Part shown: in pieces, positions 1 to 64,000 of the stretch
Layout: every line of letters begins with the position of its first letter
How positions within the stretch are numbered: the stretch's first letter is position 1
NCBI RefSeq assembly: GCF_014174395.1
Contig: NZ_JABEQD010000007.1
Location: forward strand, 1 to 64,000
Reading direction: 5' to 3'
DNA: 64,000 nt
From: Gluconacetobacter aggeris
GTDB lineage: Bacteria; Pseudomonadota; Alphaproteobacteria; Acetobacterales; Acetobacteraceae
Notes under the pieces: model-generated
Told to the model about the DNA's origin: nothing
What the model saw: only the letters and a program-made list of their open reading frames with translations
The model's database searches: none
Made by a program: the position numbers and the translations under genes

Positions 1-336
1 CATCCCGATCGGCCCCGCCACCACCGCAGGCGCCATCTCCACCAGCCAGAAGGCAATGCCGAACGCCAGCGGCACCGCGAACACCAGCGCCAGCAGCGTC
101 GTCGCCACCGAACCAAACACCGGCGCCGCCGCCCCGAAATGCTGCGATACAGGGTTCCACACCGTGCTCCACACAAAGCCCGGCCCAAACGCCAACCACG
201 CCGAAAGCCCGCCCCACGCCAGAACCGCGATCAACCCGCCCAGCAGGCCAAGCATCAGCCAACCCGACAGACGTACCAGCCCCGCAAACAGGCGGTCACC
301 GATTGCCGTGTTTGTGGTTTCTCTCACCGGAATCAT
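1..336 (-). CDS. pstC: Phosphate ABC transporter permease PstC, N-terminal part (runs off left edge)
   Basis: Reading leftward from an ATG at 336, 112 codons stay open to base 1, so only the N-terminus is present. The product begins MIPVRETTNTAIGDR and has a first membrane helix (about residues 18-40). A loop follows with FGPGFVWSTVWNPV and then FGAAAPVFGSVATT, leading into a second helix. This layout is characteristic of PstC, an inner-membrane subunit of the high-affinity phosphate importer PstSCAB. Downstream partners (pstA, pstB) would lie outside the window. No pstS lies directly upstream here; the neighbouring gene is a cyclic-di-GMP protein. PstC is favoured over PstA because of the N-terminal FGPGF...WNP...FG pattern. 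Confidence 0.85.
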   Translation of the reverse strand, partial: MIPVRETTNTAIGDRLFAGLVRLSGWLMLGLLGGLIAVLAWGGLSAWLAFGPGFVWSTVWNPVSQHFGAAAPVFGSVATTLLALVFAVPLAFGIAFWLVEMAPAVVAGPIGM

Positions 337-448
337 GTTCCGGGATCGCGGCATCCGCTGCATCCATTTATTCCCGATGCCGTCCTTAATCCGTTCCTCC
401 AATACATTTCGCCCCCTCGGGCTTCAATCGAACAGGATCGGAAGGGCA

Positions 449-465
449 ATTAAGTTTTTATGACA
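449..465 (-). promoter_or_regulatory. Possible Pho box upstream of pstC
   Basis: On the minus strand the bases read TGTCATAAAAACTTAAT. The first half (TGTCATAAAA) matches the PhoB half-site CTGTCATA plus its A/T spacer. The second half is poor. It lies about 115 bases before the pstC start, a suitable place for phosphate-starvation control, but the match is only one good half-site. Confidence 0.3.
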
Positions 466-610
466 TCCCGCACCGTCTCAATGAGAGGATATTTCAGAAA
501 TATCGGTGGAGAGCAGAAACGCGGCGCACATCACCCGTGCGGCAATCCGGCAGTCACGCCCCCGCCGGCGACCGAAGCGGATGCACGTCGCCCTCGGCCA
601 CGCAACCTGG

Positions 611-3193
611 CTACGCCGCGGGCAGCCGCGCCAGCGAGGCCGGATAGGATTGCAGCCACGTACGCACCCAACCCGCCAGATGCTCGACCTCCAGCGGATG
701 GGAAATCAGGAATCCCTGCACCACCGGGCATCCAAGCTCGTCCAGAAGCTCAAGCTGCTGCTTCGTCTCGACCCCCTCGGCCACGATCGACATACCCAGA
801 TTGCGACCGATACCAAGGACGGCGTTCACGATCAGACGGCTCTCATCGACCCGATTCAACCCGTCCACGAAGCTGCGATCGATCTTCACTTCATTCAGCG
901 GCAGGTTGACGAGATTGGCCAGCGTGGAAAAACCAGTGCCGAAATCGTCCATCGACAGGCCGACACCCAGGGCTCGGATGGCACGCGCCGCCTGGATCGT
1001 GCTGTCCAGATCGGCAATCATCGTGCTCTCGGTCATTTCCACCATCAGGCGGTTGGCCGGAATGCCGGTCTCCTGCAGGATGGCGGCAATCATCGACGGC
1101 AGGCCGGGCTCCCGGAAATGCCGCGCGGACAGATTGACCGACACCGACGGAATCCCGATCCCTTCCGCCATCCAGCGTGCCATCTGGCGGCAGGCCTGGC
1201 GGAGCGCCCATTCCCCGAGCGCCTGGATCAGGCCGGTTTCCTCGGCCAGCGGGATAAAGCGCACCGGCGAGATATCGCCGCGCACCGGGTCATGCCAGCG
1301 CGCCAACGCCTCCACCCCATGGATGGCGCCCGTATGCGGCGAAACCTGGGGCTGGTACACCAGCCGCAGCCGATCGGACGCCAGCGCGGTCCTCAGCGCA
1401 CTGCCCATAATGACGCGGTCACGGGCCCGCTGGTTCATCGCCGGACTGAAGAAGCGGTAGCAGTTCCCACCCGCATCCCGCGCGCGCGAGACCGCAATCC
1501 GGGTATTGCGCAGCAACGTATCGACGGTGCCGCCTTTTTCACTGCCGGCACAGATGCCGATGCTGACGCCCGACGTAACCGGCAAGCCGTTGATGACAAA
1601 CGGAAGCGCCATGCTACGCAGGATGGCACCCGCAACCACTGACGCATGATCGACCGCGATGAACCCGTCCCGGTCCACGCAGCAGCCCGGCCCCATCGGG
1701 GTACGGCCACATCCGGTCACGATTGAAAATTCGTCTTCACCGGTACGGGTCAGGATACCCTCCTGCCCTACCGCGCGTTTCAGCCGCTGGGCGACCGTCT
1801 CCAGCAGTTCGTCCGCCCCCGCGCCACCAAGCCCGTCACGAATCGTCCTGAACTGATCGAGGTCAATCGCGATCAGCGTCAGGCCGCACCAGCCCGGCCC
1901 GTCCTGCAGACTTGCGAGATGCTCGCGAAGCCACGTCCGGTTGGGCAGACCGGTCACCGCGTCGTAATGCGCCAGTTGCGCGATTCGCACCCGCGCGCGC
2001 TCCTGCTCGACCGCAAGCGTGCAGAAATGGATGCAGGCATCCACAACCCGCCGATGCCACAGCGTCGGCTCCCGACGGTCGAGAAAATACAGGGCCAGCG
2101 CCCCAGCCACGGTGCCGTCACGCAGGCGCACCGGTATCGACCAGTTGGCACATATCCCCAGCGGGCGCACCTTGTCGCGCAATGCAGGCGTCCAGCGCGG
2201 ATCTGTCTCGATATCGGGGGCCAGGACCTCATGGCCCGAATAGATCGCCGCTCCGCAGGTCCCCACCATTGGGCCGACGACCATTCCATCAAAACCCGAT
2301 GCAAACGATTCCGGCATCGCGCCCCGGCCCGCCATCCAGGCCGTGCCCTCTTCCGTCACCAGCAGGACCGACATCAGGACATCCGGCAAAATCGCCTCGA
2401 CCCTCTTGCAGATCAGCGCCATGACGTCATTGAAGTCCGTCGCACTGCTCAGGGCCGTCGTCACGTCCTGCCGCAGGCTCTGCAATTCCATCGCCCGGGT
2501 CTTGTCGGCCAGAAGGACGATGACATCGCCATCCGCCGCGCCATCATCACATACCGGGCTCACGGCCGTGCTCAGCCAGATCTCGCGTCCCCCGCGCGAC
2601 CGCGCCCTCAGATCGATCTCGAACGCCTTTCGGCTCCGCAGATTGTACCGGAACTCGCGCAGGACCGGCATGTCGGCCTCTTCCGCCGACAAGACGACCG
2701 AGACATCCCGCAGCAGCACATCTTCCGGACGATAGCCCAGCAGGTGCTTGAAGGCCGGATTGACGTAAGTGATCCGGTCCAGCCCATCGAGGACCATCAC
2801 ACCCCGGTCGGTCCGATTGACGACGGTGGAACAGAGCTCCCCGGCCTCACGCCGGCCGACCTCCACGCTCACATCACGCAGCGTGACGATCCATGCCGCA
2901 CCGTCAGATGCATCGCCACGCGCGACGACCGCTTCCAGCCAACGAACCGGGCAGCCAGGCCGGAAGAGCGGCAGTTCATGGGGTACCGGGCCAGATGTCA
3001 GGTCCAGCGCGGGCACCATGTCACGCACCGGCCGCCCCACCCACGAATCGCCCCCTCCGCCGCACATCGCCACGGACGCGTCGTTGGCGAAAACCACCAT
3101 GCCGCTGTCATCGACCATGATCACGCCGCCGGCCAGCGCATTCAGAACCGACGAAAGAGATGACGGCCCATTGTACAACGCCGGCTCCCTCAT
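611..3193 (-). CDS. Cyclic-di-GMP phosphodiesterase, PAS-PAS-GAF-GGDEF-EAL
   Basis: This is an 860-residue cytoplasmic signalling protein with no membrane segment. Domains in order: PAS (about 12-110), second PAS (about 120-235), GAF (about 250-395), GGDEF (about 405-580) and EAL (about 603-850). The GGDEF signature is altered to GEDEF at 485-489, with no recognisable RxxD inhibitory site before it, so cyclase activity is doubtful. The EAL domain keeps its catalytic set: VEAL at 627-630, SVNLS, VEMTES, DDFGTG at 749-754, EVKIDRSF, AEGVE and QGF. It is therefore predicted to hydrolyse c-di-GMP, with the degenerate GGDEF acting as a regulatory domain. Similar multi-domain proteins control cellulose synthesis in Komagataeibacter xylinus, but no cellulose genes are visible here. 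GGAG-like bases precede the ATG at 3193. Confidence 0.9.
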   Translation of the reverse strand: MREPALYNGPSSLSSVLNALAGGVIMVDDSGMVVFANDASVAMCGGGGDSWVGRPVRDMVPALDLTSGPVPHELPLFRPGCPVRWLEAVVARGDASDGAAWIVTLRDVSVEVGRREAGELCSTVVNRTDRGVMVLDGLDRITYVNPAFKHLLGYRPEDVLLRDVSVVLSAEEADMPVLREFRYNLRSRKAFEIDLRARSRGGREIWLSTAVSPVCDDGAADGDVIVLLADKTRAMELQSLRQDVTTALSSATDFNDVMALICKRVEAILPDVLMSVLLVTEEGTAWMAGRGAMPESFASGFDGMVVGPMVGTCGAAIYSGHEVLAPDIETDPRWTPALRDKVRPLGICANWSIPVRLRDGTVAGALALYFLDRREPTLWHRRVVDACIHFCTLAVEQERARVRIAQLAHYDAVTGLPNRTWLREHLASLQDGPGWCGLTLIAIDLDQFRTIRDGLGGAGADELLETVAQRLKRAVGQEGILTRTGEDEFSIVTGCGRTPMGPGCCVDRDGFIAVDHASVVAGAILRSMALPFVINGLPVTSGVSIGICAGSEKGGTVDTLLRNTRIAVSRARDAGGNCYRFFSPAMNQRARDRVIMGSALRTALASDRLRLVYQPQVSPHTGAIHGVEALARWHDPVRGDISPVRFIPLAEETGLIQALGEWALRQACRQMARWMAEGIGIPSVSVNLSARHFREPGLPSMIAAILQETGIPANRLMVEMTESTMIADLDSTIQAARAIRALGVGLSMDDFGTGFSTLANLVNLPLNEVKIDRSFVDGLNRVDESRLIVNAVLGIGRNLGMSIVAEGVETKQQLELLDELGCPVVQGFLISHPLEVEHLAGWVRTWLQSYPASLARLPAA

Positions 3194-3935
3194 GAATCAA
3201 TTCTCCACCCTGCAATCACCTCACGCAGGACATTCAGGACTGCTTGGAGACGATAGCGACGGTCAGCCCACCCGACCCGATATCTGGATTTTTCTTATTC
3301 CATACCGCTGGCCGCCCGCAATGTTCGACAGGTCATATCCGCACACTTTCTACACATACCTGCCATTCAGCAAGTAAAAATGTAACATGATATAACTCAA
3401 TACACCCTACGTCACTTTGGCGTACAGGCCACCGAGCGGACATGGAGATTCGGAGCCGCCCATTTTGTCATATTGTTGCAGAATCCTACTCATGACACCG
3501 GTTCCAATGTTCGCTTCCTGTCCGATGAAGAGGGTCCAACATTCTACGGCCCTCCTGCCGGCCAGGAATTGGCAACCCGGTGCGAGGTCGCGCACACCCA
3601 AAAATCCGAAACCGTCCGTACACCAATACATATATTCATTTTGTCGAAATATGTCTACCTGCAACCCCTATCAATAGTAACAAAACGAAACAATTTGGTA
3701 TAGTCTTATTTTCTCCTACAGTCTTAAAAAGACACAAAAAACAGTTCCTTGACATTGTCCCGACGACGGCCCCGTAAGCCGAACACCGCGTCGCCCGCCG
3801 AACCGATCACATGCCGGAATGCAGAGTCTCGAGAAAATGCGGGAAAGGTTGGCCGACAGGAAGATCCCGCCCCAGACTGCTCATCCTGGAGGAAGCGGCG
3901 ATGCCGGACAAAATCGGAAACGACGCCCTGCCCGG
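3194..3935. other. Gene-poor, AT-richer intergenic stretch
   Basis: No convincing gene lies in these 740 bases. The part at about 3290-3770 is clearly richer in A+T than its surroundings. Open frames of 60-90 codons exist on both strands at about 3407-3700, but none has a good ribosome binding site or recognisable family. The right end (about 3750-3935) returns to high GC. The promoter of the EAL gene should lie just right of 3194. The AT-rich part may be decayed coding DNA or a small transferred piece. Confidence 0.5.
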
Positions 3936-4130
3936 TCAGCCCGGGCCGGCGCCCTGGGCCGGGCATTTGGCGTAACGCCCTTTTTCGTCACGGCATTTGG
4001 CGGGTTTCGGCTTGGGACAGGTCGTAAACTTGCCCTTGGCATCCCGACACGGCGCGGCGGCGGAAACCGGAGCCGACATGCCGATCAGAGTGACGACGGC
4101 CAGGCTCGAAAGAAGCAGGTGCAAGCGCAT
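3936..4130 (-). CDS. Small secreted protein with CRDxKGKF repeats
   Basis: This 64-residue product has a clean signal peptide (MRLHLLLSSLAVVTLIGMSA, cleavage near PVSA-AAP). The mature part is about 40 residues with two related Cys-containing units, CRDAKGKFTTC and CRDEKGRYAKC, separated by a PKPKPAK linker. The four cysteines suggest two disulfides in the periplasm. AAGGAT precedes the ATG at a suitable distance. Short proteins with this CRDxKGxF pattern occur in acetic acid bacteria, as far as I recall, but have no known role. It stands alone, convergent with nothing and divergent from the small membrane gene at 4332. Confidence 0.6.
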   Translation of the reverse strand: MRLHLLLSSLAVVTLIGMSAPVSAAAPCRDAKGKFTTCPKPKPAKCRDEKGRYAKCPAQGAGPG

Positions 4131-4331
4131 GTGAAAACATCCTTATCGCAGCGGAAGGCCGCCAGCATGCCAGCATTGCCCGGCACCGGACAAGCAAATC
4201 CCCTATCGGGATCATCCCTCGGATGGATCGTGGGGATGTGATCATGCGACACGCCTTGTTCCCGCGACGGCACATCCCACGTCCAGCAACGGGCAGACGG
4301 GTAAGAACGACCCTCGGAAAAGGAGGCAGTC

Positions 4332-4466
4332 ATGGCCCATACGATCACACGCGGCATCTCCGCCACACCACCCCGCTCGATCGGGTACTGGACCGTCATG
4401 GTCGGCGGGATCGTTGCTCTTGTCATGTTCTATGCCGGCGTCCTGCTGTTCGGACAGGCCTGGTAA
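4332..4466 (+). CDS. 44-residue single-pass membrane protein
   Basis: This short gene has a very strong ribosome binding site (AAAGGAGG about 6 bases before ATG). It encodes MAHTITRGISATPPRSIGYW followed by one hydrophobic helix (about residues 21-40, VMVGGIVALVMFYAGVLLF) and ends GQAW. The polar N-terminus and single helix suggest a small inner-membrane protein. No family is recognised. An imperfect hairpin follows the stop codon. Confidence 0.6.
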   Translation: MAHTITRGISATPPRSIGYWTVMVGGIVALVMFYAGVLLFGQAW

Positions 4467-4480
4467 GGGAAATGACGGCA

Positions 4481-4507
4481 CGGTCCGGCACCACGGCGCC
4501 GGGACCG
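4481..4507 (+). terminator. Weak hairpin after the 44-residue gene
   Basis: CGGTCCGGC (4481-4489) can pair with GCCGGGACCG (4498-4507) with one bulged G. A T-rich stretch comes only about 10 bases later, so this is a poor intrinsic terminator at best. Confidence 0.3.
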
Positions 4508-4612
4508 CCGCAGCAGGGCTTTTCTTTTCCGGGAAACATGCTCAGTCTGGCAGGACATGACGCATGGTCGCGGGTGTGTCGACGCGCCCGTTGCGCCGCG
4601 CGGGGCCGAAAG

Positions 4613-5305
4613 ATGATGACGATAAGGATAAAGATCATCCTGTCCGCATTCCTCGCGGGTATCGGCCTTGCGGGGCCGGCACTGGCGGCTCCCGGCGTGG
4701 TCGTCGGCGGCACGGACATTTTCGCCGGCCCATCGCCGGCCTATCCCATTGTCGGGGCATTGCCGCCGGGCGCCCCCATCGAAATTTTCGGATGCCAGCC
4801 GGGCTGGGGATGGTGCGACGTGGCCGGAGGCCCCTATCGCGGCTGGGCCCCCTCCGACCGGGTGCAGATCCTGTATGACGGATCGCCGGGACCATTGAGC
4901 GAATATGGCCCCATGATAGGCCTGCCCCTGATCGGTTTCGCCTTCGGTCATTACTGGGGCACGCATTATCGCGACCGCCCATGGTTCTCCAGCTACGATC
5001 GCTGGGGCGGTGGCCGCGGAGAGGTCGTCCGCGGCCGGGGACCGGGCGGGGGTCCTGACAGACACTGGGGCGCCGGTCCCGGAGGGCCGGGGCCCGGATG
5101 GAGTGGCCGAGGCGGTCCGCCGCCGGGCGACCACCGCGGAGGGGGCTTCCCCGGCGGCGGCCCCGGCAATGCGCGCGGTGGCGATAACCGGGGCGGTGAT
5201 CGTCGGGGCGGCAGCATGCCCCATGCCGACATGCCCCACGGAGGTCCCCCCGGCGGCAACCGTGGGCATGATGGCCATGGCGGCCATGACAGGGGGCCCC
5301 GATGA
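4613..5305 (+). CDS. Secreted SH3-like protein with Gly/His-rich tail
   Basis: The open frame extends further upstream, but the ATG pair at 4613/4616 starts a clear signal peptide (MMTIRIKIILSAFLAGIGLA, cleavage near ALA-APG), giving about 230 residues. Mature residues about 25-90 form a bacterial SH3-type module: VVGGTDIFAGPSPAYPIVGA, then PIEIFGC and WGWCDV...YRGW. A short hydrophobic stretch (GLPLIGFAFGHYWG) follows. The last 110 residues are low-complexity Gly/Arg/Pro/His with repeated GGG, RGG and HGG units. SH3-like modules often bind cell-wall material; the disordered tail has no known function. No partner gene is evident. Confidence 0.65.
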   Translation: MMTIRIKIILSAFLAGIGLAGPALAAPGVVVGGTDIFAGPSPAYPIVGALPPGAPIEIFGCQPGWGWCDVAGGPYRGWAPSDRVQILYDGSPGPLSEYGPMIGLPLIGFAFGHYWGTHYRDRPWFSSYDRWGGGRGEVVRGRGPGGGPDRHWGAGPGGPGPGWSGRGGPPPGDHRGGGFPGGGPGNARGGDNRGGDRRGGSMPHADMPHGGPPGGNRGHDGHGGHDRGPR

Positions 5306-5754
5306 TCGTCATGGCGGACAAGTCTCGGGTTTGTGTCTGAACTTTACTGATCTCTCCGGGTTCAATGCCCGGTATCCTGGACAGGAGGACCATGTCGATG
5401 ACACACGCGGCCGGCATCATCGGACATATCCTGGTCCGTGACTGGATCGGCACCAGGCAGTCCGCCTCCGCCGACCGCCATCAGGCCATATGCCTGACAC
5501 GGAGCCCACGGGCCCGTCGCGCCGACCGGCAGCGCGGGACAGGCACCCTGTCATGGCCCGGCTATGTCGCCTCGATGCGCCAGATGTCGGCGGGCCTGTC
5601 CCGCCACGTCGCCTTCCGCCGACAGCGATAGACCCGCAATCCCGCCGCCCCTCCACGCGAACCGCGCGCGGTGCCCCGGCGTCGTTCTCATTGACACATC
5701 GCAACATCCGTATCCTCATGGCAGGACATCGTGTCCACAGCCGTCCGGATTGCC
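5306..5754. other. Intergenic stretch with one weak short frame
   Basis: No recognisable gene is present. A frame from ATG 5392 to a stop ending at 5631 (79 codons, starting MSMTHAAGIIGHILVRDWIG) has a strong AGGAGGAC just before it. Its C-terminal half is Arg-rich and resembles out-of-frame GC-rich DNA, so I do not call it a gene. The signals for the amidohydrolase must lie at about 5680-5754. Confidence 0.4.
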
Positions 5755-7557
5755 ATGCGCCGCGCCTCGCTCCTTCTTGCCGCCTCCTCTCTCCTCGCGG
5801 CCCATGCCACGCTTGCCGCCCCCGCCCCCCCGGCCGATATCCTGCTGACCAACGGCACCATCCGCACCGTCGATCATGACGACAGGACGACCGAAGCCCT
5901 GGCCATCCGTGATGGACGGATCGTCTGGACCGGCTCCAGCGCCGATGCACCGGCCCACGCCGATGCCCATACGAAGACCATCGACCTCAGGGGCCATATG
6001 GTCATGCCGGGCCTGACCGACGGCCACATGCATCCGCTGGTGGGTGGCCAGAACCTGATCGGCTGTTCGCTGGACTATCTTCCGCTGACCGCCGACCTGT
6101 TCACCGCCCGCATTCGCGCCTGCGCCGCCAACCCCGCCTACCGCACCGCATCCGGCTGGCTGGTCGTCCGCAACTGGTTCCAGGAGGCGATGCAGCCCGC
6201 CGGCCTGCGGATGACGAAAGACGCGCTCGATTCCATCGACAGCACGCGTCCCATCATCGTCCTCTCTTCCTTCGGCCATTCGCTGCTGGCCAACAGCGCC
6301 GCCCTCCGGCGCGCCGGCATCACCAAAGCGACGCCCAATCCCACCGGCGGCCAGATCATCCATAGCCCGGACGGACAGCCAACCGGTATCCTCGAGGACA
6401 CGGCGCTGGATCTGGTCATGACCGTGCTGCCGCACCCAACCACACAGGAAAATATCGCGGCGGCATCAGCGGCCCTCGCCGCCATGCGCGCCCAGGGCAT
6501 CACCGGCTTTCTCGACGCCTGGGCCCAGCCCGAAGATCTGGATTCGTTCACCGCCCTGCAAAAACAGGGCAAACTGACCGCCCGCGCCCATTTCGCACCC
6601 GTGATCGAGCCCGCGCAGGGCAAGGATATCGCGGGCGACATCAAGCGCCTGACCACCATTCGCGCCCGCTACGACCAGGGCCCCCTCACCCCCGCCCCTT
6701 CCGTCACGGTACGCAACGTCAAACTGTTCATGGATGGCGTCATCACCGCCCCATCCCAGACCGGACTTCTGCTCGCCCCTTATCTGGTCAACAAGGGAAC
6801 GAAGGACCATCCGGACTGGCAACCCGGCCCGTCGAAGGGCCCTGCCCCCTACTTCCCGCTGGAAACCCTCAGCCCGCTGCTGAAGGCCCTCGTCACGGCA
6901 GGCTTCGACCCGCACATGCATGCCGATGGCGACGGCGCCGTCCGCCTGGCGCTCGACGCCATCGCGGCCACGCGCAAGGCGCTCCCCGCCAACGATTTCC
7001 GTCCGGCGATCGCGCATGACGAAATGGTCGATCCCGCCGACATGTCCCGCTACCGCGCGCTGAACGCCACTCCTGTCCTGTCCTTCCAATGGGAAAAACA
7101 GGCTCCGGATACCACCAAGGGCGTGCTGCCCTATATCGGCCCCGACCGCGCCCCGTATCTCGAACCTGCCTGGCAGCTCGAGAAGGCCGGCGCCCGCATC
7201 ACCTATGGCAGCGACTGGCCGGTCGACCCGCTCGACGAATGGTTCGCGCTCAAGGTCGGCGTCACCCGCACCAACGCGCCTGCCGCCGGCGCGCAATACG
7301 GCAAGCCACTCGGCGCGGAACCGGGCCTGTCGCGCGCCAGCGTGATGCGCGCCATCACCATCAATGCGAATTATGAGCTTCGTTCCGACCCGGTCGCCGG
7401 CTCGCTCGAGCCGGGAAAATTCGCCGATCTCATCATCCTCGACCGCGACATCGCCACCATCCCGGCCGAGCAGATCGCCGGCACCCGGGTCCTGCTCACC
7501 ATGGTCGGTGGCCGCATCGTCTACAGTACCGGAACCTTCAGCCCACCCGTCAGATAG
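5755..7557 (+). CDS. Exported amidohydrolase, YtcJ-like (amidohydrolase family 3)
   Basis: This roughly 600-residue metal-dependent hydrolase has a signal peptide (MRRASLLLAASSLLAAHATL, cleavage near LAA-PAP), which is why ATG 5755 is preferred to GTG 5731. After a beta-sandwich segment (ILLTNGTIRTVD...ALAIRDGRIVWTG) come the metal motif DGHMHP (near residue 100), the HMHADGDGAVR motif mid-protein and YGSDWPVDP near the C-terminus. It ends with the second half of the beta-sandwich (GSLEPGKFADLIILDRD). These are hallmarks of the YtcJ branch of the amidohydrolase superfamily. The substrate, probably an amide or ester-like compound in the periplasm, cannot be inferred. It stands alone, transcribed toward the small membrane gene at 7570. 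Confidence 0.85.
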   Translation: MRRASLLLAASSLLAAHATLAAPAPPADILLTNGTIRTVDHDDRTTEALAIRDGRIVWTGSSADAPAHADAHTKTIDLRGHMVMPGLTDGHMHPLVGGQNLIGCSLDYLPLTADLFTARIRACAANPAYRTASGWLVVRNWFQEAMQPAGLRMTKDALDSIDSTRPIIVLSSFGHSLLANSAALRRAGITKATPNPTGGQIIHSPDGQPTGILEDTALDLVMTVLPHPTTQENIAAASAALAAMRAQGITGFLDAWAQPEDLDSFTALQKQGKLTARAHFAPVIEPAQGKDIAGDIKRLTTIRARYDQGPLTPAPSVTVRNVKLFMDGVITAPSQTGLLLAPYLVNKGTKDHPDWQPGPSKGPAPYFPLETLSPLLKALVTAGFDPHMHADGDGAVRLALDAIAATRKALPANDFRPAIAHDEMVDPADMSRYRALNATPVLSFQWEKQAPDTTKGVLPYIGPDRAPYLEPAWQLEKAGARITYGSDWPVDPLDEWFALKVGVTRTNAPAAGAQYGKPLGAEPGLSRASVMRAITINANYELRSDPVAGSLEPGKFADLIILDRDIATIPAEQIAGTRVLLTMVGGRIVYSTGTFSPPVR

Positions 7558-7569
7558 GCCAGGGCCAGG

Positions 7570-7848
7570 TCAATGCACCGGCACGCCCGCTGTCACCAGC
7601 AGGGCGTGCAGCAGGATCAACATCAGCACCAGCCCGATCAGAACGGCGAACACGCCCCCGAACAGGCGGAAGGCACCGATCGCCAGGCTGACCAGCAGAA
7701 TGATCAGAAGCGCCGTCTGCAACTCGCCCCGGATGCCCATACCGGCAAGGACCTGCCGCGCCAGATTCTCGATCGCGGCAACCGCCGTCAGGATCAGGCC
7801 GAACAGGCTCAGAAGCAGGCCCGTAACAACGGCAATGACGCCCTCCAT
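7570..7848 (-). CDS. Small multi-helix membrane protein
   Basis: This is a 92-residue hydrophobic protein starting MEGVIAVVTGLLLSLFGLIL. ATG 7848 is chosen because AGGAAGGG lies about 8 bases upstream; an upstream in-frame start at 7881 lacks such a site. Two to three membrane helices are visible (about 3-22, 45-65 and 68-88). No family is recognised. It may be cotranscribed with the glycosyltransferase to its right, with a 120-base gap. Confidence 0.55.
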   Translation of the reverse strand: MEGVIAVVTGLLLSLFGLILTAVAAIENLARQVLAGMGIRGELQTALLIILLVSLAIGAFRLFGGVFAVLIGLVLMLILLHALLVTAGVPVH

Positions 7849-7971
7849 GAGGATTTCCCTTCCTGGCAGAGCCGGGGTCATCCCCGGCGCCCAGCCCCGT
7901 TACGGTGTTTTCGGCCGTCGGTCCATCCCGTCGAACCGCCGTAACCGGAAACGCCCCGCCCGCTCAGCCGT

Positions 7972-9063
7972 TCAACGCACGGACATATTCTGCGCGCGCG
8001 TCAGGGCATCGAGGAACATGCGCGCACAGGCCTCCCAGGTGAACCGGGCGGCATGAGCCCGGCAGGCGGCCCGATCCCCCCGCAGCGCGGCCAGGATATT
8101 GCGCCGCAGGTCCGGCCCGATGGCACCCACCGACGACACGCCCGGCGGCAGAATATCGCGCGGCCCGGTCACGTCGAAGGCCGCAACCGGCACTCCGCAG
8201 GCCAGCGCTTCCAGAATCACCAGCCCGAACGTGTCGGTCAGGCTGGGAAAGACGAATACGTCGCTGGCCGCATAGGCCGCCGCCAGATCCGCACCGGTCA
8301 GATAGCCGGTAAACAGCACGCCCGGATAGCGCGCGGCCAAAGCCACCCGATCCGGCCCGTCCCCCACCACGATCCGGGTGCCGGGAAGATCCAGCGACAG
8401 GAACGCCTCCAGATTCTTCTCCACCGCCACCCGCCCGACATAGAGCAGGTACGGACCGCGTATGTCATACCGAACGCGCCAGTCGACCGCGGCGGCATCA
8501 GGATGGAACCGGTCGGCATCGACACCCCGGGTCCAGCATTCCAGATGCGCGAAGCCCCGCTCGCGCAGTTCTTCGAGAAGGCTGGCCGTCGGCACCAGCG
8601 TCAACGCCGCCGCACCATGGAACCAGCGCAGGAAGCGATAGGGCAGCGGCGTCGAGAACCCGATACGGGCGCGGATATATTCCGGAAAACGCGTATGGAA
8701 TGACGAGGTGAAGCACCGCCCATGGCGGATCGCCCAGCGACGCGCGGCCAGGCCCAGCGGTCCTTCGGTCACGATATGGATCGCATCGGGCCGAAAGGCT
8801 TCGATCAGCCGGTCCAGCCGGCGGCCGGGCAGGATGCATAGCCGGATCTCGGGATAGGTGGGGCACGGCACGGTGCGGAACAGATGCGGGCCGATGATCT
8901 CGACCGTATGCCCCGTCGCTTCCAGCGCGTCCCGCAGGCGCGAGACGGTACGCACCACGCCGTTGACCTGCGGATACCACGCATCGCTGACCATCAGGAT
9001 ACGCAGGGAGCTTGCCGCCGTGTCCTCCTGCCGTTCGACAGCGGCAGCCACGCCGTCCGTCAC
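7972..9063 (-). CDS. Glycosyltransferase family 4, MgtA/SqdX-like
   Basis: This 363-residue GT-B enzyme has an N-terminal domain with LRILMVSDAWYPQVNGVVRT and FHTRFPEY. The C-terminal nucleotide-sugar domain carries YVGRVAVEKNLEAFL, GDGPDR and SDVFVFPSLTDTFGLVILEA. The acidic residue of the E(x7)E motif is Asp here (DTFGLVILE), as in MgtA-like mannosyl- or glucosyltransferases that act on lipid acceptors. The GTG start at 9063 directly abuts the stop of the metallophosphoesterase, so the two are translationally linked. The likely role is glycosylation of a membrane lipid on the cytoplasmic face; donor and acceptor are not determinable. Confidence 0.85.
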   Translation of the reverse strand: MTDGVAAAVERQEDTAASSLRILMVSDAWYPQVNGVVRTVSRLRDALEATGHTVEIIGPHLFRTVPCPTYPEIRLCILPGRRLDRLIEAFRPDAIHIVTEGPLGLAARRWAIRHGRCFTSSFHTRFPEYIRARIGFSTPLPYRFLRWFHGAAALTLVPTASLLEELRERGFAHLECWTRGVDADRFHPDAAAVDWRVRYDIRGPYLLYVGRVAVEKNLEAFLSLDLPGTRIVVGDGPDRVALAARYPGVLFTGYLTGADLAAAYAASDVFVFPSLTDTFGLVILEALACGVPVAAFDVTGPRDILPPGVSSVGAIGPDLRRNILAALRGDRAACRAHAARFTWEACARMFLDALTRAQNMSVR

Positions 9064-9903
9064 TCAGGCACCGGCGGCAAACAGGGGCGATGCCAGCGGC
9101 GCAGGTGTCGGGAACCGATTGCAAACATCGGTCACGTCCAGAAGTTCCATGCTGCCATCATGATGTTCCACCAGCGCACTGCAACTTTCGACCCAGTCGC
9201 CGTCATTCATGTACAGCACGCCATCCAAGTCCTTGATCACCGCATGATGGATATGGCCGCAGATCACCCCGTCCATACCCCGGCGCCGCGCCTCGTCCGC
9301 CACGGCGGTCTCGAACCGGTCGATGGCCATGACCGCGCTCTTCACCTGCCGCTTCAGCCATTGCGACAGCGAGCGGTAAGGCAGCCCCAGCCGGCGCCGC
9401 ACCAGGTTGAACCAGCGGTTGACGACCAGCGCCAGCGTATAGGCCCGGTCCCCCAGCATCGCCAGGAAGGGGGCATAGCGCACCACACTGTCGAATTCGT
9501 CTCCGTGCAGGACCAGGAATTTCCGACCGGTGGCGGTCACATGCTCGGCCTCTCCGCACAGACGGATGCCGGCGACTTCCAGCTCATGCGGCAGCCAGCG
9601 GCGGAACATCTCGTCATGATTGCCGGGGATATAGATGATCTCGGTCCCGCTGCGTCCCATGCGCAGGATCAGGTTCAGCACATCGTCATGATGACTGTTC
9701 CAGAACCACGACCGCTTCAGCTTCCAGCCGTCGATGATATCGCCGACCAGATACAGGCGCTGACAGGTCAGGTTGCGCAGGAATTCCGCCAGCAGGTCGG
9801 CACGGCAATCGCGCGTTCCCAGATGGACGTCCGAAACAAAGACGGTCCGATAACTGGCGGATGCAAGTCGATCGTTCAGAATCACGTTCATCGCAAGCGG
9901 CAT
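9064..9903 (-). CDS. Calcineurin-like metallophosphoesterase, LpxH-like
   Basis: This 279-residue two-metal phosphoesterase has the full motif series SDVHLG, GDIIDGW, GNHDE, HGDEFD and GHIHH. This matches the UDP-2,3-diacylglucosamine pyrophosphatase-like branch rather than protein phosphatases. A long helical insertion (about 150-200) is typical of homologues in alphaproteobacteria that sit next to a GT4 gene, as here. Together the pair suggests a glycolipid or lipid A-related step; true LpxH activity is not established. Confidence 0.8.
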   Translation of the reverse strand: MPLAMNVILNDRLASASYRTVFVSDVHLGTRDCRADLLAEFLRNLTCQRLYLVGDIIDGWKLKRSWFWNSHHDDVLNLILRMGRSGTEIIYIPGNHDEMFRRWLPHELEVAGIRLCGEAEHVTATGRKFLVLHGDEFDSVVRYAPFLAMLGDRAYTLALVVNRWFNLVRRRLGLPYRSLSQWLKRQVKSAVMAIDRFETAVADEARRRGMDGVICGHIHHAVIKDLDGVLYMNDGDWVESCSALVEHHDGSMELLDVTDVCNRFPTPAPLASPLFAAGA

Positions 9904-9969
9904 ACCCTGATGAAGGACGTGCCCTCTCTAGCCGTATCCGACTATTTCTTTCGTGTATCTTTCATGAAA

Positions 9970-10290
9970 CTATCCGCTCTCCTTCGGAACGGCCGCGCGG
10001 TCGGGCAAGGCAGGACCATCCAGGGCGCCCCCAGGCACCGGAACGGTCGTGCGGGTAAAACTGTCCAGACTGCCCAGCGCCAGCAGAATCGTCAGCCAGA
10101 ACAGTCCGCCAAGCGCGAAGATGATCGCAAGCGGCGGCCCGCGCAGGATCTGCATGAACCCCAGCACGATGACCAGAACCATCAGGACCGCCACCACACA
10201 GACGGCAATGCCGTCACCCGCCCAGGTGGCCGCCAGCTCCGCGGCCAGCAGCAGGACCAGCATCCCCCAGCAGGCCGCGATGCGCACCAT
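9970..10290 (-). CDS. ctaF: Cytochrome c oxidase subunit IV-like protein
   Basis: This is a 106-residue protein with three membrane helices ([20 protein letters not shown], then GIAVCVVAVLMVLVIVLGFM, then ALGGLFWLTILLALGS) and a short polar tail. Size, helix count and position after subunit III match the CtaF/COX4 pro-type subunit of caa3 oxidases. ATG 10290 overlaps the stop of coxC as TGATG. It is the last gene of the 12-gene respiratory operon. Confidence 0.7.
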   Translation of the reverse strand: MVRIAACWGMLVLLLAAELAATWAGDGIAVCVVAVLMVLVIVLGFMQILRGPPLAIIFALGGLFWLTILLALGSLDSFTRTTVPVPGGALDGPALPDRAAVPKESG

Positions 10291-10937
10291 CACGCCCGTC
10301 CGATCAGATAGAGCAGCGGAAACAGCAGCATCCAGATCAGATCGACGAAGCTCCAATACAGCCCCACGATATCGACCGGCGTGCTCCATGCCGGACTGAA
10401 TGCCCCCTGCCGGGCCTTGCGGCAGATCCACAGGATCAACCCGATCCCGACCACCATATGCATGCCATGCAGGAAGGTCGCCAGGAAATAGAAGCTGTAG
10501 AACAATGCGGCCGCCCCGGCCTCCGGACCATGAAGGGCGAAATGCGGCCCGGGAAACAGGTTCTCGCTGAATTCCTGCCCCCATTCGACACCCTTCAGGA
10601 CCAGGAACGCCAGGCCCAACCCCGCAGCGCCGAGTCCGGCCCGAACCACGCCGCGATTGTCGCCGCGCCTACCCGACTCGACCGCCATCGTATAGACCGC
10701 GCTGCTGGTGATCAGGATCAGGGTGTTGACCGCCCCGATCGCCAGGTTCGTATGGCGCACGCCCTCGGCCCATCCCCCGGCACGGGTCTGCGAATAGACC
10801 AGGCAGACCAGAAAAAGGCCGCCGAACAGCAACGCCTCGCTGGCCAGGAACAGCCACATGCCGGCGATCGCGCTCTCGTCGCGATGCAGCGGCGTCTCAT
10901 AGGGGGAATGGTGGTCCAGCACCGATCCGTCAGACAT
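10290..10937 (-). CDS. ctaE: Cytochrome c oxidase subunit III
   Basis: This 215-residue protein has five membrane helices. Motifs include [17 protein letters not shown] (helix I), [39 protein letters not shown] and [20 protein letters not shown], which together define heme-copper oxidase subunit III of the short five-helix type. ATG 10937 overlaps the end of coxA by 8 bases. The conserved Glu of the K-G-x-E-W segment is present. It stabilises subunit I in the inner membrane. Confidence 0.92.
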
Positions 10938-12555
10938 GATGCGGCCCTCCCGCATCCGCCACGCCAGTACGGGCGTCCAGATCCCCGTAATCATAGGCAT
11001 CGGTGGTCACGACCGGCGTCTCGGCAAAATTTTCGGTGGGCGGCGGCGACGAGGTCCGCCATTCCAGCCCCGTCGCCCCCCAAGGATTGTCGGGCGCCCG
11101 CGCGCCGCGAAACAGCGACCAGCCGAAATAGACCAGCGGCATCACATAGGCGACGGCCAGGATACCCGCCCCGGCCGAGGACAATACGTTCAGGATCTGG
11201 AACTGCGCGGGATAGGTGGCATAGCGCCGGGGCATGCCTTCGAAGCCCAGGATGAATTGCGGGAAAAAGGTCAGGTTGAAGCCGAAGAAGATCAGGGCGG
11301 CGGCCAGCCGTCCCCAGATCTCGGGATACATCCGCCCGGTGATCTTGGGCCACCAGTAATGCAATCCGCCGAAATAGGCCGACACCATGCCGCCGACCAT
11401 GATGTAGTGGAAATGCGCGACCACGAAATAGGTCTGCGTCAGATGCACGTCGGCGGCCAGCGACGCCAGGAACAATCCGGTCAGCCCCCCCACGGTGAAC
11501 AGGCCGATAAAGCCCATCGCATAGAGCATCGGCGCATCCAGCCGGATGGACCCGCCATGCATCGTCCCCAGCCAGTTGAAGACCTTGATGGCCGATGGAA
11601 CCGAGACAAAGAAACTGAACATCGAAAAGACGATAGCGGAATAAAGCGATTCCCCGGCCACGAACATGTGGTGCCCCCACACGATGAACCCGATCGCCGC
11701 GATCGAGATCGAGGACCACGCCACGAAGCGATAGCCGAATACGGGCTTGCGGCAGAAGGTACTGACAATCTCGCTGACCACCCCCATGCCGGGCAGGATC
11801 ATGATGTAAACGGCGGGGTGGGAGTAGAACCAGAACATCTGCTGGAACAGCAGCGGATCGCCACCCAGTGTCGGGTCGAACACCCCCACCCGGAACAGCC
11901 GCTCGAACGCCAGCAGCAGCAGCGTCATGCCCAGGACCGGCGTCGCCAGCACGAGGATGACGCTGGTGGCATAGAGCGCCCACAGCATCAGCGGCAGCCG
12001 GTACCACGTCATCCCCGGCGCCCGCAGTTGATGGATGCTGACGATGAAATTCACCCCGGTGGCGATCGAGGAAAACCCGTTGAGGAAGATACCCAGCACG
12101 ACAGGCAGCACCCTGCCCTCGCTATAGTCCGAGGAAAGCGGGGTATAGAAGGTCCATCCGGTCTCCAGCCCGCCCCGGAAGAGGCCATAGAGCACCAGCA
12201 GCCCCGACGCCACGAACAGGTACCAACTCAGGAGGTTGAGGCGTGGAAAGGCGAGATCACGGGCGCCAAGCATCAGCGGCACCAGAAAATTGCCCAGCGT
12301 GACCGGGATCGACGGCACCAGGAACAGCCAGACCATCACCACGCCATGCATGGTAAACATCCGGTTATAGGTCGCATCGGACAGGATGGTGCCGGTGGGT
12401 TCCAGCAATTGCAGCCGGATCAGCGCCGCGCCGACGCTCCCCAGCGCGAAGAAAACGGTGATCGATCCCAGATAGAGCAGCGCGATCCGCTTGTGGTCGC
12501 GTGTCAGCAGCCATGATCGCAGGGTGCCGTCCTGCCAGAGATAGCTTTCCGACAT
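10930..12555 (-). CDS. ctaD: Cytochrome c oxidase subunit I, A2-type caa3
   Basis: This is a 541-residue, about 12-helix catalytic subunit. Heme and CuB ligands are present: H in TMHG (about 70), H and cross-linking Y in YSHPAVY (about 244-250), HH (about 295-296), and both H of VVAHFHYI (about 381 and 383). The D-channel Asp is in [10 protein letters not shown] (D about 100) and the K-channel Lys in VPSAIKVF (about 324). The helix VI Glu of A1 oxidases (HPEVY) is Ala, and YS precedes HP; that is the A2-type pattern known from Thermus and Rhodothermus caa3 oxidases. ATG 12555 is chosen over TTG 12564 because AGGGA lies 10 bases upstream. It lies in the ACIII operon. Confidence 0.95.
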
Positions 12556-12560
12556 CGCAT

Positions 12561-13526
12561 TCAATTCCCTGCTTCTGGAGGAAGGCTGGGCGAGAGGGTC
12601 TGCAGATAGGCGACCAGCGCGGCCAGATCGTCCTCGGCCAGCACGCCGCGAAAGGACGGCATTTCGGTCGCGAACGACGCACCCTGCCTGCGGGGCGGAT
12701 CAAGAATCGAATCATGCAGGAAAGCCGCATCGGCTACGGTCGCCCGCCCATCCGCCAGCACCACCCGGCTGCCGTACAGCCCGACCATCGATGGCGCCCG
12801 GCTGGTATCCCCCGCATCCGGGGCATAGCGGCTGGAGGCATGGCAGCCGCTGCAACCGCTGCGGATGAACAGGGCCTCCCCTACCGTCGCCAGACTGCCG
12901 CTGGCCGGGGCGCTGTTCAGCCAGCCGGCATAATCCGTGGCATTCATGACCGTCAGCGTGGCGGTCATGCGGGAATGGCCCAGTCCGCAGAACTGCGTGC
13001 AATAAAGACGAAACGATCCGGTCTGCGTCGCCGTGAACCACAGGCTCTGGTACCGGCCCGGCAGCACATCATGCTTGATCCGCAGCGCCGGGATCGAGAA
13101 ATCGTGGATCACGTCTTCCGATGTCAGCAGAAGCCGAACCGGCCGGCCAACCGGCACATGCAGCGCATTGATCTCGCGCTGACCACCCGGATACTGGATC
13201 TTCCACATCCATTGCTTGCCGGTGACATAGATCTGGATCGCATCGGCCGGCGGCCGAAAGCCCACGACATAAAGCTGCGTCGCCCACAGAAACAGGCCGA
13301 AGAAGATCGCCAGCGTTGCCGAGGTCCAGGCGATCTCGAACCCCCAGCTCTTATGTTCGGCGATAGCCCGCGCGATGGCCGTCGTCCGGCCGGCGCGAAA
13401 ACGCAGCACGTTCAGCACCATCAGCCCGAACACCAGCCCCAGCACCGCCAGGCTGATGATCACCAGCCCGGCCAGCAGGATATCGATCCGCATGGCATGG
13501 GCCGAGGCTTCGGGCAGCCAGGTCAT
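12561..13526 (-). CDS. ctaC: Cytochrome c oxidase subunit II fused to cytochrome c (caa3 type)
   Basis: The 321-residue product has two N-terminal membrane helices (about 16-40 and 62-85) and a cupredoxin domain with CuA ligands H141, C176, C180, H184 and M187 ([13 protein letters not shown]). It also has a C-terminal cytochrome c domain with CSGCH at 225-229 and a probable axial Met at 289. The usual CuA-loop Glu is Gln178; that position coordinates through its backbone, so CuA should survive. The fusion makes it a caa3-type subunit II that accepts electrons from ActE or another cytochrome c. ATG 13526 overlaps the SCO stop by ATGA. Confidence 0.95.
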
Positions 13527-14290
13527 CGCACCCTCCGCCAATGCGCCATACCCAGCAGGGTCCCCAGGACCAGCACCGTCATCAGCGCGCCCAGTTGCAG
13601 CAGCTTGCGAACGGCCAGCGTATAGCGCCCGGTGACCGCATCGTAATGGAAACACAGCAGCAGCACCGGCGACGCCTCGGCCCTCTGCCCCGCCGCCGCC
13701 TGCATCACGGCCTGGCGCACATCGCCGGAGCGGTAGCCCACCCCAAGCACATAGCCCGAAACCATCCCGGCCGGCGTCGTGAACACCAGCCCCATCGGGT
13801 GCAGATACTGCTTCAGCCCCGGATCGTAGCGCGCATGGAACCCCACCGCATCCGCCAGCCGCCGGATCGACGCCCCCTCTCCAACCAGGAAATGCCAGCC
13901 CCGCTCCGCACCCGGCGTGGCATGGCGGCCCAGATCGTCCTCCCGGGCCTGACGCGCCAGCGCAACGGCTTCGGCGGGGTCGATACTGACGACGATCAGC
14001 GTGTAATCGTCAGGCGTCTTCAGCCCGCTGCCATCCAGCGCATGCAGCAGGTCTTCGCGTTCCAGCGCACAGAGATTGGGGCATGCATAATAGCCGATCG
14101 ACAGGATCGCCGGATGACCGTCCACAAACGCCCCAAGCGGCAAATTGCGCCCCGTCGTGTCGGTAAAGCGCGCATCCAGCGGCAGAGTCGCCCCCTGCCG
14201 CTGGGTGAAGGCCAGATCCCGCATCGTGCCCGCCCATGCCGGCATGGAGACCGTCAGAACCAGCGCCGCCAGGATGGCCCGCCCGATCAT
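13523..14290 (-). CDS. SCO1/SenC copper chaperone with C-terminal membrane anchor
   Basis: This 255-residue protein has a signal peptide (MIGRAILAALVLTVSMPAWA) and a thioredoxin-fold domain. The copper motif is CPNLC (about 70) and the distal His is in YLHPMG. A C-terminal helix (ALMTVLVLGTLLGMAHW) anchors it. The ligand set matches Sco proteins that metallate CuA of subunit II. Its position directly before coxB and ATGA overlaps on both sides fit that role. Confidence 0.92.
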   Translation of the reverse strand: MIGRAILAALVLTVSMPAWAGTMRDLAFTQRQGATLPLDARFTDTTGRNLPLGAFVDGHPAILSIGYYACPNLCALEREDLLHALDGSGLKTPDDYTLIVVSIDPAEAVALARQAREDDLGRHATPGAERGWHFLVGEGASIRRLADAVGFHARYDPGLKQYLHPMGLVFTTPAGMVSGYVLGVGYRSGDVRQAVMQAAAGQRAEASPVLLLCFHYDAVTGRYTLAVRKLLQLGALMTVLVLGTLLGMAHWRRVR

Positions 14291-14667
14291 GGCTGCTCCG
14301 CCCCGCCGGCAGGCCAGTCTGGAATCCCCTCACGTGCCACCTGCCGCATCGCCTGCCCGATCGGCACATGCGCCACCCCATGCGCGCGATCGACCCAGCC
14401 GAACCCGTTCAACCGCGCCATGTCCGCCGCGCGAAAGGCCGCCATGTCGGCCGGCGGATCGCTTTGCAGCGCGGGTGCTGCCATCGGCGGCAGAGGCGCG
14501 GCCATCAGCCTGTCCAGCCGGTGCTGCGGAAACAGGAGATTGGCCGCCACCGCCAGCATCACCAACGCCACGCCCACCCCAAGGCCAACGGCCAGGACAG
14601 GACGCAGGGCAACGTCCCGGGCCTCGTGCCGCGGGCGGGGAAAAGGCGGGGCGGGACCATCAGGCAT
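14287..14667 (-). CDS. Conserved small membrane-anchored protein of ACIII-caa3 cluster
   Basis: This 126-residue protein has one N-terminal helix (about 20-45, LRPVLAVGLGVGVALVMLAV). The periplasmic part ends with the conserved block GFGWVDRAHGVAHVPIGQAM (about 85-105). From memory, proteins with a GWVD(x)xxGVVxIPI(x)xAM block recur between ActF and SCO/coxB in other ACIII loci, but the function is unknown. ATG 14667 overlaps actF by 8 bases; the stop overlaps the SCO start by ATGA. It is likely an assembly or linking subunit. Confidence 0.7.
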   Translation of the reverse strand: MPDGPAPPFPRPRHEARDVALRPVLAVGLGVGVALVMLAVAANLLFPQHRLDRLMAAPLPPMAAPALQSDPPADMAAFRAADMARLNGFGWVDRAHGVAHVPIGQAMRQVAREGIPDWPAGGAEQP

Positions 14668-15700
14668 GGCGCACCTCCCGCTGCATCGCCCGGATGCCAA
14701 GCGCCGCCCCCGCTGCCCCAAAAAGCAGCAGCGACGCCAGCGTCAGCAGCACCGAAACCGACGCCTGCCCCGGCAGCACCAGCCACAGATTGCGCACCAC
14801 CTCCATGGCCACCAGCAGCCCCGCCGCGCCCAGCACGACCGGGCGCCGAAGCTGCAACGGCGCAAGCATCAGCAGCGCAAAGGGCAGCAGGAAATGCAGC
14901 AGCACGATCCCCACCGCAACGCTCCCCCACCCGCCATGCAGGCGGCGGCCGTACCACGCCGCCTCGACCGGCAGATTGGACTGCCAGACGATCAGGAACT
15001 GCATGAAATCCAGATACGCCCACAGCATTGTCAGCCCCAGCAACAGCCGGGCCAGTTCGCGCAGCACGATCCGGTCGCCCCGTGGGATGCCCGCCAGCAG
15101 CACCAGCAGCATGGCCAGCGCCAATGCCAGCAGGCCGGCCCCTGCGGAGGCAATCAGCCCGTAGGCGCTGGAATTGAAGTACGGATCAAGTGATTCCGTC
15201 AGATCGATGGACGCGAAACTGAACGTCAGGGCCAGCAGGATCAGCCCCGCCGGCGCAATACGCGCCATTCCCTGCCCACGCAGGCACAACACTCCCAGCG
15301 TGCCCCAGATCCCGGCATACAGGGCAATCCGCAGCAGGGCGAAGAGCGGGTTCAGATAGAACCGGTTCGCGGCATGCGCCGCTCCCTCCCCATGCAGCCA
15401 GGGATAAAGCTCCTCCGCCCCGGCCAGCAGCACGGCCAGCGCCGGCAGCCCCAGCGGCAGGGTCGCCACGCCGGCACGCAGGGCAGGTCGCAGGATCTCG
15501 CCCCAACGCCCGCCCGTCAGCGCATGCACCAGCATCAACGCCATGCTGCCCAGCGGCCAGCCCAGCCATGCCGCGCACGCCCCCAGCCACGGGCGATAGA
15601 CCGCATGGGGCACCCAAACCAGCCCCGCCAGCACCACCACCCCCGCCAGCACGGCCACGACCCATGCAACGCCTTCGCCGGGGAGCCGAGCCCCGGTCAT
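14660..15700 (-). CDS. actF: Alternative complex III subunit ActF
   Basis: This 346-residue integral membrane protein has about ten helices. The sequence LTFSFASIDLTESLDPYF and the later WAYLDFMQFLIVWQSNLPVE are signature segments of the ActF quinol:cytochrome c oxidoreductase membrane subunit. It is somewhat shorter than the about 400 residues usual for the family, and the N-terminal loops look trimmed. It pairs with ActC as one of two large membrane subunits. ATG overlaps the actE stop (ATGA). Confidence 0.88.
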   Translation of the reverse strand: MTGARLPGEGVAWVVAVLAGVVVLAGLVWVPHAVYRPWLGACAAWLGWPLGSMALMLVHALTGGRWGEILRPALRAGVATLPLGLPALAVLLAGAEELYPWLHGEGAAHAANRFYLNPLFALLRIALYAGIWGTLGVLCLRGQGMARIAPAGLILLALTFSFASIDLTESLDPYFNSSAYGLIASAGAGLLALALAMLLVLLAGIPRGDRIVLRELARLLLGLTMLWAYLDFMQFLIVWQSNLPVEAAWYGRRLHGGWGSVAVGIVLLHFLLPFALLMLAPLQLRRPVVLGAAGLLVAMEVVRNLWLVLPGQASVSVLLTLASLLLFGAAGAALGIRAMQREVRHA

Positions 15701-16182
15701 GGCGCAACCCGCTGTTCCGGCGTCAGGTCGGCCACCATCATATGCTGACTGCGCTGCAACGCATGCACATAGGCAACGACGGCCCAGCGATCCTCCGGCG
15801 CGATCCGCTGGGCAAAACCATACATCACGCCCCGACCGTTGGTTATGACATCATAGACAAACTGCGGGCGCTCAGCGGCCAGCGGCGGTGGCGCGGGAAA
15901 GCCGCGCTGCACGATCATCCCGTGCCCATCGCCGGTCTCCGCATGGCAGGGCGCGCAGAAGACGTGATATTCGGTCTGTCCACGCTCCAGCAGCGCCATC
16001 GTCACCGGCGGCACCGGGGCGGAAATTTCGCCATACGCCACCGTACCGGCCGGAACCTCGCCAGGCGCGGTCGCACGACTGGCATACGGGTTCTGCTTCT
16101 TCTGCTTGGTCATGTCATCACAGCCGGCGATCAGCACCAGCGCGGCAGCAAGTCCAAGGACAGTGGCAGGACGCGGCATCAT
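15697..16182 (-). CDS. actE: Alternative complex III monoheme cytochrome c subunit ActE (lipoprotein)
   Basis: This 161-residue product begins MMPRPATVLGLAAALVLIAGCDD with a lipobox (LIAGC), so it is probably a lipoprotein. It has a single heme c site, CAPCH (about 81-85), and a probable axial Met in the GVMYGF segment. The frame is open further upstream, but ATG 16182 overlaps the actD stop by ATGA and begins the signal. ActE passes electrons to CoxB or a soluble cytochrome c. Confidence 0.9.
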   Translation of the reverse strand: MMPRPATVLGLAAALVLIAGCDDMTKQKKQNPYASRATAPGEVPAGTVAYGEISAPVPPVTMALLERGQTEYHVFCAPCHAETGDGHGMIVQRGFPAPPPLAAERPQFVYDVITNGRGVMYGFAQRIAPEDRWAVVAYVHALQRSQHMMVADLTPEQRVAP

Positions 16183-16679
16183 TCCGCCACCTCCTCGATC
16201 CTGATCGGGGCATGCCGGGCCAGCACCCGTCGCGCGCATGCACTGTCGGCAGGGCGCACGACCAGCACATAGGACCCCAGCATGGCTCCGCGCATGCAAT
16301 CGGCCTCATCGACCGGCTCATACAGGCGCAGCATCCCGGCCAGCAGCAGAAATCCGGCCATACCGGCGACGACCGCCCCCAGAACCGCCAGTTCGAAAGT
16401 CGCCGGCACATAAGATGGCCAGGACAGATCCGGCCGCCCGCCGACATTCTGCGGATAGCTGACGGTCGTGGCATAGGCCTGCATCAGAAAGCCTCCCACC
16501 CCGCCCACGATCCCGCCGCCCAGCATGACGGTCGGCAGGACGGAGCCCCCCTCCACGCCGTCCTCGGCCTCCCACGGCTCCATCGCCATATAGGTTTCGA
16601 CAAAACCGCAATCGCCGCGCCGCATTTCGGCGGCAGCCTCCCTCATCCCCATTTCGGTAGCGAAGGCGGCGACGATCAT
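16179..16679 (-). CDS. actD: Alternative complex III subunit ActD (DUF3341)
   Basis: This 166-residue protein has two central helices (about 50-70 and 92-115) separated by YPQNVGGRPDLSWPSYVPAT. That segment, with the following FELAVLGAVVAG, is diagnostic of the DUF3341/ActD family. The start at ATG 16679 overlaps the actC stop by ATGA; the much longer frame upstream is antisense-like shadow of actC. It is a structural subunit of ACIII. Confidence 0.9.
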   Translation of the reverse strand: MIVAAFATEMGMREAAAEMRRGDCGFVETYMAMEPWEAEDGVEGGSVLPTVMLGGGIVGGVGGFLMQAYATTVSYPQNVGGRPDLSWPSYVPATFELAVLGAVVAGMAGFLLLAGMLRLYEPVDEADCMRGAMLGSYVLVVRPADSACARRVLARHAPIRIEEVAE

Positions 16680-18025
16680 CCCACCCCTCCCCGCAGCATC
16701 GCCCGCATTTCCGCCATCGCTACCACCGGCATCAGCCGCACGATCAGCAGGAACGTGGTCAGGAACAGCCCGATCGTGCCGAACAGCAGGCTCCATTCCC
16801 ATATGGTCGGCGTATATTGCCCCCAGGCAGAGAGCATCTGCGTCCGCGCCAGACTGGTCACGATGATCTGGAACCGCTCCAGCCACATGCCCACCAGCAC
16901 GCCCAGCCCGATCAGCCAGACCAGGGGCGCGGTCATCCGCGCCGCGCGCCACCACAACAATTGCGGCAACAGGATATTCAGGACGATGGTGCCCCAATAG
17001 ACCGGCGCATACAGGCCGAAGACACGCAGGACGAACATCGTCCGTTCCGCCGGGTCCGAGCCGTAGAACGTGGAAAACGCATCCATGAGATAGGCATAGG
17101 CGACACACAGCGAACTGGTCAGGAACAGCCGGCCCAGTACATCGATATGTCGTGCCGTCACATAGGCCTGCAGTCCCAGCAGCGCGCGCAGCGGCAGAAC
17201 GACCACCAGCACGACGGCGAACCCCGACAGCGCCGCACCGAACACGAAAAAGGGCGGAAACTGCGTGGAATGCCAGCCGGTGGCCGCACTCCCCGCGAAA
17301 TCCATGCCCACGATGCTGTGTACCGACACCACCAGCGGCGCCATCAGGGCGGCCATGACGGCATAGACCGCCCGATAATGCCGCCATTGCCGGCCCGATC
17401 CCCGAAAACCCAGTGCCAGCACACCATAGAACACACGCTGCCCCGGCCGCCCCGCGCGATCGCGCAAGGTCGCCAGATCCGGCAGCAGGCCGAAATACCA
17501 GAACAGGATCGACGCGAGAACGTAAGTCAGGATCGCAAAGAAATCCCACACCAATGGACTGCGGAACTGCGCCCACAACCCCATCGTGTTCGGATAGGGA
17601 AACAGCCAGTAGAAAAACCACGGCCGCCCAAGATGCAGGATGGGAAAGATCGCGGCGCACAGGGCCGCGCACAGGGTCAGGCTTTCCGCCAGCCGATTCA
17701 GCGCCGTGCGCCACTCCACCCCCAGCAGGAAGAACAGCGCGGAGATAAACGTGCCGCCCGAAGCAATGGCGATCCACCAGACGTAATTGAGAATATCCAG
17801 CCCCCAGGCCACCGGCCAGTCGATGCCCCAGATACCCAACCCGGCATAGAACAGCCACGCGACCGAGATCACGCCCATCCCCAGCAGCCCCAGCGAGACT
17901 GCAAAGGCCACCCACCACCATAGCGGCGTCCAGGGACGTGCCCCCTCCCGCAGCGTCACCGCACAGATACGCTCGGTCACCGATTGCGCGGTCTCGCCGG
18001 CGGCAATGACGGCCGGGGCGCTCAT
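16676..18025 (-). CDS. actC: Alternative complex III quinol-binding subunit ActC (NrfD/PsrC family)
   Basis: This 449-residue protein has about ten membrane helices. It has the NrfD/PsrC fold with segments WLFYAGLGIWGIDWPVAWG, FFLLGVEWRTALNRLAE, HLGRPWFFYWLFPYPNTMG, SVHSIVGMDFAGSAATGWHS and FSTFYGSDP. In ACIII this subunit contacts the quinol and the ActB iron-sulfur subunit. Overlaps of ATGA with actB and actD show tight coupling. Confidence 0.93.
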   Translation of the reverse strand: MSAPAVIAAGETAQSVTERICAVTLREGARPWTPLWWWVAFAVSLGLLGMGVISVAWLFYAGLGIWGIDWPVAWGLDILNYVWWIAIASGGTFISALFFLLGVEWRTALNRLAESLTLCAALCAAIFPILHLGRPWFFYWLFPYPNTMGLWAQFRSPLVWDFFAILTYVLASILFWYFGLLPDLATLRDRAGRPGQRVFYGVLALGFRGSGRQWRHYRAVYAVMAALMAPLVVSVHSIVGMDFAGSAATGWHSTQFPPFFVFGAALSGFAVVLVVVLPLRALLGLQAYVTARHIDVLGRLFLTSSLCVAYAYLMDAFSTFYGSDPAERTMFVLRVFGLYAPVYWGTIVLNILLPQLLWWRAARMTAPLVWLIGLGVLVGMWLERFQIIVTSLARTQMLSAWGQYTPTIWEWSLLFGTIGLFLTTFLLIVRLMPVVAMAEMRAMLRGGVG

Positions 18026-20865
18026 GATTCGAGAGCCGGATTGGGGTTGCGGATGCGCGCCTCATACGTCACGCGCGGATGCGTGCCCTGCTCCGGCAGC
18101 ACACCATAAGTCAGCGGACTGGCCTTGCGATGCCTGACGGCAGCATCGGGATCATTGATATCGCCGAAGGTGATGGCCCGCGTGGGACAGGCGGCCTGAC
18201 ACGCCGTCACCACCTGTTCCGCCGCACCATCCCGGTCGGCCGCAATGCGCGCCTGCGCAATCCGCTGGAGGCAGAAGGTGCACTTCTCCATCACCCCGCG
18301 CGCGCGCACCGAAACGTCCGGATTACGACTGATCGGCGGCCGGCGTTCTTCCTCGGCAAAAGCGAAGTAGTTGAATCGCCTGACCTTGTAAGGACAATTG
18401 TTGGAACAGAATTTCGTGCCGACGCATCGGTTGTAGACCATCACGTTCAGGCCCTCCGAATCATGCATCGTGGCGCCGACGGGGCAGACCGTTTCGCACG
18501 GCGCCTGCTCGCAATGCATGCAGAGCATCGGCTGGAAGAACGTGTCCGGGGCATCGGGCGTTCCTTCATAGGCGCGATCGATCCGCAGCCAGTGCATCTC
18601 GCGCTGGCGCAGCACCTCGTCCCGCCCCACCACCGGCACATTATTCTCCGCCTGACAGGCGATCATGCAGGCGTTGCAGCCGATACAGGCATTCAGGTCG
18701 ATGCTCATCCCCCACGCCACCGGCGCGCCGGGGTCCCGCCGGTACAGGGCCGCTTCGGATGCCCGATGATCCTGCTCGGTACCGAGAAATCCCGGCTCCT
18801 GCCGAAACCGCGCCAGCGTGCCATGCCGCACGATGTCGGAGGGCGTATCGGCAATCACGGTGGCATGATGTTCCGTGCAGGCCACCTCGACCCTGCGGCC
18901 GGTAGCGGCAATCCGCACCGGCCCCACGGCATCGCGCAGCGGATACAGGTCGGTACCGACCCCATTCCCCGTTTCCCCGGCATGCCGTCGCCCCGATCCC
19001 AGCAGCCCGACGACACAGCCCGATACCTGCCCCGGCTGCACCCAGACCGGCAGCACGGCCCGGCGCGCGCCCACCGACAGCGCGATTTCATCCCCGTTGC
19101 GCAAATCCATTGATCGCGCCAGATCCGGCGGAATCAGCAACGGATTCCCCCAGACACCCTTGCTGAGCGGCTGGGGCAATTCCTGCAACCAGGGATTATT
19201 CGCCTCACGCCCATCCCACAGATGCGGGTCGGGCCGCAGCAGCAACGTCAGATCCGCGGATGCCCCACGGGGCGAAAGAGGCGGCATGACGGGCGAAATC
19301 GCCACATCGAGGCGCGCGCTGGCCGTACCGGGAATAACCCCGGCAGCCAGCGCCGCCCGCCAGTCACGTTCCGACGCCAGACGCTCCCGCCAGACCTGCC
19401 GCACCAGTTCCCGCGCCGGGCGGCCAACCTCTCCGGCACAGAAGCGCAGGATGGTCGCGGCGCTGGTTCCGCCATAGAGCGGCATCGCCTGCGGCTGGAG
19501 GATCGTCGCCGTACCATCATCGGCGCGCGCATCGCCCCATTCTTCGAACCCATGCGCCAGCGGAACATGCCACCGCGCCGCCCGCGCCGTCTCATGCGGC
19601 CGATCCGCCAGCGCGACGCTGAGAGGAACACGCGGCAGCACCGCCGCAAAACGCGGCACCTGATAGACCGGATTGACGTCCAGGATCAGCAGCGCACGCA
19701 CACGCCCCTTTTCCATATCGTCCATCAGGTCCGACAAGGTGGAAACGGGCTGCAGCGGACGATATTCAGGCGGTTCGAAAACATCGAACACCCTGCCCCG
19801 CCCACCCAGCGCCTCGTTCACCGCATGGACCGCAGCATGGGCCGGCGCCCCGTAATCGGGGCCGAGATGGATCAGCGCCCGCCCGCGATGCGCGCGCAGA
19901 TCGGCCACCACCGCCCCCAGCCAGTCCGGACCGCCCGAAGGTTCCTCATTGTGCAGCAGAGCCGCAGCCAGACGCCCGATGATCTCCTCACAGGCAGCAG
20001 GCGCCGCAATGAAGCGATGATCGGCCGCCACCCCCGTCAGGCTGGGCGTCGGTTCCACGGCATACAGGCGGCTCATGTCCCCCAGCACCGGATTGCGCCG
20101 CCCGGCGAAGGCCCGCGCATGGCGCAGATGCCCCGGCGCGCTGTCCAGCAGGTCGCTCTCCACCGCCAGCGCAACATCGACCTGCCGCAAATCCGGAATC
20201 ACCATCGCCGGGCGCCCATAGGCCATGGCCGTCCCCTGCCGCACCGCCTCCCGCCCGATGGCGTCCCAGCGATGCCAGATGGCCCCGGCATGGGCCGCCA
20301 GCAGCGCATCGATCGCCGCCCCCAGCGTAGGCGAGGTCACCGTCCCGGTCAGGATGCGCAAACCCGCTCCGCCCAGGGCGCCCGCCCCACCCGGCCCGGC
20401 ACGCAGAGCCTGAAGAGCGGTCGTCACCTCCTGCCACGCGGCAGGCATCCCATCATGCAACGGCCCGCTGGCCCGGTCGGGGTCATAGAAATCCTGGATC
20501 GCGGCCTGCGCGAACAGATCGGTGGCCCCCAGGCTGGACGGATGCCCGGGATTGCCTTCCACCTTGATCGGCCGCCCCATCTGATGGGTGACGAGAATGC
20601 CGTTGGCATAGCCATCGCGCACATGGGCGCTGGCATAGATGTTGGGCACGCCCGGTACCACCCCCGGCGCCGCCCGCACGGCCGAGACGAAGCCGCGATC
20701 CGGCGTCCCGGGATCGCATCCCGCCAGCCCGCCGCCGGCCAATGCCAGGGCAAGGAGTTTCAGCGTCCGCCGCCGGTCCAGCGGATGCGCCAGCGCCTGC
20801 TCCAGTTGCGGAAAGCGCCCGATCCAGTCCCGTTCGTCGCCCGGCAGCCCCTCTAGCGATGGCAT
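18022..20865 (-). CDS. actB: Alternative complex III iron-sulfur subunit ActB
   Basis: This roughly 947-residue subunit is a fusion of a molybdopterin-oxidoreductase-like region lacking obvious cofactor ligands (about 30-700) and a ferredoxin-like PsrB/HybA region (about 700-950). Near the N-terminus RRRTLKLLALALAGGGLAGC is a Tat-type, lipobox-containing export signal. Cysteine groups CIGCNACMIAC, CMHCEQAPCETVC, CVGTKFCSNNC, CTFC and CQAAC sum to 15, which fits three [4Fe-4S] and one [3Fe-4S] as in Rhodothermus ActB. ATG 20865 (GGAG 8 bases upstream) is preferred to GTG 20874; it overlaps actA by 13 bases. Confidence 0.93.
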   Translation of the reverse strand: MPSLEGLPGDERDWIGRFPQLEQALAHPLDRRRTLKLLALALAGGGLAGCDPGTPDRGFVSAVRAAPGVVPGVPNIYASAHVRDGYANGILVTHQMGRPIKVEGNPGHPSSLGATDLFAQAAIQDFYDPDRASGPLHDGMPAAWQEVTTALQALRAGPGGAGALGGAGLRILTGTVTSPTLGAAIDALLAAHAGAIWHRWDAIGREAVRQGTAMAYGRPAMVIPDLRQVDVALAVESDLLDSAPGHLRHARAFAGRRNPVLGDMSRLYAVEPTPSLTGVAADHRFIAAPAACEEIIGRLAAALLHNEEPSGGPDWLGAVVADLRAHRGRALIHLGPDYGAPAHAAVHAVNEALGGRGRVFDVFEPPEYRPLQPVSTLSDLMDDMEKGRVRALLILDVNPVYQVPRFAAVLPRVPLSVALADRPHETARAARWHVPLAHGFEEWGDARADDGTATILQPQAMPLYGGTSAATILRFCAGEVGRPARELVRQVWRERLASERDWRAALAAGVIPGTASARLDVAISPVMPPLSPRGASADLTLLLRPDPHLWDGREANNPWLQELPQPLSKGVWGNPLLIPPDLARSMDLRNGDEIALSVGARRAVLPVWVQPGQVSGCVVGLLGSGRRHAGETGNGVGTDLYPLRDAVGPVRIAATGRRVEVACTEHHATVIADTPSDIVRHGTLARFRQEPGFLGTEQDHRASEAALYRRDPGAPVAWGMSIDLNACIGCNACMIACQAENNVPVVGRDEVLRQREMHWLRIDRAYEGTPDAPDTFFQPMLCMHCEQAPCETVCPVGATMHDSEGLNVMVYNRCVGTKFCSNNCPYKVRRFNYFAFAEEERRPPISRNPDVSVRARGVMEKCTFCLQRIAQARIAADRDGAAEQVVTACQAACPTRAITFGDINDPDAAVRHRKASPLTYGVLPEQGTHPRVTYEARIRNPNPALES

Positions 20866-21506
20866 AGTGAGCACTCCGTCAGGTTCCGCCCGCCGATATG
20901 ATAGGCACGCATCAGATCCGCCGGAGACGGCGTCGCATGGTCCGGATGCCAGTCCATGTCATAGACATGCGCAAGCGGACGCAGGTTCGGCCCCGGATTG
21001 CGATGGCAGTCCAGACAGAACTGCATCGTCAGCGTCTTCGCCTTGAAGGTCAGGGGCATGCGCGCCACGTTGCCGTGGCAACTCCCGCACCCAACCCCTT
21101 TAGAAACATGGATGCTATGGTTGAAATAAACGTAATCCGGCACATCCGTCACCCGCGCCCAGGCGATCGGCCGGTCTTCCGTCAGGCTGTCGCGAACCGG
21201 CGCCAGCAGGGCGGCATTGGTCCAGATCCGCGAATGGCACGTCATGCAGGTGAAAGTCGGCGGCAGGCTGGCCTGCGCGCTACGCTCGACGCTGCTGTGG
21301 CAGAACCGGCAATCGATCCCCAGTCCCGCAACATGATGCTGGTGGCTGAAAGGAACCGGCTGCTGGATCGCCCACCCGACATGCCGGACATAATCCGACC
21401 GCGGCCAGGCAAACCACCACAGGCACAGCCCCACGACGGCACCCACGGCCCCCAGCATCGCCACCGCGACGATGACGTTGGCGCGTGGACTGAATACCGC
21501 CGCCAT
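20853..21506 (-). CDS. actA: Alternative complex III pentaheme cytochrome c subunit ActA
   Basis: This 217-residue protein has an N-terminal membrane helix (about 10-32) and five CxxCH sites at 66-70, 87-91, 140-144, 164-168 and 212-216, the last at the very C-terminus (CSLCHR). Heme number, spacing and C-terminal site match ActA. It is the first gene of the 12-gene actABCDEF-orf-sco-ctaCDEF operon, so the promoter should lie at 21507-21654; I see no clear sigma-70 boxes there. Confidence 0.93.
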   Translation of the reverse strand: MAAVFSPRANVIVAVAMLGAVGAVVGLCLWWFAWPRSDYVRHVGWAIQQPVPFSHQHHVAGLGIDCRFCHSSVERSAQASLPPTFTCMTCHSRIWTNAALLAPVRDSLTEDRPIAWARVTDVPDYVYFNHSIHVSKGVGCGSCHGNVARMPLTFKAKTLTMQFCLDCHRNPGPNLRPLAHVYDMDWHPDHATPSPADLMRAYHIGGRNLTECSLCHR

Positions 21507-21654
21507 CAGCCATGTTCCACCTTGACAGACCGGGGCGGCCCGATCCGCCCGGGCATCGTTCCTGCCTCGAACGCATCCGAAGCAAAGAACGATCCCATCA
21601 CGTCGCGGTGACTGACGTCAGCCGGTCAAATCCCCCGTGTTTTTCGCGTCTTTT

Positions 21655-22443
21655 TCACGAACCCGTTCGTTCGTCGTCGGCCCGCCCATCGGTCAGGCTC
21701 CAGGGCACGACCGCATCACCCACCCGGCGGACAGTCACGCCATAGACCGCGCGCATGGCCCCGTCGGTCAGGATCTCCGCCGGCCGCCCCTGCGCCACGA
21801 CCCGCCCGTCCCGCATCAGCACCAGCCGATGGCAGAACCGCCCGGCCAGCGTCAGGTCATGCAGCACCACCGCCACCCCCATGCCCGCGCGCGCCAGCCG
21901 GGCGAACGATGCCATCACCGCCAGCGCATGCGCGGGGTCCAGCGCCGCCACCGGCTCATCCGCCAGCAGATAGGGCGCCTCGACCGCCAGCGCCCGCGCC
22001 AGCCGCAGGCGGGCACGCTCACCACCCGACAACTGGCTTGCCGGCCGGTCGCGCAGATCCAGCAGCCCGGTTTCCGCCAGCGCGCATTCCACCGCCGCCC
22101 GATCGCGCGCCCCGTCCCGCGCCGCACGATGCGGCAGACGCCCAAGTGCCACCAGATCCTCGATCCGCATCGGCGGCGGCGGCTCCCCCTCCTGCGGCAG
22201 AAAGGACAGGCGCCGGGCCCGGTCGCCCGGCGTCATTCCGGCCAGCGCGCGGCCTTCCAGCATCACCTCTCCCGCATCGGCAGGCTGGATGCCGGACAGC
22301 ACCCGCAGCAGCGTGCTCTTGCCCGCGCCATTGGGGCCGATCACCCCCACAACCTCACCAGGGGCCACCGCAACGCACGCTTCATGCAGCACTGTCCGCC
22401 CGTCCAGCGACAGCGTCAGCCCACGCGCGACCAGGCCGGTCAT
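21655..22443 (-). CDS. btuD: Cobalamin ABC transporter ATP-binding protein BtuD-like
   Basis: This 262-residue ATPase has Walker A GPNGAGKST, signature LSGGERARLRLARAL, Walker B YLLADEPVAALD and switch His in VVLHDLTLAGRF. It belongs to the FecE/BtuD family. ATG overlaps the btuC stop by ATGA. Together with BtuC-, BtuF- and BtuB-like genes and the upstream cobalamin riboswitch, the substrate is assigned as a corrinoid; sequence alone would not exclude heme or a siderophore. Confidence 0.88.
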   Translation of the reverse strand: MTGLVARGLTLSLDGRTVLHEACVAVAPGEVVGVIGPNGAGKSTLLRVLSGIQPADAGEVMLEGRALAGMTPGDRARRLSFLPQEGEPPPPMRIEDLVALGRLPHRAARDGARDRAAVECALAETGLLDLRDRPASQLSGGERARLRLARALAVEAPYLLADEPVAALDPAHALAVMASFARLARAGMGVAVVLHDLTLAGRFCHRLVLMRDGRVVAQGRPAEILTDGAMRAVYGVTVRRVGDAVVPWSLTDGRADDERTGS

Positions 22444-23444
22444 GCCTGGCTCCGCCGCATGGCGATCACCCGACGAAAGAAGACAGGCGCCCCGATCAGC
22501 GCCGTCAGCACGCCGATCTGGATCTCGGTGGCACCGGACAGCAGCCGCACCGCCGCATCGGCCACCAACAAGAGCAGCGCGCCCCCCAGCGCCGAGGGCA
22601 GCAACAGGCGCGACGGCTGGTGCCCCGTCAGCGGACGCAGCAGATGCGGCACCACCAGCCCCACAAACCCAATCGCCCCGCTGACCGCGACGCAGGACCC
22701 GATCGCGACAGCCGCCCCCACCACCACCCGCGTCTGAACTCCGGACAGGCCGCGCAGGCGAAAGCCCATGCTCTCGGCCACTTCGTCCCCCAGCGCCAGC
22801 GCATCCAGCGCCCGCGCCGTCGTCAGCATCAGCAGGCAGCCCGCCACGGTACCGGGCAGGCTGATCGACACATCCGTCAGGGTCCGGTCGGTCAGCGACC
22901 CCATCACCCAGCGCATGACCTCATAGGCCGCATAGGGACTGGGCATCAGATTCATCGCCATGGCCGTCAGCGCGGCGGCAAAACTGCTCAGCGCCGCCCC
23001 CGCCAGCAACAGTACCAGCGTCCCGCCCTGCCCCACCAGCCCCAGCAGCAGCAGCACCGCCAGCAGCGCCCCCATCAGCCCGCCCGCCGGCAGCAACAGC
23101 GCGGACACACCGGCCAACCCGGTATAGAAGACCAGCACCGCCCCCAGCGCCGCGCCGCCCGACACGCCGAGCAAACCCGGATCGGCCAGCGGATTGCGCA
23201 GATAACCCTGCATCACCGCCCCACACAGCCCCAACGCCGCCCCGATCGAAACCCCGAGAATCGCCCGAGGCAGGCGCAACTGGCCAACGATGATCGCCCC
23301 CACACTATGCCGGCCAGCCATCAGGTCGCGCAGGGCCGACGGCAACGAAACGGCGCTATCCCCCCACGCCAGCGACAGCACCAGCATCACCAGCACGCCT
23401 CCCGCCAGGGCAGCGATCAGCGGATAGTCGCGGCGGTCGATCAT
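22440..23444 (-). CDS. btuC: Cobalamin ABC transporter permease BtuC-like (FecCD family)
   Basis: This 334-residue permease with about ten helices is of the FecCD type: QLRLPRAILGVSIGAALGLC, GYLRNPLADPGLLGVSGGAA and GAIGFVGLVVPHLLRPLTG are the hallmark segments. The start is set at ATG 23444, which overlaps the btuF stop (ATGA), rather than the longer frame. It is the inner-membrane channel of the corrinoid importer. Confidence 0.9.
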   Translation of the reverse strand: MIDRRDYPLIAALAGGVLVMLVLSLAWGDSAVSLPSALRDLMAGRHSVGAIIVGQLRLPRAILGVSIGAALGLCGAVMQGYLRNPLADPGLLGVSGGAALGAVLVFYTGLAGVSALLLPAGGLMGALLAVLLLLGLVGQGGTLVLLLAGAALSSFAAALTAMAMNLMPSPYAAYEVMRWVMGSLTDRTLTDVSISLPGTVAGCLLMLTTARALDALALGDEVAESMGFRLRGLSGVQTRVVVGAAVAIGSCVAVSGAIGFVGLVVPHLLRPLTGHQPSRLLLPSALGGALLLLVADAAVRLLSGATEIQIGVLTALIGAPVFFRRVIAMRRSQA

Positions 23445-24286
23445 CGGGATATCTCCAGCGCCTTGCGGACCGCAATCAGCCTGTCCAGGGTATCGAGCGT
23501 CTGCGGCAGGCCGCACAGCCACATCCGGTCGGGCAAGGACAGACGATGCGGGGCGGGAAAGGCATCGCGCAAGGCCGGATGGTCCAGCATCGCCTGCGCC
23601 ATCGACGTGCCGACATCGGAACGCGTGACAATCAGCAGGTCGGGCGGCCGGGTCAGCAGGCTCTCCAACGACACAGCCAGCGCATGTCGCCCATCCAGCC
23701 CGTTCGCCGCATTGCGAAAACCGGCACGCACCAGCATATCGTCCGCCAGCGACCCCGCACGGGTCACGAAGCCATTGGCGGCATAGATCACCGCCGAGGG
23801 AACAGCCCCGCCACCGGCCGAAACAGGATAAGCCGCCAGACGAGCCCTGAACGTCTCGGCCAGTTCCCGCCCCCGCGCGGGCACGCCCGCCGCATTTGCC
23901 ACGGCCACGATCTGGCCCGGAATATCAGCCAGCCGCTCGACAGGGTCGAACAGTTCGACCGGCATTCCCGCCTGCCGCGCCGCCAGCAGGGCGGTGACGC
24001 TCGCATAGCGTCCGCCCAGCACCAGGTCGGGACGCGCCGCCACCACGGCCTCGGCCGTGGGGCGCACGACAGGGACCGACCGCGCCTCGCCGCACATCAC
24101 GGAATAGGCGCAGTCCCGCGCCAGCGGCGACAGGCCCGCAATATCGCGGGCCGGCACCAGTTGCAGCAGCAACTGGTCGGTACAGAGATTCAGCGAAACG
24201 ATCCGATGCCGGGGCTCGGCCCGCGCGCCCCCCGCCAGCACCACCGCCAGCAGCATGATCGCGGAGCATCGAGCCCAGGTCCACAT
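23441..24286 (-). CDS. btuF: Periplasmic corrinoid-binding protein BtuF-like
   Basis: This 281-residue protein starts MWTWARCSAIMLLAVVLAGG with cleavage near ARA-EPR. It has the two-lobed helical-backbone binding protein pattern (RIVSLNLCTDQLLLQL, PTAEAVVAARPDLVL, then NGFVTRAGSLADDML). ATG 24286 lies 4 bases after the btuB stop. Cysteines in LNLCTDQ and DCAYSVMCG may form a disulfide. It delivers corrinoid from BtuB to BtuCD. Confidence 0.85.
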   Translation of the reverse strand: MWTWARCSAIMLLAVVLAGGARAEPRHRIVSLNLCTDQLLLQLVPARDIAGLSPLARDCAYSVMCGEARSVPVVRPTAEAVVAARPDLVLGGRYASVTALLAARQAGMPVELFDPVERLADIPGQIVAVANAAGVPARGRELAETFRARLAAYPVSAGGGAVPSAVIYAANGFVTRAGSLADDMLVRAGFRNAANGLDGRHALAVSLESLLTRPPDLLIVTRSDVGTSMAQAMLDHPALRDAFPAPHRLSLPDRMWLCGLPQTLDTLDRLIAVRKALEISR

Positions 24287-24290
24287 CCCG

Positions 24291-26402
24291 TCAGTAGGAC
24301 AGCGTAAAGCCGCCATACCCGCCACGCCCGGGCTGCAGATAGCCAATCGGCTCCTCATATTGCCTGTTCAGCAGATTATCCGCACGGGCATACACCGAAA
24401 CAAACCGGTTGATCTTGTAATTGGCCGCCACGTCGATCGTGACATACCCATGCCCCTTGGCGCAGACGCTGCACACTTCACTGCCGATCACCGGCAGGTC
24501 GCGCCAGCCGCTGGTATAGAGAATGTTGCCCGAGAAGGTCAGATCCCGGATTGGCGTCCATGTCGTATTGAAATTGAATTTATGCTGCGGGCGCTGCTGC
24601 AATTCCGTATGCACCGTCTCGTTCCGCGCATGGGTCCAGGTGTAGCTCAGGTTGAATTCCAGATCGCTGCGGGCTTTCCAGTTCAGAAAAGCCTCCACAC
24701 CATACATGCGCGCCTTCGCCACATTCTCGTAGGAATAATTGTAGTTATACGAAGAATCGATCGACAGGGACGACTGGATCAGGTTCCTCACCCGGTTGTC
24801 ATACCAGGTGGCACCGAATTTCAGGCGCTCATGCAGCAGCTTCTGTTCGACGCCGGCATCATAGCCGATCAGCTTCTCCGCCTTCAGGTTCGGATTGCCT
24901 TTTTCCGAATACCCCACGCCGACCTGATTGGCGAAGAGCTGATACAGCGAAGGCCCATGGAAACCGGAGCCGGCGCTCGCCTTGATGATGGTCCCGGTCC
25001 CCGGCACATGGATGGCAGGCGCCACCCGCCAGGTCACGTGGTTGCCGTAGCGCGAGTTGGCGTCATAGCGGATATTGGCCGCACCATACAGGATGCGGTT
25101 CCAGTTCCCCTGATACTGCCCATATCCCGCCGTCGTATCCATGCCGGCCGAATTGTCATACCCGCTGTCCCACATGCTGGACGCGGTATGGCTGGTGTTG
25201 AAATGATCGTGGAAATGTTCGGCACCGATCAGGAACTGCCCATACCGCTTCAGGTCGAAGGTGCCATGCCAGTCGATCTTCAGCCGGTCGGACCGGTAAT
25301 AGCTGGGGTCGGGATTGAGCGGGCTGCCATAGCTGGTGCCGGTCTCCGTCCAGCGATTGCGGTTGGTCATGTATCCCAGCCCGATCACCTGGTCGAACAG
25401 CCCGTTGAACGATACGAGATGCGCCGTGCCACGCACGATGGCCTCGTTCTTGTTGTTCTGCTCACGCACCCCGGACGCCCCATACAGGTTCTCGCTCTGC
25501 AGGTCGTACACCGAATAGGAATGATAATTCGACTGGATCAGGCGCGCCGTCAGGCCCAGGTCGAACGTCCGGGTCACGTCATATCCCAACCGGATATTCG
25601 CGCTCCGATTGTCGTTGCGGTTCCCTTCATTCCGCTGCTGGCGGTCGGCACCGTAATAGCGCTCGATATAGGACGGGATATTGTTGAACCCATCCATGCG
25701 GTAATGGGACAGTTCGATATTATAATGAAACCGCCCCTTGCTGCCACGCGCACCCAGCACCTGGTTGAACGTGCCATACTCCCCGCCCTCAAGCCGGACA
25801 AACGGCGTCAAGCGCCCCTGCCCCTGCGCGGTGGTGATGTCGATGACGCCCGCCATGGCATCGGCGCCATACAGGCCGCTTTGCGGCCCGCGCAGGATCT
25901 CGATCCGCCCCATGCCATCGGTCACGAACTGCCCGGCATCGAACGCCCCGCTGGTCGAACTGCCATCATTGACGTCCATGCCATCCAGCCGGACCTTGAC
26001 CTCGTTCGAATTATTCCCGCGCATGAAAATCGAGGTCGTGCCGCCGAACCCGCCCGTCTGCACGACATTCAGCCCCGGCTGCCGCTCCAGGATATCCGCC
26101 AGGCCACGGCGCTGCTGGGTCTGGATCTGCCGTTCGGTCACGATCGTCACGCTGGAGCCGATGTCATCCACGCTGACCGGGCGGCGGGCGGCGCTGACCG
26201 TAATGGCCTCCCCCCCATCCCGCTGCTTCAGCGCGACATGGTTGCCGGCAGCCGCGACCGGGCGCGTCGTCGCGGTAGCCGGACGGACGGGAGGCGCCTT
26301 CGCCGGCGCGGGCGCGGACGGCGCCTCCTGCGCCAGCGCGCCGGACAGGCCGACGGCGGTAAACAGCGTGGAGATAAAAAGAAGCGAGCGAAAATCGTGC
26401 AT
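24291..26402 (-). CDS. btuB: TonB-dependent cobalamin receptor BtuB-like
   Basis: This 703-residue outer-membrane receptor has a signal peptide (MHDFRSLLFISTLFTAVGLS...ALAQ), a short Ala/Pro-rich linker and a TonB box-like EAITVSAARR (about 60-70). The plug domain carries LERQPGLNVVQTGG, MRGNNSNEVKVRLDGM and RGPQSGLYGADAMAGVI, followed by a beta-barrel ending in an aromatic strand (GYGGFTLSY). ATG 26402 begins the signal; upstream in-frame ATGs at 26420 and 26444 lack better binding sites. It lies directly downstream of a cobalamin riboswitch, which fixes the substrate as a corrinoid. Confidence 0.9.
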   Translation of the reverse strand: MHDFRSLLFISTLFTAVGLSGALAQEAPSAPAPAKAPPVRPATATTRPVAAAGNHVALKQRDGGEAITVSAARRPVSVDDIGSSVTIVTERQIQTQQRRGLADILERQPGLNVVQTGGFGGTTSIFMRGNNSNEVKVRLDGMDVNDGSSTSGAFDAGQFVTDGMGRIEILRGPQSGLYGADAMAGVIDITTAQGQGRLTPFVRLEGGEYGTFNQVLGARGSKGRFHYNIELSHYRMDGFNNIPSYIERYYGADRQQRNEGNRNDNRSANIRLGYDVTRTFDLGLTARLIQSNYHSYSVYDLQSENLYGASGVREQNNKNEAIVRGTAHLVSFNGLFDQVIGLGYMTNRNRWTETGTSYGSPLNPDPSYYRSDRLKIDWHGTFDLKRYGQFLIGAEHFHDHFNTSHTASSMWDSGYDNSAGMDTTAGYGQYQGNWNRILYGAANIRYDANSRYGNHVTWRVAPAIHVPGTGTIIKASAGSGFHGPSLYQLFANQVGVGYSEKGNPNLKAEKLIGYDAGVEQKLLHERLKFGATWYDNRVRNLIQSSLSIDSSYNYNYSYENVAKARMYGVEAFLNWKARSDLEFNLSYTWTHARNETVHTELQQRPQHKFNFNTTWTPIRDLTFSGNILYTSGWRDLPVIGSEVCSVCAKGHGYVTIDVAANYKINRFVSVYARADNLLNRQYEEPIGYLQPGRGGYGGFTLSY

Positions 26403-26533
26403 CAGGACCGTTCTCGTGACCATGCGCGGCTGCCACGAGACCACGGGCCACGATCCGCCATCCGATGCCGTGATGACGTCCCTGTCCCGTCCGCCAGATC
26501 ACCCCGCCTGACGGTTCCCGGTCGCAACCAGTG

Positions 26534-26725
26534 CTGACGGCAGGTCTCCTGGCTCGCGGTTGTCGTTCCGCATGGCCTTCCCGGGTTGAACGAAACCCCA
26601 GTGGCCCCGGGCCATGATGCCCGGCGATGCGTGAACATGCCGCCTACAGTTGCGGGGACAGCCACAGGCTTGGACCTTCCGGCCCGCACTGTGTTCCCTT
26701 TTAATCCTCGTTGAGAGGAACCATC
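26534..26725 (-). promoter_or_regulatory. Cobalamin riboswitch controlling btuBFCD
   Basis: On the minus strand the RNA would run from GGTTCCTCT (near 26722) through ACGAGGATTAAAAGGGAACAC, then GGCTGTCCCCGCAACTGTA (26645-26665), the strongly conserved GCCACTG (complement of 26599-26605), GGGAAGGC and finally GCGAGCCAGGAGACCTGCCG near 26536. All the conserved boxes of the B12 element are present in order. It ends about 130 bases before the btuB start. Binding of adenosylcobalamin is expected to lower expression of the transporter. Confidence 0.95.
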
Positions 26726-26901
26726 GCGCCCTTCATAGAATCTATGCCCTACCTGTCAAGAAAAACGCATGGGCAGATTCAATACAACCTCCGCGCTTCA
26801 TCCCACGTACCCCGACATGGAATGGCGGCAAAAGCCCCTTGTCCCGCGCAATTGTTTCTTTTCCCTTGATCGCACGCGCCCCATCCCGATTGATCACGAT
26901 C

Positions 26902-27519
26902 ATGACCATTCCCCCCGCCCCTCCGGCCGATGCCCCCTGGTTGCTCCTGGCCCGTCATCCACCCGTGGCGACCGCTCCGGGCACCTGCTACGGCCGGCTG
27001 GACGTCGCCTTGCGCCCCGGCTGGGAACGCCATGCCGACGGGCTGGCGGTGCTGGCACGCGGTGCGGCACTCCGCGTGATCCACAGCGCCCCGGCCGCCC
27101 GCTGCCAGATGGTGGCCTGGCGGCTGGCTACCGCGACCGGCCTGCCGTTGCGGATCGATCCACGCCTGGCAGAACTGGATTTCGGCGCATGGGAGGGCCA
27201 GCCATGGGCGGATATCGACCGCGTGGCGCTGGATCGCTGGGCAGCGGACCCGGAAGGGTTCGCGCCCCCCGGCGGCGAGAGCGGCGCGGCCCTGCGCCGG
27301 CGCGCCCTGTCCTTCTGGGCCGATCTTCTGCACGCGGCCCGGCCGGCCGGCGTGATCGCCCATGGCGGCCCGCTGCGGCTGCTATGGGCGCTCGCGCGCG
27401 GCAGGGCGCCGGACCTGCTCGCGTCTCCGCCGCCGCAGGGGGGCGCCGCCCTGTTCCCCCTGCCGGCCGTCAGCCGGCCAGCACATCCCACAGCAGCTTG
27501 CCGTTCAGCCCCAGAATGA
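26902..27519 (+). CDS. cobC: Alpha-ribazole phosphatase CobC-like (histidine phosphatase)
   Basis: This 205-residue phosphatase has the motif LLLARHPPV (catalytic His, with RHP instead of RHG as in many CobC proteins), then [25 protein letters not shown] and AHGGPLRLL (second His). The CYGRLD segment is typical of CobC. ATG 26902 is chosen; the frame extends upstream through the riboswitch DNA. It acts in the nucleotide-loop branch of cobalamin synthesis or salvage, which suits its place beside btuB. The last 50 bases overlap the 3' end of mntH on the other strand. Confidence 0.8.
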
Positions 27520-28834
27520 TCAGCGCCACCCCCCAGGACAGGACGGCAACCGGGCGCGAGATGGCAAAGGGCCCCATCATCCGCCGGTCGGACACGAACC
27601 AGACCAGCGGAACGACGGCAAACGGCAATTGCAGCGACAGCACCACCTGGCTGAACACCAGCAGCCGGTCGACGCCCGCATTGCCATACAGGGCCGTCAC
27701 CACCACCACCGGAACGATGGCGATTCCCCGCGTGACCAGCCGCCGCGCCCAGGGCGGCAGGCGCAGGTCCAGGAACCCTTCCATCACGATCTGCCCCGCC
27801 AGGGTGCCGGTCACGGTCGAATTCATCCCCGCCGCCAGCAACGCCACGGCAAACAGCGTGGCGGCCGCCCCCAGCCCCAGCAGGGGCGAGATCAGGCGCC
27901 AGGCCTGCCCGATATCGGCCACGTCGCGATGCCCGCTCTCATGGAAGGCGACGGCGGCAACGATCAGGATCGCGGCATTGACGAAGAACGCCATCATCAG
28001 CGCCAGCGTACTGTCCCAGGTCGCCCAGCGGATCGCATCGCGCCGCCCGGCCTCCGACCGCTCATAGGCCCGGCTCTGCACGATCGAGGAATGCAGGTAC
28101 AGATTATGCGGCATCACCGTCGCCCCGATGATGCCGATGGCAACATACAGCATCCCCGGGTCGGTCAGGATCTCGGGCCGGGGCACCAGCCCCCGCAGCA
28201 CCGCCGCCACGGGCGGGGCCGCGGCCGCGATCTGGATCGCGAAGCAGACCGCAATCACGCTCAGCAGCCCGATCACGAAGGCTTCCAGTGCACGAAACCC
28301 CCGGTTCATCAGCATCAGCACCACGGTGGCATCCAGCGCGGTCATCACCGCGCCCAGCAGAAGCGGAATGCCGAACAGCAATTGCAGCGCGATCGCGGTG
28401 CCGATGACCTCGGCCAGGTCGCAGGCGATGATCGCCGCCTCGCACGCCACCCACAGCATGACGGCCACCGATGGCGCGAAGCGGTCGCGGCAGGCCTGTG
28501 CCAGGTCGCGCCCGGTGGCAATGCCCAGCCGCGCCGACAAGGCCTGCAGCAGGATCGCCATCAGGTTGGACAGCATGATGACCGAGAGCAGCGTGTAGCC
28601 GAACGCCGAACCACCGGCCAGGTCGGTCGCCCAGTTGCCCGGGTCCATATACCCGACCGACACCATGTAGCCCGGCCCCAGGAACGCCAGCAGCCGCCGC
28701 CAGCCGCCCGCCCCCGCCGGAACACGTATCGAACCGCTGATATCGCCCGGGCGCGAGGACGATGCCACGCGCATCCTGCCGCCCCCACCCTCTACGCCGA
28801 TGGATGCATCCACACCCTGGAAACGATCAGACAT
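27470..28834 (-). CDS. mntH: NRAMP-family divalent metal transporter MntH-like
   Basis: This 454-residue protein has eleven predicted helices after a 45-residue polar N-terminus. It has the metal-binding [20 protein letters not shown] in helix 1 and the helix 6 motif [10 protein letters not shown], both diagnostic of NRAMP transporters. It is expected to import Mn2+ (and perhaps Fe2+) with protons across the inner membrane. The ATG at 28834 is preceded by an AT-rich promoter-like region at about 28890-28930 with a GCATGTTGCATAT near-palindrome that may be a regulator site. Its 3' end overlaps cobC convergently. Confidence 0.92.
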
Positions 28835-29095
28835 CGATTGGAACGCCCTCCGCCGAAAACGGGACTACGGACCGCCTATGGCCCAGCCTAGGACCGGAAG
28901 AGAGAAATATGCAACATGCTATATGATGTGGCCGAGGCAATGTGACCAGGCGCACACCCGCTGTCTCCGCCGGATTTTTCCTCCCCGCAGCATCGCGCGA
29001 ATCCGATCGGGCATCAGGCACATTGTAAAATCCGTGAGATCGGTCTTGAGTGAGGAGCCGCCGACCGGCACGCACCCTGTCGAGGAGGATGCAGC

Positions 29096-29548
29096 ATGAA
29101 GAAATTCCTGTCCGCCGGACTGACGCTCTACGCCCTCGGCCTGAGCACGGCGGTCTGCGCGACACCCGACCCGGCCGCCATGACGACCGGGCAGATCACC
29201 TTCATGATGAAGGAGATCGGAGTCGGCGCCGGATACACCTGGGGCACCGGCCAACTGGTCTATGGCGGCCGGTCCTACGACTTCACAATTTCCGGCGGTG
29301 GGCTGGGCAGCCTTGGCTATTCCTACATCAAGGGCCACGGCACCGTGCGCAACCTCGCCCGCCTGCAGGATTTCGACGGTACCTACTGGGCCGTGCAGGC
29401 GGAAGCGACGTTGGGGCGCGGCCTGGGCAGCAAACTGATGGAAAACAACCACCAGGTGGATATCGACCTGACGGCCGCCACCGCCAGCGGCGCCCGCCTG
29501 TCGGCGGAAGCCATGCGGATCACGCTCCACCTGCGTCCCCCCGGCTGA
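29096..29548 (+). CDS. Secreted protein of unknown function
   Basis: This 150-residue protein has a signal peptide (MKKFLSAGLTLYALGLSTAV, cleavage near VCA-TPD) and a strong GAGGAGG 7 bases before ATG. The mature part is Gly-rich and beta-like: GAGYTWGTGQLVYGGRSYDF, ISGGGLGSLGYSYIKGHG, then TYWAVQAEATLGRGLG. The pattern is reminiscent of DUF1134/EipA-like envelope proteins, but I cannot assign it. It lies between mntH and the feo genes, separate from both. Confidence 0.65.
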   Translation: MKKFLSAGLTLYALGLSTAVCATPDPAAMTTGQITFMMKEIGVGAGYTWGTGQLVYGGRSYDFTISGGGLGSLGYSYIKGHGTVRNLARLQDFDGTYWAVQAEATLGRGLGSKLMENNHQVDIDLTAATASGARLSAEAMRITLHLRPPG

Positions 29549-29564
29549 GAGGCTGGCCGTAAAT

Positions 29565-29604
29565 GCGCGCTGGTGGCGATCCGGCGCGCGTTTCCTGCGC
29601 TTCG
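29565..29604. repeat. Dispersed repeat, copy A
   Basis: The 40 bases starting GCGCGCTGGTGGCGATCCGG match 63172-63211 at 36 of 40 positions in the same orientation. Both copies lie just after the stop codon of a gene and outside coding sequence. They begin and end in GCGCGC-type blocks that can partly pair. The similarity then fades. The rest of the 29549-29818 gap holds no gene that I can support. Confidence 0.65.
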
Positions 29605-29767
29605 CGGCACTCTCGCTCACCAGCCCCCATTTCCGACCAGCCTCTACGAGGCGACAGGCTGTTTCGGACGCCCTGCTGCTTTTCGGATCTCACGGTCACC
29701 GCACGATCCCCCATCCGGCCCCGAGCGGGGTGGAATGCGCCCGGCACAATGGACATCGGCACGTTTA

Positions 29768-29786
29768 AATATTAAGTATTATTCTC
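29768..29786 (+). promoter_or_regulatory. Possible Fur box upstream of feoAB
   Basis: AATATTAAGTATTATTCTC matches the 19-base Fur consensus GATAATGATAATCATTATC at 12 positions and lies 33 bases before the feoA start in an AT-rich patch. A ferrous iron operon is the expected target. Alphaproteobacterial iron control may use other regulators, so this is tentative. Confidence 0.4.
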
Positions 29787-29818
29787 AACTGAACCTCACG
29801 TGCCGAAACGGACCCGGG

Positions 29819-30058
29819 ATGCGACTGAACGAACTGAAACTGGGGGGCAGCGCCATCATCGACCATGTGGAAGACCACACGGCCGGCGACCCGGTCGCCG
29901 AACGGCTGCGCGCCCTGGGTTTCGTACCGGGCGAGCCGATCCGGATCGTGGCCGTGGGGCCGATCGGCGCGGACCCGATCGCGGTCGGCATCGGCTTTAC
30001 CCGCTTCGCCCTCCGCCGCGCGGAAGCGTCGCGCGTGCTGCTGCGCGACGCGGCCTGA
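29819..30058 (+). CDS. feoA: Ferrous iron transport protein A
   Basis: This 79-residue SH3-like protein begins MRLNELKLGGSAIIDHVE and contains VAERLRALGFVPGEPIRIVA and the C-terminal GFTRFALRRAEASRVLL segment typical of FeoA. ATG 29819 is preceded by GGACCCGGG; the open frame extends farther but without similarity. FeoB follows 30 bases later. FeoA regulates or assists FeoB at the cytoplasmic face. Confidence 0.9.
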   Translation: MRLNELKLGGSAIIDHVEDHTAGDPVAERLRALGFVPGEPIRIVAVGPIGADPIAVGIGFTRFALRRAEASRVLLRDAA

Positions 30059-30088
30059 TCCCGGGCCCGCGCATGAGCCTCCTCTGAC

Positions 30089-31933
30089 ATGAGCGTCCTC
30101 AACGCCGCCCTGGTCGGCAATCCGAACTGCGGCAAGACGGCCCTGTTCAACCTCCTGACCGGCAGCCGGCAGAAGGTGGCGAACTATGCCGGCGTCACGG
30201 TCGAACGCAAGGTCGGGCGGCTGACCACCCCGGGCGGGCTGGCGGTGCGCCTGCTCGACCTGCCCGGCGCCTACAGCCTGGTCGCCACCAGCCCCGACGA
30301 GGCCGTGACCCGCGACGTCTGCGCCGGCACCTATCGCGGCGAACCCGCGCCGGAACTGCTGGTCTGCGTGCTGGACGCCACCAACCTGCGCCTGCACCTG
30401 CGCTTCGCGCTTGAGGTCCGGCAGATGGGCCGGCCGATGATCCTCGTGCTGAACATGATCGACGCGGCAAAGCGGCAGGGCATCGCCATCGACGTGCCGC
30501 GCCTGGCGGCCGAATTCGGCGCCCCCGTGGTCACGGCCGTCGGCATCCGCCGCAATGGCGGGCAGGACCTCCTGCGCGCGCTCGACCTGCCGCCCCCGCC
30601 CCCGCCGCCCGCCATGCCTGCGGGCAGCGATTTCCATGCCGAGGCGCGCCGCATTCTGGCCGACTGCGTCGCCCGCCCGTCGCGGCTGGGCGTGGCGCTG
30701 GAAGAGCGGCTGGACCGCTGGTTCCTGCACCCCGTCTGGGGCATGGCAATCCTGTTCGCCCTGATGTTCGTCATGTTCCAGGCCGTCTTCTCCTGGGCCC
30801 AGCCGGTGATGGACCTGCTGGATGCCGGCACCGCAGCCCTCGGCCAGGCCGTCGGCACCGTGCTGCCCGACGGTCCGCTGCGCAGCCTGATCGTCGACGG
30901 CGTCATCGCCGGCGCGGGCAGCGTGGTGGTGTTCCTGCCGCAGATCCTCATCCTCTTCCTGTGGATTCTGGCACTCGAGGAATCCGGCTACCTGCCCCGC
31001 GCGGCCTTCCTGCTGGACCGCATCATGGCCACGGCGGGGCTGAGCGGGCGGTCGTTCATCCCCCTGCTCTCCAGCTTCGCCTGCGCGGTACCCGGCATCA
31101 TGGCCACGCGCACGATCCAGAACCCCCGCGACCGGATGATCACGATCCTGATCGCCCCGCTGATGACCTGCTCCGCCCGGCTGCCGGTCTATACGCTGCT
31201 GATCGCGGCCTTCGTGCCCGAACGGCGGATCGGCGGCCTGTTCAACCTGCACGGTCTGGTGCTGTTCGCGCTCTACCTGGCGGGCATCCTCAGCGCGCTG
31301 CTCGTGGCCCGGGTGCTGAAGAACCGGGACCGGCAGGAGGAACATCCCCTGCTGCTCGAACTGCCGGCCTACCGGCTGCCCAACCTGCGCGACCTCGCCC
31401 TCGGGCTGAAACAGCGCGCGGTGATCTTCCTGTCGCGGGTCGGCACGATCATCGTCACGGTCAGCGTGCTGCTGTGGGCGCTCGCCAGCTTTCCCGCCCC
31501 GCCGGCCGGCGCCGCCGGCCCCGCGATCGAATGGAGCCTGGCCGGCCGGATCGGCCACTGGATGCTCCATGTCATGGCCCCGATCGGCTTCAACTGGCAG
31601 ATCTGCGTCAGCCTGATCCCGGGCCTGGCGGCGCGCGAGGTCGCGGTCAGCGCCCTGGCCACGGTCTATTCCCTGGGCGCCACGGACAGCGACGCCGCCC
31701 GCCAGCTCCAGCCGCTGCTGTCGGCGCATTGGAGCCTTGGCACGGCACTGTCGCTGCTGACATGGTATATCTTCGCGCCACAATGTTTCTCGACCCTCGC
31801 CGTAATCCGGCGTGAAACCGGGTCCTGGCGCATGGTCGGCATAACGGCGGGCTACCTGTTCGCCATGGCCTACGGCGCCGCCTTCATCGTCTGGCACATA
31901 TCGCTTCTTCTGGGTTGGGGGGGCAGTCCATGA
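30089..31933 (+). CDS. feoB: Ferrous iron transporter B
   Basis: This 614-residue protein has an N-terminal G domain with GNPNCGKT (G1), YAGVTVERK (switch), DLPGAYSL (G3) and NMID (G4). A helical insertion and a membrane domain follow, with Gate repeats such as LLSSFACAVPGIMATRTI and IPGLAAREVAVSAL. It is shorter than E. coli FeoB (about 770), mainly in the cytosolic linker and C-terminus, but in the range for alphaproteobacteria. It imports Fe2+ across the inner membrane. Confidence 0.95.
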   Translation: MSVLNAALVGNPNCGKTALFNLLTGSRQKVANYAGVTVERKVGRLTTPGGLAVRLLDLPGAYSLVATSPDEAVTRDVCAGTYRGEPAPELLVCVLDATNLRLHLRFALEVRQMGRPMILVLNMIDAAKRQGIAIDVPRLAAEFGAPVVTAVGIRRNGGQDLLRALDLPPPPPPPAMPAGSDFHAEARRILADCVARPSRLGVALEERLDRWFLHPVWGMAILFALMFVMFQAVFSWAQPVMDLLDAGTAALGQAVGTVLPDGPLRSLIVDGVIAGAGSVVVFLPQILILFLWILALEESGYLPRAAFLLDRIMATAGLSGRSFIPLLSSFACAVPGIMATRTIQNPRDRMITILIAPLMTCSARLPVYTLLIAAFVPERRIGGLFNLHGLVLFALYLAGILSALLVARVLKNRDRQEEHPLLLELPAYRLPNLRDLALGLKQRAVIFLSRVGTIIVTVSVLLWALASFPAPPAGAAGPAIEWSLAGRIGHWMLHVMAPIGFNWQICVSLIPGLAAREVAVSALATVYSLGATDSDAARQLQPLLSAHWSLGTALSLLTWYIFAPQCFSTLAVIRRETGSWRMVGITAGYLFAMAYGAAFIVWHISLLLGWGGSP

Positions 31934-32166
31934 TCGAAACCATCGTCATCGTCGCCATCGTCACGGCCTGCGCACTCTACTGGGTGCGCCGCCTGGTGCC
32001 CGCCAGCCAGGGCATGTTCTGGCGCGGCAGCGCGGACATGCTGCGCGCGGTCCACGCCCCGCGCGCGCTGCGCGACCGGGCCGCGCAACGGGCCCGGCAG
32101 GGCAGCAAGCCCCCTTCCGGCTGCGGCGCCTGCACCAAATGCGGCGACGGCGGCGGCTGCCACTGA
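31930..32166 (+). CDS. FeoB-associated Cys-rich membrane protein
   Basis: This 78-residue protein has an N-terminal helix (MIETIVIVAIVTACALYWVR) and a C-terminal Cys cluster GCGACTKCGDGGGC ending in His. ATG overlaps the feoB stop by ATGA. Small proteins of this design follow feoB in many bacteria lacking classical FeoC and are thought to help FeoB, perhaps by metal binding. The exact role is unknown. Confidence 0.8.
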   Translation: MIETIVIVAIVTACALYWVRRLVPASQGMFWRGSADMLRAVHAPRALRDRAAQRARQGSKPPSGCGACTKCGDGGGCH

Positions 32167-32289
32167 GAAGGCCGGGCCGGCCGGAATCTCCTCAACCGGA
32201 GCCCCTTGAACCTGCGGGGGCACATGCCAACGTCACGTGCCGGCCGTCTGGCGGCCTGGCCGAGGACGTACGTCCCGGGGAGATGGATC

Positions 32290-33168
32290 ATGAATGCCAT
32301 CACGCTTGTCCTGTCGGCGGCGCTGCTGCTGGCCGGCGTCCTCCTCGCGCGTGAGGAGGGTCTCTATCACCCGATCATCGCCCTTCCATTCGTCATCCTG
32401 TCGGCATTGACGTTCCTGTCGCTGCGAATGGCCAATGTCTGGCAGAAATTCGTGGTGCTGCGGATGGGCCGCCTGCAGGCCGTGCGCGGACCGGGCCTGT
32501 TCATGATCATCCCCGTCATCGACCGGATCGTGGCGGTGATCGACGAGCGGATTCAGACCACCGCGTTCAATGCCGAACAGGCGCTGACCCGCGACACGGT
32601 GCCGGTGAATGTCGATGCCGTGATCTTCTGGCACGTCCGAGACGCCGAGGCCGCCGCCCTGCGGATCACGAACTACCGCGAGGCCATCGACCGGGTCGCC
32701 CAGACCTCGCTGCGCGAAATGATCGGCGCATCCATGCTGGCCGCACTGCTCTCCGACCGCCGCTCCTCCAACGAGCAGCTACGCGCGGAAATCGGCGCCA
32801 AGACCGCAGCCTGGGGCATCGACGTGATGTCGGTCGAAATCCGCGACGTCGCCATTCCCGTGGCATTGCAGGACGCGATGTCGCGCCAGGCCCAGGCCGA
32901 GCGCGAAAAACAGGCACGGATCATCCTGGGCTCGGCGGAGGCCGAAGTGGCAAGCCGCTTCGTGGATGCCGCCGAAGCCTATGCCGGCCACCCGGCTGCC
33001 CTTCAATTGCGGGCCATGAACATCATTTACGAAACGACCAAGGAGCGCGGGGCCACGATCCTGATCCCCACGACCATGATCGACAGCATGAACCCCGCCT
33101 CGGCGCTGATCCTCGCCAACGTCGCCGCCCAGGGGGCGGCCACGTCGGTGCGCACCGCCGCCGAGTGA
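32290..33168 (+). CDS. Slipin, stomatin-like SPFH/Band 7 protein
   Basis: This 292-residue protein has an N-terminal hydrophobic hairpin (MNAITLVLSAALLLAGVLLA, then ALPFVILSALTFLSL) and an SPFH domain: WQKFVVLRMGRLQAVRGPGL, VPVNVDAVIFWHVRD and AQTSLREMIGA. A helical coiled-coil region follows (AMSRQAQAEREKQARIILGS). GGGGAG precedes ATG 32290. Slipins scaffold membrane microdomains; no NfeD partner is seen beside it. Link to the feo genes is only positional. Confidence 0.88.
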   Translation: MNAITLVLSAALLLAGVLLAREEGLYHPIIALPFVILSALTFLSLRMANVWQKFVVLRMGRLQAVRGPGLFMIIPVIDRIVAVIDERIQTTAFNAEQALTRDTVPVNVDAVIFWHVRDAEAAALRITNYREAIDRVAQTSLREMIGASMLAALLSDRRSSNEQLRAEIGAKTAAWGIDVMSVEIRDVAIPVALQDAMSRQAQAEREKQARIILGSAEAEVASRFVDAAEAYAGHPAALQLRAMNIIYETTKERGATILIPTTMIDSMNPASALILANVAAQGAATSVRTAAE

Positions 33169-33276
33169 TGCAGAGTGATATGGATTCCACGCGGTTCGGC
33201 GAATTTCTGTCCTTATTCCGGTCGGGGACAGCTTGTCAGCCCGTACCATTCTCCGGGGCCGACTCTCGAACCGGGT

Positions 33277-35598
33277 TCAATTGAAACTGACATCAACACC
33301 GGCAAAGATGCCGAAACCATCTCCGACCAACTCGGCAGCGGCATCTCCCTTCGTCGACGTGTAAACGGGAACCACACCCATCGCGTAATGCTTGTTGGCA
33401 AGGTTATGGAACTGAAGATAAACGCGGCGGCTCTTCTGCGGCCAGAGATAGCCGAGTGTATAGCTATAGATATGATACGGCGCCGTTCTCGCTCCATTAT
33501 CGTAGGATGCGACGGTTGAAGACGCCGCCTCGACATCGAAGGTGGTATAGAAGCCGTTCTTGAAGTCCGCGTGCAGTTCACCCTGATAATAATGTTCCGG
33601 CACACCGGGCAGCCGATTATGCCCGAAGACCGGGTCATGATTGTAATGGAAATCCGACCACGTATAGGATTGCATGTAGGTAAAGGCGTTCCCGTTCCAT
33701 TTGAACAACGTGCCATCTATTCCGGCTTCGACACCCTGATGGGTCGTGCGCGAGGCATTGGTGAAGACAGCGCTGTTATAGAGCTGCGAGACCGCCGTGA
33801 CCGCCGAGAGAAGCTCGTTATGCACGGCCGAGTGGTAGTAGGAGACACTCCAGTGCTGGCCCTTGTATGTCCCGTCCGAGCCGACCTCGAAGGTCGTCGC
33901 GGTCTGCGGCTCCAGCTTCTGCCAGCCTTCGGTCTGCCCCTGCGCGAGACCGGAGGTGTAATGCGTGCCCGAAAGGAACTGCCAGTCCTGCGCGGACTGG
34001 ACGCTGCGGCTCACATTGCCGTAGATACGGATGACCGGCGTAAGCTGGTAACGGAATCCGCCACGCGGTGCAAAATTCAGCGGCGCCGTGCTGAAATGAT
34101 TCTGAACCGGATAGACCACCGACCCGGAACGAGGGTCGTAGCTCAGCCCGCCACCGGCCGTCAGCCAGAAATTCCTGAAGATTTCGGTATTATTGCTGAC
34201 GTGGACCACCGTGCTGCTGCCACCCAGCTTCTGCTTGGTAAGGAGCGTGCCCACAGGCACGGTGGGATAGGCGGCCTGCCGGCGAACCAGGTTCATGAAG
34301 TTGCTTCCCGGCAGGTCACCTGTCGCGTAAACACCGGCGGTCGTCTCGGACTTATGGCCAAGTATCGTGTCGTTTCGATTATAGTTTATGACGCCGCTCA
34401 GATAAAAAATGTTGTAGATTGATGCGGTATTGCCAAGCTGGTGATCCATTGGCGCGTCGATATAGGTCGCCCCGATGACGACGCGGGAGGCATCGTCGAT
34501 GCGGACGGTCGTCCGGTTGCCGAAATACTTCGTTCCAGGCTCGATCGTGTAGGTTCCCCAGGTGCTATAGGGATATTGGGCCTGTTTCGGATTCTCCCTG
34601 ACCTGCGCGCGCGTCAGATAATAGGGATTGCCCTCGTAGGTCTGGCGGTAGCGGAAGAAGAAGCGCGTATCGACCGAATCGCTGAAACGGTAGCCGTAGT
34701 TGAAATTGATGCCGAACGAAGTCGCCTTCGTCTGGTCCTGGTAGCCGGCACGATATGAGTTCGTGACACTGATATAGTAATCCGATTTGCCGATGACCTT
34801 GCCGGAGGAAAGCTGCTCCTTCACATAGCCGAAGCTGCCCGCTTCGACGCGCGCCTGATAGGTCTTCGCGTCGTAGCCAGTGAAACTATGGAAGTTGATC
34901 AGGCCGCCGAGTTGCAGCGAGCCGCTGTCGAGCCCGTTACCACCACGCAGGACCTCCGTATACTGGATACCCAGCGGCTCCATGAGTTCGTTGAACGAGC
35001 CGATGGGCGTGGTCGCCGGCAAGTCGTCGAACAGAACGATGACGCCGGCACGCGTCGCATTCGCTCCAACCTGGAGGCCAGACCCGCGGATGGACAGGCG
35101 AAGATCGTCCGAGCCGGCCGGAGCCTGCGCGTACACACCTGGCTGGTAGCTCAGCAGATCGGCGGAAGTCGCGTTGCGCTGTTTCAGCACCATCGCGGAA
35201 TCGATGATGTTGGTCCCACCGGGGATCGAGAGAAGCTGAGCGCCTGCCCGGCGGATCGGGGCCAGACGGGCAGCCGTCACATCCACCTTCTCCGCGTCCG
35301 ACGCGCTGGCGCCACCCATATACATGCCGCCCATATCGTCATCCGCAGTGTTCGCGGCAGTCGCGGCCTTTCCCGAGGAAGCCCCGGCCACAGGCTTCTG
35401 TGTCACGGCCTTCGCCGGTGTCGCGTTCATCCCATGATGATGGCCGTTCGTCTGAACATTCGTCCGGGTCGCATCCGCCGACTGGGCGCGGGCAATATCA
35501 ACGCTTTCAAACGACACCGAGCCCAGCAGCAGCGTCGCCAGCGATGTCGTCACCGCATGTCTCATGGTACCGTAACGGGTCCTGTCCTGATAAGGCAT
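33277..35598 (-). CDS. TonB-dependent receptor of the organosulfur locus
   Basis: This roughly 773-residue outer-membrane receptor starts at ATG 35598 (AGGAC upstream), with a signal peptide near MRHAVTTSLATLLLGSVSFE. Before the TonB-like segment (EKVDVTAARLAPIR) lies an unusual linker with GHHHGMN and DDDMGGMYMGG. The plug carries SIRGSGLQVGANATRAGVIV and EVLRGGNGLDSGSLQLGG; the barrel ends FAGVDVSFN. Codon use looks less GC-rich than in neighbouring genes. It follows the SsuABC-like transporter with a 100-base gap in the same direction, which suggests an organosulfur ligand; the His/Met linker leaves a metal or metal-complex ligand possible. Confidence 0.85.
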   Translation of the reverse strand: MPYQDRTRYGTMRHAVTTSLATLLLGSVSFESVDIARAQSADATRTNVQTNGHHHGMNATPAKAVTQKPVAGASSGKAATAANTADDDMGGMYMGGASASDAEKVDVTAARLAPIRRAGAQLLSIPGGTNIIDSAMVLKQRNATSADLLSYQPGVYAQAPAGSDDLRLSIRGSGLQVGANATRAGVIVLFDDLPATTPIGSFNELMEPLGIQYTEVLRGGNGLDSGSLQLGGLINFHSFTGYDAKTYQARVEAGSFGYVKEQLSSGKVIGKSDYYISVTNSYRAGYQDQTKATSFGINFNYGYRFSDSVDTRFFFRYRQTYEGNPYYLTRAQVRENPKQAQYPYSTWGTYTIEPGTKYFGNRTTVRIDDASRVVIGATYIDAPMDHQLGNTASIYNIFYLSGVINYNRNDTILGHKSETTAGVYATGDLPGSNFMNLVRRQAAYPTVPVGTLLTKQKLGGSSTVVHVSNNTEIFRNFWLTAGGGLSYDPRSGSVVYPVQNHFSTAPLNFAPRGGFRYQLTPVIRIYGNVSRSVQSAQDWQFLSGTHYTSGLAQGQTEGWQKLEPQTATTFEVGSDGTYKGQHWSVSYYHSAVHNELLSAVTAVSQLYNSAVFTNASRTTHQGVEAGIDGTLFKWNGNAFTYMQSYTWSDFHYNHDPVFGHNRLPGVPEHYYQGELHADFKNGFYTTFDVEAASSTVASYDNGARTAPYHIYSYTLGYLWPQKSRRVYLQFHNLANKHYAMGVVPVYTSTKGDAAAELVGDGFGIFAGVDVSFN

Positions 35599-35698
35599 GA
35601 TCTGTCCTGTTTGTAACATCTTTGTCCTGGTCTCTATTCTTCTGCCCTGAAGGACAACCGACATCGGCCCGCCCGTCGGGCACGGCGCAAAGCAATGC

Positions 35699-36496
35699 TC
35701 ACCGCGCGAATTCCTCGCCATGCCCAAGGGCAATCAGGATGTCCCGCCGACGCGCAATGAAGGCCGGGTCGTCGCGAAAGCGCGGAAACGGCAATCCATT
35801 GTCGACCTCCCGGATGATCCGGGCCGGACGCGGCGAAAACACCAGAATCTTCGTGGCCAGCAGCAAGGCTTCCTCCACGTCATGCGTCACCAGGATGGTG
35901 GTGAAGGCATGACGCCGCGCCAGCGCCAGCAACTCCTCCTGCATCGTCATCCGCGTGAGCGAATCCAGCTTGCCGAAGGGCTCGTCGAGCAGCAGCACAC
36001 GCGGGTGGTTCACCAGCGCCCGCGCAAACGCCGCGCGCTGCGCCATGCCGCCGGACAGTTCATGCGGATATGCCCCGGCAAAATCGGCCAGCCCGACCAG
36101 CCGCAGGGCCTGTGCCACACGATCCTCCCCACCCCCGATACCCCGCGCCTGCAACCCGTAGGCGACATTGGCCTCCACCGTTCGCCACGGCAGCAGCAGC
36201 GGGTCCTGGAACACCAGCAGCCGGCTGGGGTCCGGCCCGGCGACACGCACATGATCGACCCCGATCCGCCCGGCACGGGGCGCATCCAGCCCGGCGATCA
36301 GACGCAGCAGGGTCGACTTCCCGCACCCGCTCGGCCCCAGCAGGGCCACGGTCTCGCCGGCCGGAACATCGAAGCTGACATCGTCGAGAACCGGCAGCGG
36401 CCGCGCCGCGTCGCCAAAAGCGTGCGAGACCGCCCGCACCTGCACCGACGCGCCCACCGACACCCCAGCAACGATTTTTTCCGCGGCAGCCGTCAC
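35699..36496 (-). CDS. ssuB: Sulfonate-type ABC transporter ATP-binding protein
   Basis: This 265-residue ATPase has Walker A GPSGCGKST, Q-loop VFQDPLLLPWRTVEANV, signature ELSGGMAQRAAFARAL, Walker B VLLLDEPFGKLD and switch VTHDVEEAL. These are characteristic of the SsuB/TauB/NrtD group. The GTG start at 36496 overlaps the permease stop (GTGA). It energises import by the adjacent permease. Confidence 0.88.
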   Translation of the reverse strand: MTAAAEKIVAGVSVGASVQVRAVSHAFGDAARPLPVLDDVSFDVPAGETVALLGPSGCGKSTLLRLIAGLDAPRAGRIGVDHVRVAGPDPSRLLVFQDPLLLPWRTVEANVAYGLQARGIGGGEDRVAQALRLVGLADFAGAYPHELSGGMAQRAAFARALVNHPRVLLLDEPFGKLDSLTRMTMQEELLALARRHAFTTILVTHDVEEALLLATKILVFSPRPARIIREVDNGLPFPRFRDDPAFIARRRDILIALGHGEEFAR

Positions 36497-37494
36497 CACT
36501 GAACCGTCTCCCGGTTCCAGCGCAGCGCCTGGCGGCGCGCGGCAAACAGCGCCATCGTCAGGCCCGAGAACAGCACCGACATCACCGCCAGCGCGGCATA
36601 GAGATTGGCATAGGCCGCCCATCCCTGCGCCCATTGCAGATACCAGCCCAGCCCCGCCTTCGCCCCCAGCATCTCGGCCACGATCAGGACGATGAACGAC
36701 GCCCCCAGCCCCATGAACAGGCCGACAAACACATGCGGCAGGCTCGCGGGAATCACGATGGTGCGGATCAGGAACCCGTCCGACGCACCCAGCGTGCGCC
36801 CGACATCGTACAGGCGGGAATCCACCAGCATCACCCCGGAGGCCGTCAGCACCGCGACAGGAAATGCCGTAGCCAGCGCGATCAGGAAGATGCTGGCGGC
36901 AGAAATCGTCGGGAACACGAACAGCGCGACCGGCAGCCAGGCAATCGGCGGCAACGGTCCCAGCAGCCGAATGACCGGATGCCCCCAATAACGCGCCTCC
37001 GGCGACCACCCCATCGCCAGCCCGGCCAGGAATCCCGACAACGCCCCCAGCCCGAAACCAGGAAACAGCAGCAACAGCGAACTGATAACGCTGTGCCCAA
37101 GACGCGCGGAATCAACGCGATAGACATCCAGCACCGCTTGCGGCGACGGAAAGAACGGCAGCGGCAGCCACCCGGTCTTGGCGGTCACGACCTCCCACAC
37201 CGCCACCACCACGCCCAGCGCGGCAACACGCCGCCCGTGCCGGGCCAGCGGCGCATACCAGCCGGACGGCCCGATCAGCGCGAACAGGCCGGACAGGATC
37301 GCGACCGCCCCCTCCAGCTCGACCAGCGGCCGCGCCACGGGCGCACGCACGTGGTCGGGCAACAGGCCCGTAACGGCGGCGGCGACGGCCCACGCCAGCC
37401 CGCTGACAAGGCCCGGCCACCACAGGCGGAAGGCAGGCCGTACGGCAATCGGCAGGGCAGCACTGTCGGCCGCCTGTCCGGTCAGGTCAGACAT
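36493..37494 (-). CDS. ssuC: Sulfonate-type ABC transporter permease
   Basis: This 333-residue permease has extra N-terminal hydrophobic segments (about 25-48 and 60-78) before the usual six-helix BPD domain. The coupling segment is RTLGASDGFLIRTIVIPASLP. It also has FPSPQAVLDVY and GPLPPIAWLPVALF, typical of SsuC/TauC. The N-terminal extension makes it longer than standard SsuC (about 260). ATG overlaps the binding-protein gene by 8 bases. Confidence 0.87.
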   Translation of the reverse strand: MSDLTGQAADSAALPIAVRPAFRLWWPGLVSGLAWAVAAAVTGLLPDHVRAPVARPLVELEGAVAILSGLFALIGPSGWYAPLARHGRRVAALGVVVAVWEVVTAKTGWLPLPFFPSPQAVLDVYRVDSARLGHSVISSLLLLFPGFGLGALSGFLAGLAMGWSPEARYWGHPVIRLLGPLPPIAWLPVALFVFPTISAASIFLIALATAFPVAVLTASGVMLVDSRLYDVGRTLGASDGFLIRTIVIPASLPHVFVGLFMGLGASFIVLIVAEMLGAKAGLGWYLQWAQGWAAYANLYAALAVMSVLFSGLTMALFAARRQALRWNRETVQW

Positions 37495-38587
37495 GCGCCG
37501 CCTCCCCCTTTGTCACGTCATCGACAATGCCGCGCGCGAAGCCCTGCGGGTCGAGATCGGGGCTCATCACACCGATGGTCTTGAGCTGCGCCGCGTAGAA
37601 CGCCACCTCCGCCGCAAGATCGTGGCCCAGCGGATGCATATGATGCGTCTGCATCCGCAGGACGGCGGCAATATCCTCGACCGGCGCCTTGACCGCACCA
37701 TATTGCGCAAAGGCGCGCGCCACCTGCATCGGGTCGGCGGCGCAGATTTCCGACGCCTGCACCATGGCATCGACCAGCGCCAGCACGGCCGACCGGTCGC
37801 GCTGCAACAGCGTATTGCTCGCCGCCACCACGCAGCACACCCGCCCCTGCCAGGGCGCGGACAGGTTGGACAGGATCTCCACCAGATCCCCGCCCGACCG
37901 GCGCTGCGCGAGATACATCAGCGGATCGGAATCGGCGTAGGCCTGGATATCGCCTTTCAGCAACGCGGCTTCCAGAAGCGGCGCCGGATAGACACGCCAC
38001 GCCACATCCCGCAGGGGGTCCACGCCGTTGCTCTTCAGCAGCAGGGCGAACGTATTGTACGCAAACCCGGTCGCGTCCGCGATACCGATGGTCTTGCCGC
38101 GCACGCTGGCGATATCGTCCGTCACCCCGGCGCGGCGCGAGCCGACCATGCGCATGCAGCCGCCATGCGTTCCCGCCACCAGCTTCAGGTCGAACCCCTG
38201 CTCCAGCGGCTTGATGAACTGCATGATCATGCCGGCTCCCAGATCGACCTTTCCGGTCGCCACCGCCTCCAGCAGGGTCGGCGTATCGGTCCAGTTCGTG
38301 AATTCGACCTTCAGCCCACGGTCGCGATACAGCCCGATCTGTTCGGCCAGGATCAGCGGCGCGACGCAGGGCGCATTCACCGGCAGCGACAGCCGCACGA
38401 TGCGCAGCCCGTCCGCCGTGCGCGGCAGCGGTCGCGCGCCGGAATGCCGGGCCGCCAGCACCGTGCCGCCCGCCATGGCGGCCAGCGCGCCCAGCACGAC
38501 GGCCCGCCGCCCCCAGCGCACGCCCGGTTCGGGCAGCGGCGGCTCGACGATATCGTCGACCGAACGATTATCCGATGGGTGGGACAT
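37487..38587 (-). CDS. ssuA: Sulfonate-type ABC transporter substrate-binding protein
   Basis: This 366-residue protein starts at ATG 38587 and carries a Tat-like export signal (WGRRAVVLGALAAMAGGTVL). The NMT1/SsuA-like fold is seen in LPVNAPCVAPLILAEQIGLY, GLKVEFTNWTDTPTLLEAVA and GKVDLGAGMIMQF. The helix AFAQYGAVKAPVEDIAAVLR is typical of the family's C-terminal lobe. The substrate is probably an alkanesulfonate or related organosulfur compound, judged from the flavoproteins encoded just upstream; no SsuD is nearby. Confidence 0.82.
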   Translation of the reverse strand: MSHPSDNRSVDDIVEPPLPEPGVRWGRRAVVLGALAAMAGGTVLAARHSGARPLPRTADGLRIVRLSLPVNAPCVAPLILAEQIGLYRDRGLKVEFTNWTDTPTLLEAVATGKVDLGAGMIMQFIKPLEQGFDLKLVAGTHGGCMRMVGSRRAGVTDDIASVRGKTIGIADATGFAYNTFALLLKSNGVDPLRDVAWRVYPAPLLEAALLKGDIQAYADSDPLMYLAQRRSGGDLVEILSNLSAPWQGRVCCVVAASNTLLQRDRSAVLALVDAMVQASEICAADPMQVARAFAQYGAVKAPVEDIAAVLRMQTHHMHPLGHDLAAEVAFYAAQLKTIGVMSPDLDPQGFARGIVDDVTKGEAAHV

Positions 38588-38595
38588 GACGCGCC

Positions 38596-39840
38596 TCAGC
38601 TCCAGGGATGCAGCGGCGGCCTGCGGCCATTGAGGTAGTAATCGCCGACGATCGCGTATTTCCACCGCACCGGGTCATGCAGCGTGTGGGTCCGCGCATT
38701 GCGCCAGAGCCGGTCCAGCCCCAGCGAACGGTCGGTCGATGCCGCGCCCCCCAGTTCGAACAGCCGGTTCGTACTCTCGATGGCAATCTCGGTCGTCAGG
38801 ATCTTGGATTCCGCGACCGCGATCTGCGCGGCAGCCACCGAATCCGGGGTCGGCTCATCCAGCGCCACGTCGATCGCCCGGCCTGCCACGTCCAGCAGCG
38901 CCCGGGCCGCACTCAGCCGGACATGCAGCCCCCCGAGCGCATGAATCGTGTAAGGGTCATCACGCGCCCGCTCGGCGCCACTATCCACCCAGGCACGGGT
39001 CCGCGTGCGGACAAAATTCTCGGTCTCCGCAATCGCGGCTTCCGCCAGTCCGGCATCGATCGCCGACTGAATGAATTGCGAAATCGCGCTGTCTGTCGTC
39101 GGGTTTTCAGGAAGATAAGCCTTCCACGCCGCGACGACCCGCCGTTCCGAAACCCGCACATTCTCGATCAGGACCTTGCCGCTGCCGGTACCGCGCTGAC
39201 CGAACGACGCCCAGTCGTTGATGACGGTCAACCCCGGCGCCGCACGGTCGGCAATGGCCAGCCAGCTCCGCCCTTCCTCGTCCAATGCCACGATCTGCAC
39301 CAGATCCGCCGCAAGCGCGCCGCTGGCATAATGCTTGACGCCATTGACGACCACATCGCGCCCATCGCGCACGAAACGGGTCTTCAGATCGCTGACTGTA
39401 CGCGTGCCGGTTTCGGAAAACGCGTTGCCGAAACGCCTGCCGGCCAGAATTTCAGCGAACAGGTCCGCCTTCTGCTCTTCAGTCCCGGTGGACCGGATAA
39501 CCGCCACCGTGGCCAGATGATTCTGCGTCAACTGGCCGATCGACGAATCCGCCGCCGAGATCAGCCGGATCACGTGCCCCACCGTCACATAGGATACATC
39601 GGCGCCGCCATAGGCGCGCGGCACGGTAACCCCCCACAGGCCCGAAGCGGAATAAAGGTCCAGTTCGGCGGAAGGAAACAAATCCCGGCGGTCCCGCTCC
39701 ACGGCACCTTCCGCGATCCGCGCCGCGACATCGCGTGCAATCGCGATCGCTTCTTCATCGTCGCGGATCACATGCGCCGCAGGCCGGGCAGCCGGCGGCG
39801 GAACCACGCCGCCGGCACCGACAACAAGGGGAATGCTCAT
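38596..39840 (-). CDS. sfnB: SfnB-family sulfur acquisition flavoprotein
   Basis: This 414-residue protein has the acyl-CoA dehydrogenase fold. The C-terminus TLHDPVRWKYAIVGDYYLNG...PPLHPW is the SfnB hallmark, and GNAFSETGTR, FGQRGTGSGKVLIENV and LFELGGAASTDRSLGLDRLWRNART are further family features. SfnB-like enzymes act with reduced FMN on sulfones and similar compounds in sulfur-starved cells. It lies 8 bases before ssuA. Confidence 0.88.
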   Translation of the reverse strand: MSIPLVVGAGGVVPPPAARPAAHVIRDDEEAIAIARDVAARIAEGAVERDRRDLFPSAELDLYSASGLWGVTVPRAYGGADVSYVTVGHVIRLISAADSSIGQLTQNHLATVAVIRSTGTEEQKADLFAEILAGRRFGNAFSETGTRTVSDLKTRFVRDGRDVVVNGVKHYASGALAADLVQIVALDEEGRSWLAIADRAAPGLTVINDWASFGQRGTGSGKVLIENVRVSERRVVAAWKAYLPENPTTDSAISQFIQSAIDAGLAEAAIAETENFVRTRTRAWVDSGAERARDDPYTIHALGGLHVRLSAARALLDVAGRAIDVALDEPTPDSVAAAQIAVAESKILTTEIAIESTNRLFELGGAASTDRSLGLDRLWRNARTHTLHDPVRWKYAIVGDYYLNGRRPPLHPWS

Positions 39841-39876
39841 GGCTATTATCCGTATTCTGTCCCGTAAGCCGGGAAA

Positions 39877-41082
39877 TCAGGAAGCCAGGACCCTCTGCCC
39901 GGCCTTGCGGCGAACCAGCTCTCCATGCGGCGCGTGAATCCGCCCGCACAACGCGTCCCGATGACATCGCTCCAGCGGATTGCGCGCGCTCAGCCCCGCA
40001 TTGCCCGCCAGCGACAGCAGATGCAGCGTCAGGTCCGCCGCCCCGTCGATCACCCGTGCCTTGATGACGGCCGCGCCACGATCGGCCGCCTCGGCCCTGC
40101 CGGCGGCGACGTCTCCCGCATACAGGTCGAGAAGCATCCGGTTCTCGTCCAGCGCCAGCACCACCCTGCCAACCGCATCCTGGACCGAGGGCAGCGTCGC
40201 CAGCGGCTGGCCCAGGTTCGATGGCACGCGCCCGCGCAGAAAGTCCGCCGTCCAGTCCAGAGCGGCCCGCACGATCCCGTCATACAGCGCCCCCAGCAGG
40301 CCGGTATTCCACCGCATCATGCCACCCAGCACCGGATGCCTCGCATCGCTTTCGACCAGATCCGTGACATCTCCGGCGGGGACGGCCACGTCACGGAATT
40401 CGACCTCGTGGCTATGCGTCGCCCGCATGCCCACATGGTCCCAGTTCCGATGCACGATCACCCCGTCAGCCCGCGCCGGCACCAGGAACAGCCCGACGCG
40501 CGGCGTCGGCTCGTCGGTCCGGGCCCGCACCAGCAACCATGCCAGTGCCGGAATGCCCGTCACATAGGCCTTGCGCCCCGTGATCCGCCATCCGTCCGGC
40601 GTGGCGGTGGCCACCGTCTCGGGCAGGCCACCATAGGAGGCCGAGCCCAGATCGGGCTCCGCCAGCGCGGCATTGATCAGCCCCGGCAGCCGGACATTCT
40701 CCTCCTCCAGCCGGGCCGCCAGCGCCTCCGGCCACCCCGCCCGCGCCGCAATCGTCGCATGAACCATGTAATGATTGACGATCACCAGCGCGGTGGAGGC
40801 GTCTCCCTGCGCCAGACTGCCGATCACCGCCTGCGCCGTCGCCAGCGATCCGCCCAGCCCGCCCGCCTCCCCCCGGCTGGGCAGCGCCATCAGGCCGGAG
40901 GCAATGAAATCGGCGATATCGTCGAACGGAAAGCCGGCATCCCGATCATGCCCGGCCGCCCGGTCCGCAAAGAGGCCGCGCAGCGATGCCGCCCGCGCCA
41001 GGATCGCATCCGCGTTCGCACCACCCACCTGTTCCGCACTCTCACCCCTGGAGACGGCGCGGGACGTCGGAATCGAAATCAT
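39877..41082 (-). CDS. Acyl-CoA dehydrogenase-like flavoprotein
   Basis: This 401-residue acyl-CoA dehydrogenase-fold protein starts at ATG 41082. It has GLMALPSRGEAGGLGGSLAT, the middle domain GRKAYVTGIPALAWLLVRAR and the C-terminal helical region (LSLAGNAGLSARNPLERCHR). The catalytic Glu of true dehydrogenases is not evident, and similarity is to monooxygenase-like members near sulfur-acquisition genes. It is the second of three paralogous flavoproteins in this operon. Substrate unknown. Confidence 0.75.
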   Translation of the reverse strand: MISIPTSRAVSRGESAEQVGGANADAILARAASLRGLFADRAAGHDRDAGFPFDDIADFIASGLMALPSRGEAGGLGGSLATAQAVIGSLAQGDASTALVIVNHYMVHATIAARAGWPEALAARLEEENVRLPGLINAALAEPDLGSASYGGLPETVATATPDGWRITGRKAYVTGIPALAWLLVRARTDEPTPRVGLFLVPARADGVIVHRNWDHVGMRATHSHEVEFRDVAVPAGDVTDLVESDARHPVLGGMMRWNTGLLGALYDGIVRAALDWTADFLRGRVPSNLGQPLATLPSVQDAVGRVVLALDENRMLLDLYAGDVAAGRAEAADRGAAVIKARVIDGAADLTLHLLSLAGNAGLSARNPLERCHRDALCGRIHAPHGELVRRKAGQRVLAS

Positions 41083-41095
41083 GAGGCTACCCGCG

Positions 41096-42331
41096 TCATG
41101 CCGGCACCCCGCCGGCCGCCGCATTCTGGCGCTTCAGCCCTTCGAGATAAGGCGTCCACAGCCGCGTCCCATTCAGCGCAAGGTCGCCCAACTCCCTCTG
41201 GCGCTGCGCCGCCGGATTGTGGGAGGCCAGGACGCGGGCATTGCGCCAGTGCCGGTCATAGCGCCGCGTCTCGCTGGTGGCGGACGCCCCTCCGACCTCG
41301 AACAGCAGCGTCGCCGCCTCGAGCGTCTGCCCGACGATGATCTGCTGCGCCTTGAACGCGATTTCCTGCGCGGTCTCGATCGCCGGATGGCCCGTCTCGC
41401 CCTTCTCCCAGAACGGCTCGGCCACCGCCAGCGCGTCGGATACCGTATCGACCAGGGCAGCGGTCGAGAACGCCAGCGCCGACAGCCGCCCGACCACGCT
41501 CTGGACCACCGGATCGTCCTTCTGGATCACCTTGCCGGGCACACCGAACAGGCGCGTCCGGGGCCGCACGAATTCCAGCGCGTCACGCAGCACCGCCTGC
41601 GCAATGCCGGCCAGCGCCGTATTATGAAATTGCTGGTAATAGGCCCCCAGATAATCCGGGGCGGGCAATTCCGTCAGCGGAGTCTGGTCCAGGATCTGGG
41701 CGGCGGGGACGACCACATTGTCGAAGATCGTGGTCCCGCTGCCCGTCAGGCGCTGCCCGAACCCGTCCCAATCATCGATCCGGGTCACGCCGGGGCAGTC
41801 GGCCCGCACGGCCGCATGGACACGCGCATTCTCATTGGCCGCCCACACCACGATCCAGTCGGCGTACAGCGTGCCGGTAGAGTAATATTTGGTGCCGTTC
41901 AGCACCCACCCCTGGGGCGTCTCGCGCAGGGTGGTCTTGATGACCGTCTCATCGTTCCGCTCGGCCATCGCCGCGCCGAACAGCGCGCCGTCATTGATCA
42001 CGTCGAACCAGGGACGCGAGTCCGCACCCTTCTGGCGCCGCCCCTCGATAAAGGCGAAATGCGCCCGCACGATCTGCGGGATGTTGGAATCCGCCGCCGC
42101 CAGCCCGCGCAGCAGCGCAAAACTCTCCCGCAGCGAGGCCCCCAGCCCCCCGGCCTCCCTGGGAACGCGCAGCCGCCCGAAACCGGCATCCAGCAGGGCA
42201 CGCACGGGCGCGCGCGCCAGTTCGCGGTGCTGCTCCCGCTCCACCGCCCCCGCCGCGATCTCGGCAAAAAGCGGCGCGTAGCGCGCCTCGAGCGATGGTT
42301 CGCGCGCACTCTCAAGGGACGACTGGGTCAT
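41096..42331 (-). CDS. DszC/SfnB-like flavin monooxygenase
   Basis: This 411-residue acyl-CoA dehydrogenase-fold protein carries GTKYYSTGTLYADWIVVWA, FGQRLTGSGTTIFDNVVV and FEVGGASATSETRRYDRHWR, patterns of the DszC (dibenzothiophene monooxygenase) group. Such enzymes use reduced FMN to oxygenate sulfur atoms. It is the first gene of the leftward organosulfur series. A flavin reductase would be needed and is not in the window. Confidence 0.82.
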   Translation of the reverse strand: MTQSSLESAREPSLEARYAPLFAEIAAGAVEREQHRELARAPVRALLDAGFGRLRVPREAGGLGASLRESFALLRGLAAADSNIPQIVRAHFAFIEGRRQKGADSRPWFDVINDGALFGAAMAERNDETVIKTTLRETPQGWVLNGTKYYSTGTLYADWIVVWAANENARVHAAVRADCPGVTRIDDWDGFGQRLTGSGTTIFDNVVVPAAQILDQTPLTELPAPDYLGAYYQQFHNTALAGIAQAVLRDALEFVRPRTRLFGVPGKVIQKDDPVVQSVVGRLSALAFSTAALVDTVSDALAVAEPFWEKGETGHPAIETAQEIAFKAQQIIVGQTLEAATLLFEVGGASATSETRRYDRHWRNARVLASHNPAAQRQRELGDLALNGTRLWTPYLEGLKRQNAAAGGVPA

Positions 42332-42409
42332 GCCTCAATTCACCATTAAAAATAGTTATTATGCGCAGAGTAATTTACGAATCGATCGTTGTATAGTCGA
42401 TTTTATTTT

Positions 42410-42426
42410 CACTATATATTATAGTG
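42410..42426. promoter_or_regulatory. Palindromic operator candidate between organosulfur and deaminase genes
   Basis: CACTATA-TAT-TATAGTG is a perfect inverted repeat (7-base arms, 3-base spacer) in the AT-rich 224-base divergent region between 42331 and 42556. It lies 79 bases from the organosulfur start and 130 from the deaminase start, so it could control either. No regulator gene is adjacent. Confidence 0.5.
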
Positions 42427-42555
42427 ATAAACGACCGAAGCACGGCGATCGGTCCGCAATCGTCTCGTTCCGATATCCAAAAGAAAGACGTGCCGTCAGC
42501 CGCACGACAGGGCATCATCGGCCGCAATGGCCCCGTCCCGATGGAGTAAGACGCA

Positions 42556-43578
42556 ATGACCGGCTCGATCGCCGCCTTTATCGACGCCCTGCCCAAGGCG
42601 GAACTGCATGTGCATCTGGAAGGCACGCTGGAGGCATCGCTCAAGATGGCGCTGGCCCACCGCAACGACCATCCGCTGAAGGACAGCAGCGCAGAGGCCA
42701 TCCGCGCCGGCTACACCTATCACGACCTGCTGTCCTTCCTGAACCTCTATTACGAGGGCGTCGAACTTCTGCGGACGGAGCAGGATTTTTACGATCTGTG
42801 CCATCAGTATCTCAGGAAGGTCGCCTCCCAGAACGTCCTCTATGCCGAGATGTTCTTCGACCCGCAGCTTCACACACGGCGCGGCATTCCCTTCGCGACC
42901 GTCATCACCGGCATCACCCGCGCCCGCAAGGACGCCGAACGCGATTTCGGCATCCGTTCGCAGCTCATCATGTGCTTCGTGCGCGAAATGAGCGCGGAAT
43001 CGGCCGACGAGACCTTTACCCAGGCCCTCCCCTATCTCGACGACATCATCGGCGTCGGGCTCGATTCCTACGAGACCGGCAATCCGCCCGCCAAGTTCGC
43101 CCATGTCTTCGCCCGCGCCCGCGCGGCCGGTCTGCATGTGACCATGCATTGCGACCTGGACCAGGAAAACACGCACGAGCATATCCGCCAGGCCCTCGAC
43201 GACCTCGCCAGCGAACGGATCGACCACGGTCTGAACGTGCTGGACCGCCCCGAACTGGTCGCCCGCGCCCGCGCGCGGGACATCGTCTTCACCATCTGCC
43301 CGTCCCCCAACGACGTCATCCGCCCCGGATGCGGCCGGCGCGACCTGCGCGGCATGCTGGATGCCGGGCTGCGGATCACCATCAATTCCGACGATCCGGG
43401 ATATATGAACAGCGCCTACATGACCGAATGCCTGCGCAGCGCGCAGCAAACGGCGGACCTGACACGGGCGGAACTGCTGGCCATCAGCCGCAACGCCTTC
43501 GATTCCGCCTGGATTCCCGACGCCGAACGCCGCCAGTATCTCGACGCGCTGGATCGCTTCGCAGCCCTCCAGGCCTGA
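42556..43578 (+). CDS. Adenosine deaminase-like amidohydrolase lacking the usual HAGE motif
   Basis: This 340-residue TIM-barrel protein has the zinc motif ELHVHLEG (H18, H20), H198, and NSDDPGYM (D279, D280). RIDHG (221-225) holds the usual histidine H224. In adenosine and adenine deaminases the fourth residue of HAGE is the catalytic Glu; here the segment is HCDLDQEN, with Leu201 in that position and Glu204 nearby. The substrate is therefore uncertain: it may be a divergent purine or pterin deaminase. It sits 10 bases before the OCD homologue and is probably cotranscribed. Confidence 0.8.
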   Translation: MTGSIAAFIDALPKAELHVHLEGTLEASLKMALAHRNDHPLKDSSAEAIRAGYTYHDLLSFLNLYYEGVELLRTEQDFYDLCHQYLRKVASQNVLYAEMFFDPQLHTRRGIPFATVITGITRARKDAERDFGIRSQLIMCFVREMSAESADETFTQALPYLDDIIGVGLDSYETGNPPAKFAHVFARARAAGLHVTMHCDLDQENTHEHIRQALDDLASERIDHGLNVLDRPELVARARARDIVFTICPSPNDVIRPGCGRRDLRGMLDAGLRITINSDDPGYMNSAYMTECLRSAQQTADLTRAELLAISRNAFDSAWIPDAERRQYLDALDRFAALQA

Positions 43579-43588
43579 AGGTCACGCC

Positions 43589-44494
43589 ATGCACATCTTC
43601 TCGGCCGCGCAGACAGCCAGCCTCCTCCCCTTCCCCGAACTGGTCGACACCCTGCAGGACGTCCTGCAGGATTACGCCGCCGGACAGATTCAATGTCCGG
43701 AACGCATGGTCCTCGACACGGCAGATGCCGGTGGCCACCTGCTCTGCATGCCGTCCGTGGCCAGCGACATCATGGCGACCAAGCTGATCACGCTCTTTCA
43801 CGGCAACCGCACGCTGCCCGTCATCCAGGGGCAGGTGACCTGCTGCGACGCACGCGACGGCGCATTCCTCTTCACCCTCGACGGGCCCGAAACCACGGGC
43901 CGCCGCACCGCCGCAATGTCGATGCTGGCCATCCGCCTGCTGCACCGCACGACGCCACGTCATGTCCTGATCATCGGCACCGGCACGCAGGCACGCGGCC
44001 ACATCAATGCCCTGCGGGTCCTTCACCCCGAGGCAAGCATCCATGTTCGCGGCCGCAACCCGGCCGCGGTCGCCACCCTTTGCGCCACCCTCGACCCGAC
44101 CGGCCACCATGTCCGCCCCGAGGCCCCCGGCGATGCCGAGGCCGTGGATGTCGTCATCACCACCACCAGCAGCCACGACATCATCTATGACGCAGCCCCT
44201 CGCGCCAGCCGCCTGGTCATCGGCGTCGGCGCCTACCGGCCCGAAATGATCGAAATCGGCCCGAACCTGGTCTTGAACAGCCAGCTCTTCGTCGACGATC
44301 CCATCGGCGCACCGTCCGAGGCCGGCGACCTGATCCAGGCCGGCGTGGACTGGCAGACCGTCCACCCTCTGGCCACGTCCATCCACACGCCCCCGCCGCC
44401 CGACATGCCGGTCCTCTTCAAGTCGGTCGGCTGCGCGGCGTGGGACCTGGCAGCCTGCCGCCTCGCCCGCCGCCTGGCAGAGAGCGTGGATTAA
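43589..44494 (+). CDS. Ornithine cyclodeaminase/mu-crystallin family enzyme
   Basis: This 301-residue protein has the NAD(P)-binding stretch HVLIIGTGTQARGHINALRV, the family segment ATKLITLFHGNRTLPVIQGQ (substrate-binding Lys) and VGAYRPEMIEIG with a distal Asp in FVDDPIGAPSEAGDL. Family members include ornithine cyclodeaminase, alanine dehydrogenase and ketimine (pyrroline-2-carboxylate) reductases. The specific reaction cannot be told. It follows the deaminase-like gene closely and converges on phrB with an 11-base gap. Confidence 0.82.
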   Translation: MHIFSAAQTASLLPFPELVDTLQDVLQDYAAGQIQCPERMVLDTADAGGHLLCMPSVASDIMATKLITLFHGNRTLPVIQGQVTCCDARDGAFLFTLDGPETTGRRTAAMSMLAIRLLHRTTPRHVLIIGTGTQARGHINALRVLHPEASIHVRGRNPAAVATLCATLDPTGHHVRPEAPGDAEAVDVVITTTSSHDIIYDAAPRASRLVIGVGAYRPEMIEIGPNLVLNSQLFVDDPIGAPSEAGDLIQAGVDWQTVHPLATSIHTPPPPDMPVLFKSVGCAAWDLAACRLARRLAESVD

Positions 44495-44505
44495 AAACCG
44501 GGCCT

Positions 44506-45915
44506 TTAGCCTTCCGCCTGGCCGCGCAACGCGCGCCAGGCGGCCAGGGCCCGCTCCCGCGCCGCCTCATGCACCACGATCGGCGCCGGATACCCCGCGA
44601 CACCGCCCGCCAGCCACGGCGCATGGATCTGCGCATCGGACAGCCCCGCCAGTTCGGGCACCCAGGCACGGATATAGGCGCCGGACGGGTCGAATTTACG
44701 CGACTGGATCAGCGGATTCATCATCCGGAAGAAGGGCGCGGCCTCCACCCCGGTTCCGGCGACCCATTGCCAGTTCATCCCGTTGCTGGCCGGGTCGTAA
44801 TCGACCAGCGTATGCGCAAACCAGCGCTCGCCCTCCCGCCAGTCGATCAGCAGATGCTTCACCAGGAACGAGGCCGCAACCATGCGCACGCGGTTATGCA
44901 TCCAGCCGGTCCGCCATAACTGGCGCATGCCCGCATCGACCAGCGGGTAGCCGGTCCGCCCGCGCTGCCACGCACGCAACCCCTCCCGGTCGCGCCGCCA
45001 CGCCATGGCGTCGAATTCCGGGCGCAGATTGCGCGAAAGCAGATCGGGACATGCAAACAGCACCGACCACGCAAAATCCCGCCACCCCAGTTCCGCCATG
45101 AATTTCGCCAGCCCGGCCGCATGCGGCCGCGCAACGACAGCCTGCCGGATCTGCGCGGGCGTGATATGCCCCCAGCACAGGAAGGGCGACAGGCCGGAGG
45201 TCGCCGGCCGCGCCGGGAAATCCCGATCCCGCGCGTAATCCTCCAGCAGACCGTCCAGAAACTGCTCCAGCGCCTCCTGCGCCGCAGCCTCGCCCGGCAT
45301 CCAGGCCTCCTCCAGCCCCGCCGTCCAGCCGGTCGCCCGCATCTCGCGCCCAATGGCCCCCACCTCCACCGTCGGCGGCAGGCCAGCCGGGTCCGGCGTG
45401 GCAAACGCAATCCTCTCCGGCGCCGGCAAGGGCGGCCGCTCATGGCCCATCTGGCACGCCGCACGCCAATAGGCGCCAAAGACGTGATAGGGCTGCCCCA
45501 TCCGGGTGCGGACCGTCCACGGCTCATGCAGCAACGCACCCGCAAAACTGTGGGCCGGGGTGCCCCGCTCCTTCAGCATCGCCTTCAGCCGCGTATCCGT
45601 CTCCCGTCCTTCGGGGTCGTAGCGCCGGTTCCAGAACACCGCCCGCGCCCCGGTCGCCGCAACCACCGCCGGCAGCACCCGGATCGCCGGCCCATGGAAG
45701 ACATGCAGCCTCCCGCCAAGCGGCCGGAGCGCGGCATCGAACGATTCCAGCGCCCGGCCCAGCCACCAGCGCGCCGCAACCTGCCCGGCCGCATCGTCAA
45801 GGATATGGATGCACAGCACCGGCGCACCGGTTTCCAGCGCCGCCGTCAGCGCCGCATTATCCGCCAGACGAAAATCATGGCGAAACCAGACGACCACCGG
45901 AGCAGTCACGATCAT
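44506..45915 (-). CDS. phrB: Deoxyribodipyrimidine photolyase (class I)
   Basis: This 469-residue protein has an N-terminal antenna domain (VVVWFRHDFRLADNAALTAA) and a FAD domain. It contains LSPFLCWGHITPAQI, GYPLVDAGMRQLWRTGWMHN, RMVAASFLVKHLLIDWREG and DYDPASNGMNWQWVAGTG, the class I photolyase hallmarks including Trp residues of the electron chain. It repairs cyclobutane pyrimidine dimers with blue light. AGGATC precedes ATG 45915. Confidence 0.95.
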   Translation of the reverse strand: MIVTAPVVVWFRHDFRLADNAALTAALETGAPVLCIHILDDAAGQVAARWWLGRALESFDAALRPLGGRLHVFHGPAIRVLPAVVAATGARAVFWNRRYDPEGRETDTRLKAMLKERGTPAHSFAGALLHEPWTVRTRMGQPYHVFGAYWRAACQMGHERPPLPAPERIAFATPDPAGLPPTVEVGAIGREMRATGWTAGLEEAWMPGEAAAQEALEQFLDGLLEDYARDRDFPARPATSGLSPFLCWGHITPAQIRQAVVARPHAAGLAKFMAELGWRDFAWSVLFACPDLLSRNLRPEFDAMAWRRDREGLRAWQRGRTGYPLVDAGMRQLWRTGWMHNRVRMVAASFLVKHLLIDWREGERWFAHTLVDYDPASNGMNWQWVAGTGVEAAPFFRMMNPLIQSRKFDPSGAYIRAWVPELAGLSDAQIHAPWLAGGVAGYPAPIVVHEAARERALAAWRALRGQAEG

Positions 45916-45961
45916 CCGATCCTTTCAGGCAACCTCCACCCGTCAGGTCAGATACCAGCCC

Positions 45962-46171
45962 CTACAGCGCTTTCAAACCCGTATCGATCTTTTCCAGGAC
46001 CTCGTCCGTCATCACGCCACCCGAAAATTTCGCCAGCGTCTTCAATGACAGGCCCTTGGCCATCCCGATCTGCGGATGTTTGGAGAAACCGGGCAGAACC
46101 GTCTCCACAGCCGCCTTGGCCCGCTCATCGGCAAGAATCTCACGAACGGTCGAATTGATGGAAAACGACAT
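45962..46171 (-). CDS. 69-residue stand-alone helical domain
   Basis: This short protein begins MSFSINSTVREILADERAKA and ends FSGGVMTDEVLEKIDTGLKA. ATG 46171 has AAAGGTG about 7 bases upstream. The pattern (TVxEILADxxAKAxVExxLPG, then PQIGMAKGxSLKxLAxFS) resembles, from memory, a domain found at the C-termini of exported glycoside hydrolases. Here it stands alone without a signal peptide. Function unknown. Confidence 0.55.
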   Translation of the reverse strand: MSFSINSTVREILADERAKAAVETVLPGFSKHPQIGMAKGLSLKTLAKFSGGVMTDEVLEKIDTGLKAL

Positions 46172-46218
46172 GCCAGACACCTTTCAGATCCTGTCGATCA
46201 GCCGGAAAACCCTACCCT

Positions 46219-47199
46219 TTAACCACCCGCACGCATATGGTTCCCCTTCAACGCACGATCTTCGTCCGCCAGCAGGGCGAGCGTATCCCGATATTCCCGC
46301 CGCAGCCGGGCAATCAGCGTCGCGGCCGGCACAACCGATTCGACCGCGCCAATCCCCTGCCCCGCCCCCCAGATATCCCGCCACGCCTTCGTCCCGCCGC
46401 CCGAGAATGTCGACACGTCCATGCGCGACGGATCGGACAAGGCGAGGGCATGCGGGTCAAGACCGGCCGCACGAATGCTGGGGGCCAGATAATTGCCATG
46501 CACACCGGTAAACAGGTTTGAATAGACGATGTCCTCAGCAGACGATTCCACGATCATCTGCTTGTAGCGCGGGTCGGCTGCCGCTTCCTCCGTCGCGATG
46601 AACGCCGAGCCGATATAGGCCAGGTCGGCCCCCAGCGCCCGCGCCGCGACAATCGCGCGGCCGTTCGCAATGGCACCGGACAGCGCGAGCGGCCCATCGA
46701 ACCATGCTCTGATTTCCTGCACCAGCGCGAAGGGCGATTGCGTTCCCGCATGTCCCCCCGCTCCGGCGGCCACCGCGATCAACCCGTCCGCTCCGCGCAA
46801 CACCGCCTTTCGCGCGAATTCATTGGTCGTCACATCATGCAGGACGATGCCGCCATACTCATGCACCGCATCATTGACCTCCGGCCGCGCACCAAGCGAC
46901 GTAATGACAACCGGCACCTTGTACCTGACCACCAGAGCCAGATCCTCGTCCAGCCTGGCATTGCTGCGGTGAACAATCAGATTGACGGCAAACGGCGCAT
47001 CCTTCCCGGTCAGGGACGATGTCAGGCAGTGCAGCCATTCTTCCAGAACCGGCGCCGGACGCGCATTCAGCGCGGGAAACGATCCCACCACCCCGGCACG
47101 GCAACAGGCCAGGACCAGTTCGACGGTCGAGACAAGAAACATCGGCGCGACGATGGCCGGCAACGCCAGCCTGCCCTGAAACGCCATCGGCATGGACAT
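46219..47199 (-). CDS. Nitronate monooxygenase (2-nitropropane dioxygenase-like)
   Basis: This 326-residue FMN TIM-barrel protein has LPAIVAPMFLVSTVELVLAC, NLIVHRSNARLDEDL, the FMN and substrate motif VAAGAGGHAGTQSPFALVQE and GADLAYIGSAFIATEE. ATG 47199 follows GAGAGAGGGGGC. Members oxidise alkyl nitronates. It is divergent from tetR across a region holding a perfect operator palindrome (47252-47265), so it likely belongs to the same regulon as the beta-oxidation genes. Its role there may be with fatty-acyl or other enolisable substrates; that is inference. Confidence 0.85.
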   Translation of the reverse strand: MSMPMAFQGRLALPAIVAPMFLVSTVELVLACCRAGVVGSFPALNARPAPVLEEWLHCLTSSLTGKDAPFAVNLIVHRSNARLDEDLALVVRYKVPVVITSLGARPEVNDAVHEYGGIVLHDVTTNEFARKAVLRGADGLIAVAAGAGGHAGTQSPFALVQEIRAWFDGPLALSGAIANGRAIVAARALGADLAYIGSAFIATEEAAADPRYKQMIVESSAEDIVYSNLFTGVHGNYLAPSIRAAGLDPHALALSDPSRMDVSTFSGGGTKAWRDIWGAGQGIGAVESVVPAATLIARLRREYRDTLALLADEDRALKGNHMRAGG

Positions 47200-47251
47200 G
47201 CCCCCTCTCTCCCCAATCACGGCTTCCGTCCGGCAATCGCACCCAAAATTT

Positions 47252-47265
47252 CTAACATTTGTTAG
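47252..47265. promoter_or_regulatory. TetR-type operator, site 1
   Basis: CTAACATTTGTTAG is a perfect palindrome (CTAACA/TGTTAG around TT) between the divergent nitronate monooxygenase and tetR genes. It defines the motif shared with the sites at 54905, 55132, 55363 and 58899. Confidence 0.65.
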
Positions 47266-47447
47266 CCCTTGTCTACTCCGGGCGCCAGTCCGCGTCGAGC
47301 CGCAAACGCGGTCCCTTCCATCACGGATGGTTGAGGGCACAAAATCTTACGATGCCAATAGAAAATGACAAATCCCCCAACAAATCCTGTAGTCTTTCAA
47401 ATGCCGGACCGACGGCCGAAACAATCCCGTTCTGGAATCGACCGAGA

Positions 47448-48230
47448 ATGACGATATCCCGCACGCCGCCGAACAGAAGAACCCGGGCGCCCGCCGGACG
47501 CTCCGTCCTCTCCGCCATGCGCGCGCTCCAGGACAGCCCGAATGGCGAGGAATCGGGCACGCAGGCCGAACGCCGGCAGGAAATCCTCGAGGTCGCCGCA
47601 CAGCTTTTCGCCGAACGCGGCTACAAGGCCACCTCGATCCGCCAGATCGCGGATGCGGTCGGCATGATGGCCGGATCGCTTTACTACCATATCCAGTCGA
47701 AGGAATCCCTTTTCGTCGAGATCCATAACCGCGCGCTCGACGCCGCGGCCAGCCGGATCTTCTCGGCCATCGCGCCCCATACCGCGCCCTGGGCCCGGCT
47801 CGAGGCCGCCTGCGCCGAATTGCTGGATATCCAGCTCAGCCTGTCATCCATCACGCTCCCGCTGATGAACAGCATCATCTCCGCGCCACCCGATGTGCGC
47901 AGCGCGCTGATCAAGAAACGCGATGAATTCGAAACGATCTTTCGCAACATCATCGACGACCTGCCTCTGCCGGCCGCGATCGATCGCGACATCTACCGGA
48001 TAGTGCTTCTGCGCGTCCTCAACACCGCCAGCGACTGGTACCGCAGCGGCCGCATGTCCCACGAGCAGATCGCCCACCAGATCTTCGCAATTTTCCGGCA
48101 CCAGGCCGAAACGGAAGCCGCCCCCGCATCGATCGGGCCACGCAACCGTCCGACAGGACGCATGTCGAAGCCGGGACGCGGCTCCGCTGCCCCGGCCTCT
48201 TCCAATATGCTCGACAAATCACCGGCCTGA
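47448..48230 (+). CDS. TetR-family regulator of fatty acid degradation (inferred)
   Basis: The 260-residue product has an N-terminal helix-turn-helix domain: RRQEILEVAAQLFAERGYKA, then SIRQIADAVGMMAGSLYYHI and QSKESLFVEIHNRAL. The ligand domain is about 110-215 and the C-terminal 35 residues are Pro/Ser-rich and probably disordered. In-frame starts exist at 47352, 47448 and 47517; 47448 is preferred for its GGA/GAGA upstream bases but is uncertain. Its place between nitronate monooxygenase and beta-oxidation genes, with repeated palindromes near those genes, suggests an acyl-CoA-responsive repressor like FadR/PsrA-type TetR proteins. Confidence 0.85.
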   Translation: MTISRTPPNRRTRAPAGRSVLSAMRALQDSPNGEESGTQAERRQEILEVAAQLFAERGYKATSIRQIADAVGMMAGSLYYHIQSKESLFVEIHNRALDAAASRIFSAIAPHTAPWARLEAACAELLDIQLSLSSITLPLMNSIISAPPDVRSALIKKRDEFETIFRNIIDDLPLPAAIDRDIYRIVLLRVLNTASDWYRSGRMSHEQIAHQIFAIFRHQAETEAAPASIGPRNRPTGRMSKPGRGSAAPASSNMLDKSPA

Positions 48231-48261
48231 AAAAATCCTGGCCTCCGAACAGGGAGGCCAG
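48231..48261 (-). terminator. Intrinsic terminator of the chalcone-isomerase-like gene
   Basis: CTGGCCTCC (48238-48246) and GGAGGCCAG (48253-48261) form a perfect 9-bp stem with a 6-base loop. Read on the minus strand the hairpin is followed by GATTTTTTC, a good U-run. It lies 13 bases after the stop of the gene at 48274-48867 and directly abuts the tetR stop on the other strand. Confidence 0.85.
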
Positions 48262-48273
48262 AAAGCCGGCCGC

Positions 48274-48867
48274 TCAGTTCGCCGTACCCAGCAGCCCCTC
48301 ACGAAACCCGTCGGTCGGCGCCGCCGCGCTCAACAGCGACTGCACAAGCCCCACCCCGAATGACGGGTCGGCGATCGACGCCACCACCACCCCATTACGC
48401 TGCATGCTGACCCCCTCATCCGTCACGAGGATAAGCTGCGCCTCCCCCCGCTTCGCGGCAGCCAGATGGCCGGTAAAAGCGGCATAGGAGGCCTCGTTCC
48501 GTGCACTGCACGCATAAAGCTTGCAGTAGCGGGCATGGATCGAATCATATTCGTCCTTCACCCGCTCCAGCGACGCATCATGAAGGAATTCGGTATAGAT
48601 AACCTTCGGATTCGGTCCTTCGGCAATCGCCTTGCCATCATGGGCCGGCGAGACGAGGTAGAGTCCGGTCGCATATCCGTCCACCAGATGATAGAAGACA
48701 CGCACTCCCACGCCATTGAGCTTCAGGGACGTATTGCCGATCTTCAGATCATCGGGAAAGACGGCCCCTCCGACCCTGGTGTCCGCATGACCGGCGGACG
48801 ATGTCCCCACCAGCCCGGCCGCCAGGGCCAGGCCGATACGGAGTGACGACCTGCGCAATCCAGACAT
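48274..48867 (-). CDS. Secreted chalcone isomerase-like protein
   Basis: This 197-residue protein starts at ATG 48867 (GGAGGAA upstream) with a signal peptide (MSGLRRSSLRIGLALAAGLV, cleavage near GHA-DTR). The mature part has LKLNGVGVRVFYHLVDGYATG with GLYLVSP, the pattern of bacterial chalcone-isomerase-like (CHI-fold) proteins, some of which bind fatty acids. A two-Cys segment RYCKLYACS may form a disulfide. It lies beside beta-oxidation genes and may be a fatty acid-binding periplasmic protein. A strong terminator follows. Confidence 0.75.
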   Translation of the reverse strand: MSGLRRSSLRIGLALAAGLVGTSSAGHADTRVGGAVFPDDLKIGNTSLKLNGVGVRVFYHLVDGYATGLYLVSPAHDGKAIAEGPNPKVIYTEFLHDASLERVKDEYDSIHARYCKLYACSARNEASYAAFTGHLAAAKRGEAQLILVTDEGVSMQRNGVVVASIADPSFGVGLVQSLLSAAAPTDGFREGLLGTAN

Positions 48868-48987
48868 AAGGCATTCCTCCAGAGCATGACGGGTACCGCC
48901 GCATGCGATATCCCGGTTTGGCATTGACGGCTGAACAATCTGACACACAAAAACGCCCGATACAGGCCACCCGCCGGCGCAACCCGG

Positions 48988-49485
48988 TCAGCTCCGCAGG
49001 AAATCGCGCAGCAACTTTCCGGTATCGAACGGCAATTCGGGATCGGGCGCGAGCCGTTTATAGACACCACTGGCCCGCCCGATCGGCTTGCCCTCCACCC
49101 GCGCCAGCCCCTGGACGAAGACCGTATTCCGCGTAATCCGCAGCACGTCGGCACTGAACGCCACCCAATCGCCCGGCATGCCCGGCGCCAGGAAATCGAC
49201 ACCCAGCGACATCGTGGGCAGGATCGGCACCTGCAGATCATTCTCGAACAATGTCGCCATGGCCATATACCCGTCGAAGACGGTGGCGATCATCCCGCCA
49301 TGGCAGACCCCCGCGTGATTGCAGTGACGAGGCTCCACGGTAAAGCCGGCCAGCAACCGCCCGTCCGATTCCGCCACGTCAAACCCACCGATCGCCGCGT
49401 CGAAACCGGTTCCACTGAGCAGGGGCAGCGGACGAAATCCCGCGGGCCGCGCCCCCGCCGGCGAAATGTCAGACAGATGGACCAT
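48988..49485 (-). CDS. PaaI/YdiI-type hotdog thioesterase
   Basis: This roughly 165-residue hotdog protein has the active-site helix CNHAGVCHGGMIATVFDGYM and later TRNTVFVQGLARVEG and GRASGVYKR, typical of PaaI-like acyl-CoA thioesterases. ATG 49485 (GGGGAA upstream) is preferred to the upstream start at 49542, which lacks a binding site. It follows the acyl-CoA dehydrogenase in the leftward fad operon and probably hydrolyses acyl-CoA intermediates. Confidence 0.8.
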   Translation of the reverse strand: MVHLSDISPAGARPAGFRPLPLLSGTGFDAAIGGFDVAESDGRLLAGFTVEPRHCNHAGVCHGGMIATVFDGYMAMATLFENDLQVPILPTMSLGVDFLAPGMPGDWVAFSADVLRITRNTVFVQGLARVEGKPIGRASGVYKRLAPDPELPFDTGKLLRDFLRS

Positions 49486-49567
49486 CACATCGTTCCCCAG
49501 AAAGCAGGCAACCCCGTACCGGACACCGCCCTGCTCCGCCATCCGGCGAAGCAGGACGGCATGCGCG

Positions 49568-51358
49568 TCAGAAGGCGTCGTCGGCCAGCGCCATCATCGA
49601 CGCCTTGCCCGCCTTGATCTTCAGATAAAGCGACGCCGATTCCGGAAGAACACGATCGTAGAAGAAACGGGCGGAGGCAATCTTCCCGCTGTAGAATGCC
49701 TGATCCGGCCCGGCGGCGAAGGATTTCGGCACGGCCACCGCCACCGTCCGCGCCCAGAGATAGGCCAGCGAGACCAGCCCGATCAGGCGCAGATAATCCG
49801 TCGCGGCCGCCCCGGCCTCCTCCGGGTCCTTCATCCCGCGCTCGGCAACCTGCCCGGTCGCGAGCTGCAACGCGCCGAACGCACGCTCCAGCCCGGCGAC
49901 CATCTCGCCCAGCAGCGGATTCTCCTTGTTCTCGGCAATAAACGCCGCGATGGGGTGAAAGAGCCCGCGCAGATTGCGCCCCATATGCGGCGGCAGCTTG
50001 CGCCCCACCAGGTCGAGCGCCTGAATCCCGTTCGTTCCTTCATAGATCATCGCAATCCGCGAATCCCGCACCAGTTGCTCGACCTCGTGATCGGCGATAT
50101 AGCCGTGACCGCCATAGGTCTGCACCGCCAGATTGGCCGATTCGAACCCCAGGTCGGTGAACAGCGCCTTCACCACCGGCGTCATCAGCGCCACGAAATC
50201 CTCGGCATCGCGGCGCTGGCGTTCATCGGCCCCATGCTCGGCCACATCCAGGGTCATCGCCACCCACGCCCCCAGCGCCCGGCAGCCCTCGGCATTGACG
50301 CGCATGGTCATGAGCATGCGCCGCACGTCGGGATGCACGACGATCGGGTCGGCCGGCAACGCCGGATATTTCGCCCCCGCCAGCGACCGCCCCTGCAGCC
50401 GCTCCTTCGCATAGGCCACGGCGCTCTGGTACGAGACCTCGGCAATCCCCAGCCCCTGGATGCCCACGCCCAGCCGCTCGGCATTCATCATGGCGAACAT
50501 CGCCTGCATCCCCTTGTGCGGGGCGCCGACCAGCCAGCCCTTCGCGTCATCGAAGGCCAATTGGCAGGTTGCCGAGGCCTTGATGCCCATCTTGTGCTCG
50601 ATGCCCGTGCACAGCACGCCATTGCGCTCGCCCGGCGTCCCGTCCTCGCGCGGCAGGTATTTCGGCACCAGGAACAGGCTGATCCCCTTGATCCCGGCCG
50701 GGGCATCCGCCAGCCGCGCCAGCACCAGATGGATGATGTTCTCGGACAGGTCATGCTCCCCGGCCGAGATAAAGATCTTCGCCCCGCTGACCCGGTACGT
50801 CCCATCCTCCTGCGGCACCGCCTTCGTGCGCAGCAGCCCCAGATCCGTGCCGCAATGCGCCTCGGTCAGGCACATGCTCCCCGACCATTCGCCGCTGATC
50901 ATCTTCGGCAGATACTGCGCCTTCAGCTCTTCCGAGCCATATTTGCGCAGCGCCACCATCGCGCCACCGGTCAGGCCCGGATACAGGCCGAACGACAGGT
51001 TGGTCGCGCAGATCATCTCCGAGAGCATCATGCCGATGGTCTCGGGCAGCCCCTGCCCGCCGAATTCCGGCGGCGCCGACAGCGCCGACCAGCCCCCCTC
51101 GCAGAACTGCCGATAAGCTTCCCGGAACCCTTTGGGCGTGGTGACGACCCCATTCTCCAGCCGGCATCCCTCCCGGTCGCCCGACACGTTCAGCGGCAGC
51201 AGCACTTCGGAGGTGAATTTCCCCCCCTCTTCCAGCACCGTCTCCGCCAGATCGGCATCGACTTCGGAAAACGCCGCGAGCGTCGTGAGCCGCGAGAAAT
51301 CATGCAGCTCGGTCAGCACGAACTTCATGTCGCGCAGGGGCGGTGTATAGGTTTGCAT
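49568..51358 (-). CDS. Acyl-CoA dehydrogenase, long form
   Basis: This 596-residue acyl-CoA dehydrogenase is of the long type with an extra C-terminal domain. It has MCLTEAHCGTDLGLLRTKA, IFISAGEHDLSENIIHLVL, MGIKASATCQLAFDDAKGW and YGGHGYIADHEVEQLVRDSR, with the catalytic Glu in IYEGTNGIQALDL. It reduces ETF during the first step of beta-oxidation; the related DmdC proteins act on 3-methylmercaptopropionyl-CoA. It is encoded 19 bases after the FadB-like gene. Confidence 0.92.
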   Translation of the reverse strand: MQTYTPPLRDMKFVLTELHDFSRLTTLAAFSEVDADLAETVLEEGGKFTSEVLLPLNVSGDREGCRLENGVVTTPKGFREAYRQFCEGGWSALSAPPEFGGQGLPETIGMMLSEMICATNLSFGLYPGLTGGAMVALRKYGSEELKAQYLPKMISGEWSGSMCLTEAHCGTDLGLLRTKAVPQEDGTYRVSGAKIFISAGEHDLSENIIHLVLARLADAPAGIKGISLFLVPKYLPREDGTPGERNGVLCTGIEHKMGIKASATCQLAFDDAKGWLVGAPHKGMQAMFAMMNAERLGVGIQGLGIAEVSYQSAVAYAKERLQGRSLAGAKYPALPADPIVVHPDVRRMLMTMRVNAEGCRALGAWVAMTLDVAEHGADERQRRDAEDFVALMTPVVKALFTDLGFESANLAVQTYGGHGYIADHEVEQLVRDSRIAMIYEGTNGIQALDLVGRKLPPHMGRNLRGLFHPIAAFIAENKENPLLGEMVAGLERAFGALQLATGQVAERGMKDPEEAGAAATDYLRLIGLVSLAYLWARTVAVAVPKSFAAGPDQAFYSGKIASARFFYDRVLPESASLYLKIKAGKASMMALADDAF

Positions 51359-51377
51359 CTTTCTGTCTCCCCTTGCG

Positions 51378-53729
51378 TCAGTTTCTGAGGGGCTTGCCGG
51401 TTTCGAGCATGTGCTCGATCCGGTCCAATGTCGGAATGCTCTGGATCAGTTCGAGGAACGCCGTACGCTCCAGTTCCAGCATGTCCTCCTCCGTCACATT
51501 CTCCGTACTGTCATGCGTGCCGCCGGTCAGGATAAAAGCCAGCTTCCCCGCCACCGTCACGTCGTGGGGCGTCGCGATGCCCTGCCGCGCCATGCCCTCC
51601 ACCGCCATGTCGAGCGCAAGCTTCCCGCCCGCCCCCGCAAGATGGAATTCCGGCTTCGGCGGCGGCCGGTATCCCTCGACCAGCGACAGCGCCAGCACCT
51701 TCGCGTCGGCCAGCAGCCGGTCGCGATTCATGGTAATGCCGTCGCGGTCCCGCAGGATATGCATCCGCCGCGCCTCGGCGGCCGATTTCGAGACCCGCGC
51801 CGTGGCAATCATCTCGAACACCTCGCGCGCCGGCGGCATCGGCCCCCCGGCCGTGTGCGGATCGGCCCGCAGCCGGTCCAGCATCTCGCCGCACCCGCCC
51901 CAGCCCGGGACCAGCCCCACCCCGCATTCGACCAGCCCGATATAGCTCTCCGCATGCGCCTGCACGGCATCGGCATGCAGCACGATCTCGCACCCGCCGC
52001 CCAGCGCCATGCCGGCCGGAGCCGCCACAACCGGGAACGGCGCATATTTCAGCGCCTTGTAGACCGCCTGCCCGCGCACGACGAGCTTCCTGATCTCCCC
52101 CCACGCCGCCATGTTCGCCGCAAAGGCCGCCAGGCCCAGATTGGCCCCGGCCGAAAAATGCGCGGCATCCGAATAGAGCACCAGCGCCTTGAAATGCTCC
52201 CCGACATGGGCGATCGATTTTTCCAGGATCGCCATCACGCTCTCATCGAACGTGTTCATCTTCGTCGTGATCTCGAAGCACGCCACCCCGTCGCCGATAT
52301 CCCACAGCGCGCCCGACCGGCTCGACAGCACCGGCTTGCCACCCTTGCGGAAATCCTCCAGCAGGATGACCCCTTCAGCGCGCGCCACCGGATGCCAGCC
52401 ACCATCCACGCCGAAGGCCCGGGTCACGCCGTCCCGATCCTGATAGAACCGCCCATCCCCGACCGCCTCGACCAGCGCCGGCACCGCGATCCCTTCCTGA
52501 CGCAGCAACGCAGCCAGCTTCGCGGCCCCGATCTGGTCGATCAGCGCGAACGGTCCCTTCTTCCAGTTGAATCCCAGCTCCATCGCCTTGTCGACACCGA
52601 CGATATCGTCCGAGATCTCGGGCACCAGCGACGCCGCATAGGCCAGCGTCTCGCCCATCACCTTGCGCGCATAGGCCCCGAACCGGTCATTGGCGGCCAG
52701 CAGCCCCGCCGCATCCCCCGCACCCGGCGGCAACGCAAACCGTTCGGAGACCGCATAGGCACCCGTGGCCAGATCGATCGATTCCTTGACCTTACCGCCA
52801 CCCGCCTTGTTGATGCGGTAGAAGCCACCCTTGCCCTTGCGGCCGGTATAGCCCCCCTCGATCATCTTCCCGATCAGCGGCAGATCGTCGGCAAAGGCAT
52901 GGTACCGGTCCCCGGCCGCCAGCAGCGACTTCATGCTGGCCGAGATATGCGGCATCAGATCGATGCCCACCAGGTCCAGCAATCCGAACACACCGGTCTT
53001 GGGAATGCCGAACGGCCGGCCGATGATCGTATCGACCTGCTCCACCGTCAGCCCATGGTCCACCGCCACCCGCGCCGCCGCCTGCATCCAGAACGTGCCG
53101 ATGCGGTTGGCGATGAAGCCCGCCGTATCCTTGGCCCGCACGACACTCTTGCCCAGCCACCGGTCGCAGAAATCCGTCACCGCATCGACATGCGCCGGAT
53201 CGGTCACCGGCCCGGTCACGATTTCCAGCAGCCGCATGTAGCGCGGCGGGTTGAAGAAATGGGTAATCAGGAAATCGCGCGTGAAACGCGCCGGCAACCC
53301 CTCCACCAGCCGCGCCAGCGGAATGGTCGAAGTATTCGACGAAATCGGCGTACCGGGCCGATGGACAGCGTCAAGCCGGCGATAGAGCGCCTGCTTGAGG
53401 TCCAGCCGCTCGATGATCACCTCCACCACCCAGTCGCATTCCGCGACCCGGGCCAGATCGTCATCGATATTGCCGGTCGTGATCAGCTTCGCCGCCGCCG
53501 GGTCCATGAAGGGCGCCGGATCGGTCTTCAGCGCCCTGGCGATCGCGTCATTGGCCAGCGCGTTCGGGTCCGCCCCGTCCGCCTTGCGATCCAGCAGCAG
53601 CACCGGCACCCCGGCATTGGCGATCTGGGCGGCAATCCCCGCCCCCATCACCCCCGAGCCGATCACGCAGACGCGCGAGAAGGCCGGCCGTGCGCCGTCC
53701 GTCCCGCCAGATGGGATATGCTGGGTCAT
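51378..53729 (-). CDS. fadB: 3-hydroxyacyl-CoA dehydrogenase/enoyl-CoA hydratase fusion
   Basis: This 783-residue bifunctional enzyme has the NAD-dependent dehydrogenase part first (VCVIGSGVMGAGIAAQIANA, SSNTSTIPLARLVEG, THFFNPPRYMRLLEIVTG) and the hydratase part last (HFSAGANLGL, GMALGGGCEIVLHADAVQ, VECGVGLVPGWGGCGEM). The order is the reverse of E. coli FadB and matches FadN-type fusions. ATG 53729 shares one base with the thiolase stop (TGATG). It carries out hydration and oxidation in beta-oxidation. Confidence 0.93.
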   Translation of the reverse strand: MTQHIPSGGTDGARPAFSRVCVIGSGVMGAGIAAQIANAGVPVLLLDRKADGADPNALANDAIARALKTDPAPFMDPAAAKLITTGNIDDDLARVAECDWVVEVIIERLDLKQALYRRLDAVHRPGTPISSNTSTIPLARLVEGLPARFTRDFLITHFFNPPRYMRLLEIVTGPVTDPAHVDAVTDFCDRWLGKSVVRAKDTAGFIANRIGTFWMQAAARVAVDHGLTVEQVDTIIGRPFGIPKTGVFGLLDLVGIDLMPHISASMKSLLAAGDRYHAFADDLPLIGKMIEGGYTGRKGKGGFYRINKAGGGKVKESIDLATGAYAVSERFALPPGAGDAAGLLAANDRFGAYARKVMGETLAYAASLVPEISDDIVGVDKAMELGFNWKKGPFALIDQIGAAKLAALLRQEGIAVPALVEAVGDGRFYQDRDGVTRAFGVDGGWHPVARAEGVILLEDFRKGGKPVLSSRSGALWDIGDGVACFEITTKMNTFDESVMAILEKSIAHVGEHFKALVLYSDAAHFSAGANLGLAAFAANMAAWGEIRKLVVRGQAVYKALKYAPFPVVAAPAGMALGGGCEIVLHADAVQAHAESYIGLVECGVGLVPGWGGCGEMLDRLRADPHTAGGPMPPAREVFEMIATARVSKSAAEARRMHILRDRDGITMNRDRLLADAKVLALSLVEGYRPPPKPEFHLAGAGGKLALDMAVEGMARQGIATPHDVTVAGKLAFILTGGTHDSTENVTEEDMLELERTAFLELIQSIPTLDRIEHMLETGKPLRN

Positions 53730-54868
53730 CAGATGCGCTCCAACACCGTGGCAATGCCCTGCCCACCGCCGATGCATTGCGTCGCCAGCGCGTACCGCGC
53801 GCCCTCGCGCCCCAGAAGCTGCGCCGCCTTGCCGACGATGCGCGCGCCGGTGGCGCCCAGCGGGTGGCCCAGCGCGATCGCGCCGCCATCGATGTTCAGC
53901 GTCTCGTCACGCACCCCCAGTTCGCGCACGCAGGCGATCGACTGCGCGGCAAAGGCCTCGTTCAATTCCACGACCCCCACATCCCCGATCGCAATCCCCG
54001 CACGCTCCAGCGCCTTGCGCGACGAGAGGATCGGGCCCAGCCCCATCACCTCGGGCGCGCAGCCGGAAATGGCGATCGAGCGGATGCGCGCCAGCTTCGG
54101 CAGCCCCTTGCGGTCGGCATACGCCTCCGAACAGACCAGCACGGATGCCGCCCCGTCGGTCAACGGCGAGGACGTGCCCGCCGTCACCGTGCCGTGGGCC
54201 GCGTCGAAGGCCGGCTTCAATCCCGCCAGCCCCTCCGCATTGGTGTCCGGACGCGGGCAGCCATCGACCGAGACCACACCGTCACGGGTCTGAATCGGCA
54301 CGATCTCCGCCTCCAGCCGGCCCGCCGCGACGGCATCGCGGGTACGCGCCTGGCTGCGCAGCGCGAACGCCTCCTGCTCCGCGCGCCCGATCTCGTATGT
54401 CCGCGCGACATTCTCGGCCGTGATGCCCATGTCCATGTACGCACCCGGGCGCTTCTTGTAGAGCGCCGGATTGGGCAGCGGATTGAACCCACCCATCGGA
54501 ATGCGCGTCATGCTCTCCACACCCGCGCAGATAAAGGCCTCCCCGGCCCCCATGCGGATCGCCCCGGCCGCCATATGGACCGACTGCATCGAAGAGCCGC
54601 AGAAACGGTTGACCGTCACCCCACCCACAGAAAGCGGCAGGTCGCTCAGCAGCGCCACGATCCGGCCGAGATTGAAACCCTGCTCTCCTTCCGGAAACGC
54701 GCAGCCAAGGATCAGGTCCTCGATCTCCTCGGGCGCAACCCCCGTGCGCTCCACCAGGGCCCGCACGACTTGGGCCGCGATATCATCGGGGCGCGTCCTG
54801 ACGAACTGCCCCTTGCGCGCGAGCTGAAACGGCGATCGCGCATATCCTGCGATGACAACGGAATTCAT
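53729..54868 (-). CDS. fadA: Acetyl-CoA acyltransferase (3-ketoacyl-CoA thiolase)
   Basis: This 379-residue thiolase has the acylated Cys in VNRFCGSSMQSVHMAAGAIR, ELNEAFAAQSIA, GHPLGATGAR and the second Cys in CIGGGQGIA. ATG 54868 with AGGAGCG upstream is preferred to 54886. It completes beta-oxidation and starts the leftward operon fadA-fadB-fadE-thioesterase. An operator-like palindrome lies at 54905-54918, just before the start. Confidence 0.94.
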   Translation of the reverse strand: MNSVVIAGYARSPFQLARKGQFVRTRPDDIAAQVVRALVERTGVAPEEIEDLILGCAFPEGEQGFNLGRIVALLSDLPLSVGGVTVNRFCGSSMQSVHMAAGAIRMGAGEAFICAGVESMTRIPMGGFNPLPNPALYKKRPGAYMDMGITAENVARTYEIGRAEQEAFALRSQARTRDAVAAGRLEAEIVPIQTRDGVVSVDGCPRPDTNAEGLAGLKPAFDAAHGTVTAGTSSPLTDGAASVLVCSEAYADRKGLPKLARIRSIAISGCAPEVMGLGPILSSRKALERAGIAIGDVGVVELNEAFAAQSIACVRELGVRDETLNIDGGAIALGHPLGATGARIVGKAAQLLGREGARYALATQCIGGGQGIATVLERI

Positions 54869-54904
54869 GAATGGCGCTCCTGGCAATGCCCTCGCCCATT
54901 ATGT

Positions 54905-54918
54905 CTAACGTTTGTTTG
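54905..54918. promoter_or_regulatory. TetR-type operator, site 2 (fadA)
   Basis: CTAACGTTTGTTTG keeps 12 of 14 bases of site 1 and lies 37 bases upstream of the fadA start. Confidence 0.6.
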
Positions 54919-55131
54919 GAACGAAGGCGCGCGTTGTGCCCCCCTTTGATAATTGAATGGCGGCCTCCCGGCAAAGACGCTTTGTCGTGATGACACGGTT
55001 CATTGATGGAACCCGCCACCGTCCGAAGAAGGAAAACCCGCGCGATCCTGCACAGATTCGTCATTTATATCAATATATTATCATAAGAATCCGCCTTTTA
55101 CGCCTCACGCCGCATTCCTCAAAAATTCATA

Positions 55132-55145
55132 CGAACGATCGTTAG
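55132..55145. promoter_or_regulatory. TetR-type operator, site 3
   Basis: CGAACGATCGTTAG shares the AAC-N4-GTT core; the inner AACGATCGTT is self-complementary. It lies midway in the divergent region beside an AT-rich tract. Confidence 0.6.
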
Positions 55146-55362
55146 ATTTTTTCGTCCCTCCCCGGAATCGCGGGGAAAGACCGCCGCCGGCACCCGCCGG
55201 ATATCCACGCCACACTCCCGCATCGGCACCAGGCCAGGCGCCGATCTCAAACATGTGACGGAGAGAGAAAAAACAGATAATTTCTTTTCTTATCATTATT
55301 CTATGCAATTTCTCTGTATGCCCCGCCCCCTCTTCCACCATCCACGGGCTCTCACTCCCTAC

Positions 55363-55376
55363 CTATCGACTGTTCG
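55363..55376. promoter_or_regulatory. TetR-type operator, site 4 (ETF-QO)
   Basis: On the minus strand CGAACAGTCGATAG matches site 3 at 11 of 14 positions. TATCGA and TCGATA also form arms around it (55364-55379). It lies about 100 bases before the ETF-QO start. Confidence 0.5.
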
Positions 55377-55477
55377 ATAAAAACGCGGCGCGATATAGAC
55401 TTCCCCTGTCGAACGGTACCACGCCCACCAGATGCCGCGTCCGCACCGCCCGGTACCCGAACACTGGAGACCTCTAT

Positions 55478-57109
55478 ATGAGCCAACGGGACATCATGGA
55501 GTTCGACGTCGTGATCGTCGGCGGCGGTCCGGCCGGGCTGGCAGCCGCCATCCGGCTGAAGCAGCTCATGCCCGACGAATCCGTCTGCCTGATCGAAAAA
55601 GGCAGCGAAATCGGCGCGCATATCGTCTCCGGTGCGGTCATCGAGCCCCGGGCACTCGACGAATTGCTGCCCGACTGGCGCAACCGCGATGCCCCGCTCG
55701 ACACGCCGGTCACGCGTGAGGAGATGTATCTCCTGACCGAACGCAAGGCATTCCGCATCCCCGCCCTGCCATGGGTCATGCCGCATCTGGCCAATCACGG
55801 CAATTTCGTCGTCAGTCTGGGCGATGTCTGCCGCTGGCTGGCCACACAGGCCGAGGCGATGGGGGTGGAAATCTATCCCGGCTTCGCCGGCGCGGACGTG
55901 CTGATCGAGAACGGTCGCGTCGCCGGCATCCTCACCGGCGACATGGGCATCACCCGCGACGGCACGAAAGGCCCGAATTTCGCGCCAGGCATGGAACTGC
56001 GCGGCAAATACACCCTGTTCGCCGAAGGCTGCCGCGGCTCCCTGACCAAGCGCGTCATGGCGCATTTCAATCTGCGCCAGGGCGTCGATCCGCAGACCTA
56101 CGGCCTGGGAATCAAGGAAGTCTGGGAAATCCCTGCCGAACTGCATGAACCCGGCCTGGTACTGCACAGTTTCGGCTGGCCGCTGGACGACCGGACCTAT
56201 GGCGGCGCCTGGCTCTACCATTTCGGCCGAAACCTCGTCTCCTACGGCTTCGTCACCGGGCTCGACTACGCCAATCCCTGGCTCTCCCCCTATGACGAAA
56301 TGCAGCGCACCAAGCTCCACCCGGTCTATCACAAATATTTCGAAGGCGGCCGCCGCCTGATCTACGGCGCCCGTGCGCTGTCCGAAGGCGGGCTGCAATC
56401 CCTCCCCCGCCTCACCTTCCCCGGCGGCGCCCTGATCGGCGACGCGGCAGGCTTCCTCAACACGCCCAAGATCAAGGGCACCCACACGGCCATGAAATCC
56501 GGCATGCTCGCCGCAGAGGCCATAGCGGCGGCCCATGCGGCAGACGCGCCGGAACCCGATACCTTCACCGACCGGCTGCAGGTATCGTGGCTGCATCAGG
56601 AACTGTCGGCCGCCCGCAACATCCGCCCCGCCTTCGCGCGATGGGGCACGCTGCGCGGCGCGCTCTATGCCGGCATCGACGCCGCCATCCTGCGCGGCCG
56701 CGCGCCCTGGACGCTCCACTTCCACCATGCGGACCACGAGACCCTCCGCCCCGCCGCATCCTGCCCGCCGCCCGCCTATCCCAGGCCCGACGGCACGATC
56801 ACCTTCGACAAGCTCTCCTCGGTCTTCCTGTCCAACACGAACCATGTGGAGGACCAGCCGACCCATCTTCGCCTGCGCGACCCGGCCCTGTGGAAACCAC
56901 TCAACTGGGACACGTACCGCGCGCCCGAAATCCGCTACTGCCCGGCCGCCGTCTATGAAGTCGCCGATGCCGAAACCGCGCCCCGGCTCGTGATCAACGC
57001 GCAGAACTGCGTCCACTGCAAAACCTGCGACATCAAGGACCCGCCCCAGAATATCGACTGGTACACGCCCGAAGGCGGCGGCGGCCCCAACTATCCGGGC
57101 GGCATGTAA
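55478..57109 (+). CDS. etfD: Electron transfer flavoprotein-ubiquinone oxidoreductase
   Basis: This 543-residue protein has FAD-binding VVIVGGGPAGLAAAIRLKQL, the ubiquinone-region segment GKYTLFAEGCRGSLTK, GAALIGDAAGF-like GGALIGDAAGFLNTPKIKGT and a C-terminal [4Fe-4S] domain with CPAAVY...NAQNCVHCKTCDIKDP. It passes electrons from ETF to ubiquinone. GGAGACC lies upstream of ATG 55478. The etfBA genes follow on the same strand. Confidence 0.96.
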   Translation: MSQRDIMEFDVVIVGGGPAGLAAAIRLKQLMPDESVCLIEKGSEIGAHIVSGAVIEPRALDELLPDWRNRDAPLDTPVTREEMYLLTERKAFRIPALPWVMPHLANHGNFVVSLGDVCRWLATQAEAMGVEIYPGFAGADVLIENGRVAGILTGDMGITRDGTKGPNFAPGMELRGKYTLFAEGCRGSLTKRVMAHFNLRQGVDPQTYGLGIKEVWEIPAELHEPGLVLHSFGWPLDDRTYGGAWLYHFGRNLVSYGFVTGLDYANPWLSPYDEMQRTKLHPVYHKYFEGGRRLIYGARALSEGGLQSLPRLTFPGGALIGDAAGFLNTPKIKGTHTAMKSGMLAAEAIAAAHAADAPEPDTFTDRLQVSWLHQELSAARNIRPAFARWGTLRGALYAGIDAAILRGRAPWTLHFHHADHETLRPAASCPPPAYPRPDGTITFDKLSSVFLSNTNHVEDQPTHLRLRDPALWKPLNWDTYRAPEIRYCPAAVYEVADAETAPRLVINAQNCVHCKTCDIKDPPQNIDWYTPEGGGGPNYPGGM

Positions 57110-57143
57110 TCCGCCCCCAACCCTTCATTTCTCCTGAGGAACC

Positions 57144-57893
57144 ATGAAAATCCTTGTCCCCATCAAACGCGTCGTCGATTACAACGTAAAGGTCCGCGTC
57201 AGGCGCGATGGCGGCGGCGTCGAGACCGCCGGCGTCAAGATGTCGATGAACCCGTTCGACGAAATCGCGGTCGAGGAAGCCCTGCGCCTGCGCGAGAAGG
57301 GCGTCGCGAGCGAAATCCTGACCGTCTCCATCGGCGTCCCCCAGGCAGCCGACACGCTGCGCACCGCCCTGGCCATGGGCGCCGACCGCGCCATCCTCGT
57401 CCAGTCCGAGGAAAGCCCCGAACCGCTCGCCGTCGCCAAGATCCTGAAAATCCTCGTCGATCGCGAAAAGCCCGACCTCGTCATCCTCGGCAAGCAGGCC
57501 ATCGACGACGACATGAACGCCACCGGCCAGATGCTCGCCGGCCTGCTGGACTGGCCACAGGCTACCTTCGCCAGCCGGGTCGAAAAGACGGCGGACGGGC
57601 TCGCCGTCACGCGCGAAGTCGATGGCGGCTCGGAAACCCTGGCCCTGGCCCTGCCCGCCATCGTCACCGCCGACCTGCGCCTGAACGAGCCGCGCTACGC
57701 CGCGCTGCCCAACATCATGAAGGCCAGGAAGAAGCCGCTGGAGACCATCGCGGCCACCGATCTCGGCATCGACCTGACGCGCCGCCTCGCCATCCTCTCG
57801 ATGGCCGAGCCCCCGGCCCGCAAGGCAGGCATCAAGGTGGGCAGCGTGGCCGAACTGGTCGAAAAACTCCGCAACGAAGCCAAGGTGATCTGA
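57144..57893 (+). CDS. etfB: Electron transfer flavoprotein beta subunit
   Basis: This 249-residue protein begins [20 protein letters not shown] and has [20 protein letters not shown]-type motif (here [20 protein letters not shown]), [20 protein letters not shown] and the AMP-binding region. GAGGAACC precedes ATG. It forms a heterodimer with EtfA encoded 2 bases later and carries electrons from acyl-CoA dehydrogenases to ETF-QO. Confidence 0.97.
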
Positions 57894-57895
57894 CC

Positions 57896-58831
57896 ATGAC
57901 CGCGCTCGTCCTCCTGGATGCCGAAGACGGCACCATCCCGCAGACCTCCCGCTCGGCCATCGCGGCGGCGGCCAGCCTCGGCGATATCGACGTGCTGGTG
58001 ACCGGCGGCCCCGACACCATCGCAGCCGCGGCGGCAAGTGCGGCGAAAATCCCCGGCATCCGCAAGGTCCGCACCGCATCGGGCGAAGCCTTCGCCCACG
58101 GCCTGGCGGAGCCGCTGGCAGCACTGCTCGTCGCCCTCGCCCCGGACTACGATCATATCGTCGCCGCCGCGACCGCCATCGGCAAGAGCACCCTGCCCCG
58201 CGCCGCCGCCCTGCTCGACGTGCAGATGATCCCCGATGTCATGGAGATCAGGGATTCCCAGACCTTCGTGCGGCCGGTCTTCGCGGGCAACGTGCTGGTC
58301 ACGTTGCGTTCGTCGGATGCGAAGAAGCTCCTGACCATCCGCACCGCCAGCTTCGACCCCGTGGCCGCCGAGGGCGGCGCCGCCCCGATCGAAGCCCTGA
58401 CCCCACCCGATGGCCAGCAGAAATCGCGCTTCGTCTCGGCGGAACATTCCAGCACCGAACGCCCCCAGCTCGAAGCCGCAAGGGTCATCGTCTCCGGCGG
58501 CCGCGGCCTGCAAAGCGCGGAAGGGTTCAAGATTCTGGAACCGCTGGCCGACAGGCTCGGCGCCGCCATCGGCGCCTCCCGCGTCGCCGTCGATTCCGGC
58601 TTCGTCCCCAACGATTACCAGGTCGGCCAGACCGGCAAGATCGTCGCGCCCGATCTCTATATCGCCTGCGGCATCTCCGGCGCCATCCAGCATCTGGCAG
58701 GCATGAAGGACAGCAAGGTGATCGTCGCCATCAACAAGGACGAGGAAGCCCCCATCTTTCAGGTCGCGGATTACGGCCTGGTCGGCGACCTGTTCCAGAT
58801 CGTTCCCGCCCTCACGGCGGCCCTCGGATAA
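57896..58831 (+). CDS. etfA: Electron transfer flavoprotein alpha subunit
   Basis: This 311-residue protein has the C-terminal FAD signature region: [60 protein letters not shown] and [20 protein letters not shown]. It starts 2 bases after etfB. It binds the FAD of ETF. A strong terminator follows. Confidence 0.97.
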
Positions 58832-58841
58832 TCCAGCCCCA

Positions 58842-58882
58842 GCGGGAAGACCATAGGGGCGACCCGGTCTTCCCGCCCTTTT
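58842..58882 (+). terminator. Intrinsic terminator after etfA
   Basis: GCGGGAAGACC (58842-58852) pairs perfectly with GGTCTTCCCGC (58866-58876) around a 13-base loop, followed by CCTTTTC. It ends the ETF-QO-etfBA transcript. Confidence 0.85.
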
Positions 58883-58898
58883 CGGCGACATATTCTAC

Positions 58899-58912
58899 CG
58901 AACGATTGTTCT
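58899..58912. promoter_or_regulatory. TetR-type operator, site 5 (fadL)
   Basis: CGAACGATTGTTCT keeps the AAC-N4-GTT core and lies upstream of fadL, past the etfA terminator. Confidence 0.55.
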
Positions 58913-59189
58913 ACAGAATACCCATCCCGCCATCCCCCACATGAAAGACCGGCCGCGCGCCTGCCGCGCCGACAGTCGTTTCCCCATCAAAAAAACAGTC
59001 CGATCCGCTCATCCGCCGGAACTCCCTTCTTTTTCCGACGTTTGGCGCCGTCATTTCCGGCTTTTCAATCGAGAGAGTGTGAAGCGCGCCGCTTCCGATT
59101 CCTGCCGTAATTTTCTTGCAAGCCGCTGGGGCCGCGCTCATGGTTTTCCCGGATCAGAGACATGGGGGACGCGATTGTCCGATTAACCT

Positions 59190-59203
59190 ACCAAATGTTT
59201 GGT
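59190..59203. promoter_or_regulatory. Perfect palindrome before fadL
   Basis: ACCAAATGTTTGGT is a perfect 14-bp palindrome 26 bases before the fadL start. Its core differs from sites 1-5 (AAATGTTT rather than AAC-N4-GTT), so it may be a variant site or bind another regulator. Confidence 0.5.
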
Positions 59204-59229
59204 TTGAATGCTGAGATGGTCAGTCAATA

Positions 59230-60531
59230 ATGAAAAAGAAAATCACACTGATGGCATGCAGCGCCCTCATCACCCAGACATTGCTCTGCCCCGGCCACCA
59301 GGCCGCCGCATCGGGCTTCGCCTTGCGTGAGACCGATGCGATTTCACTGGGCAACGCCTATGTCGGCTCCGTCAGCCGCGCGGGGGACGCCTCGACCGTC
59401 CTGATGAACCCCGCCGGCATGTCCTTCCTCGACTATAGCGAATTGCAGGGCAACGTGTTCTACGCCGGTCCGGTTGCCCGGTTCTCCGGCCGGAACTATC
59501 TGGGCCCCGGCATCACCACCCCGGGCGTGCAGGGCAATCGCGGCATCACCGATGCCGCCACCGCCGCCAGCTACGGCGTCCTGAAAATCGATCCCCGCTG
59601 GGCGATCGGCTACGGGTTCTATACCCCCTACGGCCAGCGCGCCAATTACCCGTCCAACTGGGTCGGCCGCTATCAGAGCCTCGTCAGTTCGATCACGGAT
59701 TACGAACTCGGGGCGATGGCCTCCTACCGTTTCAACAGGCATTTCTCGGTCGGCGCCGGCCCGCGCATGGGCTTTCTCACCGGCCGTTTCACGCGCGATC
59801 TCAATCTCGGCGCACTGAACGCCTTCGGGCCGACCACGGTCGACATGGCCGGCAACGCCTTCGGCTTCGGCTACGATGCCGGCATCCTGTACAAGCCCGA
59901 TGACGCAACCCAGATCGGCATCAACTACCAGTCGCGCATCACGTACAATCTCTCCACCCGCACCCAATTCTCGCCCCCGCCGCTGCTGGCCGCCAACCGG
60001 CTGGTCAATGGGTCGCTGATCGCCCAGAGCGGCCACGGCGCCATGCAGGTCACTCTGCCCGACAGCGTCTCGTTCGGCGTCACCCGGGTCCTGTCGCCGC
60101 GCTGGACCATCATGCTGCAGGGAGAATGGACACACTGGTCCCTCCTGCACGGGCTGAACAACGTGTCCGATCACCCCGGCGGCGCCAGCACATCGATCGC
60201 GGTCAACTGGCGCAATAGCTGGTTCGGCGGCATCGGCGCCACCTACCGGGCATCGCAATCCACGCTCATCCGCGGCGGCTTCAGCTACGACCAGAGCCCG
60301 ACAACCCTGAAGAACCGCAACACGATCACGCCGGATACCAATCGTTTCGATCTGGGCGTGGGCGTGGACTACACGCCCATCAAGCGTGTGACCCTCACCC
60401 TGTCCTACGCCCACATCTTCGGCACCAATCCCAAAATCGACAATGCCGCCTCCACAACCTCGGGGCGCCTGGTCGGCACCTACAACGATTACGCCAACAT
60501 CGTCGCCTTCGGTGTGAGAACGCATTTCTGA
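59230..60531 (+). CDS. fadL: Long-chain fatty acid outer-membrane transporter FadL/OmpP1
   Basis: This 433-residue protein has a signal peptide (MKKKITLMACSALITQTLLC, cleavage after the AAA region), then SGFALRETDAISLGNAYVGS and the NPAGM hallmark (STVLMNPAGMSFL). The rest is a beta-barrel ending in an aromatic strand (IVAFGVRTHF). These define the FadL/OmpP1/TodX family. Its place beside the acyl-CoA ligase supports fatty acid uptake. Confidence 0.93.
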   Translation: MKKKITLMACSALITQTLLCPGHQAAASGFALRETDAISLGNAYVGSVSRAGDASTVLMNPAGMSFLDYSELQGNVFYAGPVARFSGRNYLGPGITTPGVQGNRGITDAATAASYGVLKIDPRWAIGYGFYTPYGQRANYPSNWVGRYQSLVSSITDYELGAMASYRFNRHFSVGAGPRMGFLTGRFTRDLNLGALNAFGPTTVDMAGNAFGFGYDAGILYKPDDATQIGINYQSRITYNLSTRTQFSPPPLLAANRLVNGSLIAQSGHGAMQVTLPDSVSFGVTRVLSPRWTIMLQGEWTHWSLLHGLNNVSDHPGGASTSIAVNWRNSWFGGIGATYRASQSTLIRGGFSYDQSPTTLKNRNTITPDTNRFDLGVGVDYTPIKRVTLTLSYAHIFGTNPKIDNAASTTSGRLVGTYNDYANIVAFGVRTHF

Positions 60532-60600
60532 ACGATAGCGGGAGCTACCGGATCGACCCGCTCGCCAGGGTCTCCCCCGCCCGATTGAAGGGTTTTCCCC

Positions 60601-62259
60601 ATGAATGCCATGAACGAGAGCACCATCCTGCGTCATGCCGCATCAGGCGATGCGGTACAGGATCTCTTCGATCTTCTCCGCGTCTCCACCTTTCGCCGCC
60701 CCAATGCCCTGGCCATCGATTTCATGGGGCGCAAATTCACCTATCGCGACCTCTTCCAGGCGGTGGAGCATGTCGCGGGCGGCCTGAACGATATCGGCGT
60801 CTCCAGAGGCGACCGCGTCGCCCTCTCGCTGCCCAACACGCCTTACTCCGTCATCGTCTTCTTTGCCGTGCAGCGCATCGGCGCCGTCGTCGTCAACCTC
60901 AACCCGCTCTACGTCCAGCATGAGGTCCACCAGATCCTGAAGACCGCCGACATCTCGGTACTGGTGATGTCAGACATCGCCGCCATCGCCGAACCCACAT
61001 ACCGGGCGGCCGAGAACACATCGGTCCGGCGCATCGTCGTCTGCCCGTTCTCGCACGCGCTGCCGCCGATCAAGTCGACGCTGTTCAAGGTCCTGAAGTG
61101 GCGGGACATCTACCATTTCCCGGCCGACAAACGCATCGTCTCCTACGACACGCTGGCCCACAGCAAGACGGTGGCCAAACATGTGACGATCGACCCCCAG
61201 CACGATATCGCCGTCCTGCAATTCACCGGCGGCACCACGGGCATTCCCAAGGCCGCCAAGCTCACCCACGGCAATCTCCTGGCGAATATCGAACAGGTCA
61301 AGGACATGGCGCAGGACGCCCTGCGCGAGCCACCGACCACACTGGCCATCCTGCCCCTGTTCCATGTCTTCGCGCTGATGGCCGTCATGCTGCTCACGAT
61401 CGAACGCGGCGGCGAAATCGTGCTGCTGCCGCGCTTCGACACGCATGCCACGCTCGCCACCATGCGCCGGGTCCGGATCGCGCTCATGCCCATCGTGCCG
61501 ACGATCCTGACCGCGCTGCTCCGCGATCAGGATCTCTCCCCCGACCTGTTCGCTCATATGCGCGCCATCATTTCCGGCGGCGCGCCATTGCCCGTCGCCC
61601 TGCGCAAGCGCTTCGAGGAAACGGCCCGATGCCCGATCATCGAGGGATACGGTCTGAGCGAGACCTCACCGGTCCTCACCCTCACCCCCCTCCATGGCGT
61701 CCGCGATGGCTCCTGCGGCAAGGTGGTCATCCATACCGACCTCCAGATCCGCAGCCTCGACGATATCGGCCTTCGCCTTCCCCCCATGAAAAAAGGCGAA
61801 GTCTGCGTACGCGGTCCGCAAGTGATGTCCGGCTACTGGAAGAGCGATGAAAATGCCTCCGCCTTCACGCCGGACGGCTATTTCCGCACCGGCGATGTCG
61901 GCTATCTCGATGCGGACGGCTATCTCTTCCTGGTCGATCGCCTCAAGGACATCATCATCTGCGGCGGCTACAACGTCTATCCGCATGTCATCGAAGAGGC
62001 CCTTCACCGCCATCCGGCGGTGCTCGAGGCCCTCGTCATCGGCGTCCCCGACCCCTATCGCGGCCAGGCACCCAAGGCGTTCGTCACCCTGCGCCCCAAT
62101 TCCACGGCAACACCGGCCGACCTCGCAACCCACCTGGAGCAGTATATCTCCAAGATCGAACGCCCGCGCGAAATCGTTCTTCGCGACTCCCTGCCCAAGA
62201 CGCTCATCGGCAAACTGTCACGAAAGGACCTGAAAATTCAGGAAGGAATCACAGACTGA
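60601..62259 (+). CDS. fadD: Long-chain acyl-CoA ligase
   Basis: This 552-residue AMP-forming ligase has the P-loop FTGGTTGIPKAAKLTHGN, EGYGLSETSPV, YFRTGDVGYLDADGYLFLVD, RLKDIIICGGYNVYP and the C-terminal Lys region LPKTLIGKLSRKDL. It activates fatty acids to acyl-CoA in the cytoplasm. It follows fadL by 69 bases, with GAAGGG upstream of ATG, and is probably cotranscribed with it. Confidence 0.93.
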   Translation: MNAMNESTILRHAASGDAVQDLFDLLRVSTFRRPNALAIDFMGRKFTYRDLFQAVEHVAGGLNDIGVSRGDRVALSLPNTPYSVIVFFAVQRIGAVVVNLNPLYVQHEVHQILKTADISVLVMSDIAAIAEPTYRAAENTSVRRIVVCPFSHALPPIKSTLFKVLKWRDIYHFPADKRIVSYDTLAHSKTVAKHVTIDPQHDIAVLQFTGGTTGIPKAAKLTHGNLLANIEQVKDMAQDALREPPTTLAILPLFHVFALMAVMLLTIERGGEIVLLPRFDTHATLATMRRVRIALMPIVPTILTALLRDQDLSPDLFAHMRAIISGGAPLPVALRKRFEETARCPIIEGYGLSETSPVLTLTPLHGVRDGSCGKVVIHTDLQIRSLDDIGLRLPPMKKGEVCVRGPQVMSGYWKSDENASAFTPDGYFRTGDVGYLDADGYLFLVDRLKDIIICGGYNVYPHVIEEALHRHPAVLEALVIGVPDPYRGQAPKAFVTLRPNSTATPADLATHLEQYISKIERPREIVLRDSLPKTLIGKLSRKDLKIQEGITD

Positions 62260-62521
62260 GGATCGATGATGCGGAAAGCCCATGCCGGCCCGGTCCGCGG
62301 CCCGCTGGGCTTCATCCACACTACCCGCCGGCCGGCACGGGCCGAGAGCATCGACACCGCAACGGCCAGTGCCGGAACCCTGGCCAAACCTGCCCCCTCG
62401 TCAAGGCACTGGAGTGTCACAGGGCGTCGCCACCTCCGGCCCTCGCATCGGTAACGGGAGTCGCGATCCGCCGCAAAAATCAGTAAGGTGCGCTCCACCA
62501 TCGCCACCAACGGCAAGAGGC

Positions 62522-63163
62522 ATGCCGAAAAAGACCGTACCGCCCCCCCGCACCGCCCCGCCGTCTCGGGCCCCACACCGCACACGCATGGCGCTGCTCG
62601 GCGCGGCGGCATGCGGCCTGCTGCTGGCGGCCGCCGGATTGCGCACGCTGGTCCTGGACCGCCCCCATGCCACCATCGGGGGACCGTACGCGCTGACCGA
62701 CGAACAGGGCCGCGCCGTCACCCAGGCCGATTTCCACGGCCACTACACGCTGATCTATTTCGGCTACACCCATTGCATCGATGTCTGCCCGCTGACGCTG
62801 GCAACCGTCACCACGGCGCTCGACCAGCTCGGCCCCCGCGCAGCATCGGTCGTGCCGGTCTTCGTCACCGTCGATCCGGCACGCGATACCCCCTCGGTCG
62901 TGCGCGACTATGTCGCCCATTTCTCGCCGCGCATCGTCGGGCTGACCGGCAGCTCCGCCCAGATCCAGCCGGTCCTCGCCGAATTCCACGTCCTGGCCCA
63001 CCGCCACCCGTCCATGTCGGGCGTCCCCGACGGCGCCTATCTGATGGACCACAGCTCGGTTCTCTATCTGATGGACGGCAACAACCGCCTCGCGGCAATG
63101 CTGCCGGTCGATTCCAGCCCCCAGGCCATAGCCGACCGGCTACGCACCGTCCTGAGAACCTGA
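62522..63163 (+). CDS. SCO1/SenC-family protein (second copy)
   Basis: This 213-residue protein has an N-terminal membrane anchor (about 23-42, MALLGAAACGLLLAAAGLRT), then GGPYALTDEQGRAVTQADF. The copper motif is THCIDVCP (about 85) and the distal His is in YLMDHSSVLYLMD. It is distinct from the SCO in the caa3 operon and stands apart from any oxidase genes in this window. ATG 62522 has AAGAGG very close upstream; an internal Met at 62588 would also start at the membrane helix. Confidence 0.88.
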   Translation: MPKKTVPPPRTAPPSRAPHRTRMALLGAAACGLLLAAAGLRTLVLDRPHATIGGPYALTDEQGRAVTQADFHGHYTLIYFGYTHCIDVCPLTLATVTTALDQLGPRAASVVPVFVTVDPARDTPSVVRDYVAHFSPRIVGLTGSSAQIQPVLAEFHVLAHRHPSMSGVPDGAYLMDHSSVLYLMDGNNRLAAMLPVDSSPQAIADRLRTVLRT

Positions 63164-63171
63164 GCGGACCC

Positions 63172-63211
63172 GCGCGCTGGCGGCGATCCGACGCGCGTTT
63201 CCGGTGCTTCG
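63172..63211. repeat. Dispersed repeat, copy B
   Basis: This segment, starting GCGCGCTGGCGGCGATCCGA, matches 29565-29604 at 36 of 40 positions. It lies right after the stop of the second SCO gene. Confidence 0.65.
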
Positions 63212-63225
63212 GTGCCTCATTTCCA

Positions 63226-64000
63226 TCAAGGCCGAACGCGGCGCCCCGTCACCCATGCCGCCACCGCCAGCAGCAAAAGCGATATCCCCAATTCCGGCAG
63301 CAATACGCCCAGCAGAGCCATCACCGTAACGGCACCGACGCCCACGCGCCGTCCCGGCGAGGCGGCCGGCACGCCCCAGCCGCCCGGCGGGCGCCGCCGC
63401 AGCCACAAAATGGTCGCGGCAATGCTCATGGTCGCCAGTCCCCCGGCCACCAGCAGGTTGAGCACCTGATTGGGCCAGCCGAACAACTGCCCCTCATGCG
63501 CCGCCACGCCATAGCCGACGGCACGATCGACCAGCCCCTTGCCCGCAAAATCCTGCCGCGACAGCACGGTTCCATCCGGGGCAACCTGCACACTTACTCG
63601 AAGCGGCCGATCCTGCGTATCCGACCGCACCTGCCACGCCGCCCCGACCGCCGCCGGTGGCGTGACAAGCACGGGCGCCGACAGCCCCAGCCGCGCGCCC
63701 GTCGCCACCACATCATCGAGCCCGGCCAGACCATCCGGCGCGACCGCCTGCCCGCCGCCCATCGCCATGCCCGGCATGCCGGCCCTGCCATCCATGTCGG
63801 CATGGGCCGCGACCCGATGCCCGGCAATGGTGTCCCGCACCGGAACGGCACCGATCTCCCAATCCTGCACCGTCATCAGCCGCCCCACCCGCTGCTCGAC
63901 CGATTGCAGCGCATGCCCCCACACGAACGACCATGGCAGGCCGGACACCAGGAACAGCGCCAGGACCAGAGACAGCCAGACTCCGCTCACGGCATGCAGG
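63226..64000 (-). CDS. PepSY-associated membrane protein, C-terminal part (runs off right edge)
   Basis: The minus-strand frame is open through the window edge (residues LHAVSGVWLSLVLALFLVSG precede the last in-frame GTG at 63990), so the N-terminus is missing. Visible are a membrane helix with LPWSFVWG, a periplasmic domain including a Met-rich stretch (MDGRAGMPGMAMGGG), the segment VGYGVAAHEGQLFGWPNQVL, and three C-terminal helices. The pattern fits PepSY-type membrane proteins often linked with iron or copper uptake. The product converges on the second SCO gene. Confidence 0.75.
   Translation of the reverse strand, partial: LHAVSGVWLSLVLALFLVSGLPWSFVWGHALQSVEQRVGRLMTVQDWEIGAVPVRDTIAGHRVAAHADMDGRAGMPGMAMGGGQAVAPDGLAGLDDVVATGARLGLSAPVLVTPPAAVGAAWQVRSDTQDRPLRVSVQVAPDGTVLSRQDFAGKGLVDRAVGYGVAAHEGQLFGWPNQVLNLLVAGGLATMSIAATILWLRRRPPGGWGVPAASPGRRVGVGAVTVMALLGVLLPELGISLLLLAVAAWVTGRRVRP

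Follow-up and report, generated by a model that had tools for sequence, protein, structure and literature searches.

An enzyme already described that bears closely on the locus presented here is Patl2390, the cytokinin deaminase of P. atlantica T6c. Excerpts of PMC13296781 place it in cog1816 group 3 (citing Goble 2011), give its turnover as 1.3e6 per M per s for N6-methyladenine and 8e6 per M per s for N6,N6-dimethyladenine, and state that adenine and adenosine are not substrates; an excerpt of PMC4574047 describes it as highly specific. The gene we discuss lies in a stretch of 64,000 nucleotides from Gluconacetobacter aggeris (the window), and the closest solved relatives of its product in a Protein Data Bank sequence search are 3ou8 (E 9.5e-83), titled an adenosine deaminase, and 3rys (AAur1117; E 1.9e-66), titled an adenine deaminase. 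We take 3ou8 to be PA0148, acting on adenine. Both share with the window deaminase their fold (Z 46-47), metal ligands and HxHxEG and SDDP motifs, but they carry HAGEEG where it carries HCDLDQEN, differ from it at N227 and W319, and fall in a separate group of the tree. Adenosine deaminases (e.g. 6n9m, 6n91 and 1add) also have the fold in common with it (Z 41-42), whereas the window protein is 20-25% identical to them and is without their Glu.

A purine deaminase without the catalytic Glu

The open reading frame at 42556-43578 (forward strand, 340 aa) encodes a purine deaminase of the COG1816 type that lacks this Glu and that we predict to act on N6-substituted adenine. It is a real gene, as attested by its profile scores (235 bits against Pfam A_deaminase, PF00962, cut-off 27; 345 bits against TIGR01430, cut-off 216.55) and by copies, 93-100% identical, in five further genomes of the genus. 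The cut-off of NF006850 (PRK09358.1-6), an adenosine deaminase equivalog, is not reached (369.7 vs 419 bits). The structural model of the deaminase (pLDDT 95, pTM 0.93) has 3rys as its top match in VIA-align 2 (Z 47.5, 1.6 A over 331) and 3ou8 as the next (Z 46.2, 1.4 A over 312), and Foldseek ranks the same two first, with TM by target of 0.93-0.96; these matches point to the barrel fold of the adenosine/adenine deaminase family. The family's metal-ligand set of HxH, H and D also appears to be in place, with H18 and H20 in the HVH of codons 18-20 (42607-42615, forward strand), H198, and D279, a metal ligand or base, next to D280 (43390-43395, forward strand), these roles being assigned by homology.

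Residues 198-205 (43147-43170, forward strand) read HCDLDQEN and the corresponding residues of 3ou8 and 3rys HAGEEG, in agreement with the original prediction that HAGE is replaced here and the catalytic Glu lost. That prediction went on to name Leu201 as the Glu position, which is the residue reached by ungapped counting from the His (H+3). There is indeed no Glu at this position, but HMMER, MAFFT and an hhalign comparison of the two groups all open a gap of two residues that sets Gln203 opposite the Glu, and we regard Gln203, not Leu201, as the residue that faces it. In the predicted secondary structures, the strand of a HAGE relative (L105, pLDDT 96) stops at the metal His and the helix runs from H+7; in the window deaminase the strand reaches C199 and the helix runs from H+8. 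Anchoring on the helix side puts Gln203 opposite the Glu, and counting from the His puts Leu201 there. Under either alignment (Leu201 or Gln203), the sequence is one from which the catalytic Glu is absent.

The HCDxxQ clade and its probable link to Patl2390

Searches with the window deaminase (P0001) gave a match at E <= 0.001 in 28 of 60 relatives and at E <= 1e-60 in 91 of 398 genomes of the phylum. Among the 29 motifs read at phylum loci (L022-L050), HCD occurs in L022, L023 and L024 and HAGE in the others, and at the family level a match at E <= 1e-95 is present in 3 of 120 genomes. A contig scan with two patterns, one of them derived from the motif, found 32 loci with H-C-D-[VIL]-[DN]-Q, 48 with HAGE and no intermediates among the best 80 of 593 relatives; in one of the 80 (L092) the deaminase gene is interrupted by a stop. 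Our alignment A3 holds 37 clade rows picked by motif, three of them the window protein and its near-copies, with this broken gene and a duplicate (L051) excluded. The original prediction had the other metal ligands kept, and H18, H20, H198 and D279, together with H224 and D280, are indeed conserved in all 37 rows. The residue at H+3 is V, I or L throughout, position 202 is D in 27 rows and N in 10, and H198, C199, D200 and Q203 are identical in 37/37, an identity that partly reflects the choice of rows by motif. Glu204 had been put forward to take over from the missing residue, which is hard to reconcile with position 204 being E in only 11 of the 37.

The motif is not chance, since it recurs as H-x-D-x-[DN]-Q in proteins found by overall similarity: all 14 from Paraglaciecola have HCDVNQ, and the eight plasmid proteins opened have HCD (six) or HADIDQ (two), with D and Q in each. 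As D and Q are kept in every one of these similarity-found proteins, some of them without the Cys, the Cys seems to be dispensable while D200 and Q203 stay, and the signature that replaces HAGE becomes H-[CA]-D-x-[DN]-Q, with H198 as metal ligand and D200 and Q203 conserved in all rows read. In the MAFFT alignment, the position of the HAGE-type Glu holds E in 33/33 HAGE rows and Q in 43/43 clade rows. In an 81-row tree, a single branch (98/92; recovered in 99% of 200 bootstrap trees) sets the 43 motif rows apart from the rest; the outgroup branches of this tree are very long, and its HAGE rows do not come together cleanly. With the outgroup and the motif columns taken out (76 rows, 310 columns), the motif and HAGE groups are both clean (SH-aLRT 100). 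Clade members occur in Proteobacteria, Actinobacteria and Lactobacillales. Seven positions separate clade from HAGE rows (present in 90% or more of the 43 clade rows and in no more than 25% of the 33 HAGE rows), namely A147, T196, C199, D200, Q203, N227 and W319, and four of them fall at residues 196-203. The clade-specific N227 (43234-43236, forward strand) is Arg in 26 of 33 HAGE rows, and the clade-specific W319 (43510-43512, forward strand) is Phe in 28 of 33. Judging from these alignments and trees, Glu loss is a trait of one widespread, well-supported clade apart from the HAGE adenine deaminases, and not a local oddity.

One branch of this clade has a further feature. Tat-like signal peptides are apparent by eye in the proteins of Sphingobium (L053, 7896-8010), Novosphingobium (L052, 7752-9023) and another Acetobacteraceae genus (L132, 8381-9571, minus strand; the same gene as L022), which together form the sister branch of the Gluconacetobacter copy (98/86). 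The starts read SRRAMIRAMAG, DRRQLIRAAMA and GRRAFLAS, and such a start is absent from the Gluconacetobacter copy. An exported cytokinin deaminase, if true, would be unusual.

Paraglaciecola, the genus of one clade locus (L073), probably connects the clade to Patl2390. Fourteen of its 22 genomes have an HCD gene, 46-50% identical to the window protein, and each of these 14 has a second match at 36-41% identity, which is HAGEEG in the three motifs read (G486, G487 and G495). The genome we take as T6c (G486) has three A_deaminase matches: the HCD gene at 2.906 Mb, the HAGE gene at 2.945 Mb and a distant one (134 bits) at 2.687 Mb. Gene numbers estimated in proportion to position, for a total of 4281 or 4313 genes and with tags assumed to be evenly spaced from base 1, come to ~2399-2417, ~2431-2449 and ~2217-2234, respectively, and the HCD gene is the nearest of the three to tag 2390; the literature yielded no other T6c tags of use for calibrating this numbering. 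The HAGE protein of this genome shares 58% identity with PA0148 and 50% with the adenine deaminase AAur1117. Since it is by homology an adenine deaminase, and that activity is absent in Patl2390, it is the HCD gene that should be Patl2390, and we infer from elimination, tag position and activity that this identification is most likely right.

The T6c HCD protein falls within the HCDxxQ clade in the tree, and if it is Patl2390 then the window deaminase belongs to the same clade as a characterized cytokinin deaminase. The two proteins are ~50% identical, have different gene neighbours, and differ in that the activity of the window protein is only predicted; carry-over of substrates at this identity would be reasonable, although specificity can shift at such a distance. 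With the T6c clade member as Patl2390, the window protein is most likely an N6-substituted-adenine deaminase. The modified purines and cytokinin-like compounds originally named as possible substrates gain support from this probable membership, and by the same token the system cannot be called wholly undescribed. The gene would be a further member of the cytokinin-deaminase subgroup already known via Patl2390, with Glu loss as a clade trait.

Gene neighbourhoods and the adjoining OCD-family gene

Gene maps were made with a purpose-made caller that was tried on the window, and neighbours were judged by eye and from BLAST clusters; in L137, L140 and L142 the caller covers the OCD gene with ORFs on the wrong strand, and in L076 it misses the deaminase. 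About 10 of the 32 clade loci from the best 80 of 593 relatives have purine genes nearby (L055, L058, L059, L064, L065, L068, L070, L072, L078 and L083; HMM scans covered some genes in six of them), and in ~22 of the 32 no purine neighbour was recognised. Actinomycete loci place a nucleobase permease and an adenine-deaminase-like gene beside the clade deaminase. L055 has a nucleobase permease (PF02133) together with a protein that resembles Ade (367 bits, below the cut-off of 472.5; nearest solved relative 3nqb), L072 has a guanine deaminase, a member of the urate-oxidase N-terminal family and the allantoinase PuuE, and L058 and L083 have PucR and GMP synthase, respectively. Two xanthine/uracil-type permeases, one by Pfam and one below its NCBIfam cut-offs, are found at L068, where a gene guessed to be a urate enzyme turned out by Pfam to be a Na/Pi cotransporter. 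L059 has HIU hydrolase, NUP, Bmp and a longer A_deaminase protein. On the window's own contig, ~77 kb downstream, a ~680-aa A_deaminase-domain protein (L143, 7510-10655, minus strand) likewise adjoins the gene of a purine nucleoside permease (NUP).

Five plasmid regions of Lactobacillales were opened, and in four of them an Ade-C-terminal protein and an NCS2 permease lie divergent from the deaminase, an arrangement that is perhaps a mobile purine-base utilisation cassette; it was not found within the short stretch of the fifth region, from Leuconostoc. Transposase or integrase genes were also seen near the cassette on plasmids of four Lactobacillales species (L145, L146, L147 and L148).

Purine genes were not found around the deaminase in the window, where the neighbours are of a sulfur-scavenging type. 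Divergent from it, the interval 35699-42331 (minus strand) holds a run of three SfnB/acyl-CoA-dehydrogenase-like flavin enzymes, of which one exceeds the SfnB cut-off, as well as sulfonate/taurine-type ABC transporter genes, and is likely an organosulfur scavenging cluster. The 224-bp gap between the divergent genes contains an inverted repeat, TTTTCACTATA...TATAGTGATAA (91%; 42406-42430), a putative operator. On the other side, ten bases (43579-43588) separate the deaminase stop from the start of an ornithine cyclodeaminase-family gene, just as first described. This gene (43589-44494, forward strand, 301 aa) belongs to the OCD/mu-crystallin family and is pyrroline-2-carboxylate-reductase-like: it scores over the cut-off of NF005603, the delta1-pyrroline-2-carboxylate reductase family (392.3 bits, cut-off 266), but below that of the LhpI equivalog NF045512 (374 vs 400 bits).

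Proposed activity and competing explanations

We think it probable that the product of 42556-43578 is a metal-dependent COG1816 hydrolase of the Patl2390 subgroup that converts N6-substituted adenines to hypoxanthine and an amine, whereas adenine and adenosine are probably not substrates; the OCD gene would encode a reductase of its own, found at this locus in a single genus. The substrates would be N6-methyl, N6,N6-dimethyl and probably N6-isopentenyl adenines. The mechanism of adenosine deaminase is the template for the hydroxide attack and for the proton roles of D279 and H224: a metal-bound hydroxide, held by H18, H20, H198 and D279, would attack C6, and D279 and H224 would handle protons as in that enzyme. 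The role of the usual Glu towards the N1 proton would most likely fall to the conserved Asp200 and/or Gln203, on a longer loop.

It is also possible to see in this protein an ordinary adenine deaminase with an unusual loop, catalysing the PA0148/AAur1117 reaction with Asp200 or Gln203 in place of the Glu, but we find this unlikely. The nearest solved structures are adenine deaminases, the purine-catabolism clusters at L059 and L072 would suit such an enzyme, and in two genomes (G472 and G473) the other TIGR01430 match is only distant (114-126 bits) and a full-length Ade-like match was not found. The window's own genome, however, has a true Ade (571 bits vs the cut-off of 472.5), which rules out the gene as the sole adenine deaminase of that genome; full-length Ade-like matches occur in 7 of 28 clade genomes and exceed the cut-off in this one only, where the one TIGR01430 match over its cut-off is the deaminase at 42556-43578. 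Against an adenine deaminase stand also the second, 36-41% identical match in all 14 HCD-bearing Paraglaciecola genomes (HAGEEG in the three read), the adenine-deaminase-like gene already present in the actinomycete and Lactobacillales cassettes, the second TIGR01430 match over the cut-off in both G470 (L068) and G474 (L072), and the lack of adenine activity in Patl2390, which most likely belongs to the clade. A catalytically dead or binding-only relative is barely credible. Glu is needed for full activity in adenosine deaminase, and its loss might be read in this way, but H18, H20, H198, D279, H224 and D280 are kept in 37/37 rows, the clade is broad, and its probable member Patl2390 is active at the turnover quoted at the outset.

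The original prediction saw the deaminase and its OCD neighbour as a small pathway, in which the deaminase might release an amino-acid-like amine from a purine conjugate, leaving the derived imine to the OCD enzyme. We hold this to be quite improbable, even though the two genes are adjacent, on the same strand and ~10-56 bases apart in all six deaminase-bearing genomes among the 14 of the genus. Among 50 deaminase loci, some with short flanks, an OCD homologue was found in four, all of them Gluconacetobacter (two of these loci, L051 and L136, lie on one and the same contig). An OCD homologue was not found beside the 72% identical Komagataeibacter copy of the deaminase, nor within 1.5 kb of the 71% identical HCD deaminase in another genus of the family (G537). 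An OCD match also occurs without the deaminase in five further genomes of the genus (G001, G002, G008, G009 and G011). In G001 the OCD gene is 87% identical and sits between a photolyase-like gene and an 84-aa gene, the same two that border the pair in G006; in the other four the homologues are 51-53% identical, and in the maps their neighbours look like an FAD oxidase and an aldehyde dehydrogenase (with Pfam names for L139 only). Since, among the loci read, the OCD gene was seen beside the deaminase only in Gluconacetobacter, we regard the pair as a local arrangement and the OCD gene as probably a bystander, functionally separate from the deaminase.

If the protein is the N6-substituted-adenine deaminase that we propose, it raises a mechanistic question, namely how an enzyme works without Glu in a family thought to need Glu for N1 protonation. 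We would tentatively, and with more doubt than belief, speculate that the clade represents a second, unreported catalytic solution in the purine-deaminase family, in which a two-residue loop insertion removed the shared Glu and a conserved Asp/Gln pair replaced it, a change that turned the enzymes away from adenine and towards its N6-substituted forms (cytokinins, methylated adenines); the solution may have spread on plasmid cassettes and, in the sister branch, been exported from the cytoplasm by Tat-like signals. The HCDxxQ motif goes unmentioned in the excerpts found on COG1816 and cytokinin deaminase, the subjects of the search in place of the motif itself.

The signature H-[CA]-D-x-[DN]-Q, together with N227 and W319, tells adenine deaminases apart from proteins that are likely to be N6-alkyladenine (cytokinin) deaminases. 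All six annotated plasmid copies that we opened are labelled adenosine deaminase, and because of these labels, and because the TIGR01430 cut-off is passed without the Glu, some number of clade proteins are probably misnamed. Many Acetobacteraceae are plant-associated, and for this family our reading suggests a route by which cytokinins could be destroyed or methylated adenine salvaged.
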